NCBI RefSeq assembly: GCF_014397005.1
Contig: NZ_JACGWS010000001.1
Location: forward strand, 620,001-684,000
Direction of reading: 5' to 3'
Length of the DNA: 64,000 nt
Origin: Kordia aestuariivivens
GTDB taxonomy: Bacteria > Bacteroidota > Bacteroidia > Flavobacteriales > Flavobacteriaceae
Under the pieces are notes generated by a model. It saw only the letters and a list, made by a program, of their open reading frames with translations, was not told where the DNA came from and ran no database searches. Shown one piece after another: positions 1 through 64,000 of this stretch (positions are counted from its first letter, which is position 1; each line of letters opens with the position of its first letter). The position numbers and the translations under genes are program-made.

Positions 1-40
1 TCTTTATATTGAAATTGCTAATCATTAAAATATAACAATT

Positions 41-718
41 ATGAAGAAGTATTTCGCTGAAATTTTTGGAACATTCTGGCTTGTATTTGGCGGTTGCGGA
101 AGCGCAATTTTTGCTGCTACTGTAGATTACGGAATTGGATATGCAGGCGTAGCATTGGCTTTTGGTTTAACCGTATTGACAATGGCGTATGCTGTTGGAC
201 ATATTTCGGGCGGACATTTTAATCCCGCAGTTTCCATAGGACTTTGGGCAGGAGGAAAGTTTTCTGGTAAAGATTTGCCAGGTTACATTGTTTCTCAACT
301 CGTTGGCGCAATTTTAGCCGCAGGTGCATTGTATTTAATTCTTACGAGTTCAGATAAAGCAATTGGAGGTTTTGCCGCCAATGGATATGATAGTTTATCG
401 CCTGATGGATATAGTATGATGTCTGCGTTTATTGCTGAATTTTTACTGACCGCTTTTTTCTTACTTGTGATTTTAGGAAGTACCAGCGAAAAAGCTCCAA
501 AAGGATTTGCACCTATTGCTATTGGATTGTGTTTAACGTTGATTCACTTAATCAGTATTCCGATTACAAACACTTCTGTAAATCCAGCACGATCTACAAG
601 TCAAGCATTATTTGCTGGAGGCGATTATTTGCCACAAACCTGGTTGTTTTGGGTTGCGCCAATATTAGGAGCAATCGTAGCAGGGTTTATTTACAAAGCA
701 TTATTTAATAAAGCATAA
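41..718 (+). CDS. aqpZ: Aquaporin Z-type water channel
   Basis: MIP-family channel of the inner membrane, expected to conduct water. The 225-residue product has the usual length and six hydrophobic spans. Both half-helix signatures are intact: NPA at residues 61-63 (GGHFNPAVS) and NPA at 181-183, followed by the selectivity-filter Arg184 (SVNPARS). The first NPA follows the family pattern SGGHFNPAV. The gene stands alone, with a strong terminator about 25 bp after the stop. It could be annotated as a glycerol facilitator, but its short loops and lack of a GlpF-type insertion favour AqpZ. Confidence 0.95.
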
Positions 719-741
719 CTAACATAATTGAAACACTAAAG

Positions 742-772
742 AATCCTGTTTTCCCATGAAACAGGATTTTTT
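742..772 (+). terminator. Intrinsic terminator after aqpZ
   Basis: A 10-bp perfect stem (AATCCTGTTT / AAACAGGATT) with a 7-base loop is followed by a run of T. It lies about 25 bp after the aquaporin stop codon. Confidence 0.85.
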
Positions 773-817
773 ATGGAATAATTATTGCTATCTTGTAGTA
801 GGTTTTTTTAATGAAAA

Positions 818-1348
818 ATGAACGCTATGAAATATTTAGGAATGCTATTCGTACTCATGCTTTTTGTAGCATGTAACGCGCCAAGAGTTGTATATGATTA
901 TGATAAGAACATGGATTTTACAACGTATAAAACGTATAATTTTTTCCCAAATATTGAAACAGGTTTAAGTGAACTTGATGACAAACGCTTGTTTCGCCAA
1001 ACGGATTCCATTTTACAATCGCGCGGATTTGTGCGAACGGCAACGCCCGATTTTTATATCAATGTAGAAGTAAATGCTTTTGAACCAGATCAAAATAGTG
1101 CAGTTGGCGTAGGCGTTGGCGGTGGCGGACGTAATGTAGGTGGCGGAATTTCTATTGGATTGCCGATTGGAAATACAAAACTAAATCAACAATTAGTATT
1201 TGACTTTGTCGATGTTCGAAAAGATGAATTGTATTGGCAAGCTGTCGCAGAAGGTTATTACAAAGAAAAAGCAACACCACAAGAACGCGAAACGTATTTT
1301 AGAACTGTTTTGTTGAAAGTGTTGGAGAAGTATCCACCGAAAAGATAG
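818..1348 (+). CDS. DUF4136 family lipoprotein
   Basis: Predicted outer-envelope lipoprotein of unknown function. Residues 1-18 form a signal peptide ending in a lipobox (LFVAC), with lipidated Cys19. The mature part resembles DUF4136: an early TYKTYNFFPN segment, a middle Gly-rich stretch (about residues 89-106) and a C-terminal region with WQAVAEG and a final KxLEKYPP. Start may be Met1 or Met4 (position 827). It is convergent with murB, and the gap between them holds a 7-bp repeat array. No specific role can be read from the sequence. Confidence 0.8.
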   Translation: MNAMKYLGMLFVLMLFVACNAPRVVYDYDKNMDFTTYKTYNFFPNIETGLSELDDKRLFRQTDSILQSRGFVRTATPDFYINVEVNAFEPDQNSAVGVGVGGGGRNVGGGISIGLPIGNTKLNQQLVFDFVDVRKDELYWQAVAEGYYKEKATPQERETYFRTVLLKVLEKYPPKR

Positions 1349-1395
1349 TTGTTAGTATTGAGAATTGAAATTTTTAATTTTTAATTTTTAATTTT

Positions 1396-1458
1396 GAAAA
1401 CTGAAAACTGAAAACTGAAAACTGAAAACTGAAAACTGAAAACTGAAAACTGAAAACT
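1396..1458. repeat. Heptanucleotide tandem array (GAAAACT)x9
   Basis: Nine perfect copies of GAAAACT (63 bp) lie in the convergent gap between the DUF4136 gene and murB. The last copy overlaps the first two bases of the murB stop codon (complement of CTA at 1457-1459). It is preceded by AT-rich triplicated TTTTTAA words. Confidence 0.97.
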
Positions 1459-2473
1459 AGATCACATTCACTTCTGCTTCAATCGCTATGTTGAATTTTT
1501 CTAAAACAGTTTCTTGAATTTTTTTCGCTAAGGCGAGAATTTCCGCGCCAGTTGCATTGTCGTAATTCACCAAAACCAATGCCTGATTTTTATGCACGCC
1601 AGCATCTCCATATCGTTTCCCTTTGAAACCACATTGCTCAATGAGCCAACCTGCCGGAACTTTAATTTCGGTGTCTGAAATTACATAATGCGGTATCGTT
1701 GAGTGAGAAGCTTCAAGCGTATCAAAATCAGCTTTTGAAATCACAGGGTTTTTAAAGAAACTTCCACTATTTCCAATCTCTTTTGGGTTTGGTAATTTAC
1801 GTTCGCGAATTGCAATGACCGCATCGCTTACATTTTTAATCGTAGGATTTGTGATGTTATTATGTGCCAATTCTTCCTGAATAGCACCATACGAAGTATT
1901 TAGTTTGTGATTTTTATGCGTTAACTTGAAAACAACAGAAGTGATGATGTATTTTCCTTTCGCTTCATTCTTGAAGATTGAATTTCGATAGCCAAAATTA
2001 CAATCATCCAACATAAATACTTTTTGTTCTTGCGTTTCTATATCAATCGCAGTACAACGTACAAAAGTATCTTTCAATTCAACACCATACGCGCCAATAT
2101 TCTGAATGGGCGAAGTGCCGACGTTTCCTGGAATCAACGATAAATTTTCAACACCACCAAAATCATTTTCTATACACCAAAGGACAAATTCATGCCAGTT
2201 TTCGCCAGCTTGAATTTCTACAACAACTTCGTTATTAGTAGTATAGACGACTCTTTTCCCTTTGTTGTTGATGTGCAATACAGGAAGCTCAATATCTTGT
2301 GTAAGCAACATATTACTTCCGCCACCAAGTACAAAATATTCTGAAAATTCAGTCAATTGTAAGGCAACTAGGAGTTCAGAAATATTGGTAATGGTGATGA
2401 ATTTCTTTGCTTTCGCATCGATACCAAATGTATTGAACTCTTTTAAAGAGACGTTATGTTGTATTGAAATCAC
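1457..2473 (-). CDS. murB: UDP-N-acetylenolpyruvoylglucosamine reductase (MurB)
   Basis: Cytoplasmic FAD enzyme that reduces UDP-GlcNAc-enolpyruvate to UDP-MurNAc, the second step of peptidoglycan precursor synthesis. The 338-residue length fits type I (E. coli-like) MurB. Visible signatures are the FAD-binding GGGSNML near residue 51, the PGNVGTSPIQNIGAYG motif, GYRNSIFK, and the catalytic-serine segment GNSGSFFKNP, with a C-terminal GxKGKRYGDAGVH region. It ends 6 bp from the aminotransferase upstream (its start at 2473 follows that stop at 2480), so the two are probably co-transcribed. The stop codon is embedded in the edge of the heptamer array. Confidence 0.96.
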   Translation of the reverse strand: MISIQHNVSLKEFNTFGIDAKAKKFITITNISELLVALQLTEFSEYFVLGGGSNMLLTQDIELPVLHINNKGKRVVYTTNNEVVVEIQAGENWHEFVLWCIENDFGGVENLSLIPGNVGTSPIQNIGAYGVELKDTFVRCTAIDIETQEQKVFMLDDCNFGYRNSIFKNEAKGKYIITSVVFKLTHKNHKLNTSYGAIQEELAHNNITNPTIKNVSDAVIAIRERKLPNPKEIGNSGSFFKNPVISKADFDTLEASHSTIPHYVISDTEIKVPAGWLIEQCGFKGKRYGDAGVHKNQALVLVNYDNATGAEILALAKKIQETVLEKFNIAIEAEVNVI

Positions 2474-2479
2474 GATTAA

Positions 2480-3670
2480 TTATGCGTTGTATTTTTTTAA
2501 GGCTTCTTTTAAAATTTTGATCGCTTTGACTAAACTTTCTTCATTTAGCACGTATGCAATTCTAATTTGGTTTAATCCTGTATTTGGCGAAGAATAGAAT
2601 CCAGCTGCTGGCGCTACCATAATTGTTCCACCTTCATAATCAAAACTCTCTAAGAGCCATTTTGCAAAATCTTCTGCATTTTCCACAGGCAATTCTGCAA
2701 TGCAATAAAAAGCGCCTTTCGGATTAGCCACGCGTACACCTTCAATTTCTTTTAATCCAGCAATTAATGTATCTCTTCTTTTTACATAATCGTCAATAAC
2801 ATCATCAAAATAACTTTGTGGCGTTTCTAAAGCGGCTTCACTAGCAATTTGAGCAAATGTAGGTGGCGATAAACGTGCTTGCGCAAATTTCATTGCAGTA
2901 GCCATTACTTCTTTGTTTTTCGAAACAATACAACCAATTCGTGCGCCACACATGCTGTAACGCTTTGAAACTGAATCAATCATTATTGCGTGATCGTCCA
3001 AATCCGGTTCTTGCATGATGGAATAATGGACCATTCCGTCATACGCGAATTCACGATATACCTCATCAGCAATTAAAAACAAGTCATGTTTCTTCACAAT
3101 TGCTGCTAATTTTTTAATTTCTTCTTTTGTATATAAATATCCAGTTGGATTTCCAGGATTACAAATTAAGATTGCTTTTGTTTTTGGTGTAATTAATTTT
3201 TCAAATTCTTCAATTGGAGGCAATTTAAAATTATTTTCTATTTTAGAAATGACAGGCACAACTTTTACACCAGCTGCGACAGAAAACCCATTGTAGTTTG
3301 CATAAAAAGGTTCAGGTATAATCACTTCATCATCTACATCCATTGTACTTCCAAAAGCAAATGCTAATGCTTCACTTCCGCCAGTAGTGACAATAATATC
3401 TGAAGCATTTACATGAATATCATGCACTGCATAATAGTTTGCAATTTTTGTTCTGTATTCTTCAGAACCATCAGATTTTGTATATGCTAATACCTCTAAG
3501 TTGTGAACTTTTACAGCATCTAAAGCAGCTTGAGGTGTTTTAATATCTGGCTGACCAATATTTAAGTGATAAATAGTTTTCCCTTGTTTATACGCTTTTT
3601 CAGCGTAAGGAACCAATTTACGAATTGGTGATTGTGGCATTGCAATTCCTTTGTTGGAAATAGTTGGCAT
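2480..3670 (-). CDS. PLP-dependent aminotransferase, class I/II
   Basis: Fold-type I aminotransferase of the aspartate/aromatic aminotransferase group; the amino donor cannot be specified. The PLP lysine lies in SVSKRYSMCGARIG, and NPGNPTG, the ADEVYREF segment and a C-terminal RIAYV with the substrate-carboxylate Arg are all present. I start it at 3670 (MPTISNKGIAMP), which matches the conserved N-terminus; an in-frame ATG at 3694 would add eight residues. Length is 396 aa. It is followed at 6 bp by murB on the same strand. Because the window holds a full trp operon, an aromatic aminotransferase role is possible but unproven. Confidence 0.9.
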   Translation of the reverse strand: MPTISNKGIAMPQSPIRKLVPYAEKAYKQGKTIYHLNIGQPDIKTPQAALDAVKVHNLEVLAYTKSDGSEEYRTKIANYYAVHDIHVNASDIIVTTGGSEALAFAFGSTMDVDDEVIIPEPFYANYNGFSVAAGVKVVPVISKIENNFKLPPIEEFEKLITPKTKAILICNPGNPTGYLYTKEEIKKLAAIVKKHDLFLIADEVYREFAYDGMVHYSIMQEPDLDDHAIMIDSVSKRYSMCGARIGCIVSKNKEVMATAMKFAQARLSPPTFAQIASEAALETPQSYFDDVIDDYVKRRDTLIAGLKEIEGVRVANPKGAFYCIAELPVENAEDFAKWLLESFDYEGGTIMVAPAAGFYSSPNTGLNQIRIAYVLNEESLVKAIKILKEALKKYNA

Positions 3671-3823
3671 AATCTTGATTTTTAAGAATGACAAAATTGC
3701 AAAATATATTTTACATTATGTATAAAATCGTATACATTTTGAACAACGTTAAAAAGTTTAAAAAGTTCGGATATAAAAAGTAAATTTCGTATATTGGTAT
3801 GTTACCAAATTTCCTCTCAACTC

Positions 3824-5179
3824 GTGTATACGGTTAAAAAACATATCGTCTTAGTCCTAATTTGCTTATGCGGAATCATGCAAGCGCAAAATCGGTTTAG
3901 AATTTTAAACGGAAAAGATAAAGCTACTGTCCCGTTTAAATTGATTAACAACCTCATTGTGATTCCTGTAGAAATTAACGGCGTAGAGATGTCTTTTCTA
4001 TTAGATTCAGGAGTAAATAAGCCTATTTTATTCAGTTTAAATCCAGATGATTCGCTAACTATTGAGCAAAAAGAACGCGTGCAACTTCGCGGATTAGGAT
4101 CGGGAAATACAATTACTGCGGTAAAAGCACGATCAAATTCTTTTAAGATTAAAAATGTTGAAAAGCTCAATTTAGAATTATTTATTATTCTAGATAAAGA
4201 TATCAATGTGTCCACACGTTTGGGCATTCCTGTACATGGAATTATTGGGTATGATGCATTTAGGGATTTCATTGTAGAAATTAATTACAACACGGAAAAA
4301 ATTAAATTCTATAATCCGGAAACTTATGAGTACGATTCTTGTAAAAAGTGTACCGATTTACCACTTACGTTCAGAAATAATAAACCGTATATAGATGTAA
4401 AAGTCGCAATTGAAGACGATGAAGAACCTGATATTCCTGTCAAATTATTGATAGACTCTGGTGGAAGTGATGCATTGTGGCTGTTTGAAGATGCTGAACA
4501 AAGAATTACAATACCCGATAAAAAGTTTGAAGATTTTTTGGGAAGAGGATTAAGCGGAAGTATTTATGGAACACGTGCACGTGTGAAAAAATTTAGTGTT
4601 GGAGGTTTCTCATTTGAAAATGCCAAAGTAGCATTTCCAGATTCTACAGCAATAACGTACGTAAAGAATTTCAAAGAACGAAACGGAAGTATTGGCGGCG
4701 AAATTTTAAAGCGTTTCAGGGTAGTTTTTGATTATACAAATAAAAGAATTCGACTCAGAAAGAGTAAATATTTTTCAACACCTTTCCGTTACAATATGAG
4801 CGGAATAGAACTACAACACAATGGAATGCGCGTGATACGAGAAGTCAAAAAGCGCAACAATTCCATACATACAAATTATGGTCGCGGAGGAAATAGCACG
4901 AATTTAGGAGAAGTTAGTGTTGTATTTGAACACTATAATAAATTTAGTTTGGTAAAAGCGTATGAAATTGCAGAAGTCCGAAAAAATTCACCAGCTGCAC
5001 TCGCGGGTCTTAAAGAAGGCGATATTATAGTTTCTATCAATGGACGTACAGTTGATACGTATTCGTTAAGTAAAGTTACAGGAATTTTACAAGGAAAAGA
5101 AGATAAGAAAATGAGGGTCAAAGTAATACGTGGCCCTGTCGAATTAAAGTTTGAATTTAGATTGAAAGAAGTGTTGTAG
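3824..5179 (+). CDS. Secreted retropepsin-like aspartyl protease with PDZ domain
   Basis: Exported protein with a tandem aspartyl-protease-like region followed by a PDZ domain. The signal peptide is VKKHIVLVLICLCGIMQAQ. Two catalytic-type motifs are visible, LLDSG early and LLIDSGGS in the second lobe, as in bilobal pepsin/retropepsin-like proteins of Bacteroidota. The last ~90 residues form PDZ (RKNSPAALAGLKEGDIIVSINGR). No ATG fits: the frame opens at TTG 3794, but GTG 3824 places the signal peptide at the very N-terminus, so I prefer it. It is convergent with the DUF1573 gene. Substrate is unknown. Confidence 0.8.
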   Translation: MYTVKKHIVLVLICLCGIMQAQNRFRILNGKDKATVPFKLINNLIVIPVEINGVEMSFLLDSGVNKPILFSLNPDDSLTIEQKERVQLRGLGSGNTITAVKARSNSFKIKNVEKLNLELFIILDKDINVSTRLGIPVHGIIGYDAFRDFIVEINYNTEKIKFYNPETYEYDSCKKCTDLPLTFRNNKPYIDVKVAIEDDEEPDIPVKLLIDSGGSDALWLFEDAEQRITIPDKKFEDFLGRGLSGSIYGTRARVKKFSVGGFSFENAKVAFPDSTAITYVKNFKERNGSIGGEILKRFRVVFDYTNKRIRLRKSKYFSTPFRYNMSGIELQHNGMRVIREVKKRNNSIHTNYGRGGNSTNLGEVSVVFEHYNKFSLVKAYEIAEVRKNSPAALAGLKEGDIIVSINGRTVDTYSLSKVTGILQGKEDKKMRVKVIRGPVELKFEFRLKEVL

Positions 5180-5292
5180 TATTCAGTTGGCAGTTTTCGG
5201 TTGACAGTTTTCAGTCTCGGTTGATAGTTTTTAGGCAATAATTTTTTAAGTTATATCCAACAATTCAACAAGTTTAATAAAAATCAAGCATA

Positions 5293-5326
5293 AAAAAAGC
5301 GCCTTATCGTTTGATAAAGCGCTTTT
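5293..5326. terminator. Bidirectional terminator between protease and DUF1573 genes
   Basis: A hairpin with arms AAGCGCCTTATC and TGATAAAGCGCTT is flanked by A-runs on the left and T-runs on the right, so it can terminate both convergent transcripts. Confidence 0.85.
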
Positions 5327-5349
5327 CTATTTATTTTAATGTCGTTTAC

Positions 5350-5775
5350 TTACGACTCAGTTTCTGATTTATCTTTCATCATAATACTTTTTTCTTTGCT
5401 TGGGTCAACAATTTTTCCTTTAATTTTGATCGCTTTCGTTGGCTCGTCTGCATTAGAATATACCGTAATGGTCTTTCTAATTGGACCTACTCTTTTGGTG
5501 TCATACTTCACTTCAATCACGCCAGTTTTTCCTGGTAAAATTGGAGCATCTGGTTTTTTTGGAATTGTACAACCACAGCTAGAATATACTCTTGTGATGA
5601 TTAACGGAGCATCTCCTGTATTTGTAAATTCAAAAACACGGACACCATCAGCACCTTTTTCAATAGTACCGTAGTCAATTACTTCACTCTTAAACTTGAT
5701 TTTTGCAGTCTTATCCTGTGCTTGAACAGCAAAGGCAAATAAACCAACAAACAATATTACAGCTATTCTTTTCAT
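5350..5775 (-). CDS. DUF1573 domain secreted protein
   Basis: Small exported protein (141 aa) with signal peptide MKRIAVILFVGLFAFAVQAQ. The mature part matches the DUF1573 (Ig-like, ASH-related) family: FEFTNTGDAPLIITRVYSSCGCTIP, then KPDAPILPGKTGVIEVKYDT and a C-terminal beta-rich RKTITVYSNADEPTKAIKIKG. The CGC cysteines of the SSCGC motif are characteristic. Function is unknown; periplasmic or surface location is inferred. It is transcribed alone, convergent with the protease and divergent from valS. Confidence 0.88.
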   Translation of the reverse strand: MKRIAVILFVGLFAFAVQAQDKTAKIKFKSEVIDYGTIEKGADGVRVFEFTNTGDAPLIITRVYSSCGCTIPKKPDAPILPGKTGVIEVKYDTKRVGPIRKTITVYSNADEPTKAIKIKGKIVDPSKEKSIMMKDKSETES

Positions 5776-5928
5776 TATTTCTATTTTTTGTATTAGTGTA
5801 AAATTACTTACTTATTTGTAATCTCACAAATTTGTTTCATAAAATACAAAGTAATCAGTATCATATACACATATTTAACAATTAAATGCAAAAGTGATAA
5901 AACACTTTTTAAATAGTATAGATATAAG

Positions 5929-5936
5929 TACTTTTG
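5929..5936 (+). promoter_or_regulatory. Putative Bacteroidota -7 box for valS
   Basis: TACTTTTG matches the TAnnTTTG consensus 30 bp before ATG 5966. Its position supports the 5966 start and argues against the longer reading frame from 5894. No clear -33 TTTG is seen. Confidence 0.55.
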
Positions 5937-5965
5937 CCAATTATATTACAAAAACAATACCAAAA

Positions 5966-8599
5966 ATGAGTATTCAAACAAAGTATGATCCAAGTAAGAT
6001 CGAAGACAAGTGGTACCAGTATTGGATGGAAAACAATTATTTTCATTCAGAACCAGACGAACGTGAAGCGTATACAATAGTAATTCCGCCACCAAACGTC
6101 ACAGGAGTCTTACACATGGGACACATGCTAAATAATACCATTCAAGATGTATTGATTAGAAGAGCGCGACTCAAAGGATTCAACGCTTGTTGGGTTCCTG
6201 GAACTGATCATGCTTCCATTGCAACGGAAGCGAAAGTTGTAGATAAACTGAAAAAAGAAGGAATTCAGAAGTCAGATTTGACACGTGAAGAGTTTTTAGG
6301 ACACGCTTGGGAATGGACACACAAACACGGTGGAATCATTTTAGAGCAACTAAAAAAACTAGGAGCTTCTTGCGATTGGGAACGAACTAAGTTCACGATG
6401 GATGACGATATGTCAGCATCTGTACTCAAAACATTTGTTGATTTATATAACAAAGGAATGATTTATCGTGGATATCGCATGGTGAATTGGGATCCTGAAG
6501 CAAAAACGACGTTATCTGACGAAGAGGTAATTTACGAAGAAAAACAAGGAAATTTATATTATCTGGCGTATGCCATTGAAGGAAGTGACGAAAAAGTAAC
6601 GATTGCTACTACGCGTCCAGAAACTATTTTGGGAGATACTGCAATATGTATCAACCCAAATGATGAACGGTATGCACATTTAAAAGGAAAGAAAGCAATT
6701 GTTCCTTTGGTAAACCGCGTAATTCCTATTATTGAAGATGAATACGTTGATATTGAATTTGGGACAGGTTGTTTAAAAGTAACGCCTGCGCACGATGAAA
6801 ACGATAAAGCTTTAGGCGAAAAGCACAACTTGGAAGTAATTGATATTTTCAATGATGATGCTTCTTTGAATAGTTTTGGATTGCATTACGAAGGAAAAGA
6901 TCGTTTTGTAGTGCGAAAAGAAATTTCAAAAGAGCTGGAAGAAAAAGGATTCTTAATCAAAACGGAACAACATATTAATAAGGTTGGAACGTCCGAAAGA
7001 ACCAAAGCTGTGATTGAACCTAGACTTTCTGATCAATGGTTTTTGAAAATGGAAGATTTGGTAAAGCCAGCGATAAAAGCGGTATTAGAAGATGGTGATG
7101 TTAAGTTATTTCCGAAAAAGTTTGAAAACACCTATCGTCATTGGATGGAAAACATTCGCGATTGGAATATTTCACGTCAACTTTGGTGGGGACAACAAAT
7201 TCCTGCATACTTTTTTGGCGATGGAAAAGAAGATTTCGTTGTAGCAGAAACGCCTGAAAAAGCGTTAGATCTCGCGAAAGCGAAAACAGGAAATGACAGT
7301 TTAACAATTGCCGATTTAAAACAAGATGAAGATGCGCTCGATACGTGGTTTTCGTCATGGTTATGGCCAATCAGCGTTTTTGACGGAATCAATAATCCTG
7401 AAAATGAAGAAATTCAATATTACTATCCAACAAACGACTTGGTAACTGGACCAGATATTTTATTTTTCTGGGTTGCCCGAATGATTATTGCTGGATACGA
7501 ATATCGTGATATGAAACCGTTTACCAATGTATATTTGACAGGTTTGGTACGTGATACGCAAGGTCGTAAAATGTCAAAATCGTTAGGGAATTCGCCTGAT
7601 GCATTGAAGTTAATAGAAAATTACGGAGCCGATGGCGTTCGTGTTGGATTGTTGCTAAGTGCTGCGGCTGGAAACGATTTATTGTTTGATGAATCTTTGT
7701 GTGATCAAGGAAAGAAGTTTGCCAATAAAGTTTTCAATGCGTATAACTTAACGCAAATTTGGGAAGTTAGTGAAACCGTGGAACAACCAGAAGTTGCGAA
7801 GATTGCCATTGAGTGGTTTCAGTCTAAATTTCAAAAAGCGATTGCAGAAATAGAAGATCAATATAGCAAATACAGAATTTCAGATGCCTTAATGGTTTCT
7901 TATAAATTAGTTTGGGATGATTTCTGTTCATGGTTTTTAGAAATGGTAAAACCAACGTACGGTTCGCCAATTGACAAGAAAACTTACGATACCGTAATTT
8001 CATTGTTTGAAGATAACTTGAAAATTTTACATCCGTTTATGCCATTCCTTACGGAAGATATTTGGCAGCGTATGGCAAATCGTGCAAAGGAAGAAGCATT
8101 AGTTATTGCATCTTGGCCAAAAACGGCTCCTGTAAATGAAGAATTATTATCAAATTTTGAAATGATTCAAGATGTTGTATCTGGAATTCGTACGATTCGT
8201 AAAGAGAAAAATATTTTACAAAAAAATGCAATTTCTTTAACCGTGATGAATAACGAGAAATCAACTGCAGCTTTAGATTCGGTAATCGCGAAGCTTGGAA
8301 ATGTTGAAAATATCAGTTATAGCGACGAAAAGCTAGAAGGTGCGTTGTCGTTTCGTGTAAAATCGAATGAATACTTTATTCCTATGGAAGGCGCGATTGA
8401 TATTGATGCCGAGATTGAGAAACTAACGAAAGAGCTGGAATATACTGAAGGTTCACTGAAAATTGTTCAAAAGAAATTAGCAAACGAACGTTTTGTAAGT
8501 AATGCACCTGAACAAGTGATCGCGAATGAAAAGAAAAAAGAAGCAGACGCTGTTGCGAAAATTGCAACGTTGAATGCGAGTTTGGAGTCTTTGAAGTAA
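5966..8599 (+). CDS. valS: Valine-tRNA ligase
   Basis: Class I aminoacyl-tRNA synthetase that charges tRNA-Val in the cytoplasm. The 877-residue product has the HIGH-type motif in [15 protein letters not shown], the CP1 editing domain ([13 protein letters not shown]; the [12 protein letters not shown] segment), the KMSKS loop (KMSKSLGNS) and an anticodon-binding domain. A C-terminal coiled coil ([20 protein letters not shown]...) is typical of ValS. Start at 5966 ([16 protein letters not shown]) fits homologues; the frame stays open to 5894 but a -7 box lies within that extension. Confidence 0.97.
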
Positions 8600-8811
8600 T
8601 GTTTTAATGTTGCAATTTGAAAATGTATTAATTTGAAAATGCTTGGCTAGCTGAATTGTTCGCGTGGCTCACTTTTTTGTTAATTCGTTCATTTGATTGT
8701 TCGCGAAGCTCACTTCAATGTTTTGTGTGAAGCTTCTTAAAATATATAAAAAGTCATGTATAGAAGAAATTCTTTATGTGGCTTTTTCTTTTTATTGAAA
8801 AGGTTAAAAAA

Positions 8812-8838
8812 TGTCACATCGAGCGCAGTCGAGATGCT
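8812..8838. repeat. Dispersed palindrome R3
   Basis: This is a copy of the R3 family, with core ATCGAGCGCAGTCGAGAT. It lies between valS and the CPBP protease gene (252-bp gap), which also holds two related words with TGTTCGCG..GCTCACTT at about 8657-8715. Other R3 copies are at 33357, 40802, 42035 and 63061. Confidence 0.85.
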
Positions 8839-8851
8839 TTTACATTTAAAA

Positions 8852-9700
8852 CTACGAAGAAATACTTTTCCTTTCATAGAATCTCCAAATCCCAAAAATA
8901 ACAATCAACATCAAAAAAGTCGCTAGGAGCGAACCTTCAAACCCGAAACTGCCGCCGTTTAATAAGTTATCTTCAAAGCGTGTTTGTTGAATGACAGCAT
9001 AGAATTTTTGTCCGCTGACTTCAAAACCAAAGATTGGACCTTGAAAAAAGTTCCAACTAAAGTGCAGCGCAATCGGAAACCATAAGTTTTTGGTATAGAT
9101 ATACGTGATTCCAAGCAAGATTCCCGCTAGAAATAAGTTCAGCACAGGAATTGTTGCCATGTTCGGATTAAATGAATGTAACGCCGTAAAAATGATCGAG
9201 GAAACGACTAACGCAACATACTTATTAGAAGTTTCAACCAATTGCCCTAAAAGGTAGCCTCTGCATAGCGTTTCTTCCAAAACGGAAACAGAAGTAAAGA
9301 ATAGTATAGAAAACAGTATTGATTTTATATGTATCCAATAGGAATTGAATGCAATTTCATTCAAACTAAGTAAAAGGAAAAAAGCAATCGCCATAATTAT
9401 AGCTCCTAAAAAGAAACCAGAAACGAACTCTTTGAGTTTTCCTTTTGTATAAAAACCAATGGAAATGAACGGAATTTTATCGATATACTTGGTAAATAGC
9501 CAAATGCTACTGAGTGTTGCAACTAATTGAAATAAGTGATTAACCGTGCGAACAGGTAATTTGTAAATTGGTGATATTTTTTCAGAGAATTGTGGAAGTA
9601 AACTTTGACTAATAATTTCAAAAACGAGTAATAGTACAAACCATGTGACAAGAAATAAGCATAGTTTCAGCCAAATTGGGAAACTACTTTTACTTTTCAA
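8852..9700 (-). CDS. CPBP family intramembrane metalloprotease (type II CAAX prenyl endopeptidase-like)
   Basis: Polytopic membrane protein (282 aa, about eight hydrophobic spans) with the three signatures of the CPBP/ABI family: EETLCRGYLLGQ (paired Glu and Arg), FTALHSFNP with the first His, and ALHFSWNFF with the second His. Function in bacteria is mostly unassigned; some act on membrane peptides. Its start overlaps the end of the ACBP gene by 11 bp, making it the last gene of the cdsA-psd-ACBP run. Confidence 0.88.
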   Translation of the reverse strand: MKSKSSFPIWLKLCLFLVTWFVLLLVFEIISQSLLPQFSEKISPIYKLPVRTVNHLFQLVATLSSIWLFTKYIDKIPFISIGFYTKGKLKEFVSGFFLGAIIMAIAFFLLLSLNEIAFNSYWIHIKSILFSILFFTSVSVLEETLCRGYLLGQLVETSNKYVALVVSSIIFTALHSFNPNMATIPVLNLFLAGILLGITYIYTKNLWFPIALHFSWNFFQGPIFGFEVSGQKFYAVIQQTRFEDNLLNGGSFGFEGSLLATFLMLIVIFGIWRFYERKSISS

Positions 9701-9950
9701 AGTATGAATTTACCAATTCAGTATAGGCAACTTTTGCTTCTTCGGGAGAAATATCACGTGTTTGCAATAGCGCGTTCATTTTAAAAGCATTGATAATAGG
9801 TCTGCGACTGCTTGGCTTATCGTAGTTATTAGTGGCTTTTTTGTAATACGCGTACAATCGCAATAAAAAGTCAGCCGGAAAGGCTTCCGTACTGCTGTTT
9901 ACGCGCTCAACAGCTTCATAAAATGCTATGTCTAACTCAGAATTTTCCAT
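9690..9950 (-). CDS. Acyl-CoA-binding protein (ACBP)
   Basis: Small soluble four-helix protein (86 aa) that binds long-chain acyl-CoA. It shows the ACBP pattern: an N-terminal FYEAVERVNSS helix, LLRLYAYYKKAT (the conserved YxLYKQAT-like motif) and AFKMNALLQTRDISPEEAKVAYTELV in place of the usual KWxAWxxLxGxSxxEAxxxYI. Its ATG overlaps the preceding psd stop (TAATG), suggesting translational coupling. The cdsA/psd neighbourhood suggests it serves phospholipid acyl supply, which is inference. ACBP is better known from eukaryotes but occurs in some bacteria. Confidence 0.85.
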   Translation of the reverse strand: MENSELDIAFYEAVERVNSSTEAFPADFLLRLYAYYKKATNNYDKPSSRRPIINAFKMNALLQTRDISPEEAKVAYTELVNSYFEK

Positions 9951-10597
9951 TACTTCATCGCGATAATATCCACGCCACCTTTTACAGTTTGGTTGAGTTT
10001 TACGTTGATTTTGGTGTCTAACGGTAAATATAAATCTACACGCGAACCAAATTTTATAAATCCAGCATCTTCACCTTGAATGACTTGCATGCCTTCTTCA
10101 GCATAATTTACGATTCTTTTTGCTAAAGCGCCAGCAACTTGTCGGTATAACACACTTCCATACGTTGGGTTTTCAACCACAACAGAAGTACGTTCGTTTT
10201 CTTCGGAAGATTTTGGATGCCACGCTACTAAAAATTTCCCTGGATGATATTTGCTGTATTTTACCAATCCGCCAATTCCATAACGTGTTACGTGTACATT
10301 GATTGGCGACATGAAAATAGATACTTGCAAACGTTGATCTTTAAAGTATTCTTTTTCAAATACTTCTTCAATCACCACTACTTTTCCATCGACAGGCGCA
10401 ATCACATGTGCGTCATTTTTTGGTGTGACACGTTTGGGATTTCTAAAAAATTGTAGAATTAAGATTAAAAATACAACCGCAACTGCTTGCAATGCATACT
10501 TTATCCAATTGGTATCAACTTTATCAGCAGTTACTACAATGGCAGCAACAATGATAAATGTTACAATGATAATTTTATACCCTTCTTTATGAAACAT
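9950..10597 (-). CDS. psd: Phosphatidylserine decarboxylase family protein
   Basis: Membrane-associated pyruvoyl enzyme that makes phosphatidylethanolamine from phosphatidylserine. At 215 aa it is the short form. Two N-terminal hydrophobic segments (residues 8-22 and 30-46) precede HVIAPVDGKVVVIEE, SIFMSPINVHVTR and the C-terminal IKFGSRVDLYLP. The self-cleavage site is most likely Gly-Ser in FGSR, with Ser becoming the pyruvoyl group. It overlaps cdsA by 11 bp upstream and ACBP by one base downstream, so it sits inside a phospholipid operon. Confidence 0.92.
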   Translation of the reverse strand: MFHKEGYKIIIVTFIIVAAIVVTADKVDTNWIKYALQAVAVVFLILILQFFRNPKRVTPKNDAHVIAPVDGKVVVIEEVFEKEYFKDQRLQVSIFMSPINVHVTRYGIGGLVKYSKYHPGKFLVAWHPKSSEENERTSVVVENPTYGSVLYRQVAGALAKRIVNYAEEGMQVIQGEDAGFIKFGSRVDLYLPLDTKINVKLNQTVKGGVDIIAMK

Positions 10598-11408
10598 AAT
10601 GTAATATCTTTAAAAACAAATAAATAAATGGCGCAGAAAATATCATGCTATCCAATCGGTCAAAAATACCGCCATGTCCTGGCATTATTGATCCGCTATC
10701 TTTTACATTGGCTTGTCTTTTGAACTTTGACTGAATTAAATCGCCAATAGTTCCAATAGAACTTATAATAATTGCTAAGATAAGCCAACTACCAAAACTC
10801 AATGTTCCTGTAAATTTAGCTATAAAATAACTAGCAATGCAAGAAAAAAGTAAACCGCCCAAAAATCCTTCTACCGTTTTTTTAGGTGAAATACGTTCAA
10901 ATAATTTTTGTCTTCCAAAGTTTTTCCCTGTGATATACGCAAAAGAATCATTTACCCAAACTAAGATAAAACTTCCTAGAATGATGTATGGCTTATAACT
11001 GTCGGTTGCATGTGGAATTAACAATAGAAATGCAAAACTACTACTGATGTAAAAGGTAGTGAGTAAGTATTTTTTAAATTGAAATAATGGAATTACTTTT
11101 TTGGTGAATAAGTCTCTGATTAAAAATAGCGAGACAAATATGGAAAATACCAATAGAATCATGGTTGCTTCCTCAATTTGAAAATCAGGTTGAAGCTGTT
11201 TCCAAAAAACAAAAATCCCAACCGTAATTAAGAATATAATGTATTGAATGAAGCCTTTGAGGTTGATAAGTTTACTAAATTCAAACAGGCACAACAATCC
11301 AAATATCGTGAACACAACTAAGATAGCTGTTTCAGAATAGAATACTGAAAAAATTAATAGTGATATAAAAATTAATCCAGTTAAAGATCGCGTTAAAAGT
11401 TCTTTCAT
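10587..11408 (-). CDS. cdsA: Phosphatidate cytidylyltransferase (CDP-diglyceride synthase)
   Basis: Integral membrane enzyme that makes CDP-diacylglycerol from phosphatidate and CTP. The product from ATG 11408 (MKELLTRSLTGLIF) has 273 residues and multiple spans. The C-terminal CdsA signature is intact: WVNDSFAYITGKNFGRQKLFERISPKKTVEG, then IGDLIQSKFKRQANVKDSG and PGHGGIFDRLDS. The frame is open upstream to 11597, but that part overlaps the LUD gene and is not family-like. It begins one base after the LUD stop and overlaps psd, so expression is coupled. Confidence 0.95.
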   Translation of the reverse strand: MKELLTRSLTGLIFISLLIFSVFYSETAILVVFTIFGLLCLFEFSKLINLKGFIQYIIFLITVGIFVFWKQLQPDFQIEEATMILLVFSIFVSLFLIRDLFTKKVIPLFQFKKYLLTTFYISSSFAFLLLIPHATDSYKPYIILGSFILVWVNDSFAYITGKNFGRQKLFERISPKKTVEGFLGGLLFSCIASYFIAKFTGTLSFGSWLILAIIISSIGTIGDLIQSKFKRQANVKDSGSIMPGHGGIFDRLDSMIFSAPFIYLFLKILHYVS

Positions 11409-11409
11409 T

Positions 11410-12018
11410 TTAGAGGTCTTCCAAGAGCAGCAAATATAAGTTTTTTGAGCTACTTCCATAAGATAAAAAGTCCTTTTCTTCCTGTACTTGAAAATGCTTA
11501 ATGGTTGTAATATTGCTAGGAATGTTTGATTTGTATTTGTTCTTAATGCCGCGTAAACCTTCGCCAATAGCACCAACGAGTTGGCTTGTCGTTGCAAAAA
11601 TCACAAAATTATCAGGTAAATCGTTGAGTTTTTTCTCTTTTATTTGGTTTGAATCAACTAAGATAGAACCATTATCGGCAATTAAATATTCACAAGTTGC
11701 TAGGTAGAAACTTGCGTTCATATTAATTTTTGAAAACTTCAAATCAAAATTGTCAAACCGTTCTTGTAGTTTTTCGTCAAAGCAAAGCACTTCTTTTCCT
11801 TCCCAACCATTTTCAATCAGAATACTTTCTAAACTATTATATACATCTGTAAAAGAATCACAGTATAAAAACTTACCACCGTTTTTACGAAAATTAATGG
11901 TGAAACGCTCATCAATAGGAAGTTCAATTTGTGGCATATATTTACCACGCTCATCTGCAAGATTCGCATCTTGATGAGGTTTGGATTTGGAGCCGAAAAT
12001 CTTCTTAAAAAGACTCAT
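11410..12018 (-). CDS. LUD domain protein (LutC-like)
   Basis: Cytoplasmic protein of 202 aa resembling the LUD (lactate utilisation) domain family found widely in Bacteroidota. The second half carries the family's IADNGSILVDSNQ, FVIFATTSQLVGAIGEGLRGI and GSSSKNLYLLLLEDL segments. No lutA/lutB partner is nearby; the gene lies between ftsH and cdsA, so lactate oxidation is not supported here. It is separated from ftsH by 114 bp containing a terminator, and ends one base before the cdsA start. Confidence 0.75.
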   Translation of the reverse strand: MSLFKKIFGSKSKPHQDANLADERGKYMPQIELPIDERFTINFRKNGGKFLYCDSFTDVYNSLESILIENGWEGKEVLCFDEKLQERFDNFDLKFSKINMNASFYLATCEYLIADNGSILVDSNQIKEKKLNDLPDNFVIFATTSQLVGAIGEGLRGIKNKYKSNIPSNITTIKHFQVQEEKDFLSYGSSSKNLYLLLLEDL

Positions 12019-12063
12019 GGAGTCAATTGTAGTTTAATATTAGGAAAAATTTATGTCAAAGAT

Positions 12064-12104
12064 AAAAAATCTCGACTTATGCTAACGATAAATCGAGATT
12101 TTTT
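12064..12104 (-). terminator. Terminator after ftsH
   Basis: A perfect 12-bp stem (AAAAAATCTCGA / TCGAGATTTTTT) closes a 17-base loop between ftsH and the LUD gene. It probably limits read-through from rsfS-ftsH into the lipid genes. The stem is symmetric, so direction follows from gene orientation. Confidence 0.75.
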
Positions 12105-12132
12105 AAAGGTAAATGTATTGTAAAATGACAAA

Positions 12133-14070
12133 CTATTCTTCTGAGTCGTCAGTAGCGTCAGATTTTACAAACGTTCTTGCTCCGAAAACTCCTTCTAAGT
12201 CGTCTTTGAAGATTACTTCTTTTTCTAAAAGTAATTCTGCAAGCGTTGTTAATTTGTCTTTATTTTGCTCTAAAATTTGAACTGCTCTTTGGTATTGACT
12301 TTCAATAAGCTTAGAAATCTCTTGATCAATAATCTTAGCAGTTTCCTCACTATATGGTTTATTGAATCCATTATCGTTTCCACTTGAATCATAATACGTC
12401 AAGTTTCCGATTTTATCATTCAAACCATAAACAGTTACCATCGCACGCGCTTGTTTGGTCACTTTTTCCAAGTCACTCAACGCACCCGTAGAAATTTTAT
12501 TGAAAATTACTTTCTCAGCAGCACGTCCACCTAACGTTGCACACATTTCGTCCAACATTTGCTCTGTACGAACTAACATGCGTTCTTCTGGTAAATACCA
12601 AGCAGCTCCTAAGGATTGTCCTCTTGGTACAATCGTTACTTTTACTAATGGTGCTGCGTGTTCTACTAACCAGCTTACCGTAGCGTGTCCAGCTTCATGA
12701 AAAGCAACAGTTTTCTTTTCGCCTGGTGTAATGATTTTATTTTTCTTTTCCAATCCACCAACAATACGGTCAACAGCATCTAAGAAATCTTGCTTTTCAA
12801 CAGCTTTCTTTCCTTTTCTTGCTGCGATCAATGCTGCCTCATTACAAACATTCGCAATATCTGCTCCAGAGAAACCTGGTGTTTGCTTTGATAAGAAATC
12901 AGTATCTAAATTTTCATCTTTTTTAAGTGGCTTTAAATGCACTTCAAAGATTTCCTTACGTTCGTTTAAATCTGGAAGATCTACATAAATCTGTCTATCA
13001 AAACGTCCAGCACGCATTAAGGCTTTATCTAAAATATCTGCACGGTTTGTCGCGCCCATTACAATTACGTTTGTATTGGTTCCAAAACCATCCATTTCAG
13101 TTAATAACTGGTTTAATGTATTTTCGCGTTCGTCGTTTGAACCTGTAAAGTTGTTCTTTCCACGTGCACGTCCAATGGCATCAATTTCATCAATAAAGAT
13201 AATTGCAGGCGATTTTTCTTTTGCTTGTTTAAATAAGTCACGAACTCTAGAAGCTCCAACACCTACAAACATTTCTACGAAATCAGAACCTGAAAGCGAG
13301 AAGAAAGGTACTTTAGCTTCTCCTGCCACTGCTTTTGCAAGCAATGTTTTACCAGTTCCTGGAGGTCCTACTAATAAGGCTCCTTTTGGAATCTTTCCAC
13401 CAAGTGATGTGTATTTTTCAGGATTCTTTAAGAAATCTACAATTTCTTGTACTTCTTCTTTTGCACCTTCTAAACCAGCAACATCTTTAAATGATGATTT
13501 AATATCTGTTTTTTCGTCAAATAACTTTGCTTTCGATTTCCCTATATTGAAAATCTGTCCGCCTCCGCCACCAGCGCCTCCGCCAGACATTCTGCGCATG
13601 ATGAAAATCCAAACTCCAATGATGAGTATGAATGGTAAAATGCTGAATAAGAAGTTTGATATTGTATTATTTTGTTGCTTTGATTCTATTTCAAAATCCA
13701 GCCCTTTTTCTTCTTTTATCGTATTAAGATACGTTTCAAAATTTTCAAGATTCAAATATTTTATCGTAAAATCAGCTGTATCTCCCATAAGGAAGAGGCC
13801 ACTTTTTTTATTGACCAAACCTTTGTAAACATCTTTTTCTGCCGCTCCATCTTTTAAATAAATTTCTGCGACGGTGTTGTTTGTTGTAACCTTAATAGTT
13901 TCAACATCATTATACGCTATCAATTCTTTAAACTTTGAATAAGAAACCTTATCCGTCGAATCTGAATCGTTAGAAAATATTAAGAAAAGGAGAAAAACTC
14001 CGATTAATCCATAAATCCAATATGCATTGAACTTTGGTTTTTTTGTAATGTTATTATTGTCTTTTGCCAT
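12133..14070 (-). CDS. ftsH: ATP-dependent zinc metalloprotease FtsH
   Basis: Membrane-anchored AAA protease that degrades misassembled membrane proteins and regulatory substrates. The 645-aa protein has a first span (about residues 17-32), a periplasmic part, a second span (139-158), a Gly-rich linker (GGGAGGGGG), AAA module with Walker A GPPGTGKT (235-242), Walker B IIFIDEID (290-297), SRH ATNRADILDKALMRAGRFDR, and the zinc site HEAGH (458-462). All catalytic elements are intact. It lies 18 bp after rsfS; the same order is common in Bacteroidota. Confidence 0.98.
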   Translation of the reverse strand: MAKDNNNITKKPKFNAYWIYGLIGVFLLFLIFSNDSDSTDKVSYSKFKELIAYNDVETIKVTTNNTVAEIYLKDGAAEKDVYKGLVNKKSGLFLMGDTADFTIKYLNLENFETYLNTIKEEKGLDFEIESKQQNNTISNFLFSILPFILIIGVWIFIMRRMSGGGAGGGGGQIFNIGKSKAKLFDEKTDIKSSFKDVAGLEGAKEEVQEIVDFLKNPEKYTSLGGKIPKGALLVGPPGTGKTLLAKAVAGEAKVPFFSLSGSDFVEMFVGVGASRVRDLFKQAKEKSPAIIFIDEIDAIGRARGKNNFTGSNDERENTLNQLLTEMDGFGTNTNVIVMGATNRADILDKALMRAGRFDRQIYVDLPDLNERKEIFEVHLKPLKKDENLDTDFLSKQTPGFSGADIANVCNEAALIAARKGKKAVEKQDFLDAVDRIVGGLEKKNKIITPGEKKTVAFHEAGHATVSWLVEHAAPLVKVTIVPRGQSLGAAWYLPEERMLVRTEQMLDEMCATLGGRAAEKVIFNKISTGALSDLEKVTKQARAMVTVYGLNDKIGNLTYYDSSGNDNGFNKPYSEETAKIIDQEISKLIESQYQRAVQILEQNKDKLTTLAELLLEKEVIFKDDLEGVFGARTFVKSDATDDSEE

Positions 14071-14088
14071 TAAATCAAAATGTAGTTT

Positions 14089-14460
14089 TTAATAATTTGC
14101 TTGAATAGAAGTTACTTTGGCATCTCCCCAAAGTCCTTCTATATCATAAAACTCACGGATGTGTTTTTGAAATACATGAACAACTACATTCACATAGTCC
14201 ATTAATACCCATTCAGCATTTTCTGCACCTTCTATGTGCCATGGTTTGTCTTTTAACTCTTTGCTAACCATTTTTTGAACAGAACCTACAATGGCATTTA
14301 CTTGTGTGTTTGAAGTACCATTGCATATTATAAAGTAGTCACAAACTGTATTTTCTATTTCGCGTAAGTCTAAGATGGTGATATCATTTCCTTTTACCTC
14401 TTCTATCCCTTTTATGATGCCTGTGATCAATTGATCCATGCTAACCTTAGTTTTTGTCAT
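14089..14460 (-). CDS. rsfS: Ribosomal silencing factor RsfS
   Basis: Protein of 123 aa that binds ribosomal protein L14 and blocks subunit joining under nutrient limitation. Family motifs are visible: ILDLREIENTVCDYFIICNGTSNTQVNAI, KPWHIEGAENAEWVLMDYVNVVVHVF and REFYDIEGLWGDA. It is the first gene of the ftsH transcript and is divergent from birA, with a TAnnTTTG element 21-28 bp upstream. Confidence 0.95.
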   Translation of the reverse strand: MTKTKVSMDQLITGIIKGIEEVKGNDITILDLREIENTVCDYFIICNGTSNTQVNAIVGSVQKMVSKELKDKPWHIEGAENAEWVLMDYVNVVVHVFQKHIREFYDIEGLWGDAKVTSIQANY

Positions 14461-14480
14461 TCAATTAATTATATTTTGTA

Positions 14481-14488
14481 CAAAAGTA
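14481..14488 (-). promoter_or_regulatory. Putative -7 box for rsfS-ftsH
   Basis: On the minus strand this reads TACTTTTG, a full match to TAnnTTTG, 21 bp upstream of the rsfS ATG in the rsfS/birA divergent gap. No convincing -33 element is seen. Confidence 0.5.
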
Positions 14489-14553
14489 TTACTTTTAAAT
14501 GTTATTTGTAACTCCTTTATCATAAGAATATCTAAAGATTTTTTAAATATACA

Positions 14554-15285
14554 ATGAAAACAATCAAACTTGATGCCATTGATTCCACTAATACCTACTT
14601 ACGACAGCTAAGTACGCAAGAAAACGTAGATGATTTCACCATTGTGATCGCAGCTTCACAAACTGCTGGAAAAGGTCAAATGGGAACAAAATGGGAAGCT
14701 GAAAAAGGTAAAAACCTTACGTTTAGTGTCTTTAAAAAGATTTCTTGCCTAGAAACTGATGAAGGATTCTATATCAGTATGGCAACTTCATTAGCTATTT
14801 ACAATGCGCTAAAGCATTTCCATATTCCGAAATTAGCTATAAAATGGCCAAACGACATTTTGTCAGAGAATCAGAAGATATGTGGGATTCTTATTGAAAA
14901 TGTCATACAAAATAGCAAAATGACAGCAGCCATTATCGGAATTGGCTTGAATGTAAATCAAACAAATTTTGAAGTTGGACTGAATGCTTCTTCATTGAAA
15001 AAAATAATAGGCACTCATTTTGACTTGGATGAAGTGCTATTTCAAATTACAGAACAATTACAAAAATATTCTCATTTGATTACCGAAAGAGCTTTTGAGG
15101 AATTAAAAACTGCTTACGAATCCTTATTATTTCGAAAAGATAAACCATCTACTTTTAGAAATACAAATGGAGAATTGTTTATGGGATTCATTCAAGGAAT
15201 TGCTGAAGACGGAAAGTTGAACGTATTACTCGAAGATGAAATTGTAGTTGCGTTTGATTTGAAAGAAATTAAATTGATGTATTAA
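14554..15285 (+). CDS. birA: Biotin-[acetyl-CoA-carboxylase] ligase
   Basis: Attaches biotin to the carboxyl carrier protein through biotinyl-AMP. The 243-aa product has the catalytic core (DSTNTYLRQL; the GKGQMGTKWEAEKGKNLTFS biotinyl-AMP loop; IKWPNDIL; GILIENVIQ; GIGLNVNQ) and a short C-terminal SH3-like domain. It lacks the N-terminal winged-helix DNA-binding domain of E. coli BirA, so it should be a ligase only (group I). The gene is divergent from rsfS. Confidence 0.94.
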   Translation: MKTIKLDAIDSTNTYLRQLSTQENVDDFTIVIAASQTAGKGQMGTKWEAEKGKNLTFSVFKKISCLETDEGFYISMATSLAIYNALKHFHIPKLAIKWPNDILSENQKICGILIENVIQNSKMTAAIIGIGLNVNQTNFEVGLNASSLKKIIGTHFDLDEVLFQITEQLQKYSHLITERAFEELKTAYESLLFRKDKPSTFRNTNGELFMGFIQGIAEDGKLNVLLEDEIVVAFDLKEIKLMY

Positions 15286-15360
15286 GCTAGACTTGCTTAG
15301 ATTATTAGACAAGTTAGATCACTAGACTTCATTAATTTATACTTGGATTCATACAATATC

Positions 15361-15390
15361 CGTCAAATTGAACTTGATTCAGTTTCACAC
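15361..15390. repeat. Dispersed palindrome R2
   Basis: This is a copy of R2, with core AATTGAACTTGATTCAGTT. It is preceded by CGTC and followed by TCACA. It lies in the convergent gap between birA and the SRPBCC gene; the 60 bp before it are TAGACTT/TTAGAT low-complexity words also seen at about 17212, 25600 and 51540. Confidence 0.85.
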
Positions 15391-15416
15391 ACCTATTTAG
15401 TGTTTACAGCATAAAA

Positions 15417-15446
15417 AAGCCGAACAAACATACATTTATTCGGCTT
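15417..15446 (-). terminator. Terminator after SRPBCC gene
   Basis: The stem AAGCCGAA / TTCGGCTT with a 14-base loop is followed by a T-run on the minus strand, 23 bp after the SRPBCC stop. Confidence 0.75.
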
Positions 15447-15468
15447 CAGTGTATTGTATTGAGTACAA

Positions 15469-15861
15469 TTATAATTTACTCATATTTTCTGCAAGCGTAT
15501 TGATAAATTTACCAATTGGTCCTTTGATCATCATTCCCATCATTGGATTGAAATCACCATCAAACACTAATTGTGCTTCACTTTTTCCAGCTGATAACTC
15601 TTGAATGTTTCCAGTAAGTGTAAAAGGTAATTTGTCGGAGGCAGCACCTAAAACAACCTGATTTGGTGGCGTGCTTTCTTTTAATTTTAGAATGATTTCT
15701 GGCATTCCTTTTAACGCGAAAAGAAATTTCCCTTTTTCTAAAACTTCAAATTTACTAATGCTTTCGGGCATTAATTTTTCAAAGTTCTCAACATTTGTCA
15801 AAAAATCATAAAGCTCTTGCGGTGATTTAGCTACGGTAACTTTTGGGCTTTCTAAGTTCAT
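15469..15861 (-). CDS. SRPBCC (START-like) domain protein
   Basis: Small soluble protein (130 aa) with the START/Bet v1 fold pattern: VAKSPQELYDFLTNVENFEKLMP at the N-terminus, a central beta-rich stretch (FLFALKGMPEIILKLKE, PFTLTGNIQEL, EAQLVFDGDFNP) and a long C-terminal helix (GPIGKFINTLAENMSKL). These domains bind hydrophobic ligands in a cavity; the ligand is unknown. It follows pyrE on the same strand after 116 bp that contain a repeat element, so co-transcription is likely. Confidence 0.8.
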   Translation of the reverse strand: MNLESPKVTVAKSPQELYDFLTNVENFEKLMPESISKFEVLEKGKFLFALKGMPEIILKLKESTPPNQVVLGAASDKLPFTLTGNIQELSAGKSEAQLVFDGDFNPMMGMMIKGPIGKFINTLAENMSKL

Positions 15862-15892
15862 CTATCTATACGTTATATTATTTTAATTCTAT

Positions 15893-15955
15893 CAGATGGA
15901 ATTTGCCAACTGCCACTTTGATTTTCACCAACAATGGTCATGGCTCATTTCATAT
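15893..15955 (-). repeat. Imperfect inverted-repeat element R5, copy 1
   Basis: A 63-bp stretch, 31 bp upstream of the SRPBCC start, is similar to 19072-19136. On the minus strand both begin ATGAAATnAGCCAT and end TTGGCnAATTCCATCTGA. The two ends are imperfect inverted repeats of each other. Confidence 0.6.
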
Positions 15956-15977
15956 TGTTATTTTTTGGTATTCTTAA

Positions 15978-16622
15978 TCAATTAGCGTTCCAATTTGCAG
16001 GATCTTTTCGCCAATTCTCTAAAGTTTCAAGTTCAGCAGCTGTGATATAATTTGTATCTAACGCTTGTTCCAAAAGATTTTCGTAATTACTTAAGGTGTG
16101 CAAATCTACATTTGCGTCTGTGAAGTTTTGTTTCGCAATATCAAAATTATACGAAAAAATGGCAACCATGCCTTTTACATTTACTTCAGCTTCTTTCAAC
16201 GCTTTTACAGCATTTAAGCTACTCTTTCCGGTACTGATTAAATCTTCAACAACGACTACATTTTGTCCTTTTTGAATAAACCCTTCAATTTGATTTTGCC
16301 TCCCGTGCTTTTTTGCTTCCGGTCTAACGTACACAAATGGAAGTCCTAAATATTCTGCGACTAAAACTCCAATTCCAATAGCGCCAGTTGCTACACCAGC
16401 AATCACATCGGGCTTTCCGTATTGTTTTTCGATGTGTTTTGCGAACTGCTCTCTCAAATAATTACGTATTGGAGGAAACGAGAGTGTTACTCTATTATCA
16501 CAATATATTGGAGATTTCCAACCTGAAGCCCATGTAAAAGGTTCTTGTGGTTGTAATTTAATTGCGTTAATTTGCAATAATAATTCGGCAGTCTTTTTGG
16601 CTGTATTTTTATCAAAAATCAT
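15978..16622 (-). CDS. pyrE: Orotate phosphoribosyltransferase
   Basis: Converts orotate and PRPP to OMP in de novo pyrimidine synthesis. From ATG 16622 (MIFDKNTAKKTAELL) the product has 214 residues, the family length; the frame stays open further upstream to 16769 but that part is antisense to the Nudix gene. The PRPP loop VVVVEDLISTGKSS and the catalytic-loop segment RPEAKKHGRQNQIEG are intact, with WASGWKSPIYCDNR near the N-terminus. Its start codon lies one base from that of the divergent Nudix gene. Confidence 0.96.
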   Translation of the reverse strand: MIFDKNTAKKTAELLLQINAIKLQPQEPFTWASGWKSPIYCDNRVTLSFPPIRNYLREQFAKHIEKQYGKPDVIAGVATGAIGIGVLVAEYLGLPFVYVRPEAKKHGRQNQIEGFIQKGQNVVVVEDLISTGKSSLNAVKALKEAEVNVKGMVAIFSYNFDIAKQNFTDANVDLHTLSNYENLLEQALDTNYITAAELETLENWRKDPANWNAN

Positions 16623-16623
16623 A

Positions 16624-17211
16624 ATGCAAATGTATAAAGTTTTTATCAATGAAAAGCTCATTATTCTATCTAATGAAGTGCAAAAAAATGAAATTTCTGA
16701 CACCTTTTTACTGAAAGGCGTTGATTTTGAGTGGCTTATAGGGAAAATGACTTCTGGGAAATTAGACAAAGCGATACTTTATCACGATGACTTTAACGAA
16801 TTATTGCCACTTCTGTATGCAAAATTGCCTTTGGTAGAAGCTGCGGGCGGTTTGGTGAAAAATTCAAAAGGTGAAGTATTGTTTATTTTTAGAAATGGAA
16901 AGTGGGATTTGCCAAAGGGAAAGACTGAAAAACGTGAAAACATGGAACAAACCGCTATTCGTGAAGTTGTAGAAGAAACTGGCGTAAAAGGTTTGATGAT
17001 TACCGATTTTTTAATGAACACGTATCATGTGTTTAAACGAAATGGCGAATACCGCTTAAAGTTAACACATTGGTATTTAATGCAAACAGCTTATGATGGC
17101 GCGTTGTTTCCAGAAGAAGCGGAAGGTATTATGAAAGTAGAATGGAAAGATGAAACAGCAATCAAAGAAGCACTTCAAAATTCATACGAAAATATAAAGC
17201 TGTTGTTTTGA
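16624..17211 (+). CDS. Nudix hydrolase
   Basis: Hydrolase of nucleoside diphosphates linked to another moiety; substrate not predictable. From ATG 16624 it has 195 aa (ATG 16630 is also possible). The Nudix box is complete: GKTEKRENMEQTAIREVVEETGV, matching Gx5Ex7REUXEEXGU. The N-terminal 60 residues (MYKVFINEKLIIL..) form an extra domain common in Bacteroidota NUDIX proteins next to pyrE. Divergent from pyrE with no intergenic space, so its promoter must lie inside pyrE. Confidence 0.9.
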   Translation: MQMYKVFINEKLIILSNEVQKNEISDTFLLKGVDFEWLIGKMTSGKLDKAILYHDDFNELLPLLYAKLPLVEAAGGLVKNSKGEVLFIFRNGKWDLPKGKTEKRENMEQTAIREVVEETGVKGLMITDFLMNTYHVFKRNGEYRLKLTHWYLMQTAYDGALFPEEAEGIMKVEWKDETAIKEALQNSYENIKLLF

Positions 17212-17262
17212 TGAGACTTTTGGACTTCTTGGATTTTTAGATTCCTTAGACTTTTTATTTTT

Positions 17263-17294
17263 GTCTAACCGTCTAACCGTCTAACCGTCTAACT
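17263..17294. repeat. Octanucleotide tandem array (GTCTAACC)x4
   Basis: Four copies of GTCTAACC (the last ending in T) lie in the convergent Nudix/M14 gap. The array overlaps the M14 stop codon (complement of CTA at 17293-17295). It is preceded by TAGACTT/TTGGATTT low-complexity words. Confidence 0.9.
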
Positions 17295-19044
17295 ATCTAA
17301 GAATCCTAAAAATAGGATAGCGCAAATGTGCTTTCTCATAATGATCAGATTTCTTATAAATCCAACGTAATTGTCTAGAAGCACTATTTGCAAACTTTTC
17401 ATCACTTGCTTTTAAAGCTGAAAATTCTTTTTGCCATTCAGGATTGTTCGCTAATAATTCTTTTGCTTCATCTTCAAAAACATACGCTGAAAATCCTTCT
17501 TTTTGCTGTAAAATTGTATCAAAAAAGTTCCAATTGAAGAACGAATCGACAGCTTCAGGTTCGAGTGTTTCTATCAAATAACGAAACGCAGGCTGATTTG
17601 TATACACAATGACATCATCTTTTTTGAAACCAATCTTTTGTGACGTTTTAGTGACTTCCGTATTGTAATGTGTATAATGTCCTTCATACGGATTTGTATA
17701 GGTTTTAAAATCTTTAATATGATAGGTTTCTACGTTAATAAGAGTGTCATTTTCAATCGTATTAAATTCCACATTATTCAGCGAAAGCAACTCCAAAACA
17801 GCATGCCAACCTTTCGGAATGATGTATGCTTTTGGAACCGTTACTTCTTTTTTCGACTTAAAATAATTTGAATATTTTACTTCTTTTGTAAATGGTTTTG
17901 TTGCATCGTATTTCAGACGTTTTTGACCTGTTACATCACTATCAACAAAAGTTCCTTCATACCCTTTGAAGTTTAAAATTGTCTCTTTGCTTTTGTCTAA
18001 TTCCCATTGCACAGTATATTTTGGAGCATTCAAAAATGATTGATGTGTTTTCTCGCGAATCAACTTAATGTCTTTATGATGTTTGGTTTCAATATTTTGA
18101 ATCAGCGCGTCCATCAAAGCGTACGTTCCTTCTACACGTTGTTTATACGGTTTTAGCATGTGTGTTTCCACCATTAAACCAAGTGTATTAAACAAGGTTG
18201 TATATCCTGTAGAATAACGTGGCGAATCGAAAAATTGTGAAAAACCTTCGTTTGGAGTTCTTCCATAAACATTCACGTATGGTGTAATATCCCAATTATT
18301 TTGTTGCAGTGTTTTTTCTAAATCTGGCATCATGATTTCGTGTAAAAACGTGCCAGCTTCGTTTCCAAGTTTGTTATGTTGTGTAAATAAATGTGTCAAT
18401 ATATATTGATAATCCGCGCCATTGCTCACATGATTGTCTACAAAAACATCGGGTTGTACTTTATGGAAAATTTCCGCAAAAGCTTTTGCATTTCGAGTAT
18501 CTGACTTTATAAAATCACGATTCAAATCATAATTTTGTGCGTTTCCGCGAAAACCATACGCTTCAGGACCATTTTGATTGGCTCTTGTTCCTGAGTTTCG
18601 ATTCAAGCTTCCGCCAATATTATACACGGGAATTGCTGCAATGACTACATTTTTAGGTGCTTTTTTTGTGCCGTTTGCTAAATCTCGCATGAGCATCATG
18701 GTAGCGTCAATTCCATCACTTTCACCAGGATGAATTCCATTATTTACGAATACAATTGTTTTTTCTTTTCGAATTTGATCAAAATTAAAATTTCCATCAG
18801 GATTAAAAGTGATTATATGCAAAGGAAATCCAGCATCTGTATTTCCGATGGTTTCCAAGTGAATTTCAGTATAACTTTCCGCTAAATTTTCATAATACGC
18901 AATCACTTCTGGATACGTTGGCGTTTGTGTTCCGTTCGATTTTTCAAATGTCGTTGTAAAATCATGTGTAACGGTTGTTTCTTTTTTTGGAGAATCGCAT
19001 GCAAATGCTACTAAAAGACATAAAAGGAAAAGTACTTTTTTCAT
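17293..19044 (-). CDS. M14 family zinc carboxypeptidase-like lipoprotein
   Basis: Exported metallopeptidase. Residues 1-15 form a lipoprotein signal with lipobox LVAFAC (Cys16). The M14 zinc ligands are seen as His and Glu in NNGIHPGESDG and a later His in VDNHVSNGADYQ; GLMVETHML resembles the catalytic-Glu region. The 583-aa protein continues with about 250 residues of a C-terminal extension without recognised motifs. Likely cell-surface or periplasmic peptide degradation. It is transcribed alone. Confidence 0.85.
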   Translation of the reverse strand: MKKVLFLLCLLVAFACDSPKKETTVTHDFTTTFEKSNGTQTPTYPEVIAYYENLAESYTEIHLETIGNTDAGFPLHIITFNPDGNFNFDQIRKEKTIVFVNNGIHPGESDGIDATMMLMRDLANGTKKAPKNVVIAAIPVYNIGGSLNRNSGTRANQNGPEAYGFRGNAQNYDLNRDFIKSDTRNAKAFAEIFHKVQPDVFVDNHVSNGADYQYILTHLFTQHNKLGNEAGTFLHEIMMPDLEKTLQQNNWDITPYVNVYGRTPNEGFSQFFDSPRYSTGYTTLFNTLGLMVETHMLKPYKQRVEGTYALMDALIQNIETKHHKDIKLIREKTHQSFLNAPKYTVQWELDKSKETILNFKGYEGTFVDSDVTGQKRLKYDATKPFTKEVKYSNYFKSKKEVTVPKAYIIPKGWHAVLELLSLNNVEFNTIENDTLINVETYHIKDFKTYTNPYEGHYTHYNTEVTKTSQKIGFKKDDVIVYTNQPAFRYLIETLEPEAVDSFFNWNFFDTILQQKEGFSAYVFEDEAKELLANNPEWQKEFSALKASDEKFANSASRQLRWIYKKSDHYEKAHLRYPIFRILR

Positions 19045-19071
19045 CTGTTTATATTTTATTTTTTTAAAGTG

Positions 19072-19136
19072 TCAGATGGAATTCGCCAATAATCAACTCG
19101 GTTGGTTTCAACTAATTGTTATGGCTTATTTCATGA
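19072..19136 (-). repeat. Imperfect inverted-repeat element R5, copy 2
   Basis: This is homologous to 15893-15955 and lies 27 bp upstream of the M14 peptidase start, in the same orientation to the gene. Minus-strand ends are ATGAAATAAGCCAT and TTGGCGAATTCCATCTGA. Confidence 0.6.
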
Positions 19137-19206
19137 AAATAGGTTTTGACTCGTCAAACTTAGTCAAAAAATAAGGAATCTAAGTAGACAAAGCATTCTC
19201 AAAAAC

Positions 19207-19236
19207 TTGTCAGTAGAAATAATAACTGTATTTTTG
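19207..19236 (+). promoter_or_regulatory. Putative promoter of the SulP gene
   Basis: TTG (19207-19209) and TATTTTTG (19229-19236) are separated by 19 bp, a full match to the Bacteroidota TTG-N19-TAnnTTTG pattern. The ATG is 38 bp downstream. Confidence 0.65.
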
Positions 19237-19274
19237 CGGCTTCTTAAAATTAAGAAAAATTAGAGCAAAGAATT

Positions 19275-20915
19275 ATGACTGAGTTTATTAGAAAGCGTAC
19301 GGCGAATGCCAAGAATGATATTTTGAGTGGATTAACAGTTGCTTTGGCATTAGTGCCAGAAGCTGTTGCGTTTGCCTTTGTTGCAGATGTTCCACCAATG
19401 GTAGGATTGTATGGAGCTTTCATGATGGGAATTATCACGGCTATTTTTGGTGGACGACCAGGAATGATTTCTGGAGCTACCGGAGCTATGGCGGTTGTAA
19501 TGATTGCACTTGTTAAGAAAGGAAATGAATTTGGTCTTGAAGGTAATATAGGTGAACAAGGATTACAATTCTTATTCATTACATTGTTAATGGTTGGAGC
19601 GATTCAAGTATTAGCGGGTGTTTTTAAACTTGGAAAATTTGTTCGATTGATTCCACATCCAGTAATGATGGGATTTGTAAACGGTTTGGCGATTGTAATT
19701 TTTATGTCACAATTAGCAATGTTTCCACAGATTGCACCAGACGGTATTTCTATTTGGTCAAATTCTAGTGCTTGGTTTGAAGCATTATTTAGTAATGCGC
19801 AATTTTGGTTTATGTTCGGGTTGGTATTATTGACAATGTTGATTATGTGGGGATTGCCAAAATTAACCAAAAAATTACCAGAAGCATTAATCGCGATTGC
19901 AGTTGTTTCTGCGATTGTAATTTTTGGAAATGTTGATGTAGCAACGGTAAAATCGTTTATTATTGAAGGTAGTGGAGGAGAAGTAACCGGATTAAAAGGT
20001 GATTTGCCACAGTTTCAAACCAGTATATTTACCGCCGAATTATGGAGCTTAAAAACATTCTTAATTATGGCGCCTTATGCGTTTATTTTAGCAGCTATTG
20101 GATTGATAGAATCGTTGATGACCTTAAATTTAGTGGATGAATTAACAGAAACTCGTGGAAATAGCAATCGTGAATGTTTGGCGCAAGGTGGCGCGAATAT
20201 TTTAAACGGTTTGTTTGGCGGAATGGGTGGTTGTGCCATGATTGGACAATCGATCATTAATATAAAAGGTGGTGGACGCGGAAGATTGTCTGGAATTGTT
20301 GCAGCCTTAGCGTTGTTATGTTTTATACTCTTTGCGTCAGGTTTAATAGAACAAGTGCCAATTGCAGCTTTAGTTGGTGTAATGTTTATGGTAGTTATTG
20401 GAACCTTTGCGTGGAGTAGTTTTAGAATTTTAAATAAAATACCAGTGAGTGATGCTATTATTTTAATTGCGGTATCATTAATTACGGTTTGGAAAGATTT
20501 AGCGGTTGCTGTAATTGCAGGTGTGATCATTTCGGCATTGGTATTTTCATGGGAAAACGCAAAACGTATTCGCGCTAGAAAGAAAATACAAGACGATGGA
20601 ACAAAGGTGTACGAAATTTTTGGCCCCTTATTCTTTGGAAGCATTCAAGCATTCAACAATAAGTTTGATATAAAAAATGATCCAGATAAAGTGATTATTG
20701 ATTTTATGGAATCAAGAGTTTCGGATCATTCTGCATTAGAAGCTATTTTTAATCTGATTAATAAGTATGATGCAGCAGGAAAAGAATTGCGTATCAAACA
20801 TTTAAGCGAAGATTGTAAAGCGTTGATGGTAAAGGCTTCACCGAAATTAGCAAATGTTATTGAAGATGCCGTTGATGATCCAAGATATCACGTAATGATG
20901 GATATACAAAAATAA
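19275..20915 (+). CDS. SulP family anion permease
   Basis: Inner-membrane secondary transporter of the SLC26/SulP family (546 aa) for sulfate, bicarbonate or a related anion; substrate is not decidable. It has about 11-14 spans, the N-terminal DILSGLTVALALVPEAVAFAFVA motif, the ISGATGAMAVVM segment and NRECLAQGGANILNGLFGGMGGCAMIGQS. The last ~95 residues form a STAS domain (KVIIDFMESRVSDHSALEAI). A clear promoter precedes it. The histidine-kinase pair begins 85 bp after its stop but nothing links the functions. Confidence 0.92.
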   Translation: MTEFIRKRTANAKNDILSGLTVALALVPEAVAFAFVADVPPMVGLYGAFMMGIITAIFGGRPGMISGATGAMAVVMIALVKKGNEFGLEGNIGEQGLQFLFITLLMVGAIQVLAGVFKLGKFVRLIPHPVMMGFVNGLAIVIFMSQLAMFPQIAPDGISIWSNSSAWFEALFSNAQFWFMFGLVLLTMLIMWGLPKLTKKLPEALIAIAVVSAIVIFGNVDVATVKSFIIEGSGGEVTGLKGDLPQFQTSIFTAELWSLKTFLIMAPYAFILAAIGLIESLMTLNLVDELTETRGNSNRECLAQGGANILNGLFGGMGGCAMIGQSIINIKGGGRGRLSGIVAALALLCFILFASGLIEQVPIAALVGVMFMVVIGTFAWSSFRILNKIPVSDAIILIAVSLITVWKDLAVAVIAGVIISALVFSWENAKRIRARKKIQDDGTKVYEIFGPLFFGSIQAFNNKFDIKNDPDKVIIDFMESRVSDHSALEAIFNLINKYDAAGKELRIKHLSEDCKALMVKASPKLANVIEDAVDDPRYHVMMDIQK

Positions 20916-21000
20916 TTATTTACGAAGTAAGCGTTAAAAGATTAGAAAGCTTCGCTAATTTTTGTATCTTTTTCGGCAGATTATAGCCTACTCCATAAAC

Positions 21001-23220
21001 ATGATTGCCAGACGTGTTTTTTTATTACTTTTTATTCTACTATTTGTATCGAATACATACGGACAAATAGCTCGTACCGTTGATAAAGACAGTGTTATTC
21101 GGTTGCATGAATCTGCAAACGAACTTTCTTCACAGCGAAAATTCAATCAGGCACTTCACAACAGTCAGGAAGCATTAAAGTACGCTACTACTATAGGTAA
21201 TGATAGTTTGGTCGCAGAAAGTTATCGATCTTTAGGAATTGTTTACATTCGAATGCAGTATGGAGAACTCGCTATTGAAAACTACCAAAAAGCAATTCCA
21301 TATTATAAGCAATCTCACAACGAAAAAGGCTTGATGAAACTTTATAATAACATTGGTTATTATTTATATAAAAACAACGAATACGAAGCCGCCGAAAAAC
21401 AATTGAAAGAAAGTTTAGCACTTTCTGAGAAGTTTAGCGATGATTTTAGTTCTATCTATCCAAAATACAATATTGGGCAATTATTTTTAAGCAAAGAAAA
21501 CTACATCAAAGCCGAAGATTGCTTTGAAAAAGTCATTGAGTATTGTATTGATAATCCCAATTATATCACGACAACAAATATTTTACAAACGGCTCATTAT
21601 TTTAATGGACAAGCCTTGTTTGGACAAGGGAAAATAGAACAAGCAGAAAAGGAATATCAAAAAGTAATTTCCTTTTGTGATCCCAACAATGAAAATCATG
21701 CGGAGCTTTTATCTTTGGCTTATGAAAGTTTGGCGGAAGTGTATACCAAAAAGCAGGACAAAGAAGCAGCGTTAGCTGCGCTTGAAAAGCATATTCATTT
21801 TTATGAAATATTTAATGTTTGGAAAAAAGATAAAACACTTTCTGAAATTATCTTAAAATATGGAATTGACGATTATGAAGGACGTTTAGAAAATATAGAA
21901 AAGGGACAAGAAGCGAAAGAATTAGATATTTCAAATTATAAAAAACTTACGTATATTTTAGTTGTTATTTTGATTCTTTTAGGATTGCTTACAGGAGTTT
22001 TCTACTTGAATCAACGCTCAAGAATGAAAACAAATGCATTGCTCAGCGGACAGAATAGACAATTATTTGAAGCAAAAAAGCAAATTGAAAATGTATCTAA
22101 AATTCGATCAAATTTCTTTTCATTAATTAGTCACGAATTGCGGACGCCTTTGTATGCAATTATCGGAATGACCAATTTATTACTGCTTGAAAAACCTGAA
22201 GAATATCAAGAACGATATTTGAAATCACTAAAATTTTCAGGAGAACATTTACTCGCTATTATCAATAATATTCTTCAAATGAATAAAATTGAAGCAAGTA
22301 AAATGAAAACCATTGAAGAGAATGTGGATTTACGGAAAAGTGTTAAAAATGTAATTACTTCTGTGGACTTTTTGGTAAAAGAAAATAGAAATACAATTGA
22401 TGTTATCATCGATGAGCAGATTCCTACTCAATTATTAGGTGATAGTTTAAAAATCTCGCAAATTCTTTTCAACTTACTAGACAATGCTGTTCGTTACAAT
22501 ATGGAAGCGAATATTCGATTAAAAATATATCAAGTTGCAGAAGCCTCTGAAACCGTTACGTTGAAGTTTTCTATAAAAGATAATGGTTTGGGAATTCCGC
22601 AACAGAAAAAACACATCATTTTTGAAAATCTTGAAAAAGGAATCATTTTAAGAGAAGATAATGGTTATCTCGATTTAGGTTTGGGATTAACTACGGTAAA
22701 TAATTTATTAAAAGTATTAAAGTCAAAATTACACCTGCGAAGCGTATTAAACAAAGGTTCAGAGTTCTACTTTGAGTTGTTGTTGCGTAAAACTGAAGTT
22801 TCTGAAATTTCAGAGGAAGACTTTGAAGATAAAACGTATCATCTGCATAATCTGAAAATTTTAATTGTGGATGATAACGCTGTAAATGGTTTACTGACGG
22901 AAAAAATACTGCAACGTCAAGAGGTGCAAACCAGAGTAGTACACAGCGGTTTTTCTGCATTAGACATTCTGGATCGGCAAGATTTTGATCTCATATTGAT
23001 GGATATGTTTATGCCAAAACTAAACGGTATTGAAACCATTCAGAAAATTAGAGACAACAATAACAACATTCCAATTATTTTATTAACAGCCATGGAAATA
23101 TCGGATGCGTATGCAAAAGTGGTCGACGCAAAAATTAGCGGCGTGATTAGCAAACCATTTGAGCCTGAAATGTTGTATGATAAAATTGAGAACGTAATAC
23201 ACGAATCAAGTGAAGAATAG
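21001..23220 (+). CDS. TPR hybrid sensor histidine kinase/response regulator
   Basis: Membrane sensor kinase of 739 aa from ATG 21001 (MIARRVFLLLFILLFVSNTYGQ signal peptide). Order: periplasmic TPR-rich region (about 25-300), transmembrane helix (317-335), dimerisation domain with His378 in SHELRTPLY, HATPase domain (N box NLLDNAVRYN, G1 DNGLGIP, G2 LGLGL), and a C-terminal receiver with Asp668 (LILMDMFMP) and a conserved Lys in SKPF. Signal and target are unknown; no DNA-binding output is present. The next kinase starts inside its last codons. Confidence 0.93.
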   Translation: MIARRVFLLLFILLFVSNTYGQIARTVDKDSVIRLHESANELSSQRKFNQALHNSQEALKYATTIGNDSLVAESYRSLGIVYIRMQYGELAIENYQKAIPYYKQSHNEKGLMKLYNNIGYYLYKNNEYEAAEKQLKESLALSEKFSDDFSSIYPKYNIGQLFLSKENYIKAEDCFEKVIEYCIDNPNYITTTNILQTAHYFNGQALFGQGKIEQAEKEYQKVISFCDPNNENHAELLSLAYESLAEVYTKKQDKEAALAALEKHIHFYEIFNVWKKDKTLSEIILKYGIDDYEGRLENIEKGQEAKELDISNYKKLTYILVVILILLGLLTGVFYLNQRSRMKTNALLSGQNRQLFEAKKQIENVSKIRSNFFSLISHELRTPLYAIIGMTNLLLLEKPEEYQERYLKSLKFSGEHLLAIINNILQMNKIEASKMKTIEENVDLRKSVKNVITSVDFLVKENRNTIDVIIDEQIPTQLLGDSLKISQILFNLLDNAVRYNMEANIRLKIYQVAEASETVTLKFSIKDNGLGIPQQKKHIIFENLEKGIILREDNGYLDLGLGLTTVNNLLKVLKSKLHLRSVLNKGSEFYFELLLRKTEVSEISEEDFEDKTYHLHNLKILIVDDNAVNGLLTEKILQRQEVQTRVVHSGFSALDILDRQDFDLILMDMFMPKLNGIETIQKIRDNNNNIPIILLTAMEISDAYAKVVDAKISGVISKPFEPEMLYDKIENVIHESSEE

Positions 23221-25393
23221 TAAGTTTCTACATATCGTCCTTTGCTTGTTTGCCTGTTTGCAATTGTTTGCACAAGAAGTATCTTCTGATAGTATCAAAA
23301 AACTAAACGAAAAAGCTTTCAGCCTCACACGTGCTTATAGTTTTGGAAAATCACTTTCATATAGTTATCTCGCCATACAACATGCAACCAATAATGAAGA
23401 TGATGCTTCGTTGGCGTATTCGTATAACATCTTAGCGAAAACGTATCACCGAATGAAATATCGTGATAAAGCAAAAAAATATTATAAAAAAGCACTCAAA
23501 ATCCAACAAGAATTAGACAATAAACGTCAAATAGTATTGATTTATCATGATTTAGCTCGAATTTTTCAAGATGAAGAAAATTTTGAGAAAGCACATGAAT
23601 ATCTGCAAAAAGGCTATGAAGTTGCAGAAATTTCGGGTGATTTGGAAAATGTCTTAATTATGGATTGGGCAAAAATAACAATATTTCAATCCGAAAAAAG
23701 ATATAAAGAGTTATTGACATTTACCGATGAAATGTTTGCGCGCGTAAAGAAAATAAAGGCTGAAAAGATTATGTATACGGCGCGCATCAACTATTTAGAA
23801 TATACGAAAGGAAACACTTATTATCATCTAGGGAACTATGAAGAAGCACAAAAGTTCTTAGAAAAACATACCACAAACGAATATACACATGCGCCAAATT
23901 TAGCAACATCGTATATGCAATTGGCGGAAATCTATAAATCGAAAGGTGAAGTAGAAAAACAACGAATGGCGCAACTCAACTATCAAGAAAATCTAAAGAA
24001 AAAATTAGATGATGATCGTGATCGTGTGCAAGAAGAATTGTTGGCAAATTATAGTTTGGGTAAAGACCAACTAAAGTTAGATAAATTAGAAGAAAAAAAT
24101 CATCAAAATGCAATCATTGTCAATAGATTTAAAGTCGTAGTAGCCATTATAATACTACTCTTAATTGGTTGTATCATTTTAGGAACATTGATCGTTAAAG
24201 CAATTTATAAAAAGATAAAAAGTAACAAATTGCTCCGCATGAAGCACAACAAATTGGAAGAAGCAAAACTAAAAGCGGAAATGACTTCTAAAACAAAGTC
24301 AAACTTCTTTTCCATGATGAGTCATGAATTGCGAACACCTTTATATGCCGTTACAGGAATTACACATTTATTGCTGGAAGAAAATCCAAAACCTTCGCAA
24401 CAACAATACTTAAAGTCATTAAAATTTTCAGGAGATCACTTATTGTCTTTGGTGAATAATATTTTGCAAGCAAACAAACTAGAAGATAACACCATTACCA
24501 TTGGTGCATCTACCTTTAATCTTAAAGCAAATATTGATAATATTATAAAATCATTTGACTTACTGATAAAAGATCGTGAAAACGAACTGCACATTGCGTA
24601 CGATACAGAAATTCCAGAATTGTTAGTAGGTGATAGTTTGAAAATTTCGCAAATACTGATCAATCTTATCAGTAATGCCATCAAGTTTACAAAAGCTGGA
24701 ACCATTCGTTTGAGCGTAGAAAAAGTAGAAGAAACTGAAGAAGATGTGCAATTGCATTTTTGCGTTCAGGATACTGGAATTGGAATTCCAAAAGAAAAGC
24801 AGGAAAAAGTATTTGAAATGTTCTCACAAAACTACGATGTCATCAATGAAGAATATCAAGGTTCTGGTTTGGGATTATCAATTGTAAAGAAACTATTAGA
24901 GGTATATAATAGTAATATTTACCTAGAAAGTAAAGTCAATGTAGGTACAACTTTTACATTTGATATTCGTTTCCCGAAAGCTGTAGATGGTGTTGATCCA
25001 AATATAGAAGTACATTTGGATGCTGTTGATTTTAGTCAACTAAAAATGTTAGTGGTTGATGATAATAAAATCAATCAAATGTTGACCAAGAAAATTCTAT
25101 CTACGAAAAAAATTGAAACAGACATTGTTGCAAGTGGCGCAGAAGCTATTGAACGTGTAAAATACAATCAGTATAACGTTGTCCTCATGGACATTCACAT
25201 GCCAGAAATGGATGGTTACGAAGCAACCAAAGCTATCAGAAGATTCAACAAAGAAGTTCCAATCATTGCGTTTACAGCAGTTTCATTGGATGATAGTTTG
25301 CATAAAATTATCGATTCGGGCATGAACGACATGATTCTAAAACCATTTGTAGCTTCGCAATTATTTACTTTGATTCAGAAGTATATGAAGTAG
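23210..25393 (+). CDS. TPR hybrid sensor histidine kinase/response regulator (paralogue)
   Basis: Second hybrid kinase (727 aa), a paralogue of the preceding one. It starts at GTG 23210, overlapping the upstream stop by 11 bp, which places signal peptide MKNSKFLHIVLCLFACLQLFAQ at the N-terminus. TPR region to about 290, transmembrane helix 307-330, His372 in SHELRTPLY, N box NLISNAIKFT, G1 DTGIGIP, G2 GSGLGLSIV, and receiver with Asp661 (VLMDIHMPEMDGY). All catalytic residues are present. Translational coupling suggests the two kinases are made together. Confidence 0.93.
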   Translation: MKNSKFLHIVLCLFACLQLFAQEVSSDSIKKLNEKAFSLTRAYSFGKSLSYSYLAIQHATNNEDDASLAYSYNILAKTYHRMKYRDKAKKYYKKALKIQQELDNKRQIVLIYHDLARIFQDEENFEKAHEYLQKGYEVAEISGDLENVLIMDWAKITIFQSEKRYKELLTFTDEMFARVKKIKAEKIMYTARINYLEYTKGNTYYHLGNYEEAQKFLEKHTTNEYTHAPNLATSYMQLAEIYKSKGEVEKQRMAQLNYQENLKKKLDDDRDRVQEELLANYSLGKDQLKLDKLEEKNHQNAIIVNRFKVVVAIIILLLIGCIILGTLIVKAIYKKIKSNKLLRMKHNKLEEAKLKAEMTSKTKSNFFSMMSHELRTPLYAVTGITHLLLEENPKPSQQQYLKSLKFSGDHLLSLVNNILQANKLEDNTITIGASTFNLKANIDNIIKSFDLLIKDRENELHIAYDTEIPELLVGDSLKISQILINLISNAIKFTKAGTIRLSVEKVEETEEDVQLHFCVQDTGIGIPKEKQEKVFEMFSQNYDVINEEYQGSGLGLSIVKKLLEVYNSNIYLESKVNVGTTFTFDIRFPKAVDGVDPNIEVHLDAVDFSQLKMLVVDDNKINQMLTKKILSTKKIETDIVASGAEAIERVKYNQYNVVLMDIHMPEMDGYEATKAIRRFNKEVPIIAFTAVSLDDSLHKIIDSGMNDMILKPFVASQLFTLIQKYMK

Positions 25394-25410
25394 TTTCTTT
25401 GGATCGCTTT

Positions 25411-25543
25411 ACTTCGACAAGCTCAGTGCGAGCGCTTTTGGAACGCTTTGCTTTTGGAACGCTTCGCGCTTTTGGATCGCTTCGCTTTGTACTATTAGAT
25501 TTCTGTGGCTTTCGTCAAGTTGAACTTGATTCAGCTTCACATA
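25411..25543. repeat. Repeat-rich gap with palindromes after the kinase pair
   Basis: Convergent gap of 239 bp with no credible gene. It holds a word ACTTCGACAAGCTCAGTG (from 25411), three variants of TTTTGGAACGCTTCGC to about 25490, and an R2 copy at 25513-25543 (AGTTGAACTTGATTCAGCT core). AAGTCCAATAATC low-complexity words follow to 25640. Confidence 0.75.
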
Positions 25544-25632
25544 AAAATGAGAGTTCGTTTGTAACAGAAATTTTTCCTCATTTCAGCACAAGCAAGTCCA
25601 ATAATCCAACAAGTCTAAGTAAGTCCAATAAT

Positions 25633-26097
25633 CTAAGAAGTCTGATCTACCCGAACACTTTCAGGAACTAACAACGTATAGTCGCCGTTATTGCGAATCA
25701 CTTCACGCACAATAGAAGATGAAATGTATGATGTACTTGCGGCTGTCAATAAGAAAATAGTTTCTATAGGTGCCAAATCACGATTGGTATGCGCAATGGC
25801 TTTTTCAAACTCAAAATCACCAGGATTTCGTAATCCACGCAAAATAAAATCGATATTATTTTTTTCACAGAAATGAACCGTTAAACCTTCATACGCTACA
25901 ACTGTAACTTTAGGTTCGTCTTTAAAAGCATCTTCAATAAACTTTTTACGCTGTTCCAAACTGAACATATATTTCTTGGCAGAATTGACACCAATAGCAA
26001 CAATAATTTCGTCAAATAATTTAACGCCGCGCTTTATAATGTCGTAATGTCCTAACGTAATTGGATCAAAAGATCCGGGAAAAACAGCTTTTTTCAT
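25633..26097 (-). CDS. coaD: Phosphopantetheine adenylyltransferase
   Basis: Penultimate enzyme of coenzyme A synthesis, transferring AMP to 4'-phosphopantetheine. The 154-aa product has the nucleotidyltransferase motif GSFDPITLGHYDII (TxGH), FILRGLRNPGDFEFE, and the C-terminal TSYISSSIVREV (ISSTxIR-type). Length is normal. It lies downstream of ddl on the same strand after 126 bp that contain a long inverted repeat. Confidence 0.96.
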   Translation of the reverse strand: MKKAVFPGSFDPITLGHYDIIKRGVKLFDEIIVAIGVNSAKKYMFSLEQRKKFIEDAFKDEPKVTVVAYEGLTVHFCEKNNIDFILRGLRNPGDFEFEKAIAHTNRDLAPIETIFLLTAASTSYISSSIVREVIRNNGDYTLLVPESVRVDQTS

Positions 26098-26125
26098 GTG
26101 TGTATGTTTATTGCTTTTTTATCTG

Positions 26126-26193
26126 TCACATGGAACATTTATACTATGACTTCTTTAGATGACTAGATTTTAGTCATGAATGTTTCATGTGTG
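26126..26193 (-). repeat. Inverted-repeat element upstream of coaD
   Basis: The ends CACATGGAACATTTAT and ATGAATGTTTCATGTG are near-perfect inverted repeats over about 68 bp. On the minus strand it ends TTCCATGTGACA about 30 bp before the coaD ATG, echoing the position and final bases of the two R5 copies, though the interior differs. Confidence 0.5.
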
Positions 26194-26223
26194 TAAAATT
26201 TCTGTGTAAAGAATAACAAGGTA

Positions 26224-27204
26224 CTACTTTTTAGCCAAAGCCAATTCAACAGCATTGCCAAATAATTCAGGAAGTGAAATCCCCGCGACTTGTGCTTGTT
26301 GTGGCAAAATACTTTCTTCAGTCATTCCCGGAACGGTATTTACTTCCAAAAGATATGGTTCGTCATCTTTAAAAATAAATTCACTTCGCGAAAAACCTTC
26401 CATTTTTAAGATTTCATAGACATTTTTAGCCATTTTAGACACTTTTTCTTCCATTTCTGGAGAAATTCGTGCAGGTGTGATTTCTTGTGATTGTCCTAAA
26501 TACTTTGCTTCATAATCAAAAAAGTCGTTCTCAGAAACAATTTCAGTAATCGGTAATACGGTTACGTTGCCTTTATAATTAATGACACCAACAGAAACTT
26601 CTACACCATCTAAAAACGATTCAATAATCACTTCATCATCTTCTTTCAACGCAACAGCAACGGCATTTCGTAGTTCTTCAACCTTATGTACTTTAGAAAC
26701 ACCAAAACTACTTCCTGCTTTGTTCGCTTTTACGAAACAGGGTAAACCAACTTTAGCTACAATGGCTTGTTCGTCAATTGCATCGCCTGCATTCAAATAA
26801 TAGGAAGTTGCACATTTAATTCCATACGGTTTCAATGTAGATAATAAATCACGTTTATTAAATGTCAACGCAGCTTGATACATGCCGCAACTTGTCTGCG
26901 GAATTCCTATAAGTGCCAGATAACCTTGGATATGGCCATCTTCTCCGGGTGTTCCGTGAATTGCATTAAAAGCACAATCAAACGTAATCTTATGATCGTC
27001 AATAGTTACAGAAAAATCATTTTTATCAATTGGAAATTCTTTTCCGTCTTCGGTAACACAAACCCACTTATCTTTAAAAATATGCACCTTATAAGCGTTA
27101 TATTTTTCGCTAGCTAAATGTTTGTAAACTACACTTCCGGTTTTAAGTGAAATGGCGTATTCGCTAGAATAACCGCCCATCATAATGGCTACATTTTTCT
27201 TCAT
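26224..27204 (-). CDS. ddl: D-alanine-D-alanine ligase
   Basis: ATP-grasp enzyme that makes the D-Ala-D-Ala dipeptide for peptidoglycan. The 326-aa product shows IMMGGYSSEYAISLKTG, FNAIHGTPGEDGHIQGYLALIGIPQTSCG, the ATP-grasp segments FVKANKAGSSFGVSKV and EVSVGVI, and the metal/ATP motif LLEVNTVPGMTEESILPQQA. The Tyr of the YxxK region in the C-terminal loop (EAKYLGQSQEITPARI) suggests D-Ala specificity rather than D-Lac. The PASTA gene is divergent from it. Confidence 0.96.
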   Translation of the reverse strand: MKKNVAIMMGGYSSEYAISLKTGSVVYKHLASEKYNAYKVHIFKDKWVCVTEDGKEFPIDKNDFSVTIDDHKITFDCAFNAIHGTPGEDGHIQGYLALIGIPQTSCGMYQAALTFNKRDLLSTLKPYGIKCATSYYLNAGDAIDEQAIVAKVGLPCFVKANKAGSSFGVSKVHKVEELRNAVAVALKEDDEVIIESFLDGVEVSVGVINYKGNVTVLPITEIVSENDFFDYEAKYLGQSQEITPARISPEMEEKVSKMAKNVYEILKMEGFSRSEFIFKDDEPYLLEVNTVPGMTEESILPQQAQVAGISLPELFGNAVELALAKK

Positions 27205-27296
27205 TAGTATAAGAAATAACAGAAATAAACGTTACGTAAACGAAAGTAAATGTATTTGATGACAAATCAAAGTACAATAATAGGAATAATAGTATG

Positions 27297-27304
27297 TATA
27301 TTTG
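27297..27304 (+). promoter_or_regulatory. Putative -7 box for PASTA-rluD
   Basis: TATATTTG fits TAnnTTTG and lies 22 bp before the ATG at 27326. Confidence 0.5.
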
Positions 27305-27325
27305 CCACATTAAAATGTATTACAA

Positions 27326-27922
27326 ATGAATTTTATCAAACTTATATTTACCAAAGCATTTCTAAAACAAATTGGTATTGCTGTTGGTGTTCTGATCGTT
27401 TTGATTTTTCTCATCATGCAATGGTTAAAATATTCTACAAATCACGGAGAATTTAAAACAGTTCCAGATTTGAGTAGACTTTCGTTTGAAGAAGCAAAAG
27501 CAAAATTGGCAGAAAACGATTTAAGCTACAAATTACAAGATACCATCAATTACAATCCAGATTATCCAGCATTTTCCGTGATAGAGCAAAGTCCGGTTGC
27601 TGGCGACAAAGTAAAAGAAGATCGAAAAATATATTTAAAAATAAACCCTTCTAAATACCGAGAAATTACCATTCCTCATGTCATTCAAATTACCAGAAGA
27701 ACCGCTGAATCTACGTTAAATGCAGTTGGTTTTGAAGTTGAAAAAGTAATTTACAAAGACAATATCGGAAAAGATATGGTACTCGGAATACAATACAAAG
27801 GGAAACCCATAAATCCAGGTGATAGACTTCCAAAAATGTCAAAAGTAGAATTGATTTTAGGAAATGGAAATCGTCCAGGAGGAACCGTTAATGAAGAAAA
27901 TGACAACAATGCAGGAGAATAA
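27326..27922 (+). CDS. PASTA domain membrane protein
   Basis: Bitopic protein of 198 aa: a short cytosolic N-terminus, one transmembrane helix (about residues 15-32), then two PASTA repeats, DLSRLSFEEAKAKLAENDLSY..VIEQSPVAGDKV and IPHVIQITRRTAESTLNAVGFEVEKV..VLGIQYKGKPINPGDRLPKMSKVELILG. PASTA domains bind muropeptides or beta-lactam-like ligands in other bacteria, but here there is no kinase or PBP domain. It is translationally overlapped with rluD and divergent from ddl, the usual arrangement in Flavobacteriia. Confidence 0.88.
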   Translation: MNFIKLIFTKAFLKQIGIAVGVLIVLIFLIMQWLKYSTNHGEFKTVPDLSRLSFEEAKAKLAENDLSYKLQDTINYNPDYPAFSVIEQSPVAGDKVKEDRKIYLKINPSKYREITIPHVIQITRRTAESTLNAVGFEVEKVIYKDNIGKDMVLGIQYKGKPINPGDRLPKMSKVELILGNGNRPGGTVNEENDNNAGE

Positions 27923-28949
27923 CTTTCCACAGCCACAAGAAGAAAATGATGAGTTGTACGAACACTATTCGTTTACAGCCGAAAAAGGGCAACAACCATT
28001 ACGAGTAGACAAATATTTAATGAACTTTATTGAAGGCGCTACGCGAAATAAAATTCAACAATCTGCCAAAGATGGAAACATTCATGTGAATGATGTACCA
28101 GTAAAATCAAATTACAAAGTCAAAGGAAATGATGTTATACGCGTTTTATTTGCACATCCGCCGTATGAAAACTTATTAGTTGGTGAAGACATTCCAATTG
28201 ATGTTGTCTATGAAGATGATGATTTATTAGTTGTCAACAAACCAGCAGGAATGGTGGTGCATCCAGGACATGGAAACTATTCAGGAACGTTGATTAACGC
28301 ATTAATTTACCACTTTGACAATCTTCCAAAAAACTCTAGCGAACGCCCAGGATTGGTGCATAGAATCGATAAAGATACTAGCGGATTGTTAGTGGTTGCT
28401 AAAACGGAAGAAGCCATGACACATTTGGCAAAGCAGTTTTTTAATAAAACTTCTGAGCGAATTTATCATGCATTAGTTTGGGGAAATATGGAAGAAGATG
28501 AAGGCACCATAGAAGGAAATATTGGTCGTCATCCTAAAAACAGATTGCAAAATACGGTATTCTTTGGCGATGAAGAAGACAAAGGAAAAGCTGCGGTAAC
28601 GCATTACAAAGTGTTAGAACGTTTGGGATATGTAACGTTAGTCTCTTGTCAATTAGAAACGGGTCGTACACATCAAATTCGTGTGCACATGAAGCATATT
28701 GGACATACCTTATTCAATGATTCACGTTATGGTGGCGAACGCATTTTAAAAGGAACAACATTCACTAAATACAAGCAATTTGTAGACAACTGTTTCAAGA
28801 TCTTGCCACGACAAGCATTACACGCAAAAACCTTAGGGTTCATCCATCCAAGAACAGGAGAGAAGATGAGTTTCAACTCTGAAGTTCCAACGGATATTGC
28901 ACAATGTATTGAGAAATGGCGTCACTATGCGAAGCACATGGATATGTGA
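27909..28949 (+). CDS. rluD: 23S rRNA pseudouridine synthase, RluD family
   Basis: RluA-family synthase that isomerises uridines in 23S rRNA. An N-terminal S4 domain (PLRVDKYLMNFIEGATRNKIQQ) precedes the catalytic domain with the Asp motif HRIDKDTSGLLVVAKT and the VNKPAGMVVHPGHGN segment; QLETGRTHQIRVHMKHIGH follows. I use ATG 27909 (MQENNFPQPQ, 346 aa); ATG 27891 or 27900 is equally possible. Each start lies inside the PASTA gene, so translation is coupled. Confidence 0.92.
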   Translation: MQENNFPQPQEENDELYEHYSFTAEKGQQPLRVDKYLMNFIEGATRNKIQQSAKDGNIHVNDVPVKSNYKVKGNDVIRVLFAHPPYENLLVGEDIPIDVVYEDDDLLVVNKPAGMVVHPGHGNYSGTLINALIYHFDNLPKNSSERPGLVHRIDKDTSGLLVVAKTEEAMTHLAKQFFNKTSERIYHALVWGNMEEDEGTIEGNIGRHPKNRLQNTVFFGDEEDKGKAAVTHYKVLERLGYVTLVSCQLETGRTHQIRVHMKHIGHTLFNDSRYGGERILKGTTFTKYKQFVDNCFKILPRQALHAKTLGFIHPRTGEKMSFNSEVPTDIAQCIEKWRHYAKHMDM

Positions 28950-29000
28950 TTTTTAAAAGAATTGAGATGTTAGTAATGAGTATTGAGATTTGTTAATTTT

Positions 29001-29028
29001 AACTCATAACTCATAACTCACAACTCAC
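29001..29028. repeat. Heptamer array (AACTCAT/C)x4
   Basis: Two copies of AACTCAT are followed by two of AACTCAC in the convergent gap between rluD and the next gene. TGAGTATTGAGA-type words flank it, as at 1350 and 51705. Confidence 0.85.
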
Positions 29029-29053
29029 ACACAGAGCGAAGCGAAGTGCATAA

Positions 29054-29497
29054 CTATTTTTTAGCATCAAACAGCAATGATTTCTTTTTAAAATCGAGTT
29101 GAATTTGATCGAATTTTTTGCCCTTAATGAATGCCAAATTTTTCTTTGTAATTTCAAAACTCATCAACGTTATCCAACTATTGTAAGCACCTGAATATTC
29201 AGAATTAATCTCTTTAGAGTCAGAAGTTAATACGAGTTCATCGCCACCTAAAAAAGTTAATGTACTTCCTGTAAAAGTTTTGATTTTTGTAGGATTTAAA
29301 ATGGTAACTTCCATAAAAACATAACCATTCAGTTCTTGAAGTCCAGCCCAAATTCCGCCATATTCTGAAGTAGCAAGGAGTTCTCCAGGTACATCTTTCA
29401 TGATCTTCTCTGTAATAGCTGCTGAATGTCCACGCTCTGCAGCTTTGCTGCTTCCCATACTTGCCAATAATTTATCGATTGATTTTAATAACTTCAT
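29054..29497 (-). CDS. Conserved hypothetical protein
   Basis: Soluble 147-aa protein that I do not recognise. The N-terminus is helical and basic (MKLLKSIDKLLASMGSSKAAERG), the remainder beta-rich with FMEVTILNPTKIKTFTGSTLTFLGGDELVLTSDSKEI and a Lys-rich end. No signal peptide or membrane segment. It lies 35 bp after the next gene upstream (29533-30084) on the same strand and probably shares its transcript. Codon use looks like the neighbours', so it is credible as a gene. Confidence 0.6.
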   Translation of the reverse strand: MKLLKSIDKLLASMGSSKAAERGHSAAITEKIMKDVPGELLATSEYGGIWAGLQELNGYVFMEVTILNPTKIKTFTGSTLTFLGGDELVLTSDSKEINSEYSGAYNSWITLMSFEITKKNLAFIKGKKFDQIQLDFKKKSLLFDAKK

Positions 29498-29532
29498 GTC
29501 TAAATTTTTAAAGGCTGCAAGATAGAGCTATT

Positions 29533-30084
29533 CTATGAAAGTTGAATCAATTGATTGAAAATATCGAAATGATGTCCTTCGTTTCTCAATTCGATAATGA
29601 GTGTATTATTTTTACAGGTAATTTTATAAATTTCTTTAGATTCGAAAAGCGGTTTTAGAATGCTTACTAGTTGCGGAAGCACTCTTGGTTTTCCTTTTTT
29701 TGCCTTTATTACATAATTTTCATGAGTATCTACTTTTGAAAAAGAAGGATTCAGTAGATCTAAAAATTTCTTTTTCCGCACAACAAATGAAGTATCATTC
29801 GTTCCAAAATCATGACATTTCCATTCTGCCAACGTTAGAAGGTTTTGATATTTAGAAGAAAACCAAATACTTCCACCTGAATACGTTGCTTTTTTATATT
29901 TTAAATCCCATGCTTTGCCAGTTTCTATTTTGCCATAAATACTATAACTCCAAGCATTATAAACTCCTTTTACCTTTCCTTGTTTACTCGCGATAAAACG
30001 TTCAAAATCGTGACAGAACTGTTCGTTTGCTAGATAAAAAGGAGAACTTAGCTCTAACGGTGTTGCGTTGGATTTTATTTTCAT
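29533..30084 (-). CDS. Hypothetical protein
   Basis: Soluble 183-aa protein of unknown family with no signal peptide. It has aromatic-rich beta segments (GVYNAWSYSIYGKIETGKAWDLKYKKATYSGGSIWFSSKYQN), a DTSFVVRKKKF stretch and a C-terminal IYKITCKNNTLIIELRNEGHHFDIFNQLIQL. It is the first gene of a two-gene minus-strand unit with 29054-29497 and is divergent from the VOC gene, with a nine-copy heptamer array in the gap. Confidence 0.6.
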   Translation of the reverse strand: MKIKSNATPLELSSPFYLANEQFCHDFERFIASKQGKVKGVYNAWSYSIYGKIETGKAWDLKYKKATYSGGSIWFSSKYQNLLTLAEWKCHDFGTNDTSFVVRKKKFLDLLNPSFSKVDTHENYVIKAKKGKPRVLPQLVSILKPLFESKEIYKITCKNNTLIIELRNEGHHFDIFNQLIQLS

Positions 30085-30184
30085 AGAAGAACTTTGAGTA
30101 TAGGTTCTTAAAAATGATGGTTTGTTACAGTTTTTAAATTTTAAATGTTAAATGGGGAATTTTAAATTTAAAAGTATCTCTTTT

Positions 30185-30247
30185 AAAACCCAAAACCCAA
30201 AACCCAAAACCCAAAACCCAAAACCCAAAACCCAAAACCCAAAACCC
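30185..30247. repeat. Heptanucleotide tandem array (AAAACCC)x9
   Basis: Nine perfect copies of AAAACCC (63 bp) lie in the divergent gap between a hypothetical gene and the VOC gene. Its period and copy number equal those of the array at 1396-1458, but the unit differs. Confidence 0.97.
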
Positions 30248-30333
30248 AAATTCATAAGTAATCTTTATTTCTGTATAAACGATAACTTTTTCAAAGATGA
30301 TTCAATCATTTCTGAAAATTGTATTTTTATAGT

Positions 30334-30990
30334 ATGCAAATTAGCGAATTAACCCTTTTTACAACGCATTTAGCGGAACAGAGACACTTCTACACGAAGG
30401 TGTTAGCATTACCATTAGTAGTTGCTGATGAAGAAAAATTTACGGTAAGAATCGGCGTTTCTTCACTCACGTTTATTGCTGAAAAAAGTACAAATCCAGC
30501 ACATTTTGCCATTAATATTTCATCCTATAAAATTCGAGAAGCTTTAAGTTGGATGCAACAACGAACAGAAATTTTACTATGTGAAGGCGAACAGATTGCT
30601 GATTTTTCCAATTGGAATGCAGAAGCCTTGTATTTTTATGATGTAGATGGAAATATTGTCGAATTCATCGCGCGAAAAGGCTTAGACATTAAAAATACGC
30701 ATCCGTTTTCTTCAACCGATTTACTGAGTATTAGTGAAATTGGAATCGTTTCAAGCGATAATAAAGCAATTTATGATGAATTGAATGCCATGCGTCCAAT
30801 TCCAATATATGATGGGAATTTTGAACGTTTTTGTGTATTAGGAAATGATGAAGGACTGTTTATTTTGGTCAACAATACAAAGAAAAAGTGGTTTCCAACA
30901 CAAGAAGAAGCATTGGTAGCTGATTTTCATATTAAAGGCGACTATAATTTTGCATTTCTAAATGGTAAAATAGTCCCAGAAAAAGAGTAA
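30334..30990 (+). CDS. VOC superfamily (glyoxalase-like) protein
   Basis: Soluble protein of 218 aa from ATG 30334 (MQISELTLFTTHLAEQRHFYTKVL). It has two vicinal-oxygen-chelate-type halves: LAEQRHFYTKVLALPLVV..VRIGVSSLTFI with AEALYFYDVDGNIVEFIAR, then a more degenerate second half (ISEIGIVSSDNKAIYDELNAM). The EFIAR glutamate is the usual metal-ligand position. Substrate cannot be assigned; members include glyoxalases, dioxygenases and resistance proteins. It is followed by yaaA on the same strand. Confidence 0.8.
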   Translation: MQISELTLFTTHLAEQRHFYTKVLALPLVVADEEKFTVRIGVSSLTFIAEKSTNPAHFAINISSYKIREALSWMQQRTEILLCEGEQIADFSNWNAEALYFYDVDGNIVEFIARKGLDIKNTHPFSSTDLLSISEIGIVSSDNKAIYDELNAMRPIPIYDGNFERFCVLGNDEGLFILVNNTKKKWFPTQEEALVADFHIKGDYNFAFLNGKIVPEKE

Positions 30991-31022
30991 ATTTAACAAC
31001 AAAAAAAACGAAAGAGCATACC

Positions 31023-31781
31023 ATGAAGATTGTCATATCACCTGCCAAATCATTAGATTTAGATAGCAAAATCCCAACAAAAAAACACACTGAAGCTTGT
31101 TTCTTAAAAGAAGCAGCACAATTAAATAAAGTACTCAAAAAGAAGTCGCGAAAAAGTTTATCGAAGCTCATGAATATTTCAGATGCTTTGGCAGATGTAA
31201 ACTATGAGCGAAACCAAGAATGGCAATTGCCATTTACTGCTGAAAATGCACGACCAAGTATTTACACTTTTAGTGGTGCGGTTTTTCAAGGATTAGACGC
31301 GTTTACACTTTCCGAAGAAAAAATAGAAACGTTGCAAAACACATTGCGAATTTTGTCAGGGCAATACGGATTGTTGAAACCATTAGATTTAATGCAGCCA
31401 TATCGCTTGGAAATGGGGACAAAGTTGCCAGTTGGGAAAAATAAAAATCTATATGAATTCTGGAAGAAGAAAATCACCACACAACTAAATAACGAATTAG
31501 AAGACGGTGAATTATTTGTCAATTTGGCAAGCAATGAATATTACAAAGCTGTGGATGCAAAAGCGTTGAAAGTCCCTGTAATTACACCTGTTTTTAAAGA
31601 TTTTAAAAATGGCGAATACAAAACCATCATGACTTACGCAAAGCTTGCTAGAGGTTTTATGACGCGCTATATTATAGACACAAATGCTAAAACAATTGAT
31701 GATTTAAAAGGATTCAATTATGAAGGATATGGCTTTAGTGAAGAAATGTCTACTACAAACGAATTAGTTTTTACACGATAA
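31023..31781 (+). CDS. yaaA: Peroxide stress protein YaaA (DUF328/UPF0246)
   Basis: Cytosolic 252-aa protein of the YaaA family, which in E. coli lowers intracellular iron under peroxide stress and binds DNA. Family motifs are visible: ISPAKSLD at the N-terminus, TFSGAVFQGLDA, LRILSGQYGLLKPLDLMQPYRLEMGTKL, NLASNEYYKAV, and a final GFNYEGYGFSEEMSTTNELVFTR. It sits 32 bp after the VOC gene and 4 bp before the next gene, so the three are probably an operon. Confidence 0.93.
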   Translation: MKIVISPAKSLDLDSKIPTKKHTEACFLKEAAQLNKVLKKKSRKSLSKLMNISDALADVNYERNQEWQLPFTAENARPSIYTFSGAVFQGLDAFTLSEEKIETLQNTLRILSGQYGLLKPLDLMQPYRLEMGTKLPVGKNKNLYEFWKKKITTQLNNELEDGELFVNLASNEYYKAVDAKALKVPVITPVFKDFKNGEYKTIMTYAKLARGFMTRYIIDTNAKTIDDLKGFNYEGYGFSEEMSTTNELVFTR

Positions 31782-31785
31782 TTTT

Positions 31786-32523
31786 ATGCTACGTTTCTAC
31801 TCTCCAGTACTGATTCTTCAAATATATTGTTTGTACCATGCATATAAAAACAAAAAAGATTACTTCTGGTATTTAATCATATTTATGGTTCCTTTACTAG
31901 GTGCTATTCTGTATTTATTGACGCAAGTATTTAACAAAACTGATCTTGAAAAAGTAGCTGACGAGATTGTAACGATTATTGTACCGTCAAAAAAAGTAAA
32001 AGATGCTGAAAAACGATTGGCTTTTGCCGATACATTTCAAAACAGAGTTGCATTAGCTGATGCACATTTTGAAAATGCTGATTATGAAAATGCAAGTAAA
32101 CATTATGAAGCGGCATTGAAAGGTAATTTTAAAAAGGATTTTTATGTAATGGCACAAATGATTAGTGCTATGAGTCAATCTCAGAATTATGAAGAAGTAA
32201 TTCGTTTGGCAGATGAAATTAAAGACAAACACGAGTTTAAAAATTCTAAGTCGCAATACATTTATGGTTTAGCACTTGATAAATTGGGCAGAATAGAAGA
32301 AGCTGAACAAAACTTGAAAGTGATTGATCAACGATATTCCAATTATGGAGAGCGCCTTACCTTGGCTAAGTTTTATTACAAAAATGGCAAGCGCGCAAAA
32401 GCTGTTGAAGTTTTGGATGAAATTATCATAGAATCTGAACACATGACAAAACCAAACAGACGTATTTACAGACAAGTCATTACGAATGTGCGAAAGTTTC
32501 GCGAAGAATTGGATAATGAATAA
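31786..32523 (+). CDS. Membrane-anchored TPR protein
   Basis: Protein of 245 aa. The N-terminus has one or two hydrophobic segments (about residues 3-18 and 27-45: FWYLIIFMVPLLGAILYLL), resembling the PLD N-terminal membrane motif of cardiolipin-synthase-like proteins. From about residue 75 it has TPR-like helical pairs (ADAHFENADYENASKHYEAAL; YGLALDKLGRIEEAEQNL). Function unknown. It starts 4 bp after yaaA. The 279-bp gap after it contains a low-complexity segment but no credible gene. Confidence 0.75.
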   Translation: MLRFYSPVLILQIYCLYHAYKNKKDYFWYLIIFMVPLLGAILYLLTQVFNKTDLEKVADEIVTIIVPSKKVKDAEKRLAFADTFQNRVALADAHFENADYENASKHYEAALKGNFKKDFYVMAQMISAMSQSQNYEEVIRLADEIKDKHEFKNSKSQYIYGLALDKLGRIEEAEQNLKVIDQRYSNYGERLTLAKFYYKNGKRAKAVEVLDEIIIESEHMTKPNRRIYRQVITNVRKFREELDNE

Positions 32524-32802
32524 TTCATGCTAATTAAAAAATATTATCTCAGTAGTTTTTCTTTCTCTGAAGTATAGAAAAGGTTTTGCGTTAAGAATTT
32601 TCGAAGCCTTGGAGAAAATTTAGTAAAAGTTTTTCGGTTTTAGTTTTTCGAAGAAAAAACTAAAAATACCTGCCAGAGAAAGCGCATTTTCTTTTGTTTC
32701 TGTTTTCTTTGTGCGAGCAAAGAAAATGAAAGTAACAAGTAAAAATAGATTAACGATAGCTACTACTTTATTTAGTATCATATTAAACATATAAATAACT
32801 TC

Positions 32803-33534
32803 ATGTTCTTCCACAAACATCCATACCAACCTTTCATTCAGCCTGATACCGAAAAACTCATTGTAGGAACATTACCGCCACCACGATTTTCCACAGATGA
32901 TTTGCTCGAAAAAGATGTGAATTTCTGTTACGGAAGTTATTACAATTCGCTGTGGTTATTCATTGATAAAATTCACAAGCTGAATTTGCGTTATGACAAT
33001 TCGCAAGAAGCGATTGACGAACGAAAACAATTCCTAATCCAACATAAAATTGGCGTTTGTGATATTGTTGACAGTTGCGAGCGCGAAAAAATAGATGCTT
33101 CTGATTTGGGAATGCAAAACATTCAATTGCGGGATGTGGTTGGCTATCTAAAAAAACACCCAAGCATTCACACCATATTATTCACGGGCGGAAACTCCAA
33201 AAATGGCCCAGAATATTTCTTCCGAAAACACTTAAAAGAGTACAATCTAAAACTAGAAGTCGTTTCAGACATTGTACCAAGAATTCATCAGTTTGACGTT
33301 GGTTTTATAAAAAACGAAGGTCATGCTGAACTTGATTCAGCATCTCATAAACAAGCTGTCACTTCGAGCGCAGTCGAGAAGTCAAGAATAATCAAAACCG
33401 TTTCACTTACCTCAGCGTCTGGCGCGGCAAATCGTGCTGTGGGAAGCATTCCATTATACCGAAAACTAAAACGCGAAAACCCAACGTTTACAACTTTTGA
33501 TTTTCGCGTTTTACAATATAAAAAGTTCTTCTAA
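32803..33534 (+). CDS. Uracil-DNA glycosylase superfamily-like protein with repeat-derived insert
   Basis: Soluble 243-aa protein similar to the UDG-superfamily proteins of Bacteroidota. The N-terminal LIVGTLPPPRF resembles the GxNPG-type motif and the distal SASGAANRAVGS resembles the second active-site motif; VNFCYGSYYNSLW and HTILFTGGNSKNG lie between. Glycosylase activity is inferred, not shown. Residues 173-194 (HAELDSASHK, then AVTSSAVEKS) are encoded by an R2 and an R3 repeat inserted in frame just before the second motif. The frame is intact, so the gene probably still makes protein. Confidence 0.7.
   Translation: MFFHKHPYQPFIQPDTEKLIVGTLPPPRFSTDDLLEKDVNFCYGSYYNSLWLFIDKIHKLNLRYDNSQEAIDERKQFLIQHKIGVCDIVDSCEREKIDASDLGMQNIQLRDVVGYLKKHPSIHTILFTGGNSKNGPEYFFRKHLKEYNLKLEVVSDIVPRIHQFDVGFIKNEGHAELDSASHKQAVTSSAVEKSRIIKTVSLTSASGAANRAVGSIPLYRKLKRENPTFTTFDFRVLQYKKFF
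33319..33383. repeat. R2 + R3 repeats inside the glycosylase-like gene
   Basis: R2 (33319-33350, core TGCTGAACTTGATTCAGCA) and R3 (33357-33383, core TTCGAGCGCAGTCGAGAA) lie six bases apart inside the reading frame. They add about 22 codons and no stop. Confidence 0.9.
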
Positions 33535-33554
33535 AAAAGAAAATCTATAATGAT

Positions 33555-33977
33555 TTAGTTATTGCTTCTTGGTCCAATAGTGTTTAAATCGTCTGGATAT
33601 GCTGCTTTTGGATCTGGTCCATATTCGTTTGGTCCAACTTGTCCTTCTGTGCACATTAACACAAGTAGCCAAATTCCTCCAACTAATGGAATCAATTGAA
33701 TAAGAATCATCCAACCACTATTTCCAGTATCATGCAAGCGTCGTACGATGACCGCAAGATTTGGAATGAGTATACCCAATCCATAAATAATATAGACACT
33801 AAAGCCTAATATTCCTATTGCTGGAGATTGAGTGATAGCAGTCAGTATTCCGAATGTCATCACTAAGCCTATCAAAATAATAATGTTAAACAAAATAAAC
33901 ATCCAATATTCTTGACGTCTTGCTCTTCCTTCAAAGTTCGCGAAATTATCACGTACTACTTTTAAATACCATTCCAT
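33555..33977 (-). CDS. DUF805 family membrane protein
   Basis: Membrane protein of 140 aa with four hydrophobic spans. DUF805 signatures are present: N-terminal WYLKVVRDNFANFEGRARRQEYWMFILFN, central PNLAVIVRRLHDTGNSGWMILI, and VLMCTEGQVGPNEYGPDP near the end. Function is unknown; relatives are small integral proteins found in many bacteria. It is transcribed alone, convergent with the glycosylase-like gene. Confidence 0.92.
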   Translation of the reverse strand: MEWYLKVVRDNFANFEGRARRQEYWMFILFNIIILIGLVMTFGILTAITQSPAIGILGFSVYIIYGLGILIPNLAVIVRRLHDTGNSGWMILIQLIPLVGGIWLLVLMCTEGQVGPNEYGPDPKAAYPDDLNTIGPRSNN

Positions 33978-34074
33978 AATTTATTGTTGATTAGTGTTAG
34001 TTAATTTCAAATATAAATAAATTTTTGTAAGTCTTTTTTGAAAGAAGCAAAAAATGTTAAATCACCATAAAAAA

Positions 34075-34103
34075 CGAGCCTTGATTTTCTATATCAAGGC
34101 TCG
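34075..34103 (-). terminator. Terminator after metallophosphoesterase gene
   Basis: A perfect 11-bp stem (CGAGCCTTGAT / ATCAAGGCTCG) with a 7-base loop is followed by a T-run on the minus strand. Confidence 0.9.
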
Positions 34104-34115
34104 TACTATATGTAT

Positions 34116-34679
34116 TTATCGATTACTTTTTTCAAAAGGTGGTTTCCAGCTTTTTGTTTTCATAATAGCTTTCACCTTTTCATATGATAACGGATAAAAA
34201 TCGTGACAATCGACACCAATATCAAACGATAACGAATTTGGATTATCTGCCAAAGTTCCGTGCGAATGTCCGTATAAATGATACGTTCCCCAATGGGAAG
34301 CATTCCATTCGCGCATTGCGTAATGAAACAATACAATCATTTGTTCTCCGCGTGGAAACTCATCGTCTTTCACAACCAATTCGTGGTAATCTTTAATCCA
34401 CTCAAATCGCGTATGACACGCTTGCGCAGATTTCTCATGGTTTCCATTAATAAGATAGATTTTCCCGTGTAAACGGTCTAAAATCTTTCTCAATTTTCCA
34501 GAAGAAGAAAGTCCAAAATCACCAAGGTGATATACTTCGTCTTCAGGATTTATTTTTTCATTCCATTTTTGGATTAAAATCTCGTCCATTTCATCTACAT
34601 CCGTAAAAGGACGTTCTGAAAATTTGATGATATTTTTATGTCCAAAGTGATGGTCAGAAGTAAAAAATAGGGTACTCAT
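34116..34679 (-). CDS. Calcineurin-like metallophosphoesterase
   Basis: Soluble 187-aa phosphoesterase with the metal-binding series FTSDHHFGHKNI (DxH), HLGDFGL (GD), LINGNHEK (GNHE) and LYGHSHG (GHxH), all intact. Short single-domain members like this are often phage- or host-encoded phosphodiesterases with unknown substrates. It stands alone, with a strong terminator just after its stop. Confidence 0.92.
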   Translation of the reverse strand: MSTLFFTSDHHFGHKNIIKFSERPFTDVDEMDEILIQKWNEKINPEDEVYHLGDFGLSSSGKLRKILDRLHGKIYLINGNHEKSAQACHTRFEWIKDYHELVVKDDEFPRGEQMIVLFHYAMREWNASHWGTYHLYGHSHGTLADNPNSLSFDIGVDCHDFYPLSYEKVKAIMKTKSWKPPFEKSNR

Positions 34680-34831
34680 TTCTTTAAATTTTAGTGTATA
34701 ATATATTTTTATTCTTCGCGTACTATTGAAATCGAAATTTCAACTTTGGACTGCTAAGTTTACATCGTTCTGTTTTTACAAGTTTTCATAATTTTTATAT
34801 TTAAGGTGTAAATGTACTATTTATTATATTT

Positions 34832-35755
34832 TCATAAAAATGACCAAGCCACAATCCGACTTACTTTATTTCCTTGTCCCATCGGAATGGTTTTTACAGT
34901 GGTTGCTTTTACAAGTTTTAAAGCGTTATAAATTGCGGGAAGATTCACTTCTTTAGAAACTAACGTCGTAAACCATAAACACGATTTTCCAAACTGTTTA
35001 CTTTCCTTTATCATATTTTTAATAAACTTCTTTTCGCCACCTTTACACCACAATTCGTTGCTTTGTCCACCAAAGTTTAGTTCAGTTTTTATACTTTTTT
35101 CTCCTTTTAAATTTTGAAGTTTTCGAGTCGTTCCAGCTTGTGCTTCTTTGGCAGATTTGTGAAATGGCGGATTGCAAATTGTTACCGAAATACATTCGGA
35201 AGGATCTACAATTCCTTTGAAAATTTGATTCGGATTTGTTTGATGTCTAATTTCAATAAGAGCTGTTAAATTTGAATTTTCCGTAATAATCTTTTGTGCA
35301 TTTTCAATAGAAATCGGGTCAATATCAGAAGCAATAAACGACCAACCGTATTCCTGTGTTCCAATAATTGGATACACCAAATTTGCGCCAGTTCCAATAT
35401 CTAAACATTTAATTTGTTTCCCTTTCGGGATTTCACCCTGATACGTTTCCCCTAGAAGCGACGCAACATAATGAATATAATCAGCTCTACCAGGAATTGG
35501 TGGGCACAAATAATTTTCAGGAATGTCCCAATAATCAATATGATAATACTGTTTTAACAATGCTTTATTGAGCATTTTCACAGCTTCTGGATTAAAAAAA
35601 TCAATAGATTCATCGCCAAATTTGTTCGGTTTTACAAACGAATCAAGTTCGGGACAACGTTCAATCAACAATTTAAAATCATAGCGTTCCCGATGTTTAT
35701 TCAGCGGATGCAATTTTGACTTCGCTACTTCGTGTCGCTTCTTTTTTGAATCCAT
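34832..35755 (-). CDS. rlmF: 23S rRNA (adenine(1618)-N(6))-methyltransferase
   Basis: SAM-dependent methyltransferase (307 aa) that makes m6A1618 in 23S rRNA. It has the RlmF N-terminal KSKLHPLNKHRERYDF, SAM-binding CLDIGTGANLVYPIIG, catalytic NPPF (ICNPPFHKSAKEAQAGTTRK) and a C-terminal LVKATTVKTIPMGQGNKVSRIVAW. Length is normal. The start overlaps the end of the DUF885 gene by 31 bp, indicating coupled expression. Confidence 0.95.
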   Translation of the reverse strand: MDSKKKRHEVAKSKLHPLNKHRERYDFKLLIERCPELDSFVKPNKFGDESIDFFNPEAVKMLNKALLKQYYHIDYWDIPENYLCPPIPGRADYIHYVASLLGETYQGEIPKGKQIKCLDIGTGANLVYPIIGTQEYGWSFIASDIDPISIENAQKIITENSNLTALIEIRHQTNPNQIFKGIVDPSECISVTICNPPFHKSAKEAQAGTTRKLQNLKGEKSIKTELNFGGQSNELWCKGGEKKFIKNMIKESKQFGKSCLWFTTLVSKEVNLPAIYNALKLVKATTVKTIPMGQGNKVSRIVAWSFL

Positions 35756-37518
35756 ACATTAATTTTATCTTCTAGCAATTGAAGCGGAATACAACCTGTA
35801 CTTAATACCTGATTGTGAAATTCTCTAATATCAAACTTGTCGCCTAAAGTAGTTTCAGCTTTTGCACGCAATTCACGAATTTTTAACTGACCAATCTTAT
35901 ACGATAATGCTTGCCCCGGATTCGCCATATAACGTTCAATCTCTGAAATAATGCTTCCTTCGCTTTCAGCTTCATTATTCAATGAATATTCAATTGCTTG
36001 TTCTCGTGTCCAACCTTTGGCGTGCAGTCCTGTATCAACTACCAAACGAATGGCGCGATGCATTTCCATACCTAGCATTCCAAAATACTGATACGGATCG
36101 GTATATAAGCCTAATTCTTTTCCAAGTGATTCAGTATACAAAGCCCAACCTTCGCCATACGCGCTATACCATAAAGTTTTTCTAAACGTAGGCAAATTTT
36201 CGTTTTCTTGTGTCAATGAAATTTGATAATGATGTCCAGGAATCGCTTCATGCAAAAACAAAGCTTCATCCGAAAATACATTATAGGTTTTTGCATCAGG
36301 AATTGGTGTGTAAAAAATCCCAGGACGCGTTCCGTCCAACGAACCTTGATTGTATTCGGCACTTGCAGATGCTTCTCTAAAAGCTTCTGTACGGCGAACT
36401 TCAAAAGGCGTTTTTGGTTTCAAATCGAACAATTTTGCTATTTGTGGCTTCATTCGATCATGAATCACATTAAAATTATCAATAATTTGCTGCGGTTCTG
36501 TATACGGCATCAACTCTTTATTCTCTCTCACAAAATTGAAAAATGATTTAATATCACCTTTAAAACCAACTTGTGTTTTTACTTTCTCCATTTCTGCCAA
36601 AATCCGCGCCACTTCTTTCAAACCCAACGCATGGATTTCATCTGCTGTCATATTGGTGGTTGTATAATTTTTGATAGAATGATCATAATATGCTTCTCCA
36701 AAAGGAATTGCAGCAATTCCGCTACTTGTTCTCCCAGCGTTTAAATAATCGGTCTTTAAAAACTGGTGTAAATCATCAAAAGATGGAATCAATGTATCTT
36801 TCAAAAATGTAGTATACGCTGTTGTTAATTGTTCTTTACTTTCATCAGAAAAACTATCTGGAAAATTTTTAATCGGCGAATAAAATAGATGATTCTCTAA
36901 ATCTTTAGAAGTCAGCACTTCAAACTGTGGAATTACTTTTTTAATTAACGATTTTGGCAATACATATCCTTCATCAATACCTTCTTGCATGCGTTTTTTT
37001 GCCGATTGTAGCCAAGTATTATAACCTTCCAAACGTTTCAACCAATTTGTATAATCTTCCACGGTTTTAAAAGGTTGCGCGCCAGATCCGCTTGCCAATT
37101 GTCCAACTGATAAATTCAGCGTCCACATTTGATTGATAGGCATTAATGTGTTGTTTTTAAAACTTAATTGCCGTAAACTCATATCGCAATCCCAATTCAA
37201 AATAGCTTTGCTAAGTTGTTCACTTTCAGAAAGATCAACGTCAGCATAATTTCTAAGTGTTGTTTTAAAAGTTCTGTAATGTGCTTTCGTTTTTTCTATA
37301 TGTATATCCGATAAAAAATCTGGAAACAAATCATTATAGCGATTGTCACCAGCCATTGTTGCGCTCAGAGGATTCAATTCCAATCCTTTTTGATAATAAT
37401 CATCCAAAAAAGCAGCAAATGTTTGTGTAGATTTGTCAGGAGTATCAGTGGTTGGTTTCTTCTCATCTTCACAAGAAAAACATAAAATTAGCGAAAGGAT
37501 ATAAATGTATTTTTTCAT
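35725..37518 (-). CDS. DUF885 family lipoprotein (putative metallopeptidase)
   Basis: Exported protein of 597 aa with lipobox LILCFSC (Cys16). DUF885 family: the HExxxGHH motif appears as LFLHEAIPGHHYQ, with a downstream Glu in YGEGWALYTESLG, the zinc-peptidase pattern of this group. TGLHAKGWTREQAIEYSL follows. Peptidase activity is inferred from the motif. It lies upstream of rlmF on the same strand and about 190 bp after trpA's start side. Confidence 0.88.
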   Translation of the reverse strand: MKKYIYILSLILCFSCEDEKKPTTDTPDKSTQTFAAFLDDYYQKGLELNPLSATMAGDNRYNDLFPDFLSDIHIEKTKAHYRTFKTTLRNYADVDLSESEQLSKAILNWDCDMSLRQLSFKNNTLMPINQMWTLNLSVGQLASGSGAQPFKTVEDYTNWLKRLEGYNTWLQSAKKRMQEGIDEGYVLPKSLIKKVIPQFEVLTSKDLENHLFYSPIKNFPDSFSDESKEQLTTAYTTFLKDTLIPSFDDLHQFLKTDYLNAGRTSSGIAAIPFGEAYYDHSIKNYTTTNMTADEIHALGLKEVARILAEMEKVKTQVGFKGDIKSFFNFVRENKELMPYTEPQQIIDNFNVIHDRMKPQIAKLFDLKPKTPFEVRRTEAFREASASAEYNQGSLDGTRPGIFYTPIPDAKTYNVFSDEALFLHEAIPGHHYQISLTQENENLPTFRKTLWYSAYGEGWALYTESLGKELGLYTDPYQYFGMLGMEMHRAIRLVVDTGLHAKGWTREQAIEYSLNNEAESEGSIISEIERYMANPGQALSYKIGQLKIRELRAKAETTLGDKFDIREFHNQVLSTGCIPLQLLEDKINVWIQKRSDTK

Positions 37519-37564
37519 TTTTTTTGATTGAATTTATAAATGTTTAAAAGTACGGTATTTTAGA

Positions 37565-38326
37565 TTATCTAATTTCGTTGATAAAATCTGAAATAGTATC
37601 AACTCCATGTTTTGTCAAATGTTTGATAAAAGCACTTCCAATAATGGCTCCTTTTGCTTTACTTGTTGCTTGCGTGAAAGTTTCACGATTGGAAATTCCA
37701 AAACCGACAACTTGCGGGTTTTTCAAATTCATATTGCCAATTCTATCAAAATAGTCAGATTGTGCATTGCCGAAACTACTTTTTGCGCCTGTGGTTCCAG
37801 CCGAACTTACCATATAAATAAATCCGTCGGAAATACTATCGATGAATCGAATGCGTTCTTCGGAAGTTTGCGGCGTAATCAAAAACACATTGATTAAACC
37901 GTATTTCTCAAAAATAGCTTGAAACTGCTCGTGATATACATTCACAGGCATATCAGGAATAATCAAACCATCAATTCCGACTTCTTTACATTTTGCGCAA
38001 AATGCTTCAATTCCGTATTGCATCATCGGATTCAAATAGCCCATAATAATTAGCGGAATAGAAACTGTTTTTCGAATGTCAGTTAATTGCTCAAACAAAA
38101 TTTCGCTCGTCATTCCGTTTTCCAACGCTTGCGTAGAACTTGCTTGAATCGTTGGTCCATCGGCTAAAGGATCACTAAACGGCAATCCAATTTCGACCAT
38201 ATCAACGCCGCTTTTTTCCAGATTTTGAAGTACGCCAACCGTATCATTCAAACTTGGATATCCTGCGGTAAAATAGATGGATAATAACTTTTTATCTTCT
38301 TGTAATTTTTGGTTTATTCTGTTCAT
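37565..38326 (-). CDS. trpA: Tryptophan synthase alpha subunit
   Basis: Cleaves indole-3-glycerol phosphate to indole, which passes to TrpB. The 253-aa product has the catalytic Glu and Asp in MVEIGLPFSDPLADGPTIQ and the phosphate-binding SSAGTTGAKSSFG and VVGFGISN segments. It is the last gene of the trp operon, separated from trpB by 384 bp that hold a GIY-YIG gene and two R1 hairpins. An R1 copy begins 11 bp upstream of its ATG. Confidence 0.97.
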   Translation of the reverse strand: MNRINQKLQEDKKLLSIYFTAGYPSLNDTVGVLQNLEKSGVDMVEIGLPFSDPLADGPTIQASSTQALENGMTSEILFEQLTDIRKTVSIPLIIMGYLNPMMQYGIEAFCAKCKEVGIDGLIIPDMPVNVYHEQFQAIFEKYGLINVFLITPQTSEERIRFIDSISDGFIYMVSSAGTTGAKSSFGNAQSDYFDRIGNMNLKNPQVVGFGISNRETFTQATSKAKGAIIGSAFIKHLTKHGVDTISDFINEIR

Positions 38327-38337
38327 TGTATTATTAT

Positions 38338-38710
38338 ATTTTTCATTCCCACGAAGGTGGGAATCTCACACAATTCTAAATAATTATATATACTCAGAAA
38401 GATCTTTCCAATCAGGGTTTAATCCGTTGATCAAATTTATCTTCCATTGTCGATTCCATTTCTTTAGTTGTCGTTCTCTTTTAATAGCATTATTTACATA
38501 CTTCGTAGTTTCAAAATATACGAGCTTGTGAACATTATATTTACCAGTAAACGTATCTTTTTCATTGTTTTTGTGTTGAATCAATCGCTTTTTCAATTGT
38601 TTAGACCATCCAACATACAAAACCGTATGATTTTTATTTGTCAGTATATATACATATTGAATATCCATTTGATAATTTTATAGATTCCTGCCTTCGCAGG
38701 AATGAAAAAT
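38338..38710 (-). mobile_element. Putative GIY-YIG/R1 mobile unit (element 1)
   Basis: 373 bp made of an R1 hairpin (38338-38366), a GIY-YIG gene (38384-38668) and a second R1 in inverse orientation (38682-38710). The two R1 copies are 29 bp each: outer ATTTTTCATTCC, inner GGAATCT, with loop GAAG. Their stems differ by compensatory changes (CCCAC/GTGGG against CCTGC/GCAGG). The right end abuts the trpB stop codon. Mobility is inferred. Confidence 0.6.
38384..38668 (-). CDS. GIY-YIG nuclease domain protein (in element 1)
   Basis: Small single-domain nuclease (94 aa). GIY-YIG signatures: YVYILTN (first motif), TVLYVGWSKQLKKRLIQHK (YVG and catalytic Arg region), KLVYFETTKYVNNAIKRERQLKKWNRQWKINLIN with the family Glu and the basic C-terminus. 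The usual second motif YIG is YVG. It belongs to the UPF0213/Slx1-like single-domain group. It interrupts the trp operon between trpB and trpA, and is flanked at 13-17 bp by inverted R1 hairpins. The role is inferred: cutting DNA, perhaps at such hairpins. Confidence 0.88.
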   Translation of the reverse strand: MDIQYVYILTNKNHTVLYVGWSKQLKKRLIQHKNNEKDTFTGKYNVHKLVYFETTKYVNNAIKRERQLKKWNRQWKINLINGLNPDWKDLSEYI

Positions 38711-39898
38711 TTATAACTTGAAGTATTCTATATACGTATTCAAATCCTTGTCACCACGACCCGATAAATTCAGCACAACAATTTCGTCTTCCTTGAATTT
38801 CCGTGTATCAAAAATTGCCAATGCATGCGAGGTTTCTATCGCTGGAATAATTCCTTCTAGTTGTGACAATTCGAGTCCAGCTGTCATTGCTTCATCATCT
38901 GTAATTGAAATAAATTCAGCACGATTGCTTGCATATAAATGTGCGTGCATGGGTCCAACACCAGGATAATCCAATCCTGCTGAAATAGAATACGGTTCTG
39001 TTATTTGTCCGTCTTTGGTTTGCATTAACAACGTTCTACTTCCGTGAATAATTCCATCTTCACCCAACACCGAAGTTGCGGCACTTTCACCAGAATGAAT
39101 TCCTTTTCCGGCTGCTTCCACGGCAATTAAATTCACGCGTTCATCATCTAAATATTGATAAAAAGCACCAGCTGCGTTACTTCCGCCACCAACACACGCA
39201 ATCACATGATCGGGATAGGAGCGACCTTCTTTTTCTTGTAACTGCCATTCTATTTCTTCTGAAATCACGGCTTGAAAACGAGCCACCATATCAGGATACG
39301 GATGCGGACCAACCACCGAACCAATAATATAATGTGTATCTACAGGATTGCTAATCCAATCGCGAATCGCTTCGTTTGTGGCATCTTTCAAGGTTCTACT
39401 TCCAGACAATGCAGCCCGAACTTCTGCGCCTAACATTTTCATGCGCGCTACATTTGGTGCTTGTCGCGCAATGTCAATTTCGCCCATATACACAATACAT
39501 TCCATGCCCATTAATGCACAAACTGTTGCTGTGGCAACACCGTGTTGTCCTGCGCCAGTTTCGGCAATAATTCTGGTTTTGCCCAAACGTTTTGCCATCA
39601 AAATTTGCCCGATGGTATTATTTACTTTGTGTGCACCAGTATGGTTTAAATCTTCACGCTTTAGGTAAATTTTGGTCTTGTACTTTTCAGACAAACGTTC
39701 CGCGTAAAATAACGGCGATGGTCGTCCGACGTAATCTTTTAGTAACTGTTTGAATTCTTTCTGAAAAGAATCTTCATACATAATATCCAAATACTTTTGA
39801 CGTAATTCTTCCACATTTGGATATAACATTTCTGGAATATACGCGCCGCCAAACGTGCCGTAATATCCTTTTTCGTTAACGTGATAGGTCTTTTTCAT
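38711..39898 (-). CDS. trpB: Tryptophan synthase beta subunit
   Basis: PLP enzyme condensing indole with serine. The 395-aa product has the PLP lysine in [10 protein letters not shown], the [10 protein letters not shown] loop, the phosphate-binding [12 protein letters not shown] and the C-terminal [10 protein letters not shown]. Length and motifs fit TrpB1. The stop codon at 38711 directly adjoins an R1 hairpin end of element 1. A 496-bp gap with several repeats and a GIY-YIG gene separates it from trpF. Confidence 0.97.
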
Positions 39899-39906
39899 AG
39901 TCTTCT

Positions 39907-39928
39907 ATTCCCGCGTAGGCGGGAATCT
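39907..39928. repeat. R1 hairpin between trpB and trpF
   Basis: The stem ATTCCCGC / GCGGGAAT with a TAGG-type loop starts 8 bp before the trpB ATG on the message (minus strand). It is a copy of the R1 family. Confidence 0.85.
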
Positions 39929-39956
39929 ATTTAAGTTGCACTTTTTTTATAATTTT

Positions 39957-40036
39957 CGTTAAACTGAGTTTGATTCAGTTTCATATACTCATTTTAAAAC
40001 TTACGAGTGAGATGCTGAATCAAGTTCAGCATGACG
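39957..40036. repeat. Inverted pair of R2 palindromes without a gene (REPIN-like)
   Basis: Two R2 copies face each other: 39957-39987 (core AACTGAGTTTGATTCAGTT) and the inverse copy 40007-40036 (TGCTGAATCAAGTTCAGCA). The 19-bp spacer has no gene. Geometry is that of element 2 with the nuclease gene removed. Confidence 0.8.
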
Positions 40037-40050
40037 CCCTATTTTCTTTT

Positions 40051-40405
40051 CGTCAAACTGAACTTGATTCAGTTTCACATAATCTTGGACTTATAATTCC
40101 AAAGTTTCCATAGTTGGATTCAATTCTTTTATTAAATCAATTTTCCAGCTTCTTTGCCAATTTTTTAATTGTTTTTCTCTTGCTATCGCTTGATTGATGT
40201 CAAGAAATTTTTCGTAATAAACTAAATCGGTTAAGTTATATCTTTTAGTAAACTCAGAACCTTTTCCAGAAGCATGTTCAAACATTCTATTTTTTAAACT
40301 AGAGGTTACCCCAATATAAAAAGTAGTTCTGTATTTATTTGTCATTATATAAACATAACTTTCTTTCATTTCTTAATGTGATGCTGAATCAAGTTCAGCA
40401 TGACG
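40051..40405 (-). mobile_element. Putative GIY-YIG/R2 mobile unit (element 2)
   Basis: 355 bp made of an R2 palindrome (40051-40082), a GIY-YIG gene (40091-40369) and a second, inverted R2 (40374-40405). Both copies are 32 bp, start with CGTCA at the outside and end TCACAT.A inside. Stems AACTGAA/TTCAGTT and TGCTGAA/TTCAGCA differ by paired changes. The right copy supplies the trpF stop codon. Mobility is inferred. Confidence 0.6.
40091..40369 (-). CDS. GIY-YIG nuclease domain protein (in element 2)
   Basis: Single-domain GIY-YIG protein (92 aa): YVYIMTN (first motif), TTFYIGVTSSLKNRMFEHASGKGSEFTKRYN (YIG, catalytic Arg region), DLVYYEKFLDINQAIAREKQLKNWQRSWKIDLI with the family Glu. All expected residues are present. 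It is a paralogue of the protein in element 1 but clearly diverged. It lies between trpF and trpB on the operon strand and is bracketed at 4-8 bp by inverted R2 palindromes. A nuclease role is inferred from the fold. Confidence 0.9.
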   Translation of the reverse strand: MKESYVYIMTNKYRTTFYIGVTSSLKNRMFEHASGKGSEFTKRYNLTDLVYYEKFLDINQAIAREKQLKNWQRSWKIDLIKELNPTMETLEL

Positions 40406-41102
40406 TTGTAATTTTATTTTTAAATTCTTTCAATTTCTCAACATCTTTCAATCCAGGTACAATTTCAAACTTACTATTAATGTCTAACGCATGGCAATAG
40501 TTTGAAGCGCTACTGTTCAGAAAAGCTTCAAGTTTTGGAATCGTTTCCAAACCTATTCCGCCACTTAAAAAGAAAGGTTTTTTAGACGGATAATTTTCCA
40601 ACACTTTCCAATCAAACGTAACTCCATTTCCGCCAGGTAATTTTCCTTTGGTGTCAAACAAAAAATAATCCACAGCAGCTTCATACGGTTTCAAAACCGT
40701 AAAATCAAATTCGTCTTTTATAGAAAATACTTTGATGATTTCAATATGCGCAACGTGCGTATTGAAATCATCATGCTGAACTTGATTCAGTATCTCATCA
40801 CGAGCATCTCGACTGCGCTCGATGTGACATATTTTTTTCAATTCAGCACAAAACTCAACACTTTCACTTCCATGTAATTGTATTGCTTGCAAATCGTGTA
40901 ATTTTATTTTTTTAAAGATATCTTCTATCGAAGCATTCACAAAAACTCCCGTTCTTTTTATGCTTTTCGGAATTTCTGGAATACTTGTATCAAAAAAACG
41001 TGATGATTTTTTATAGAATATAAAACCCAAGTAATCTGGCTGCAATTCGCTAATTGCTGTCATATTATCTTCGTATTTCATTCCGCATATTTTGAGCTTC
41101 AT
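40395..41102 (-). CDS. trpF: Phosphoribosylanthranilate isomerase, with repeat-derived insert
   Basis: TIM-barrel enzyme of tryptophan synthesis (235 aa from ATG 41102; the frame opens with GTG 41105). KICGMKYEDN carries the catalytic Cys, AIQLHGSESVEFC and the LSGGIGLETIP phosphate site follow; the catalytic Asp is in YFLFDTKG. Residues 92-113 (CHIERSRDARDEILNQVQHD) come from an R3 plus an R2 repeat inserted in frame between LKKI and IEIIKVF, probably a surface loop. The last residues and TGA stop are also R2 sequence (element 2). Barrel motifs remain intact, so it is probably functional. Confidence 0.93.
   Translation of the reverse strand: MKLKICGMKYEDNMTAISELQPDYLGFIFYKKSSRFFDTSIPEIPKSIKRTGVFVNASIEDIFKKIKLHDLQAIQLHGSESVEFCAELKKICHIERSRDARDEILNQVQHDDFNTHVAHIEIIKVFSIKDEFDFTVLKPYEAAVDYFLFDTKGKLPGGNGVTFDWKVLENYPSKKPFFLSGGIGLETIPKLEAFLNSSASNYCHALDINSKFEIVPGLKDVEKLKEFKNKITTSC
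40766..40829. repeat. R2 + R3 repeats inside trpF
   Basis: R2 (about 40768-40798, core TGCTGAACTTGATTCAGTA) and R3 (40802-40829, core CTCGACTGCGCTCGAT) occupy 64 bp of the trpF frame and encode about 21 residues without a stop. Confidence 0.92.
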
Positions 41103-41120
41103 CACAACACTTGTTTTTGT

Positions 41121-41142
41121 GTTCCCACGAAAGTGGGAATCT
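41121..41142. repeat. R1 hairpin between trpC and trpF
   Basis: The stem TTCCCAC / GTGGGAA with loop GAAA fills the 38-bp gap. Its right end, AATCTA, contains the complement of the trpC stop codon (CTA at 41141-41143). Confidence 0.85.
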
Positions 41143-41926
41143 ATTTCTTCAATTCATTTATAAACGCCAACGCACTTCCACCGGGATTTTCCGTTTTCAT
41201 AAAATTTTCACCAATTAAAAAACCTTGATAACCAAAAGGTTTCAGTTCTTTAATCGCAGCTACCGAACTAATTCCACTTTCTGAAACTTTTACAAAGTCA
41301 GTTGGAATATGATTTGACAATTCTTTACTAATGTCTGTGCTGACTTCAAAGGTTTTTAAATTGCGATTGTTTACGCCTAACATATCTAACGATGGCATGA
41401 TGGATTTCTGCAATTCTTCTAAATTATGAACTTCCAACAATACATCTAAACCTAAACTTTTAGCAACTTCCGATAACGATTTAATTTCGTTTCTCGTCAA
41501 TACTGCTGCGATGAGCAAAATAACATCTGCGCCATGTGCTTTGGCTTCTAAGATTTGATATTCATCTACGATAAATTCTTTTCGCAATATTGGAAATTGT
41601 ACGCTCGCTCTTGCTAATAATACATCATCTAACGAACCGCCAAAGTATTTTCCATCTGTCAAAACAGACATTCCACAAACGCCCGCATGCTCATAACCTT
41701 GTGCTACATCTTGAACGCTTGCACTTTGATTGATGACTGCTTTTGAAGGTGAACGCCTTTTAAATTCAGCAATAATTCCCGTTGTACTTTCGCGCAAAGC
41801 GGTTGCTAAAGAAGAAGTTTTACGACCAAATAATACCGAATTTTCTAATTGCGATACTGGAATGATACTTTTTTTAAGTGCGACTTCTTTGTATTTGTCT
41901 GCGATGATTTTATCTAAAATGGTCAT
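41141..41926 (-). CDS. trpC: Indole-3-glycerol-phosphate synthase
   Basis: Closes the indole ring from CdRP. From ATG 41926 (MTILDKIIADKYKEVALKK) the product has 261 aa; an in-frame ATG four codons upstream is less likely. Motifs: AEFKRRSPSKAVIN with the catalytic Glu and Lys, YEHAGVCGMSVLTDGKYFGG, PILRKEFIVDEYQI, GADVILLIAAVL, GVNNRNLKTFEV and SESGISS. Its stop codon is formed at the edge of an R1 hairpin. The 153-bp gap to trpD holds three more R1 units. Confidence 0.96.
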   Translation of the reverse strand: MTILDKIIADKYKEVALKKSIIPVSQLENSVLFGRKTSSLATALRESTTGIIAEFKRRSPSKAVINQSASVQDVAQGYEHAGVCGMSVLTDGKYFGGSLDDVLLARASVQFPILRKEFIVDEYQILEAKAHGADVILLIAAVLTRNEIKSLSEVAKSLGLDVLLEVHNLEELQKSIMPSLDMLGVNNRNLKTFEVSTDISKELSNHIPTDFVKVSESGISSVAAIKELKPFGYQGFLIGENFMKTENPGGSALAFINELKK

Positions 41927-41943
41927 AAAAGTTTTCAATTTTT

Positions 41944-41995
41944 ATTCCCGCGAAGGCGGGAAACTCTTTAATCATTCCCGTGCAAACGGGAACCT
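41944..41995. repeat. Two R1 hairpins between trpD and trpC
   Basis: Direct copies at 41944-41965 (ATTCCCGC/GCGGGAAA) and 41974-41995 (ATTCCCGT/ACGGGAAC) are separated by 8 bp. Confidence 0.85.
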
Positions 41996-42026
41996 TCTGA
42001 TTGTTTATTCTTAGCTAGTCACGTAT

Positions 42027-42074
42027 AGATTCCTGCATCTCGACTGCGCTCGATGTGACACGCGGGAATGAAAA
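42027..42074. repeat. R1 hairpin interrupted by an R3 repeat (nested)
   Basis: The outer halves AGATTCCTGC and CGCGGGAATGAAAAA are the two arms of an R1 element. In place of the usual 4-5 base loop is an R3 copy (42037-42060, core ATCTCGACTGCGCTCGAT then GTGACA). Confidence 0.85.
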
Positions 42075-42079
42075 AGCAA

Positions 42080-43072
42080 CTATTTACTCAACTCCTGTAA
42101 TTTTTTCAATACTTGCAACGCTTTTCCAGAATGCAAGGATTCTTTCGCGATTTCAAAACCTTCTTTTGCTTCCAATCCATTTACCGTAGCAATTGCCATT
42201 CCTGCATTGGCACAAACCACATTGTTTTGTGGATCGGTACCTTTTCCTTCTAGTATATTTGTGAAAATTTCTGCTGCCGAAGCGACTGAATCACCACCAT
42301 AAATTGATGCTTGCGAATGTGTCGGAACGCCAAAATCTTCTGGTGTTAGCATTTCTTCCGAATTGTTTCGAATAGCTTTTGTTGCGCCCGTCAGTGAAAT
42401 TTCATCATAACCATCTAACGCATGTAAAATGGTGTAATTCTTATCTGTATTTTGGTATAAATAACCATACATTCTCGCCAATTCTAAGTTGAAAACACCC
42501 ACCATTTGATTCTTCGGAAATGAAGGATTTACCATTGGACCTAACATATTAAAGAATGTTTTTACGCCCAAAGCTCTACGAATTGGTGCCACATTTTTCA
42601 TAGCTGGATGAAATAATGGTGCGTGCAATACACAGATTCCTGTTTTGTCAATACATTTTTCAAGAAAGTCGGTGTCGTTGGTAAATTTGACTCCTAAATG
42701 TTCCATCACGTTTGAGGAACCGCTTACAGATGAAACACCATAGTTTCCGTGTTTGGCAACTTTTACACCAGCACCGGCCGTAATGAAAGAAGCCAACGTT
42801 GAGATGTTGAACGTGTCTTTTCCGTCGCCGCCTGTTCCGCACAAATCAATGGCGTTATACGCTGATAAATCTACAGGAATACACAATTCTAACAATGCGT
42901 CGCGGAAGCCTTTGAGTTCTTCCAGTGTAATGCTGCGCATCATAAAAACGGTTAGAAATGAAGCAATCTGATTTGGATTGTACATATCTTTCGAAATGTT
43001 GACCAATACTTGTTTGGCTTCCGCTTCCGTAATGTTTTCGTGATTGATAAGTCTGTTTAGTAGGTTTTTCAT
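42080..43072 (-). CDS. trpD: Anthranilate phosphoribosyltransferase
   Basis: Transfers phosphoribose from PRPP to anthranilate. The 330-aa product has the PRPP-binding DLCGTGGDGKDTFNIST, KHGNYGVSSVSGSSNVMEHLG and the NVAPIRRALGVKTFFNMLGPMVNP segment. It is a separate gene, not fused to trpG. An 88-bp gap to trpG contains a leader segment (43073-43111) almost identical to that before trpG. Confidence 0.97.
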   Translation of the reverse strand: MKNLLNRLINHENITEAEAKQVLVNISKDMYNPNQIASFLTVFMMRSITLEELKGFRDALLELCIPVDLSAYNAIDLCGTGGDGKDTFNISTLASFITAGAGVKVAKHGNYGVSSVSGSSNVMEHLGVKFTNDTDFLEKCIDKTGICVLHAPLFHPAMKNVAPIRRALGVKTFFNMLGPMVNPSFPKNQMVGVFNLELARMYGYLYQNTDKNYTILHALDGYDEISLTGATKAIRNNSEEMLTPEDFGVPTHSQASIYGGDSVASAAEIFTNILEGKGTDPQNNVVCANAGMAIATVNGLEAKEGFEIAKESLHSGKALQVLKKLQELSK

Positions 43073-43111
43073 TTTTTATTGGCTTTTCGCTGTTAGCCTT
43101 TAGCTTCTAGC
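43073..43111 (-). repeat. Shared leader word before trpD
   Basis: Directly upstream of the trpD ATG the message reads GCTAGAAGCTAAAGG then CTAACAGCGAAAAGCC and AATAAAAA. The same words precede trpG at 43728-43767. Confidence 0.7.
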
Positions 43112-43160
43112 GGTAATTTTTATCTAACTAATCTAATAAGTCTAACAGGTCTAAGTAAAT

Positions 43161-43727
43161 CTAATTTTTTACCCAGTTTTCTAATATTTGCTTTCCATGT
43201 GGCGTTAATACCGATTCTGGATGATATTGCACACCGCGAACGTTATAGACTTTGTGACGAAGTGACATAATTTGTCCGTTTTCATCAAACGAAGTTGCTT
43301 CTAAACTTTCGGGTAATGGACTTGCAACAATCCACGAATGATAACGTCCAACTTCAAAAGTTTTTGGTAAACCATCAAATAGTGATTCGTCATCAACAGA
43401 AACTTCAATATTTGTAGCAACACCATGATAAACTTCTGAAAGGTTTGAAAGCGTTCCGCCAAATACTTCGCCAATAGCTTGTTGTCCTAAACACACACCT
43501 AAAATACTTTTTGTAGGCGCATATCTTGCAATAATTGCTTTGAGTAACCCAGCTTCATCTGGAATTCCTGGGCCTGGCGAAAGAATGATTTTTTCATAAC
43601 CGTCTACTTCTTCCAGCGAAAGCTGATCATTTCTTTTTACCGTAACATTACAATCTAAATCTTCCAAATAATGCACAAGATTGTACGTGAAGCTATCGTA
43701 ATTATCTATGACTAATACTTTTTTCAT
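43161..43727 (-). CDS. trpG: Anthranilate synthase glutamine amidotransferase subunit
   Basis: Supplies ammonia to TrpE. The 188-aa class I amidotransferase has NYDSFTYNLVHYLEDL, the oxyanion/nucleophile segment LGVCLGQQAIGEVFGG with the catalytic Cys, and the His/Glu pair in VQYHPESVLTPHG. It lies between trpE and trpD. It may also serve folate synthesis as PabA, which cannot be excluded from sequence. Confidence 0.96.
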   Translation of the reverse strand: MKKVLVIDNYDSFTYNLVHYLEDLDCNVTVKRNDQLSLEEVDGYEKIILSPGPGIPDEAGLLKAIIARYAPTKSILGVCLGQQAIGEVFGGTLSNLSEVYHGVATNIEVSVDDESLFDGLPKTFEVGRYHSWIVASPLPESLEATSFDENGQIMSLRHKVYNVRGVQYHPESVLTPHGKQILENWVKN

Positions 43728-43767
43728 TTTTTTATTGGCTTTTCGCTTCTAGCCTTTAGCTATTAGC
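43728..43767 (-). repeat. Shared leader word before trpG
   Basis: The message reads GCTAATAGCTAAAGG then CTAGAAGCGAAAAGCC and AATAAAAAA immediately before the trpG ATG. It is nearly identical to the segment before trpD. Confidence 0.7.
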
Positions 43768-43805
43768 TTTTTTTACTTCTTATTTTTAAATCACTTCTCG
43801 ATAGA

Positions 43806-43889
43806 TACTAAACCAAGTTCAGCACACTAGAAGTGACGATTTTGATATTTTAACTAACAGATTGCTTCGGCTGTCGCCTCGCAAAGACG
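43806..43889. repeat. Degenerate R2 and a second palindromic word between trpG and trpE
   Basis: AAACCAAGTTCAGCA (about 43810) is an R2 remnant followed by TAGAAGTGACG. At 43859-43889 AGATTGCTTCGGCTGTCGC then CTCGCAAAGACG is another dispersed flavobacterial word. No gene is visible in this 183-bp gap. Confidence 0.55.
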
Positions 43890-43910
43890 TTTACTTTTAC
43901 ATTTAAAATT

Positions 43911-45305
43911 TCAAATGGTTTCCGCAATTTCCAACGCAGTATTCAACGCTCTTAGTTTGTTGTATACTTCTTGATTTTCGTTTTCTTCTTGTGATTTTGC
44001 TACAATTCCAGCACCAGCTTGGTAATGTAATTGATGATTTTTGCTTAGAAACGTACGAATCATAATGGCATGATTGAAGTTTCCGTCGAAATCCATAAAA
44101 CCAATTGCGCCGCCATAAAAATCACGGTTTGAGGTTTCGTACTTTTCAATGAGCTGCATGGCTTTGTGTTTTGGTGCGCCGCTTAAAGTTCCTGCTGGAA
44201 AGGTATCTGCAACGACTTGCATCGTTAATGCATCTTTATGTTTTTGAGCTGTTACTTTCGATACTAAGTGAATGACATGCGAAAAGAATTGCAATTCTTT
44301 ATAAGTTTCTACTTTGACTTGATTTCCGTTTCTGCTTAAATCGTTTCGAGCCAAATCGACTAACATTACGTGTTCTGCATTTTCTTTTGGATCGTCGAAT
44401 AATTCTTTTGCTAATTCTGCATCGCGTTCGTCATTTCCACTACGTTTGAACGTTCCGGCAATTGGGTGAATTTCTGTGTGATTGTCTTGTACAACGAGTT
44501 GCGCTTCTGGCGAAGAACCAAAGATTTTGAAATCGCCATAATCAAAATAGAATAGATATGGAGAAGGGTTAATGCTTCGCAATGCGCGATATACATTGAA
44601 CTCATCTCCTTTAAATTTTTGAATGAATCTTCGCGATAGAACTAATTGAAATACATCGCCGCGAAAGCAATGTTTTTTTGCCAAGGTTACATTTTGTTTG
44701 AACTGTTCATCATCTAAATTAGAAGTACGTTCACCATCAATTTTGAAGTTATACGTTGTAAAGTTTTTGGAACTTAGTAAATGTTCAATGGAGGCAATGT
44801 TGTCTGCTGTTTCATAGCAATGTGAAAAGATATACGCTTCATTTTTGAAATGATTGAACGCAATGATGTTTTGATATACTGCATAGTAAATATCTGGAAT
44901 ATTAAGCGATTGTTCTTTTTTTGATATTTCGACATCTTCAAAATAACGAACTGCATCGTACGCTATGTAGCCAAACAAACCATTGTTGATGAACTTAAAA
45001 TCGTTTTTATCTGTTTTAAATTGTTGTGAAAACTCATGAATCAACTCAGGAACATTCGTAGTTGCATCAATAGGAGTGATGTATTTTTCACCATTTGGAA
45101 ATTCCCGCGTAAGCGTTTCATTAACAACTTTAATACTCGCAATTGGATTGCAACATACATACGAAAAACTGTTTCCGCTGGCGTGATAGTCGCTACTTTC
45201 AAGCAGTAAACTATTAGGATATTTATCTCTGATTTTCAGATATACACTTACTGGCGTTATGGTATCGGCCAGAATTTTTTTGTAGGTCGTTTTTAAAGAA
45301 TACAT
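43911..45305 (-). CDS. trpE: Anthranilate synthase component I
   Basis: Chorismate-using subunit of anthranilate synthase, first committed step to tryptophan. The 464-aa product has the feedback-site LLLESSDYH near the N-terminus (the Ser of the LLES motif binds tryptophan) and the catalytic core: FQLVLSRRF, NPSPYLFYFDYGDFKIFGSSPE, EHVMLVDLARNDLSRNG, PAGTLSGAPKHKAMQLIEKYE and YQAGAGIVAKSQEENE. Feedback inhibition by Trp is expected. It is first in the operon, 17 bp after an intrinsic terminator that ends an attenuator leader. Confidence 0.97.
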   Translation of the reverse strand: MYSLKTTYKKILADTITPVSVYLKIRDKYPNSLLLESSDYHASGNSFSYVCCNPIASIKVVNETLTREFPNGEKYITPIDATTNVPELIHEFSQQFKTDKNDFKFINNGLFGYIAYDAVRYFEDVEISKKEQSLNIPDIYYAVYQNIIAFNHFKNEAYIFSHCYETADNIASIEHLLSSKNFTTYNFKIDGERTSNLDDEQFKQNVTLAKKHCFRGDVFQLVLSRRFIQKFKGDEFNVYRALRSINPSPYLFYFDYGDFKIFGSSPEAQLVVQDNHTEIHPIAGTFKRSGNDERDAELAKELFDDPKENAEHVMLVDLARNDLSRNGNQVKVETYKELQFFSHVIHLVSKVTAQKHKDALTMQVVADTFPAGTLSGAPKHKAMQLIEKYETSNRDFYGGAIGFMDFDGNFNHAIMIRTFLSKNHQLHYQAGAGIVAKSQEENENQEVYNKLRALNTALEIAETI

Positions 45306-45321
45306 AGTTCGGTTTGTTTCA

Positions 45322-45356
45322 AAAAAAAAGACTTGTCGTGATTGACAAGTCTTTTT
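45322..45356 (-). terminator. Attenuator terminator of the trp operon
   Basis: On the minus strand the stem AAGACTTGTC / GACAAGTCTT with loop AATCAC is followed by a run of U, 17 bp before the trpE ATG and about 33 bp after the leader ORF stop. GACTT of its 5' arm can pair with AAGTC at 45381-45385, a possible antiterminator. Confidence 0.88.
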
Positions 45357-45388
45357 ATATATCTATTCTTAGTAAATAGGGACTTAGC

Positions 45389-45445
45389 TCACGAGTTTTG
45401 TGTTCGTAAGTTCCACCACCAAGTATTTACTAAATTTGATTTCAT
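45389..45445 (-). CDS. trpL: trp operon leader peptide (attenuator)
   Basis: Short ORF of 18 codons, MKSNLVNTWWWNLRTQNS, ending in TGA. Codons 9-11 are three consecutive TGG (Trp) codons (45413-45421). It is followed by a terminator hairpin and then trpE, the layout of ribosome-mediated trp attenuation. The segment over codons 5-8 (TTAGTAAATA) is perfectly complementary to TATTTACTAA downstream (45369-45378), a likely 1:2 pairing that a ribosome stalled at the Trp codons would block. The A-rich ACAAAAACAGAAA before the ATG is typical of Bacteroidota starts. Confidence 0.9.
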   Translation of the reverse strand: MKSNLVNTWWWNLRTQNS

Positions 45446-45463
45446 TTTCTGTTTTTGTTGTAA

Positions 45464-45471
45464 CAAATATA
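45464..45471 (-). promoter_or_regulatory. Putative -7 box of the trp operon
   Basis: On the minus strand this reads TATATTTG, a full TAnnTTTG match 18 bp before the leader ATG. The gap to yceI is short and has no visible terminator, so yceI read-through could also enter the attenuator. Confidence 0.65.
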
Positions 45472-45498
45472 GCAATGAATTTTATAATAAAAAATATT

Positions 45499-46065
45499 TT
45501 AGAATTTTAATTGTACGTTTAAATCAAATTCGTCATTGATCGCTTTATCTTTTAATCCGTCAAAGAAAGAAGCCGAACCGTATTTGATACCATATTTTGT
45601 ACGATCTACTTTTAATTTTGCTTCTGCAGTATTCGCTTCTACTTCAATATCAAATGTAATAGGTGATTTATTTCCTTTGATTGTTAAATCGGCAGCAACT
45701 CTGTAGATGTTATCATCAGTTTCTACAACTTTTCTAAAGTTTAAAACTGCATCTGGAAATTTAGCTACACCAAAAAAGTCGTCAGATTTTAAATGTCCGT
45801 CAAGTTTTCCTTTGTATTCTCCAGTTAAATCAGTAGTATTAATTGTTGTCATGTTTATGGTAAACGTTCCGCCCACAAGTTTTCCGTCTTTAAACTCTAA
45901 TGCGCCACCTTTAAAATTAATGGTTCCTTCGTGTTGTCCTGTTACTTTATAACCTGTCCAAGCAATAGAACTTGCTTCTGTGTCAATTCTTTTTTCCTGA
46001 GAAAAAGCTGTTGTTACCGTAGCAAATATGAATAATGCTACTAATGTTAAGATACGTGTTTTCAT
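45499..46065 (-). CDS. YceI family periplasmic protein
   Basis: Exported lipocalin-like protein (188 aa) with signal peptide MKTRILTLVALFIFATVTTAFSQ. YceI domain: DTEASSIAWTGYKVTGQHEGTINFKGGALEFKDGKLVGGTFTINMTT, LDGHLKSDDFFGVAKFPDAVL, and a final EFDLNVQL. The family binds isoprenoid-type or amide lipids in a beta-barrel. It follows marR by 57 bp without its own TAnnTTTG element, so it is probably controlled by MarR. Confidence 0.93.
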   Translation of the reverse strand: MKTRILTLVALFIFATVTTAFSQEKRIDTEASSIAWTGYKVTGQHEGTINFKGGALEFKDGKLVGGTFTINMTTINTTDLTGEYKGKLDGHLKSDDFFGVAKFPDAVLNFRKVVETDDNIYRVAADLTIKGNKSPITFDIEVEANTAEAKLKVDRTKYGIKYGSASFFDGLKDKAINDEFDLNVQLKF

Positions 46066-46122
46066 TTTTTTTGTTTTTAATTTATGTCTATTGTATTATT
46101 TAGGGCAATTTTAAAAGGATTG

Positions 46123-46578
46123 CTAACCTCTTAGTTTTTCTAATAATATGTTTAATGTTTCCGCTTCTGTTGTGGTCAACGGTTTCATAATGTCTTCTTC
46201 TAGTCGATTTAATTTTGGGTCAATTACGTCTAACAGTTTTAAACCATTTTTTGTAATGATGATTTCTACTTTTCTTCGGTTTTCAGGACAAATCGTTCTT
46301 TCTACAAAGCCTTTTAAAATCAATTTGTCAATCAATCGCGTTGTGTTGCTATTCTTGTCAATCATGCGTTCTTGAATCGTAGCCAAGTTAGCAGGTTTCC
46401 CTTTTTGACCTTTTAAGATGCGCAATACATTAAATTGCTGTCCTGAAATATCATACTGTTTAAAGAAGTCTAAATAATTTTCTGATAACGTTTTGTTCGT
46501 GATCATAAAATTTAATGCAGTTCGCTTTGCTAAAGGCAAGGTTGCGTCACTTTTTAAGATGTCTTCTAATTTACTCAT
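46123..46578 (-). CDS. MarR family transcriptional regulator
   Basis: Winged-helix repressor of 151 aa from ATG 46578 (MSKLEDILKSD); the frame opens at 46605 inside the operators. The MarR core is visible: SGQQFNVLRILKGQKGKPANLATIQERMIDKNSNTTRLIDKLILKGFVERTICPENRRKVEIIITKNGLKLLD (recognition helix and wing). It probably represses its own marR-yceI transcript through two palindromes directly upstream. Such pairs are frequent in Flavobacteriia; the inducer is unknown. Confidence 0.93.
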   Translation of the reverse strand: MSKLEDILKSDATLPLAKRTALNFMITNKTLSENYLDFFKQYDISGQQFNVLRILKGQKGKPANLATIQERMIDKNSNTTRLIDKLILKGFVERTICPENRRKVEIIITKNGLKLLDVIDPKLNRLEEDIMKPLTTTEAETLNILLEKLRG

Positions 46579-46605
46579 TTGTATGTACAACAATTGTATA
46601 TACAA
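46579..46605. promoter_or_regulatory. Tandem MarR-type operators
   Basis: Two 12-bp palindromes, TTGTATGTACAA (46579-46590) and TTGTATATACAA (46594-46605), are 15 bp apart centre to centre. They span the marR 5' UTR and expected start site. Confidence 0.75.
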
Positions 46606-46632
46606 ATGTAATTAAATTGAGAACGTGTGCAA
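46603..46632 (-). promoter_or_regulatory. marR-yceI promoter
   Basis: On the minus strand TTG (46632-46630), a 19-bp spacer and TACATTTG (46610-46603) fit the Bacteroidota consensus exactly. The -7 box overlaps the upstream operator by three bases. Confidence 0.75.
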
Positions 46633-46679
46633 CTTTGGAAGTGTTAAAATTTAATTAAAAAATGATAAATCATTCAAAA

Positions 46680-46812
46680 CGTCATTTCGAGTGATTTTTT
46701 GAAATGAAGTGAAGAAAAATAGTATCGAGAAAAATTCAAAAACAGAAAAAATTTATGTGGTTTCAAATTGCTTCTCGATACAATTTTCTCTCGAAAATTA
46801 CTCAAAGTGACG
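46680..46812. mobile_element. MITE-like inverted-repeat element R4
   Basis: A 133-bp non-coding element has imperfect terminal inverted repeats. The left end CGTCATTTCGAGTGATTTTT, then AGTATCGAGAA about 30 bp in, matches the complement of the right end, CGTCACTTTGAGTAATTTTC and TGTATCGAGAA. It fills half of the marR-DUF1800 gap. Confidence 0.65.
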
Positions 46813-46886
46813 AATTTTAAATTTCAAATAAATACCAAATTAAACTATTTCAGCGTTTTACAGTCTTAGCATAAAAGCTGTTCAGT

Positions 46887-48260
46887 ATGACGTTACAAGA
46901 AATAGTACATATATATAATAGAGTAGGCTTTGGGATTTCATATACAGCAGCGAGTGCTTTGCAAAACAAATCACGTGCAACAATTGTTTCACAAGTATTT
47001 GACGCTTCTCGCAAAGTAAAACCACTTACGGTCGATGTTTCTGAACTCACTGCACAAGTGCGAAATGCACAACGAAACGATCGAAAAAAACTACGCTCGC
47101 TGATTAAAGACAGCGTGAAAAAAGTACACGAACTCAATATTGCTTGGATCTACAGACTTGGAACTACACAAGAAGTTTTACGCGAAAAAATGACACTTTT
47201 TTGGGCAAATCATTTTGTATGTCATGATAAAAATATTCTTCATATTCAACAATACAATAATACACTTCGCAAACACGCTTTAGGAAACTTCAAAGATTTT
47301 GTCGTTGCCATTTCTAAAGAAGCAGCAATGATTAAGTATTTAAACACAAAACAAAATAAAAAGGAAAAGCCCAACGAAAACTTTGCGCGCGAATTGATGG
47401 AGTTGTTTACGCTTGGACGCGATCAATATTCTGAAAAAGACATTAAAGAAGCGGCGCGTGCGTTTACAGGTTGGAATCATGATTTTGTGGGGAATTTTCG
47501 CTTGCGCAGATTTCAGCATGATTACGGAGAGAAAACTTTCTTTGGCGAAACCGGAAATTTTGATGGAGACGATATTATCGAAATCATCTTGAAGCAAAAA
47601 CAATGTGCGCAATTTATCTGTGAAAAAGTCTACCGTTATTTTGTGAATGATCAACTAGATCCTTCTCGCATACGCGAAATGACCGAAGTTTTTTATAAAG
47701 ACTATGACATTGAAAACTTAATGCGTTTTGTATTGCTTTCCGATTGGTTTTATGATCAAAAAAATATAGGAACGAAGATAAAATCGCCCGTAGAATTTTT
47801 AGTGGGCGTTCATAATGTCGTGCCAATGCAGTTTGAAAAAGAACGCGAACTTGTGTATCTGCAAAAATTATTAGGACAGCATTTATTATTTCCGCCAAAT
47901 GTTGCTGGTTGGAAAGGCGGCAGAAATTGGATCAATCCGAATACAATGATGTTACGCCTTAATTTACCTTCCATATTATTAGCAAAAGGCGCGATTGCAT
48001 TGGATGAAAAAGGCGCGTTTGAAGACGATTTTCAACGTTTTAATACCAAACGAAATCGACAACGAAAACTAAAAGTACTTCCCGATTGGGAAATGTTTTA
48101 TTCGGAACAAAAAAATATAACGACAACACAATTACAGCAAGTTTTATTGGTAAGTCCATTAAATAAAGGAACAGCAACTTATTTAGACAAGTTAGCCGAT
48201 CAGGATTTGAAAGAATATTGCATTCAATTGATGTCGTTGCCTGAATATCAATTGTGTTAA
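46887..48260 (+). CDS. DUF1800 family protein
   Basis: Protein of 457 aa matching DUF1800: HIYNRVGFGISYTAA at the start, IAWIYRLGTTQEVLREKMTLFWANHFVCHD, NFARELMELFTLGRDQYSEKDIKEAARAFTGWNHDF, FGETGNFDGDDIIEIIL, and near the C-terminus HLLFPPNVAGWKGGRNWINPNT. No clear signal peptide. Almost always paired with a DUF1501 gene, as here, 55 bp downstream; export or surface polymer handling has been suggested but the function is unknown. Confidence 0.93.
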   Translation: MTLQEIVHIYNRVGFGISYTAASALQNKSRATIVSQVFDASRKVKPLTVDVSELTAQVRNAQRNDRKKLRSLIKDSVKKVHELNIAWIYRLGTTQEVLREKMTLFWANHFVCHDKNILHIQQYNNTLRKHALGNFKDFVVAISKEAAMIKYLNTKQNKKEKPNENFARELMELFTLGRDQYSEKDIKEAARAFTGWNHDFVGNFRLRRFQHDYGEKTFFGETGNFDGDDIIEIILKQKQCAQFICEKVYRYFVNDQLDPSRIREMTEVFYKDYDIENLMRFVLLSDWFYDQKNIGTKIKSPVEFLVGVHNVVPMQFEKERELVYLQKLLGQHLLFPPNVAGWKGGRNWINPNTMMLRLNLPSILLAKGAIALDEKGAFEDDFQRFNTKRNRQRKLKVLPDWEMFYSEQKNITTTQLQQVLLVSPLNKGTATYLDKLADQDLKEYCIQLMSLPEYQLC

Positions 48261-48275
48261 ATTTTAGAGTGAATT

Positions 48276-48304
48276 AGATTCCCATTTTCATGGGAATGCA
48301 AAAA
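48276..48304. repeat. R1 hairpin between DUF1800 and DUF1501
   Basis: The stem ATTCCCAT / ATGGGAAT with loop TTTC is flanked by AG on the left and GCAAAAA on the right. It is the only R1 copy I found outside the trp operon. Confidence 0.8.
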
Positions 48305-48315
48305 TAAATTTTTGA

Positions 48316-49506
48316 ATGAACAGAAGAAATTTTATAAAAAGCGCATCGTTAGCAAGTACGGCATTATTTCTGCCGAAGTTTGTTTCAGGATTTAATTTGT
48401 TGGATGAAGCTATTGCGACAGGGAAGAAGATAGTTATCATTCAATTATCTGGTGGAAACGATGGTTTAAACACAATTGTTCCGTTTAGAAATGATATTTA
48501 CTATAAAAAACGTCCTTCGTTGGCACAACAAAAAAGTAACCTCATCGGCATTACAGACGAAATTGGTTTCCACGAAAGTCTCATCGCGCATAGCGACTTA
48601 TATAATAACGGAGAATTGTGCGTCATTAATAATGTTGGCTATCCAAATCCGAATCGTTCACACTTTAGAGCAACGGATATTTGGCATACCGCAAGTGATG
48701 CGAACGAATATTTACAATCGGGTTGGATTGGTCGTTATTTAGATGCTTCTAAAAGCAAATCACTAGATGCAATTGAAGTTGATGATACCTTGTCGCTCAT
48801 GCTAAAAGGCGAACAAACCGATGGAATTGCCACTAAAAACCCAAATCTTTTTTACAGAAGTACACAAGCGCCGTATTTCAAAAAAGTTGTAGAACATCAT
48901 GATGAAGCTCATTTAAGTGAACATAATTTGGGTTATTTATACAAAACAATGGTGACAGCTTCTTCGTCAGCAAAATACATTTACGAAACTTCCAAAACGT
49001 TTAGCACAAAGACAACGTATCCGAATACTGGATTTTCAAAACAATTGAAGCAAGTTGCCCAATTTATCAACTCCGGATTGCAAACAAAAGTATATTATGC
49101 GTCGCTTGGCGGATTTGACACACATGCGAATCAAACCAATAAGCAAAAACGCTTGTTGAGTGTGTATGATGAAGCAATGGCGGCTTTTATAAAAGATTTA
49201 AAACAAGAAGACTCTTTTAAAGACACCTTAATTTTGACTTTTTCAGAATTTGGCAGACGCGTACAACAAAATGCTGCGAATGGAACGGATCATGGAACGG
49301 CGAATCAGGTATTTTTGATTGGAAGTCAGTTGAAAAAACCAGGTTTTTACAATCCGATGGCAGATTTGAGCAATTTAGATGAAAATGGCGATTTGAAATA
49401 CGAAATTGATTTCCGAGAAATTTATACGTCTGTCTTGAATAATTGGTTAGATATTGATGCAAAAAAGGTGATAGGGAAACCTTTTTCTGGATTGAATGTT
49501 GTTTAG
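48316..49506 (+). CDS. DUF1501 family protein
   Basis: Exported 396-aa protein of the sulfatase-like DUF1501 family. The N-terminus MNRRNFIKSASLASTALFLPKFVSG has a twin-Arg (RRNFIK) Tat-type signal. Motifs: VIIQLSGGNDGLNTIVPF, ICVINNVGYPNPNRSHFRATDIWHT-type segment, YASLGGFDTHANQ and LTFSEFGRRVQQNAANGTDHGTANQVFLIG. Metal-binding residues of the alkaline-phosphatase fold seem kept, but no enzyme activity is established. Second gene of the DUF1800/DUF1501 pair. Confidence 0.92.
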   Translation: MNRRNFIKSASLASTALFLPKFVSGFNLLDEAIATGKKIVIIQLSGGNDGLNTIVPFRNDIYYKKRPSLAQQKSNLIGITDEIGFHESLIAHSDLYNNGELCVINNVGYPNPNRSHFRATDIWHTASDANEYLQSGWIGRYLDASKSKSLDAIEVDDTLSLMLKGEQTDGIATKNPNLFYRSTQAPYFKKVVEHHDEAHLSEHNLGYLYKTMVTASSSAKYIYETSKTFSTKTTYPNTGFSKQLKQVAQFINSGLQTKVYYASLGGFDTHANQTNKQKRLLSVYDEAMAAFIKDLKQEDSFKDTLILTFSEFGRRVQQNAANGTDHGTANQVFLIGSQLKKPGFYNPMADLSNLDENGDLKYEIDFREIYTSVLNNWLDIDAKKVIGKPFSGLNVV

Positions 49507-49593
49507 AAATACCCAAGGTAAGTTACAAATTTTAAATAATGAAAATACGATAGAAAATGTTTAATTTAGCATAACATTAATTAGCTATAGAAA

Positions 49594-50184
49594 ATGTGTT
49601 TGAATAGTATAGATTTAACATTAATAAAAGATATTATTTTAATTATCGGTTCTTTAACTGCAACCTTTTTTACTCTTAGAAGTTTTAATAAATGGAAAAA
49701 GGAACATAAAGGAAAGTTAAAGTATGAATTATCAAGAAACTTATTAAAATCTATTCTTGATTTAAGAGACGATTTTGGAAGAGTTAGAAGTCCTCTTATA
49801 CTAGCTTCTGAATTTTCTTCGAAACATCATATTTCCGAAACGAAAAAATCAGAGCAATATCAATATGTATTCCAAAATAGACTAAAGTACCTTCAAGAGA
49901 GTTACAATACTTTTTTAAGTTTTTTGCCAGAAGTTGAAATCGATTACAATTCTGAGATGAGTAAACTCTGTAAGGAGCTTACAAGGCACGTAACACATTA
50001 TAATATAAAACTTAATGAGTTTATTCAATTAGTTGATAATTTGGATACTTTTAATAATCCTTATGAAAAGGAACTAAATAGTATTATTTTCAATAATGGA
50101 GATAATAATCCAACTACCGATTCTTTTGACAAAACAGTAGGTAAATTAAAAATACAATTGACAAAAGAAATGAAAAAATATTAA
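49594..50184 (+). CDS. Hypothetical membrane-anchored protein
   Basis: Protein of 196 aa that I do not recognise. One transmembrane helix near the N-terminus (residues 9-27: IKDIILIIGSLTATFFTLR) is followed by a basic stretch and a long helical, probably coiled-coil cytosolic part (KYELSRNLLKSILDLRDDFG; EMSKLCKELTRHVTHYNIKLNEFIQLVDNL). The topology resembles small proteins of unknown function in accessory regions. Its codons are more A/T-rich than its neighbours', suggesting recent acquisition. Confidence 0.6.
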   Translation: MCLNSIDLTLIKDIILIIGSLTATFFTLRSFNKWKKEHKGKLKYELSRNLLKSILDLRDDFGRVRSPLILASEFSSKHHISETKKSEQYQYVFQNRLKYLQESYNTFLSFLPEVEIDYNSEMSKLCKELTRHVTHYNIKLNEFIQLVDNLDTFNNPYEKELNSIIFNNGDNNPTTDSFDKTVGKLKIQLTKEMKKY

Positions 50185-50294
50185 AATGAAGATCAAATTA
50201 TTTTCTTCTAAATCATTTTTAATATTGTTTAAATTTTGTTAAAGCGACGTCCTTCAAAACTAGTTTTTGTATTTTTAGGCTGAAAATTAAAACC

Positions 50295-50843
50295 ATGCTA
50301 CAAAAGAGTATTCTTATCGTAATTTGTATTGTATTTTTTTCGTGTAAAAACGAACCAAAATCAACAGCAATTACAGAAGCAAAAGACGCTGAAACAAGTT
50401 CAACAAACGTTGAAATCGCTGAAGAAACAACTTCCGATATTCCCGTATTAAATTTTGAACAGTTTGAAAAGTATCTCAATATTGAAGATGATAATATTCA
50501 TGTTGTCAATTTTTGGGCAACTTGGTGCGCGCCTTGCGTAAAAGAATTACCGCATTTTGAAGCTGTAAATCGAGACTATAAGGATAAAAACGTAAAAGTA
50601 TTGTTGGTAAGTTTGGACTTCAATCTGAAAAAATTGAATTCATTCTTAGCGAAAAACGAATTAAAATCTGAAAAAGTTTTGCTCGACGATCCAGATCAAA
50701 ATGCATGGATTTCAAAAGTGTCAGAGAAATGGTCAGGCGCAATTCCGGCAACGGTAATTTACAAAAAAGGAAAACGTAAGTTTTATGAACATTCGTTTAC
50801 CAAAGCAGAATTAGAAAGTGAATTAAGAAATTTTATAAACTAA
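50295..50843 (+). CDS. TlpA-like thioredoxin-fold lipoprotein
   Basis: Exported thiol-disulfide oxidoreductase (182 aa). Lipobox IVFFSC puts the lipidated Cys at residue 17; a Ser/Thr/Glu-rich linker follows to about residue 50. The thioredoxin domain has the active site FWATWCAPCVKEL and a cis-Pro in GAIPATVIY. Likely role: reducing cysteines in periplasmic proteins. It starts 14 bp before the next redox gene, so the two are co-transcribed. Confidence 0.9.
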   Translation: MLQKSILIVICIVFFSCKNEPKSTAITEAKDAETSSTNVEIAEETTSDIPVLNFEQFEKYLNIEDDNIHVVNFWATWCAPCVKELPHFEAVNRDYKDKNVKVLLVSLDFNLKKLNSFLAKNELKSEKVLLDDPDQNAWISKVSEKWSGAIPATVIYKKGKRKFYEHSFTKAELESELRNFIN

Positions 50844-50856
50844 TAAAACCCACAAA

Positions 50857-51531
50857 ATGAAAACAATAAAACTAGCAGTATTGGCTGTGCTTTTCATGAC
50901 GTATTCATGTACAGACAAGAAAAAAGATGGCGATGCAACACCAGAAACAAAAGCCGTTGCTGAAAATGTAGAAAAACCAAAGAAAGAAGTTGCAAACGGT
51001 TATCAAGTTGGTGACATTGTAAAAGATTTTTCATTGAAAAATGTAGATGGGAAAATGGTTTCTATGGCAGATTATAAAGATACAAAAGGATTCATTCTTA
51101 CGTTTACGTGTAACACGTGTCCATATTCTGTGGCGTATGAAGACAGATTAATTGCGTTGGATAAAAAATATGCAAGTCAAGGTTATCCTGTAATTGCGAT
51201 TAATCCAAACAATCCAGAAGCGAGACCAAAAGATAATTTTGAAGCAATGCAAACACGCGCTAAAGAAAAAGGATTTACATTTCCTTATATGTTGGATGTA
51301 GGACAAAAAGTGTATCCAGTATTTGGAGCAACACGAACACCGCACATGTATGTACTAGCTAAAACACCAAAAGGTCACCAAGTAAAGTATATTGGCGCAA
51401 TTGACGATAATTACAAAGATGCAGCTGCAACAACAAAACACTATGTAGAAGATGCAGTTGATGCGTTATTAGCTGGAAAAGAAGTTGAGGTAAAAACGAC
51501 AAAAGCGATTGGTTGTTCAATAAAGGTTTAA
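50857..51531 (+). CDS. Thioredoxin family (peroxiredoxin-like) lipoprotein
   Basis: Exported 224-aa protein with lipobox MTYSC (Cys18). After a charged linker the AhpC/TSA-like domain begins at GYQVGDIVKDFSLKNVDGKMVSMADYK; active-site-like cysteines occur as TFTCNTCPYSVAYED (CxxC). The cis-Pro segment is ATRTPHMYVL. Members of this group occur in Bacteroidota as putative thiol peroxidases or thioredoxin-fold lipoproteins. It follows the TlpA-like gene by 13 bp. Confidence 0.88.
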   Translation: MKTIKLAVLAVLFMTYSCTDKKKDGDATPETKAVAENVEKPKKEVANGYQVGDIVKDFSLKNVDGKMVSMADYKDTKGFILTFTCNTCPYSVAYEDRLIALDKKYASQGYPVIAINPNNPEARPKDNFEAMQTRAKEKGFTFPYMLDVGQKVYPVFGATRTPHMYVLAKTPKGHQVKYIGAIDDNYKDAAATTKHYVEDAVDALLAGKEVEVKTTKAIGCSIKV

Positions 51532-51893
51532 ATTTTCTTGGATTCTGTTAGACTTCTTAGATGTTTAGACTGACTTAGATTTTAACTTATAAAAATAAAG
51601 GCACAACTATTGCCTGTAAAAAGCTGAAGTAAATTACTTCGGCTTTTTTTTGAATAATTTCTATTGAAAAGTTTAACTTTGAAACGCTAAAAGAAATGAG
51701 TTGTTAGAATTGAGTATTGAGAATTTGAAAACAGCGTAAAGAGCTAAATAAAAATATTCGCGAATTCCTGGCAAACAAGTGAAAAGTGAAAACAAATTAA
51801 CGAATCATCAAATAACAAATAACAAATAACAAATAAGTTAAGAGTTAAAAAGTGATGAGTTAAGAGTGAAACAAACAAAAATATACAAATAGA
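51532..51893. other. 362-bp intergenic stretch with terminator and heptamer repeats
   Basis: No gene is visible. TAGACTT/TTAGAT words follow the stop. A terminator at 51621-51650 has arms AAGCTGAAGTAA / TTACTTCGGCTT and a T-run. A four-copy CAAATAA array lies at 51809-51836, then AGTTAAGAG words up to the rhodanese gene. No TAnnTTTG promoter is clear. Confidence 0.75.
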
Positions 51894-52205
51894 ATGGCAG
51901 ATTTATCACAACAAGAATGGCAAGAACAACTTGCAAACGACACAAACGCAGTACTCCTTGATGTTCGCACACAAGATGAAGTTGACGAAGGACACATTCC
52001 GAATGCACTACATATTGACATCTTTTTAGGACAAGGATTTATTGATGAAGTAAAAAAACTAGATCCTTCTAAAAACTATTACATATACTGTCGCTCTGGC
52101 GGAAGAAGCGGTCAAGCGTGCGCTGTAATGAATAGTATTGGTTTTGAAAACACATATAATTTAATGGGCGGATTCTCAGAATGGGAAGGCGCTAAAACGA
52201 ACTAA
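51894..52205 (+). CDS. Rhodanese-like domain protein
   Basis: Cytosolic single-domain rhodanese (103 aa). The active-site loop is YIYCRSGGRSGQAC with the catalytic Cys; LLDVRTQDEVDEGHIPNALHIDI is the family N-terminal motif. It may carry persulfide sulfur. It lies 11 bp before a second rhodanese with a lipoprotein signal, so cytosolic and envelope versions are made together. Confidence 0.93.
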   Translation: MADLSQQEWQEQLANDTNAVLLDVRTQDEVDEGHIPNALHIDIFLGQGFIDEVKKLDPSKNYYIYCRSGGRSGQACAVMNSIGFENTYNLMGGFSEWEGAKTN

Positions 52206-52216
52206 ATTTCAACTGT

Positions 52217-52612
52217 ATGAAACTCCAAAAAATCACGTTTGTATTTATTGCACTAACTTTTTTAGTATTCTTTAGTTGTTCAAATGCTCCGAAAGAGAAT
52301 AACATTACTGTTACAGAACTTTATGAATTATTGAAGGATGCTGAAGTAACTGTATTGGATGTTCGTACACCAGAAGAAGTAGCGGAAGGAAAAATTACTG
52401 GCAAAGCACTTGAAGCTAATTTTTATGATGATACTTTTGTAGCTGATGTTACAAGTAAAATTGCGAAAGATCAAACGATTTATGTGTATTGTAAAAGTGG
52501 CAGAAGAAGCGGAAAAACTGTTGTAACACTTCGCGAGTTAGGATATTCAAAAACGTATAATGTTGAAGGTGGCATTAAAGCTTGGAAAGCAGCAGGATAC
52601 GAAATAGAGTAA
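52217..52612 (+). CDS. Rhodanese-like lipoprotein
   Basis: Exported 131-aa rhodanese. Lipobox LVFFSC gives lipidated Cys21. The domain has VLDVRTPEEVAEGKITGKALEANFYDD and the active-site loop YVYCKSGRRSGKTV with the catalytic Cys. It is a paralogue of the preceding cytosolic rhodanese and shares its transcript. A role in periplasmic sulfur transfer or redox is inferred only. Confidence 0.92.
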   Translation: MKLQKITFVFIALTFLVFFSCSNAPKENNITVTELYELLKDAEVTVLDVRTPEEVAEGKITGKALEANFYDDTFVADVTSKIAKDQTIYVYCKSGRRSGKTVVTLRELGYSKTYNVEGGIKAWKAAGYEIE

Positions 52613-52623
52613 TTTTTAAATCA

Positions 52624-53490
52624 CTATACATTCTGATCTATAATTTTCAGTAAAGTCTTCGGTTCTGGTCGTACGCGATAATTATCGGTTTGATTCGTGT
52701 ACGTAATCTTTTCATTAGAATCTGTAATGATAACGGTTGGTAAAACGGTGTGCGATTTAAAGCCAAAAATCTGAAAACCAAACGGCAAACCATTTTTGGA
52801 AAAGATATCTAATTGTTTGGCAACATTTCCATCAACATCTACCAAAAACTGAAAATCTAGCGGATATTTTTTAGTCAACTTCTTACTAAAACCATGCGGT
52901 TGCGAACTCACAAAAATAGTATTGATATTTCGTTCAGTTAGTTCTTCATACTTATCTACCATTTCCTTGATTTGCGCCATGCAAAACGGACACCAATTTC
53001 CACGATAAAAAATAAAAATACTTGGCGTTCCCGCGAAGCGTTCGGTAGTTATAGCTTCTTTTTTACTATTCTCAAAAGTCAATAATGGAAGCGTTTCTCC
53101 AACTTTTAAAATATCATTATTCGCTGCATTTCGCTTTTCAAAGTATGAATACCACACTAAATACATGATCCAGCCAACTGTCAACAGTATATTAAAAATA
53201 GTACAGATTCCTCTAAATGTGTCATCTTCTTGCAAACTACCAACCAACAGTCCAAGTATGCAGCCTAAAAAGATAATAAACGTATGCGTTTTTAATATGG
53301 CGTCTGTGCGTGGTGTTGGTTTTATGAAAATTTGTAAAAAGAAAAATACAATACATCCAGCAGTTAATAAGTGCGCAACATGTTGTAATGAGATTCCAGC
53401 AGTATATAAATACCAAAGACTATCTAACATTGCAATAAGTGCAAATGCAGGTAAGGCAATAATAAAAACTGACTTAATTAGGGAGTTCAT
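52624..53490 (-). CDS. Membrane-anchored AhpC/TSA-type redoxin
   Basis: Protein of 288 aa with four hydrophobic spans in residues 1-115 (SVFIIALPAFALIAMLDSLWY; HVAHLLTAGCIVFFFLQIFI; HTFIIFLGCILGLLVG; IFNILLTVGWIMYLVWYSY), then a thioredoxin-fold domain facing one side of the membrane. The active site is FIFYRGNWCPFCMAQIKEM (CPFC), typical of Bcp-like peroxiredoxins. Convergent with the rhodanese pair. Confidence 0.88.
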   Translation of the reverse strand: MNSLIKSVFIIALPAFALIAMLDSLWYLYTAGISLQHVAHLLTAGCIVFFFLQIFIKPTPRTDAILKTHTFIIFLGCILGLLVGSLQEDDTFRGICTIFNILLTVGWIMYLVWYSYFEKRNAANNDILKVGETLPLLTFENSKKEAITTERFAGTPSIFIFYRGNWCPFCMAQIKEMVDKYEELTERNINTIFVSSQPHGFSKKLTKKYPLDFQFLVDVDGNVAKQLDIFSKNGLPFGFQIFGFKSHTVLPTVIITDSNEKITYTNQTDNYRVRPEPKTLLKIIDQNV

Positions 53491-53654
53491 TAATTCATAA
53501 AAAATTAAAGATAAAGTTGCTTTTTATACAAAAAATTGTAATTTACAATGTATAAAAATAAAATGTAAAATAGTGTATTTTTACACTATTAATCTTACAA
53601 GAGATAATAAACTTCTTTCCCCATTGAAATTATTAAAATTTAATAATTATCTAT

Positions 53655-54932
53655 ATGACTGTAAAAGAAGACCTGCTGTATTATCTGTGGAAATTTGGGA
53701 AACTCCACCTGCAAAACTTACAAACTTCCAATAAAGAAAATATTCAAATTATCAACTTAGGAACGCACAATCACCATGCTGGTCCTGATTTTTTCAATGC
53801 GCAATTACGTATTGAAAATCAATTGTGGGCAGGCAATGTAGAAATGCATGTAAACGCTTCTGATTGGTTTGTACATCATCATGAAAAGGATAAAAACTAT
53901 GATAATGTCATTCTGCATGTTGTGTGGAATCATGATATTGAAATTCATCGAAAAGACAACTCTGTCATTCCAACATTAGTTTTAAAAGACTATACCAATT
54001 TTACACAAATACAACGCTATTCCAAGTTAATGAACACACCTAAAAAGTGGATCAATTGTGAAACAGAATTTCCAGCAATTACAGAATTCCAACTTGAAAA
54101 CTGGCTCGAACGCTTATACCTCGAACGTCTAGAAAAGAAAGCTGCCGAAATAGAAATATTGGTCAAACAAACCAAGTACGATTGGGAAGCGGTCTTATTC
54201 CGATTGCTTGCCAAAGGTTTTGGACTCAAACTCAATAGTGAAGCCTTTTTTGAAGCTGCATGTTCCGTTGATTTTTCTATAATTCGGAAATTGAGCGAGA
54301 AACAACAATCATTAGAAGCTTTTCTGTTTGGTATTTTTGGATTGCTTTCGCAAGATGTGACTCAGGAAAAATACTATGACCAATTGTTCCGTGAATACAA
54401 CTATCTGACGCATAAATTTGAATATGCTGAAAAAGCATCAATTCCATTGCACTTTTTTAGAACGCGTCCTGCCAACTTTCCAACGCTTCGCGCTTCGCAA
54501 TTGGCAACCTTATATCATCAAGAAAGTAATTTATTTTCGAAACTAATCACCACAACTTCTATTGAAGACATGTATGCAATTTTGCAAGTTGCAACGTCTG
54601 TATTTTGGGAGACACATTACACCTTTGAGAAAATTTCGCCCAAGCGAAAAAAAGTACTTTCCAAAAGTTTCATTGATGTATTATTAATCAATAGTATCAT
54701 TCCATTGAAATATTGTTACGAGCGATATTTAAGCAAACCGAATATAGAAAACATACTTGCCTTACTGCGAAGCATTACACCTGAAAAAAATACGATCATT
54801 CAAAAATTTGCAACTAAAAAAATTACGATTGAAAACGCGCTACAAACACAAGCATTATTAGAATTAAAGAAAAGCTATTGTAATACACATCAATGTTTAC
54901 AATGTGCTATTGGAAATGCTATATTAAGATGA
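53655..54932 (+). CDS. DUF2851 family protein
   Basis: Soluble 425-aa protein of the DUF2851 family, nearly confined to Bacteroidota. Characteristic are the N-terminal LLYYLWKFGKLHLQNLQTS, the NLGTHNHHAGPDFFNAQLRIENQLWAGNVEMHVNASDWFVHHHEKDKNYDNVILHVVWNHD core (His-rich, restriction-endonuclease-like look) and a final KSYCNTHQCLQCAIGNAILR with Cys cluster. Function is unknown; a nuclease role would be speculation. Confidence 0.93.
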   Translation: MTVKEDLLYYLWKFGKLHLQNLQTSNKENIQIINLGTHNHHAGPDFFNAQLRIENQLWAGNVEMHVNASDWFVHHHEKDKNYDNVILHVVWNHDIEIHRKDNSVIPTLVLKDYTNFTQIQRYSKLMNTPKKWINCETEFPAITEFQLENWLERLYLERLEKKAAEIEILVKQTKYDWEAVLFRLLAKGFGLKLNSEAFFEAACSVDFSIIRKLSEKQQSLEAFLFGIFGLLSQDVTQEKYYDQLFREYNYLTHKFEYAEKASIPLHFFRTRPANFPTLRASQLATLYHQESNLFSKLITTTSIEDMYAILQVATSVFWETHYTFEKISPKRKKVLSKSFIDVLLINSIIPLKYCYERYLSKPNIENILALLRSITPEKNTIIQKFATKKITIENALQTQALLELKKSYCNTHQCLQCAIGNAILR

Positions 54933-55104
54933 TAAAATATGCGGTAAAGTAAAGATTTTTAGTCATTTAGCTTTGGTTTAAGTATGATTTTAGAATTATT
55001 TTAAATACAGTATTTCATCGAAAAACCATCTAATTTGTAATGTAAATCTTAATAAATAATTACTTTAGGGAATTATTAACCCAAAAAACCTAAAATCTTT
55101 TAGT

Positions 55105-55941
55105 ATGAAAACCAAAAACTTTTTATCAATGTTAGCTGTATTTGCACTTGTATTTGCAACATTTACAGCATGTCAATCTGATCAATCAGATGAACCTTTA
55201 CAGGATGAGGCAAAAATTAACCCAGAAATTTTGTCAAAACTTGATGCCGCATTATTTGACACAACCAACGCACGTGCCATGAATTTCATGGGAGAAGATG
55301 GAATTGCTGTAGAAGATATGTTTTTCTCCTATTCACAAATAGACGAGTTAGCACCAGCAGATCCATTAGCAAAACATTACAGAACTTCAAATTTAGTAAC
55401 AAGTTTACCAAGAGTCATTACCATTAGTGTAGATCCAGATTTAGGAACATTAGGATCAAATGCGTTAGATGCAACAATTTCTATGTATAACAACTTAGGA
55501 TTGCGTCTTACGTTTGCAAGAGTTGCTTTTGGACAACGAGGAAGAAACAAAGCAAATATTGAAGTAACTGAATTTTACGAATTAGAATCTGGTGGATTCA
55601 TTACCTTAGGTAGAGCTGCTGGTTTTCCAACACGTAAAGGCGATCCTGCAAAAGGATTTGGAATCAATAGCAGATGGTTTGAACTTTCTATAAGTCCTAC
55701 TGTAAACGAACTAGCAGGAACAATGGCGCACGAAATTGGACATTGTATCGGTTTCCGTCATACAGATTATCAAACACGCCAAAGTTGTGGACAAAACATC
55801 AATGAAGGAAGCGCTGGAGTTGGTGCAATCTATATCAATGGAACACCAACTGGATCAGATTCGTCTTCAATAATGCAGTCATGTGGACCAGCAATTAATT
55901 TCAATAACAACGATAGATTTGCTTTAGAAGCACTTTACTAA
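55105..55941 (+). CDS. M57-type zinc metalloprotease lipoprotein
   Basis: Secreted lipoprotein protease (278 aa), lipobox FTAC with Cys23. The zinc site HEIGHCIGFRH (residues 209-219) matches HExxHxxGxxH, as in Bacteroidota M57 dual-action HEIGH proteases; a Met-turn candidate SSIMQSC lies downstream. Residues 24-100 may be a prodomain. Likely extracellular or surface protein degradation. A terminator follows the stop. Confidence 0.9.
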   Translation: MKTKNFLSMLAVFALVFATFTACQSDQSDEPLQDEAKINPEILSKLDAALFDTTNARAMNFMGEDGIAVEDMFFSYSQIDELAPADPLAKHYRTSNLVTSLPRVITISVDPDLGTLGSNALDATISMYNNLGLRLTFARVAFGQRGRNKANIEVTEFYELESGGFITLGRAAGFPTRKGDPAKGFGINSRWFELSISPTVNELAGTMAHEIGHCIGFRHTDYQTRQSCGQNINEGSAGVGAIYINGTPTGSDSSSIMQSCGPAINFNNNDRFALEALY

Positions 55942-55965
55942 TAATAAAAATCATTAAAAATTTAA

Positions 55966-55994
55966 AAAGTCACTAATCAATAGTGGCTTTTTTT
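55966..55994 (+). terminator. Terminator after M57 protease gene
   Basis: The stem AAGTCACTA / TAGTGGCTT with loop ATCAA is followed by a T-run. Confidence 0.85.
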
Positions 55995-56056
55995 GTGCAA
56001 AAAAATTATCTTGCATAGAATCTGCAAAAGCTAGTAAAAAGCAAAAATAGATACAG

Positions 56057-56284
56057 ATGAAATTTATATACAGACTGCGTTACTTTTTTGAAAAACACGG
56101 ATTCGGAGCCTTGTCACGCTTGGCAGAACGTTTAGGAATGCGGGCAAAAAATGTACGTTTATTTTTTATCTACATTACATTTGCTACGTTTGGAGTAAGT
56201 TTTGCTTTGTACCTAACCTTAGCTTTTATTTTACGTTTAAAAGATTTAATTTACACCAAACGAACCTCTGTATTTGATTTGTAA
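56057..56284 (+). CDS. PspC domain protein
   Basis: Small membrane protein (75 aa) of the PspC family: a basic N-terminal helix (MKFIYRLRYFFEKHGFGALSRLAERLGMRAKNVRLFFIYITF) followed by a transmembrane helix (about residues 35-57). In proteobacteria PspC senses envelope stress; in Bacteroidota single-domain forms have unknown roles. It is transcribed alone between two secreted proteases. Confidence 0.85.
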   Translation: MKFIYRLRYFFEKHGFGALSRLAERLGMRAKNVRLFFIYITFATFGVSFALYLTLAFILRLKDLIYTKRTSVFDL

Positions 56285-56497
56285 TACAGAAGTTTAAACC
56301 ATCCTGGTTCGAGGTTCTATTTGTTTTTTTGAAAGAAAAAAATATTAATATTTAGAAAATATTTTCCTTCATTTTATTAGTTAATTTATTTATGAAAAAG
56401 TATTTTTTTGTCAGAAAAAAAAGTTATTTGTTAATTTTTTAACATAAAATGTGTAATTTCCCACTTTAACTTATTAATAACCTCATAACCCAAATTA

Positions 56498-57724
56498 ATG
56501 AAACTTAACAAAAAATTATCAAGATTTCTACTTGTAGGAATCTTAGCAGGAACAATTATCGGTTGTCAAACGGATGCTAATCTAAATGAAGATGACTTAA
56601 TTGAAGTGGAAAACATTACTTTTAAAAACACCCAAGTAATTCCTAATCAATATACAGTTAGACTAAAATCTAATGGTAAAAACGTTAAAAAGTTCCCTAA
56701 AGTAAAATCACTAGGAGAATATCAAACTCAAATGAATGATTTACAAAAAGAAATCACACGCGATTTTAAATCTGTTGTAACTCCGGAAGCAATCCAAAAA
56801 ACGTATGGACATGTTTTTGTAGGATTTACAGCAAACTTAACAAAAGACCAATTAGAAGCACTTAGAAGAAACCCTAATGTAGAAAGTATTGAACAAGATT
56901 TTATGTTTACAATTTCTCCTTACGCAGGAAAACCTGGCGGGAATACAGGAGGAAGTGATCCTCAAGTAATTCCTTATGGAACGACACGTGTTGGAGGAGG
57001 AAGCGGTGCTTCATCTAATACTGCATGGGTAATTGATTCAGGAATCGATTTAGATCATGAAGACTTAAATGTAGACGTTGCAAGAAGTGCATCTTTTTTA
57101 ACAGGATCACCTTCAAATTTAAGCCCTGAAGATCAAAATGGACACGGAACACATGTTGCAGGAACAATTGCTGCAATAGATAATAGCGTTGGAACTGTAG
57201 GAGTAGCTCCAGGAAATGTTGTTGTTGCAGTTAGAGTTTTAGATAGAAGAGGAAGTGGTTCAAACTCTGGTGTGATTGCTGGAGTTGATTATGTAGCTGC
57301 AAATGGAAGTAGTGGCGATGTTGCTAATATGAGTTTAGGTGGAGGAATATCTACTGCATTAGACAATGCTGTGATATCTGCCGCTTCAACAGGAGTTAAG
57401 TTTGTGCTAGCTGCAGGAAACTCTGCTACAGACGCAAATAGTTCTTCACCTGCAAGAGCAAATGGAACGAATGTATACACTATATCTGCAATGGATATTA
57501 ATGATAATTTCGCTTCATTTTCTAACTATGGTTCTCCAGTAGATTATTGTGCTCCTGGTGTAGCAGTTAGATCTACATGGAAAAGTGGAGGATATAATAC
57601 AATCAGTGGAACTTCAATGGCAGCACCTCATGCAGCAGGAGTTTTATTATTTGGAAATCCGACAACTGATGGAACCGTAAATGGGGACCCTGATGGTAAT
57701 CCAGATGCAATTATTCATCTATAA
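56498..57724 (+). CDS. S8 family subtilisin-like serine protease
   Basis: Secreted lipoprotein protease (408 aa), lipobox TIIGC with Cys23. An I9-type inhibitor propeptide spans about residues 45-140 (NQYTVRLKSNGKNV..VESIEQDFMF). The catalytic triad is complete: Asp180 (VIDSGIDLDHEDL), His216 (NGHGTHVAG) and Ser373 (GTSMAAPHAAG), with oxyanion Asn308 (LAAGNSA). Likely extracellular protein degradation. Ends at a strong terminator. No Por-type C-terminal sorting domain is visible. Confidence 0.95.
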   Translation: MKLNKKLSRFLLVGILAGTIIGCQTDANLNEDDLIEVENITFKNTQVIPNQYTVRLKSNGKNVKKFPKVKSLGEYQTQMNDLQKEITRDFKSVVTPEAIQKTYGHVFVGFTANLTKDQLEALRRNPNVESIEQDFMFTISPYAGKPGGNTGGSDPQVIPYGTTRVGGGSGASSNTAWVIDSGIDLDHEDLNVDVARSASFLTGSPSNLSPEDQNGHGTHVAGTIAAIDNSVGTVGVAPGNVVVAVRVLDRRGSGSNSGVIAGVDYVAANGSSGDVANMSLGGGISTALDNAVISAASTGVKFVLAAGNSATDANSSSPARANGTNVYTISAMDINDNFASFSNYGSPVDYCAPGVAVRSTWKSGGYNTISGTSMAAPHAAGVLLFGNPTTDGTVNGDPDGNPDAIIHL

Positions 57725-57741
57725 AACATTTATATATTATA

Positions 57742-57773
57742 AAATGCTGCTTATTTAAGCAGCATTTTTTTTG
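57742..57773 (+). terminator. Terminator after S8 protease gene
   Basis: The 11-bp stem AAATGCTGCTT / AAGCAGCATTT with a 4-base loop is followed by a T-run. Confidence 0.9.
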
Positions 57774-57877
57774 ATCTAAACTTTTTTGTCATTTTGAATG
57801 TAAACTAGTGATCAATTTATATATTTACTTGAAATAATTTTAAGAAATAAAGATGCTTTCTAAATCGATTTTGATAT

Positions 57878-58885
57878 ATGTATAGATTTTTCAAATCAAA
57901 ATTCTATCTGGCTTTATCCTTATTAGTAATTGTATTTACAATAGGAGTTTTTGGCTTTCATTCCGTAACTGAAATGAGTTGGACAGATGCGGTGTACATG
58001 ACAGTCATTACGGTAACTACCGTTGGTTATGGAGAAGTTGTTCCTTTAGATGAAAATGCACGCTTATTTACTGTATTCTTAATTATTACGAGTGTATTTG
58101 TATTTGCGTACGCCATAACTGTCATCACCGAATACATTCTAAGTAGAAGCACCTTAAGAAATATTATACAACGTAAGACCTTAAAAAAAATAAGACACAT
58201 GGAAAATCATATCATTATTTGTGGATTTGGAAGAAATGGAAGGCAAGCTTCTGAAAAACTTAGTGCGTATGGCGAAGAATTTGTCATTATTGAAAAAAAC
58301 AGAAATATCATTGAAAAATATGAAGATATCGAAACGTATTTTGTAGAAGGAAATGCGAGCGAAGATGAGGTTTTGCAAAAAGCAGGAATTGAGCAAGCAA
58401 AATGCTTAATTACGGCATTGCCAAGTGATGCGGATAACTTATTTGTAGTGCTTTCTGCCAGACAGATCAACGAAAATCTATTAATCATCAGTCGGGCATC
58501 ACAAGAAACATCGTATAGAAAACTAAAACTAGCGGGTGCAGATAATGTAATCATGCCAGATAGAATTGGTGGTGAACACATGGCTTCTTTGGTGGTTGTG
58601 CCAGATTTAGTAGAATTTATCGACAATCTTTCACTTAGCGGAGATAACACTACAAATGTAGAAGAAATAAAAATGGAAGACATTACGCCTTCTGGTAAAG
58701 AAATTACCTTAAAAGAACTCGATTTACGACGAGAAACAGGTTGTACGGTAATTGGTTATAAAACACCAGATGGTGAATACGTTATCAACCCAGAAGCAGA
58801 ACTCAAATTAGCAAAAGAATCTAAAATAATCGTATTAGGGCGTCCTGAGCAAATAGAATCATTAAAGTTAAAATACAACCTTTAG
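57878..58885 (+). CDS. Potassium channel with RCK domain
   Basis: Two-transmembrane K+ channel subunit (335 aa). TM1 is about residues 10-27, selectivity filter TTVGYG at 47-52, TM2 about 64-86. A TrkA-N (RCK) domain begins at IIICGFGRNGRQASEKL, with the Rossmann GxGxxG-type motif, then a TrkA-C domain in the last 80 residues. Gating by a nucleotide or Ca2+ is expected but unspecified. It is transcribed alone. Confidence 0.93.
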   Translation: MYRFFKSKFYLALSLLVIVFTIGVFGFHSVTEMSWTDAVYMTVITVTTVGYGEVVPLDENARLFTVFLIITSVFVFAYAITVITEYILSRSTLRNIIQRKTLKKIRHMENHIIICGFGRNGRQASEKLSAYGEEFVIIEKNRNIIEKYEDIETYFVEGNASEDEVLQKAGIEQAKCLITALPSDADNLFVVLSARQINENLLIISRASQETSYRKLKLAGADNVIMPDRIGGEHMASLVVVPDLVEFIDNLSLSGDNTTNVEEIKMEDITPSGKEITLKELDLRRETGCTVIGYKTPDGEYVINPEAELKLAKESKIIVLGRPEQIESLKLKYNL

Positions 58886-59000
58886 AAACTGTCGAAAAAT
58901 CTTATTTAATTCGTTAAAACTTGATTAAGCAATTTTTTTTTAGCATCTTGCTAGCTTATTAATTATCCACAAATAAATATTAACTAACTGACACTATATT

Positions 59001-60593
59001 ATGAAGAAATATCTTCTTTCATTAATTACAATCTTATTACCTATACTAACCTTTGGGCAGGAAGCCGCCGAAAAAGGACTCGATCAACAAATCGATGAAG
59101 GATTTGGCTGGGCAACAAGTTGGTTTGTAGACTTTATCTTTTATCAAATACCATTTACAGAAGACGTTAAAGTGTTTTGGGTATTATTTCCACTAATTAT
59201 AGGTGCAACGTATTTTACAATCTATTTCAAGTTTATCAACTTTAGCGGTTTTTGGACATCTGTAAATATTGTAAGAGGAAAATATGATGATATTGATCAT
59301 CACGAATCTATGATTGGAGCAGGAGATTCAACGCCTGGAGGAGATGCAATCGAAACAATAGCAATTGAAGGTCATGAAGGAGAAGTTTCGCATTTCCAAG
59401 CCTTAACAGCAGCTTTATCTGCAACAGTAGGTTTAGGAAACATTGCCGGAGTTGCCATTGCAGTATCTATTGGTGGTGCAGGAGCAACCTTTTGGATGAT
59501 AATTGCTGGATTGCTAGGAATGGCATCAAAATTTGTAGAATGTACGCTTGGTGTAAAATATAGAGACATTGGAGAAGATGGAACCGTATATGGTGGTCCA
59601 ATGTACTACTTAACTAAAGGACTAAAAGCAAAAGGATTGGCTGGCTTAGGAAAAGTATTAGCCGTATTATTTGCCATCTTCGTAATTGGAGGTTCTTTTG
59701 GTGGAGGAAACATGTTTCAAGTAAATCAGGCATTTCAATTAGTTGAAAACATTACAGGTGGAGATGAATCTTTTCTACATGGATATGGTTGGGCATTTGG
59801 TTTGGTAATGTCTATTTTAGTTGGTATTGTAATTATTGGAGGAATCAAGAAAATTGCGAAAGTAACGGACAAAATTGTACCATTCATGGTCGTAATTTAT
59901 GTAGCGGCTTCATTATTTGTAATATTTGCAAACTATACTATGATTGGTGATGCGTTTATGCAAATCTTCAATGGCGCATTTAGTCCTGAAGGAATTGCCG
60001 GTGGTGCTATTGGAGTATTAATTCAAGGATTTAGACGTGCAGCATTTTCGAATGAAGCAGGTATTGGTTCTGCATCTATTGCACATTCAGCAGTAAAAAC
60101 GAAATATGCAGCAAGTGAAGGAATGGTGGCTTTATTAGAGCCATTCATTGATACAGTTGTCGTATGTACCATGACAGCATTAGTTTTAATCATCACAGGA
60201 ACCTTAGCTGCTGGTGGACCTTCTAACGATGCAGAAGCTATTTTAATGACCTCTGGAGCATTTGCAAGTGCAATTAGCTGGTTCCCGTATGTATTAACGG
60301 TTGCAGTAGTATTATTTGCATTCAGTACCATGATTTCTTGGTCGTACTACGGTTTCCAAGGTTGGGCATACCTATTTGGAAGAACTAAAAGAGCTGAGTA
60401 TACGTATAAAATTGTTTTCTGTTTATTCGTAATCGTTGGAGCAGCAGCAAGTTTAGATTCTGTAATTGGATTCTCAGATGCGATGATTTTTGCGATGATG
60501 ATTCCAAACATGATAGGACTTGTATTACTAGCGCCAAGAGTAAAAGAAGAATTGGTAAGATATATGAGCGCTATTAAAGAAAATAAAGCTTAA
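59001..60593 (+). CDS. Alanine/glycine:cation symporter (AGCS)
   Basis: Sodium:amino-acid symporter (530 aa, about 10-11 spans) for alanine or glycine. Family motifs: FQALTAALSATVGLGNIAGVAIAVSIGGAGATFWM, MASKFVECTLGVKYR, GPMYYL and RAAFSNEAGIGSASIAHSAVKT. A cleavable signal-like N-terminus (MKKYLLSLITILLPILTFGQ) and a His/Gly-rich insert (YDDIDHHESMIGAGDSTPGGDAIE) are lineage features. Na+ as the coupling ion is inferred. Confidence 0.95.
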   Translation: MKKYLLSLITILLPILTFGQEAAEKGLDQQIDEGFGWATSWFVDFIFYQIPFTEDVKVFWVLFPLIIGATYFTIYFKFINFSGFWTSVNIVRGKYDDIDHHESMIGAGDSTPGGDAIETIAIEGHEGEVSHFQALTAALSATVGLGNIAGVAIAVSIGGAGATFWMIIAGLLGMASKFVECTLGVKYRDIGEDGTVYGGPMYYLTKGLKAKGLAGLGKVLAVLFAIFVIGGSFGGGNMFQVNQAFQLVENITGGDESFLHGYGWAFGLVMSILVGIVIIGGIKKIAKVTDKIVPFMVVIYVAASLFVIFANYTMIGDAFMQIFNGAFSPEGIAGGAIGVLIQGFRRAAFSNEAGIGSASIAHSAVKTKYAASEGMVALLEPFIDTVVVCTMTALVLIITGTLAAGGPSNDAEAILMTSGAFASAISWFPYVLTVAVVLFAFSTMISWSYYGFQGWAYLFGRTKRAEYTYKIVFCLFVIVGAAASLDSVIGFSDAMIFAMMIPNMIGLVLLAPRVKEELVRYMSAIKENKA

Positions 60594-60667
60594 ATAATAA
60601 TAACTTAGTGTAGAATACTAAACCCCATAAAATACTCATGTAACGATTAATTTAAAAAATCGAAAAC

Positions 60668-61762
60668 ATGAAAAACATCAAATCCCACTTTACGTTTCTG
60701 AAAGCAGAACGAAGTGGGATTTTGTGTATAATATTCCTAATCTTTATGGTACAAGGAATCTACTTTTACACAAATCCCACACAAACACCTCAACTATTTG
60801 CGGACGCAGAAGTTGCGATCTATCAACAACACATAGATTCGCTCAAACTGCTTGCGATTGAGGAACGAAAACCGAAAATTTTCCCGTTCAATCCAAACTT
60901 TATTTCCGATTACAAAGGTTTTACCTTAGGAATGTCTACTAAAGAAATTGATCGTTTACACAAATTTAGAGCGACCAATAAATATGTAAATTCAGCCAAG
61001 GAATTTCAAACGGTCACAAAGGTTTCAGATTCATTACTCAGCATCTTGCAACCGCATTTTAAATTCCCCGAATGGGTGACCAACAAAAAGAAGAAAAAGT
61101 GGGCGTATGGAAAAAAGGAGGAAGTTATTCTAAAAAAGATCGATCTCAACAAAGCAACGATTGAAGAGCTCCGAAAAGTATACGGAATTGGTGAAAAACT
61201 CTCAGCGCGAATCGTAAACTACCGAGCGAAATTGGGCGGATTTGTCACGGAATCTCAATTAGAAAATGTATATGGGCTAAAGCCAGAAGTAATACAAAAA
61301 GTTTGGAAACGTTTCTACCTAGGAAAGTCAAATACATACGAGAAAGCAGACGAAGTTGCGCTGGAAAAGATCGATTTGAACAAAGCAACGATTGAAGAAC
61401 TCCGAAAAGTATACGGAATCGGCGAAAAACTTTCTGAACGAATTGTAAAATACAGAACAAAAATTGGCGGATTTGTGATAGAATCTCAATTAGAAGATGT
61501 CTATGGCTTAAAGCCAGAAGTAGTACAGAACGTTTGGAAACGTTTCTATATAGAAAAACCAGCGATCGTTAAAGTGAATCTCAATACGTGTTCACTGGAA
61601 GAATTACTAAAAATTCCATACATAGACTATGAATTGGCAGACGAAATTATCAACCAACGAATTCTCAGAGAAGGATTCAAAACTTTTGAAGATTTGGCAA
61701 AAATTCGAAACTTTCCAACCAAGAAAATCAAGATAATTGAATTATATTTGTCAATTGAATAG
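60668..61762 (+). CDS. Helix-hairpin-helix (ComEA-like) protein with duplicated repeat
   Basis: Protein of 364 aa with one transmembrane helix (residues 17-35) and an exported C-terminus. It has three ComEA-type HhH units: 157-220 (IDLNKATIEELRKVYGIGEKLSARIV), 234-297 (an almost identical copy) and 302-364 (VNLNTCSLEELLKIPYIDYELADEII). The first two come from a 231-bp tandem duplication. ComEA binds DNA during uptake; DNA binding is inferred here. It ends 22 bp before the acyl-CoA dehydrogenase start. Confidence 0.9.
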   Translation: MKNIKSHFTFLKAERSGILCIIFLIFMVQGIYFYTNPTQTPQLFADAEVAIYQQHIDSLKLLAIEERKPKIFPFNPNFISDYKGFTLGMSTKEIDRLHKFRATNKYVNSAKEFQTVTKVSDSLLSILQPHFKFPEWVTNKKKKKWAYGKKEEVILKKIDLNKATIEELRKVYGIGEKLSARIVNYRAKLGGFVTESQLENVYGLKPEVIQKVWKRFYLGKSNTYEKADEVALEKIDLNKATIEELRKVYGIGEKLSERIVKYRTKIGGFVIESQLEDVYGLKPEVVQNVWKRFYIEKPAIVKVNLNTCSLEELLKIPYIDYELADEIINQRILREGFKTFEDLAKIRNFPTKKIKIIELYLSIE

Positions 61763-61784
61763 AAAAATATAAAAATTGCCATAT

Positions 61785-62951
61785 ATGGAAAGTATGTACT
61801 TTAACGAAGAGCATCAACTTTTTAGAGAAAGTCTAAGAGATTTTTTAAAAAAAGAAGTCGTTCCTCACATTGATAAATGGGAGAAAACAGGAACCATTGA
61901 ACGCTTTATTTGGGAGAAATTTGGCGAAATGGGATACTTCGGATTGGCATATCCAGAAGAATATGGCGGAATGGATTTAGACCTTTTCTATACAGTCATA
62001 CTTTTAGAAGAATTACAACGTATCAATTCTGGTGGATTTGCCGCAGCAATTTGGGCGCACGTATACTTAGCCATGACGCACTTGAACAAAGAAGGGAATC
62101 ACGAAATAAAACAAAAATATCTAGCACCAAGTATTACAGGCGAAAAAATAGGTTGTCTATGTATTACGGAACCTTTTGGCGGATCGGATGTTGCAGGAAT
62201 GCGAACGACGGCTGTAAAAAAAGGGGATAAATACATCATCAACGGTTCAAAAACGTTTATCACAAACGGTGTATACAGTGATTATTTAGTAATTGCTGCA
62301 AAAACAAATCCAGAACTTGGAAACAAAGGAATCAGTATTTTTGTCTTGGACAGAGAAATGCCTGGAATTTCTGCGACAAAACTAGAAAAACTAGGTTGGA
62401 AAGCTTCTGATACAGGAGAAATTGCTTTTGACAATGTTGAAATTCCACTAGAAAACCTAATGGGAGAAGAAAACAAAGGATTTGCATACATCATGCAACA
62501 CTTTGCTTTAGAACGCTTAATTATGGGCGTAAATGCACATGCAAGAGCCGAATTTGCCATGGAATACGCAATACAATACATGTCGGAACGTCAAGCATTT
62601 GGAAGAAGTATTGACAAATTCCAAGCATTACGTCATACAATGGCTGACTTGGCAGCAGAACTTGAAGTGTGTAAAACATTCAACTATACAGTAGCGTACA
62701 GACTCAATAAAGGAGAATACGTTGTAAAAGAAGCTACCATATCTAAATTACAATCGACCAAAATGTCGGATAATGTAATCTATCAATGTTTACAAATGTT
62801 AGGTGGTTATGGTTATATGGAAGAATATCCAATGGCACGTTTATTTCGCGACAGCCGTTTAGGACCAATTGGTGGCGGAACATCGGAAATACTTCGTGAA
62901 ATCATTGCAAAAATGATTATTGATAAAAAAGATTACAAACCTGCGACATAA
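61785..62951 (+). CDS. Acyl-CoA dehydrogenase
   Basis: FAD enzyme of the acyl-CoA dehydrogenase superfamily (388 aa from ATG 61785; the frame is open from TTG 61776). Motifs: CLCITEPFGGSDVAGMRTTAVKKGDKYIINGSKTFITNG (FAD and substrate), QAFGRSIDKFQALRHTMADLA, and the catalytic-Glu segment LQMLGGYGYMEEYPMARLFRDSRLGPIGGGTSEILREII. The substrate (short/medium chain or glutaryl) cannot be decided. Its 3' end is duplicated downstream. Confidence 0.93.
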   Translation: MESMYFNEEHQLFRESLRDFLKKEVVPHIDKWEKTGTIERFIWEKFGEMGYFGLAYPEEYGGMDLDLFYTVILLEELQRINSGGFAAAIWAHVYLAMTHLNKEGNHEIKQKYLAPSITGEKIGCLCITEPFGGSDVAGMRTTAVKKGDKYIINGSKTFITNGVYSDYLVIAAKTNPELGNKGISIFVLDREMPGISATKLEKLGWKASDTGEIAFDNVEIPLENLMGEENKGFAYIMQHFALERLIMGVNAHARAEFAMEYAIQYMSERQAFGRSIDKFQALRHTMADLAAELEVCKTFNYTVAYRLNKGEYVVKEATISKLQSTKMSDNVIYQCLQMLGGYGYMEEYPMARLFRDSRLGPIGGGTSEILREIIAKMIIDKKDYKPAT

Positions 62952-63025
62952 ATAGATTGGAGTCATTTTTATCAAAAATTCTTTTTTTGATTATTGATAA
63001 AAAAGATTACAAACCTGCGACATAA
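62914..63025. repeat. 38-bp direct duplication of the acyl-CoA dehydrogenase 3' end
   Basis: The last 38 bp of the gene including its TAA (62914-62951) recur unchanged at 62988-63025, 74 bp away and out of frame. The spacer contains complementary AT-rich words (ATTTTTATCAAAAATT). Confidence 0.9.
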
Positions 63026-63040
63026 TATTGAATCAGTACA

Positions 63041-63110
63041 CGTCACTTCGAGTGATTTTCTGTCATATTGAGCGCAGTCGAAATAGATAGAAAATAGTAT
63101 CGAGAAGTAC
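63041..63110. repeat. R4 end interrupted by an R3 repeat
   Basis: CGTCACTTCGAGTGATTTTC (63041-63060) and AATAGTATCGAGAAGTAC (from 63093) match the left end of the R4 element at 46680. Between them is an R3 copy (63061-63087, core ATTGAGCGCAGTCGAAAT). Confidence 0.7.
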
Positions 63111-63149
63111 TTTCAAAACGAAAATCATCAACACTTAAAATAAATAACA

Positions 63150-63181
63150 AAAGACCACTTTAACGAGTGGTCTTTTTTTTT
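63150..63181 (+). terminator. Terminator in the gap before the amylase
   Basis: The 10-bp stem AAAGACCACT / AGTGGTCTTT with loop TTAACG is followed by a long T-run. It is about 200 bp after the acyl-CoA dehydrogenase stop. Confidence 0.85.
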
Positions 63182-63240
63182 GGTATAAAGAAACTCTTTC
63201 CAATTACGGTAAAACCGTATAAGTTAGAAACTTATCAACA

Positions 63241-63254
63241 CGAAAACGTTTTCG
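63241..63254. promoter_or_regulatory. LacI-type operator upstream of alpha-amylase
   Basis: CGAAAACGTTTTCG is a perfect 14-bp palindrome with the central CG typical of LacI-family sites. It lies 67 bp before the amylase ATG, upstream of a TTG-N18-TACATTG promoter-like pair (63270-63297). Confidence 0.6.
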
Positions 63255-63321
63255 CTAGATATGGGATTCTTGTTCTACAAAATAAATATTTACATTGAAA
63301 AAGAACTTTAACCCAAAAAAT

Positions 63322-64000
63322 ATGAAAACAACTAAAATCTTCTATTTCTTACTGATCAGTTTATTTCTAATTAGCTGTTCTGAAGACGAAATCAATCAAG
63401 AAAATGAGCAAAGTACAGAAGCAGTCAAAGAAACTGTTGTTGCTAAAAATAGATCCAATCTAAAACCAATTGGTTCTGGTGTAATGATGCAAGCGTTCTA
63501 TTGGGATGTGCCAGCAGGTGGAACTTGGTGGAATGTTGTCAAAGGAAAAGTAGACGATTGGAGCAACGCCGGAATTGACGCTATTTGGCTTCCGCCAGCT
63601 TCCAAAGCGCAAAATGGACCGTTCTCTATGGGATACGATCCATTTGATTACTTCGATTTTGGAGAATACAATCAAATGGGAAGTGTAGAAACGCGTTTTG
63701 GTTCAACTGCCGAATTGATAAGTTTAGTCAATACGGCTCATAATAACAGATTGAGTGTAATAGCAGATATTGTATTAAATCACAATAGCGGAGGTGATAG
63801 TGAGTACAATCCGTTCAAAGGAACAAATACTTACACGGATTATCAACCAATGTCAGGAATGTTCAATAGAACCTATTATGACTTTCATCCAAATGATTAC
63901 CACGCAAATGATGAAGGTGTATTTGGAGGTTTTGCCGATTTATGTCACCACAAACAATATGTGCAAGACTGGCTTTGGAACAATTCAAACTCAGTAGCCA
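63322..64000 (+). CDS. GH13 alpha-amylase lipoprotein (partial, runs off window)
   Basis: Open frame from ATG 63322 to the window end (226 codons seen, no stop). Lipoprotein signal MKTTKIFYFLLISLFLISC (Cys19) and a short acidic linker are followed by the start of a GH13 catalytic barrel: GVMMQAFYWDVP, WSNAGIDAIWLPPASKA, SMGYDPFDYFDFGEYNQMGSVETRFG and conserved region I VIADIVLNH. The catalytic Asp/Glu regions lie beyond the window. Surface starch degradation is expected, in line with the LacI-type palindrome upstream. Confidence 0.9.
   Translation, partial: MKTTKIFYFLLISLFLISCSEDEINQENEQSTEAVKETVVAKNRSNLKPIGSGVMMQAFYWDVPAGGTWWNVVKGKVDDWSNAGIDAIWLPPASKAQNGPFSMGYDPFDYFDFGEYNQMGSVETRFGSTAELISLVNTAHNNRLSVIADIVLNHNSGGDSEYNPFKGTNTYTDYQPMSGMFNRTYYDFHPNDYHANDEGVFGGFADLCHHKQYVQDWLWNNSNSVA

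Follow-up and report, generated by a model that had tools for sequence, protein, structure and literature searches.

Small GIY-YIG nuclease genes of the kind referred to here as type a are associated with hairpin repeats, which bracket them tightly, in a set orientation and with a repeat family of their own, in bacteria of many phyla. Such genes lie in the trp operon of the window, by which we mean the whole 64,000-nucleotide stretch of DNA analysed here. We think that the cassette is probably an autonomous element of the CGTC-tagged REP family, a GIY-YIG counterpart of RAYT/REPIN in which the enzyme moves the repeats, and this is the most economical reading.

The first cassette agrees with the original prediction in most respects. 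A 94-aa GIY-YIG gene (gene 1, 38384-38668, minus strand) lies between trpA (37565-38326) and trpB (38711-39898), as borne out by the ORF call, the Pfam match (PF01541, E 1.8e-14) and the NCBIfam names of the trp genes, and it consists of a bare GIY-YIG domain with nothing attached. An R1 hairpin that reads ATTCCTGC-GAAG-GCAGGAAT in the orientation of the gene stands 15 bp upstream of the start codon (38684-38703, minus strand), and a second one stands 19 bp downstream of the ORF (38345-38364, plus strand). As had been claimed, the pair is inverted, since the loops read GAAG and CTTC; the distances of 17 and 13 bp given previously are 19 and 15 bp from core to ORF because flanking bases had been placed inside the repeat. 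The cores, ATTCCCACGAAGGTGGGAAT downstream and ATTCCTGCCTTCGCAGGAAT upstream, have a stem of 8 bp and a loop of 4, the paired stem changes between them are as predicted, and the cassette does measure 373 bp (38338-38710). At the tag position both hairpins read TTTC, the CGTC/TGTC tag being absent. The pattern TTCCYRCNNNNGYRGGAA, allowing at most one mismatch, occurs 135 times in the 5.46 Mb genome, about once per 40 kb, whereas a reversed-pattern control gives 2 copies, and bracketing by R1 is therefore beyond chance. GTC was present at the tag in 2 of the 15 R1 copies examined.

A further cassette, which was absent from the original prediction, lies 1.4 kb from gene 1. Its gene (gene 2, 92 aa, 40091-40369, minus strand), called by ORF and Pfam between trpB and trpF, is 46% identical to gene 1 and matches PF01541 with E 1.2e-15. 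Upstream of it is the R2 hairpin ATGCTGAA-CTTGA-TTCAGCAT (40381-40405, minus strand; stem 8, loop 5) with an outward CGTC tag at 40402-40405, and downstream the R2-type hairpin AAACTGAA-CTTGA-TTCAGTTT (40051-40075, plus strand) with an outward CGTC tag at 40051-40054, so that 40051-40405 forms a complete tags-outside cassette of 355 bp with CGTC intact on both outer sides. Outside this cassette another R2 hairpin with a CGTC tag (40012-40036, minus strand) and an R2-type hairpin, AAACTGAGTTTGATTCAGTTT, with CGTT at the tag position (39961-39981, plus strand) make up a tags-outside doublet without a gene. R1 hairpins are also found on the plus strand upstream of trpB (39907-39926), between trpF and trpC (41122-41139) and beyond trpC (41945-41962), and the trpB-upstream junction has similar hairpins in genomes G003, G006 and G008. 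Hairpin tails in the window read CTC and CTA (the R1 pair) or CAC, and no CCA tail was found there. The count of R2 in its own genome, 4 against 4 in the control with an ill-fitting pattern, carries no information. An R2-like repeat at 40770-40801 lies inside the trpF ORF (40395-41105), where the frame stays open and reads ...ERSRDARDEILNQVQHDD...; it is an in-frame repeat insertion of the sort described for the Rickettsia RPEs in the part of PMC3733652 drawn on here. Elsewhere in the window, 61118-61557 holds two direct repeats of 209 nt, 83% identical and 231 nt apart from start to start.

By domain and fold the gene products belong to the GIY-YIG nuclease superfamily, with nuclease activity predicted. 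The AlphaFold2 model of the gene 1 protein (mean pLDDT 94.6) has a single predicted domain that fills 93 residues; its nearest family is UPF0213 (BH0048, 1zg2; profile E 7.4e-8, Foldseek E 2.4e-4), with weaker fold matches to Slx1 (E 0.045) and UvrC (E 0.058), both above 0.001. Six residues, Y6, Y17, G19, R27, E64 and N83 (numbered by row A3, whose first position is residue 2), do not vary among 54 sequences, and all but G19 are what we take to be the catalytic Tyr, Tyr, Arg, Glu and Asn of GIY-YIG enzymes. No HUH Y1 (IS200/IS605-like) transposase family was among the Pfam and NCBIfam matches, the best of which was PF01541; the predicted fold matches GIY-YIG structures, and no relatives were found in phage records. 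Neither a separate DNA-binding domain nor the intron or intein setting of a homing endonuclease is seen here: the single domain spans the protein and the location is intergenic. Of the six small GIY-YIG genes in the genome, both window genes, L001 and L003 are of type a, and L002 and L005 of type b.

A scan of a genome collection gave at least 519 confirmed relatives, and the best 80 served as a first sample. Their record titles include Bacteroidota, Omnitrophota, Nitrospirae, Atribacteria, Patescibacteria, Chloroflexota, Cloacimonadota, Spirochaetes and Pseudomonadota, and about 18 of the 80 loci are trp orthologues that are not independent. Many of the ORFs in these best 80 lie between a left GTC-ATTCC...GGAAT-CCA hairpin and its mirror, TGG-ATTCC...GGAAT-GAC. 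Hairpins occurred within 100 bp on both sides of 40 of the 78 GIY-YIG loci that could be counted (short flanks removed the rest), against 33 of 1071 other, mechanically called ORFs and 5 of 281 small ORFs; on either side, 244 of the 1071 other ORFs of the same loci had one. In the 100 bp next to the gene there were 7.45 hairpins per kb, and at a distance of 1-9 kb 0.27-0.52 per kb. The nearest GTC-tagged hairpin within 120 bp pointed outward at 32 loci and inward at 4 on the left, and outward at 34 and inward at 5 on the right, the remainder of the best 80 having none, and both pointed outward at 24 of the 80; at any distance, the nearest tagged hairpins on either side had their tags outside in 41 of 63 pairs. 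An inverted-repeat score, defined as the ungapped match of the left 200 bp to the reverse complement of the right 200 bp, reached the cut-off of 13 in 37 of 76 loci of these best 80 (the others again having short flanks), in 12 of 76 with swapped partners and in 19 of 1015 control ORFs. Sixteen loci were hairpin-free by the 100-bp count; by eye, seven of them (L075, L078, L096, L098, L120, L121 and L133) have a GTCATTGCGAG-/GTCATTCTGAG-like tagged repeat, which is less clear in L077, and in the rest the hairpins have a longer loop, are imperfect or lie further away. By strict criteria 81 of 189 loci had no outward-tagged hairpin on either side, partly because of eroded tags and other hairpin types.

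The second sample consisted of 299 Pseudomonadota genomes drawn evenly, 72 of which carried a type-a gene at E 1e-18 or better, with up to 5 copies per genome. From the 122 matches 90 were taken (the 30 best and 60 more), 89 were placed and 87, including some orthologous sites, were scored. An inverted repeat joined the flanks in 58 of these 87 loci, compared with 5 of 87 for swapped partners and 2 of 97 control ORFs; scores in direct orientation were also raised (34 of 87), as palindromes would give. The enrichment of inverted hairpins around GIY-YIG genes relative to other ORFs for which a search had been suggested is thus present, with the tags outward, and chance placement is rejected (40/78 against 33/1071; 58/87 against 2/97). 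The gene also co-occurs with REPs genome-wide: the count of GTCATNCCCGN{3,11}CGGGNAT over these 299 genomes reached 10 in 34 of the 72 that carry the gene and in 21 of the 227 that lack it (Fisher odds ratio 8.8, p 1.8e-11, kinship ignored), and 35 of the 72 had fewer than 5 REPs of the counted pattern.

Enzyme and repeat are matched. In the 61 of 189 loci that had both cores, left and right cores differed by a mean Hamming distance of 0.79, compared with 2.11 after shuffling (lowest of 500 shuffles 1.67). On a protein tree of 112 of the 189 loci, which leaves out 17 rows with a stop in the translation and 60 with flanks matching neither expression, the GTCATTGCGAG-like repeat class needed 5 changes against a shuffled mean of 16.1, with none of 500 shuffles as low. 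One locus, L104, was labelled Q by the expression although its hairpin looks CTGAAC-like; reversing its label gave 4 changes, against a shuffled mean of 15.3 and a lowest value of 13 in 500. The tree has few columns, and many of its forks are open. One clade (SH-aLRT support 96) joins two Nitrospirae to a deltaproteobacterium, a gammaproteobacterium and a spirochaete; every member has the GTCATTGCGAG-like class, and on this tree host relatedness would hardly explain such sharing across phyla. Gene 2 groups (support 84) with the genus copy L049, with L040 and with L104 of Atribacteria, all beside CTGAAC/CTGAGC-type hairpins.

Type b genes were considered as a same-fold negative control and dropped, since both of their groups adjoin repeats themselves. 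Group b1, from the window genus (L002, L041-L043, L050 and L051), lies beside GTCA[GC]TTCGAGCGCAGTCGAGA-like repeats, similar ones occurring in the window at 8812, 33357 and 63061, and group b2 (L044, L045, L052 and L053) adjoins CTTCGAGNNCCTCAG-like repeats, which form near-tandem arrays in L052 and L053. Ten of the 11 type b loci had two usable flanks, and 5 of the 10 scored at least 13 for an inverted repeat.

The trp unit is old. Among 11 genomes of the genus the trpB-trpA junction holds the cassette in five (G000, G001, G002, G003 and G005), something else in four, and is empty in G007 (a gap of 5 bp) and G010 (11 bp). The order trpB-GIY-trpA also recurs in Flavivirga, Tamlana, Seonamhaeicola, Aquimarina, Leeuwenhoekiella and others, and this conservation across Flavobacteriaceae genera rules out a recent insertion. 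We collected 21 cassettes after trpB, that of the window included; trpA follows in 20, and in L067 the contig ends first. In a scan run without a shuffled control, a stem-loop paired at 6 or more of its 8 positions lay upstream in 21 of 21 (all 8 pairs in 19) and downstream in 18 of 21 (all 8 pairs in 15), and two-sided changes affected, among others, pairs 4 and 6 upstream and pairs 6 and 7 downstream. The same-locus orthologues thus carry hairpins, and the view that the hairpin itself is maintained holds for the gene 1 pair. Their retention fits selection, or conversion by other repeats; copies for a comparison of the trp hairpins with the repeat type of each genome numbered 11, 6 and 0 in 299 kb, which is too few. 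The trp operon (37565-41938; L134-L143) gathers inserts in the genus: that of G003 has three GIY-YIG genes, and in G002 and G009 an additional 550 bp or so separates trpF from trpB.

Two other fixed loci were read for presence, absence and decay: murC-murB (names by NCBIfam) in the genus of G260, with 117 genomes searched, and sufB-sufC in the genus of G103, with 100 genomes searched. At each, 50 junctions were read, 30 of them as the best matches and 20 selected for having a match in two parts, and because of that choice the following counts are not frequencies. The chosen murC-murB junctions comprised 27 without insert, 8 with a full-length cassette, 5 with remnants and 10 with another insert; the chosen sufB-sufC junctions comprised 29 without a cassette, 11 with full-length copies judged by their ends and length, 5 shortened ones with recognisable REPs, 1 with another ORF and the right REP, and 4 with something else. 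The right REP was degraded in three of the 5 shortened sufB-sufC cassettes. At murC-murB, the two REPs of L280 still enclose the end of the gene, and at least one copy, L269, has an in-frame stop by eye. The other insert (L264-L267, L272-L275, L278 and L279) replaces the murC-murB cassette and carries CCCCTCTCCC/GGGAGAGGGG-type hairpins. In both clades inheritance of the cassettes looks vertical, and cassette-free sites have different spacers from filled ones. No target duplication and no fresh insertion were found at the junctions read, where the insertions are old, and no empty site was found for the L181 cassette, the left flank of which is not conserved. Doublets with the inner ends of a cassette were rare: of the 117 genomes of the G260 genus, 6 had one apiece. 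The order sufB-GIY-sufC occurs also in Azospirillum lipoferum, there between REP doublets.

Taken as a probable autonomous element, the unit has the layout tag, hairpin, GIY-YIG gene, hairpin, tag, the tags lying at the outer ends. The nuclease would recognise the tagged hairpin of its own family when extruded or single-stranded and would nick at or near the tag at both ends, after which repair or replication could place copies, either of the whole unit or of just the tagged hairpins, between genes. Internal deletion of the gene would leave REP doublets, which might still be moved in trans. Substrate recognition, the cut site, the copying step and action in trans are what we infer for this scheme. 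GIY-YIG nucleases are not known to form the covalent intermediate of HUH transposases, and this weighs against the scheme, as do the lack of target duplications and fresh insertions at the junctions read, the apparently vertical inheritance there, the loci with no outward-tagged hairpin (81 of 189), the genomes in which gene and REPs do not go together, the rarity of cassette-end doublets and the raised direct-orientation scores. The original description of the trp unit as a minimal mobile unit holds for its structure, repeat-nuclease-repeat being general; mobilisation itself we infer, and the trp unit is not recent. The analogy to RAYT/REPIN is strengthened by the genome-wide co-occurrence with REPs and by the matching of protein clade to repeat class.

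The main rival reading, which we hold to be unlikely, puts the doublets first: a GIY-YIG homing endonuclease would cut within them and enter the spacer by recombination between the REPs, which the nuclease itself would not move. Such homing accounts for the absent target duplication and for the position of the gene inside a tags-outside pair, and tags-outside doublets are indeed the commonest adjacent hairpin pairs away from the gene (67 of 127); yet the cassette-free junctions described above (27 and 29 of 50 in the chosen sets) are mostly without a REP doublet, and several of the doublets found there still hold remnants of the gene (L280, L282, L356 and L362). The protein of L201 weakly matches PHROG homing endonucleases, as neither window protein does, and there is a below-cutoff NCBIfam match to a group I intron endonuclease.

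It is more doubtful that the gene encodes a host structure-specific nuclease which trims or resolves REP hairpins and is kept where REPs are many, nearby REPs being tolerated or regulatory. Such a role would not lead one to expect that the two borders carry a matched inverted pair, that forms with an internal deletion exist, that a genome may have as many as 5 copies or that clades from different phyla share a repeat class. In its favour, the weaker fold matches, Slx1 and UvrC, act on branched or damaged DNA, the trp copy has been conserved within Flavobacteriaceae, and gene and REPs co-occur. That ordinary REPs or terminators happen to fill intergenic gaps around a dispensable gene is highly improbable: REPs do favour intergenic places and other ORFs have nearby hairpins too (244 of 1071 on either side), but hairpins on both flanks are far commoner at the GIY-YIG genes than at other ORFs, small ones included (5 of 281), swapping the partners abolishes the match (5 of 87), and tag orientation is strongly one-way.

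The mobile-element reading offers a strong candidate for the missing enzyme that spreads CGTC-REPs. These repeats, which include dRS3 of Neisseria and RPE-4/6 of Rickettsia, are apparently without a dedicated transposase, no associated enzyme having been found according to the part of Di Nocera et al. (2013, PMC3733652) drawn on here. Their spreader was left open there, and the GIY-YIG gene is an assayable candidate with cognate substrates. The same part names A. lipoferum, N. aromaticivorans, S. meliloti and Neisseria as CGTC-REP species; tblastn found relatives of the GIY-YIG protein in records of all four, by eye with tagged or near-tagged hairpins alongside. In Neisseria gonorrhoeae NZ_CP119140.1 (L286) a relative that has no feature in the gene table is flanked on each side by a dRS3-like hairpin whose tag points inward. 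No clear pair was seen by eye in a Rhizobium tumorigenes record.

On a broader reading, for and against which we find the balance about even, these are bacteria-wide minimal mobile elements in which a nuclease of about 95 aa sits between outward-tagged hairpins; each nuclease subclade would have a REP family to itself (CGTC-REPs and, in this genus, the GTCA[GC]TTCGAGCGCAGTCGAGA and CTTCGAGNNCCTCAG repeats that adjoin further GIY-YIG groups), and the nuclease would be the missing mobiliser of CGTC-REPs, working without transposase chemistry. If the enzyme does move these repeats, two unrelated enzyme types, HUH and GIY-YIG, spread bacterial repeat families and have reached the same architecture, and many genes that bear the annotation 'GIY-YIG nuclease family protein' or 'excinuclease ABC subunit C' may belong to mobile elements. 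No earlier report of a link between GIY-YIG and REPs was found in the open-access literature searched; the parts drawn on of PMC12306157, PMC6006769, PMC9465073 and PMC5082802 do not link the two.

Among known systems, UPF0213 (BH0048, 1zg2), Slx1 and the N-terminal domain of UvrC share the fold. Free-standing GIY-YIG homing endonucleases of the I-TevI type have the GIY-YIG catalytic domain and a selfish-looking insertion in common with the cassettes, which differ in having no extra DNA-binding domain, matched hairpin brackets and many unrelated sites. The CGTC-REPs, described in the part of PMC3733652 drawn on here as stems of 8-9 bp starting with AT, with a loop of 4-5 and a CGTC/TGTC tag, mostly in tags-outside (HH) dimers, resemble the repeats studied here in stem, loop and the many dispersed copies (135 for R1), as well as in the CGTC/TGTC tag and CCA tail of many relatives, the CGTC tag being carried by the gene 2 cassette too; the differences are that a gene lies between two REPs here and that the R1 pair of the window is untagged, with CTC/CTA tails. 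The REPtron/RAYT system (TnpA-REP, with GTAG-tagged REPs and REPINs) likewise has tagged palindromes bracketing the enzyme gene, tags-outside dimers, dispersed copies without a gene and an enzyme that matches the repeat type, TnpA-REP and REP co-evolving according to the part of PMC8266576 drawn on here. The cassettes described here differ from it in encoding a GIY-YIG domain of 92-94 aa, predicted to cleave the repeat, rather than an HUH Y1 transposase, and in having tags that read CGTC/TGTC, or are eroded, in place of GTAG.
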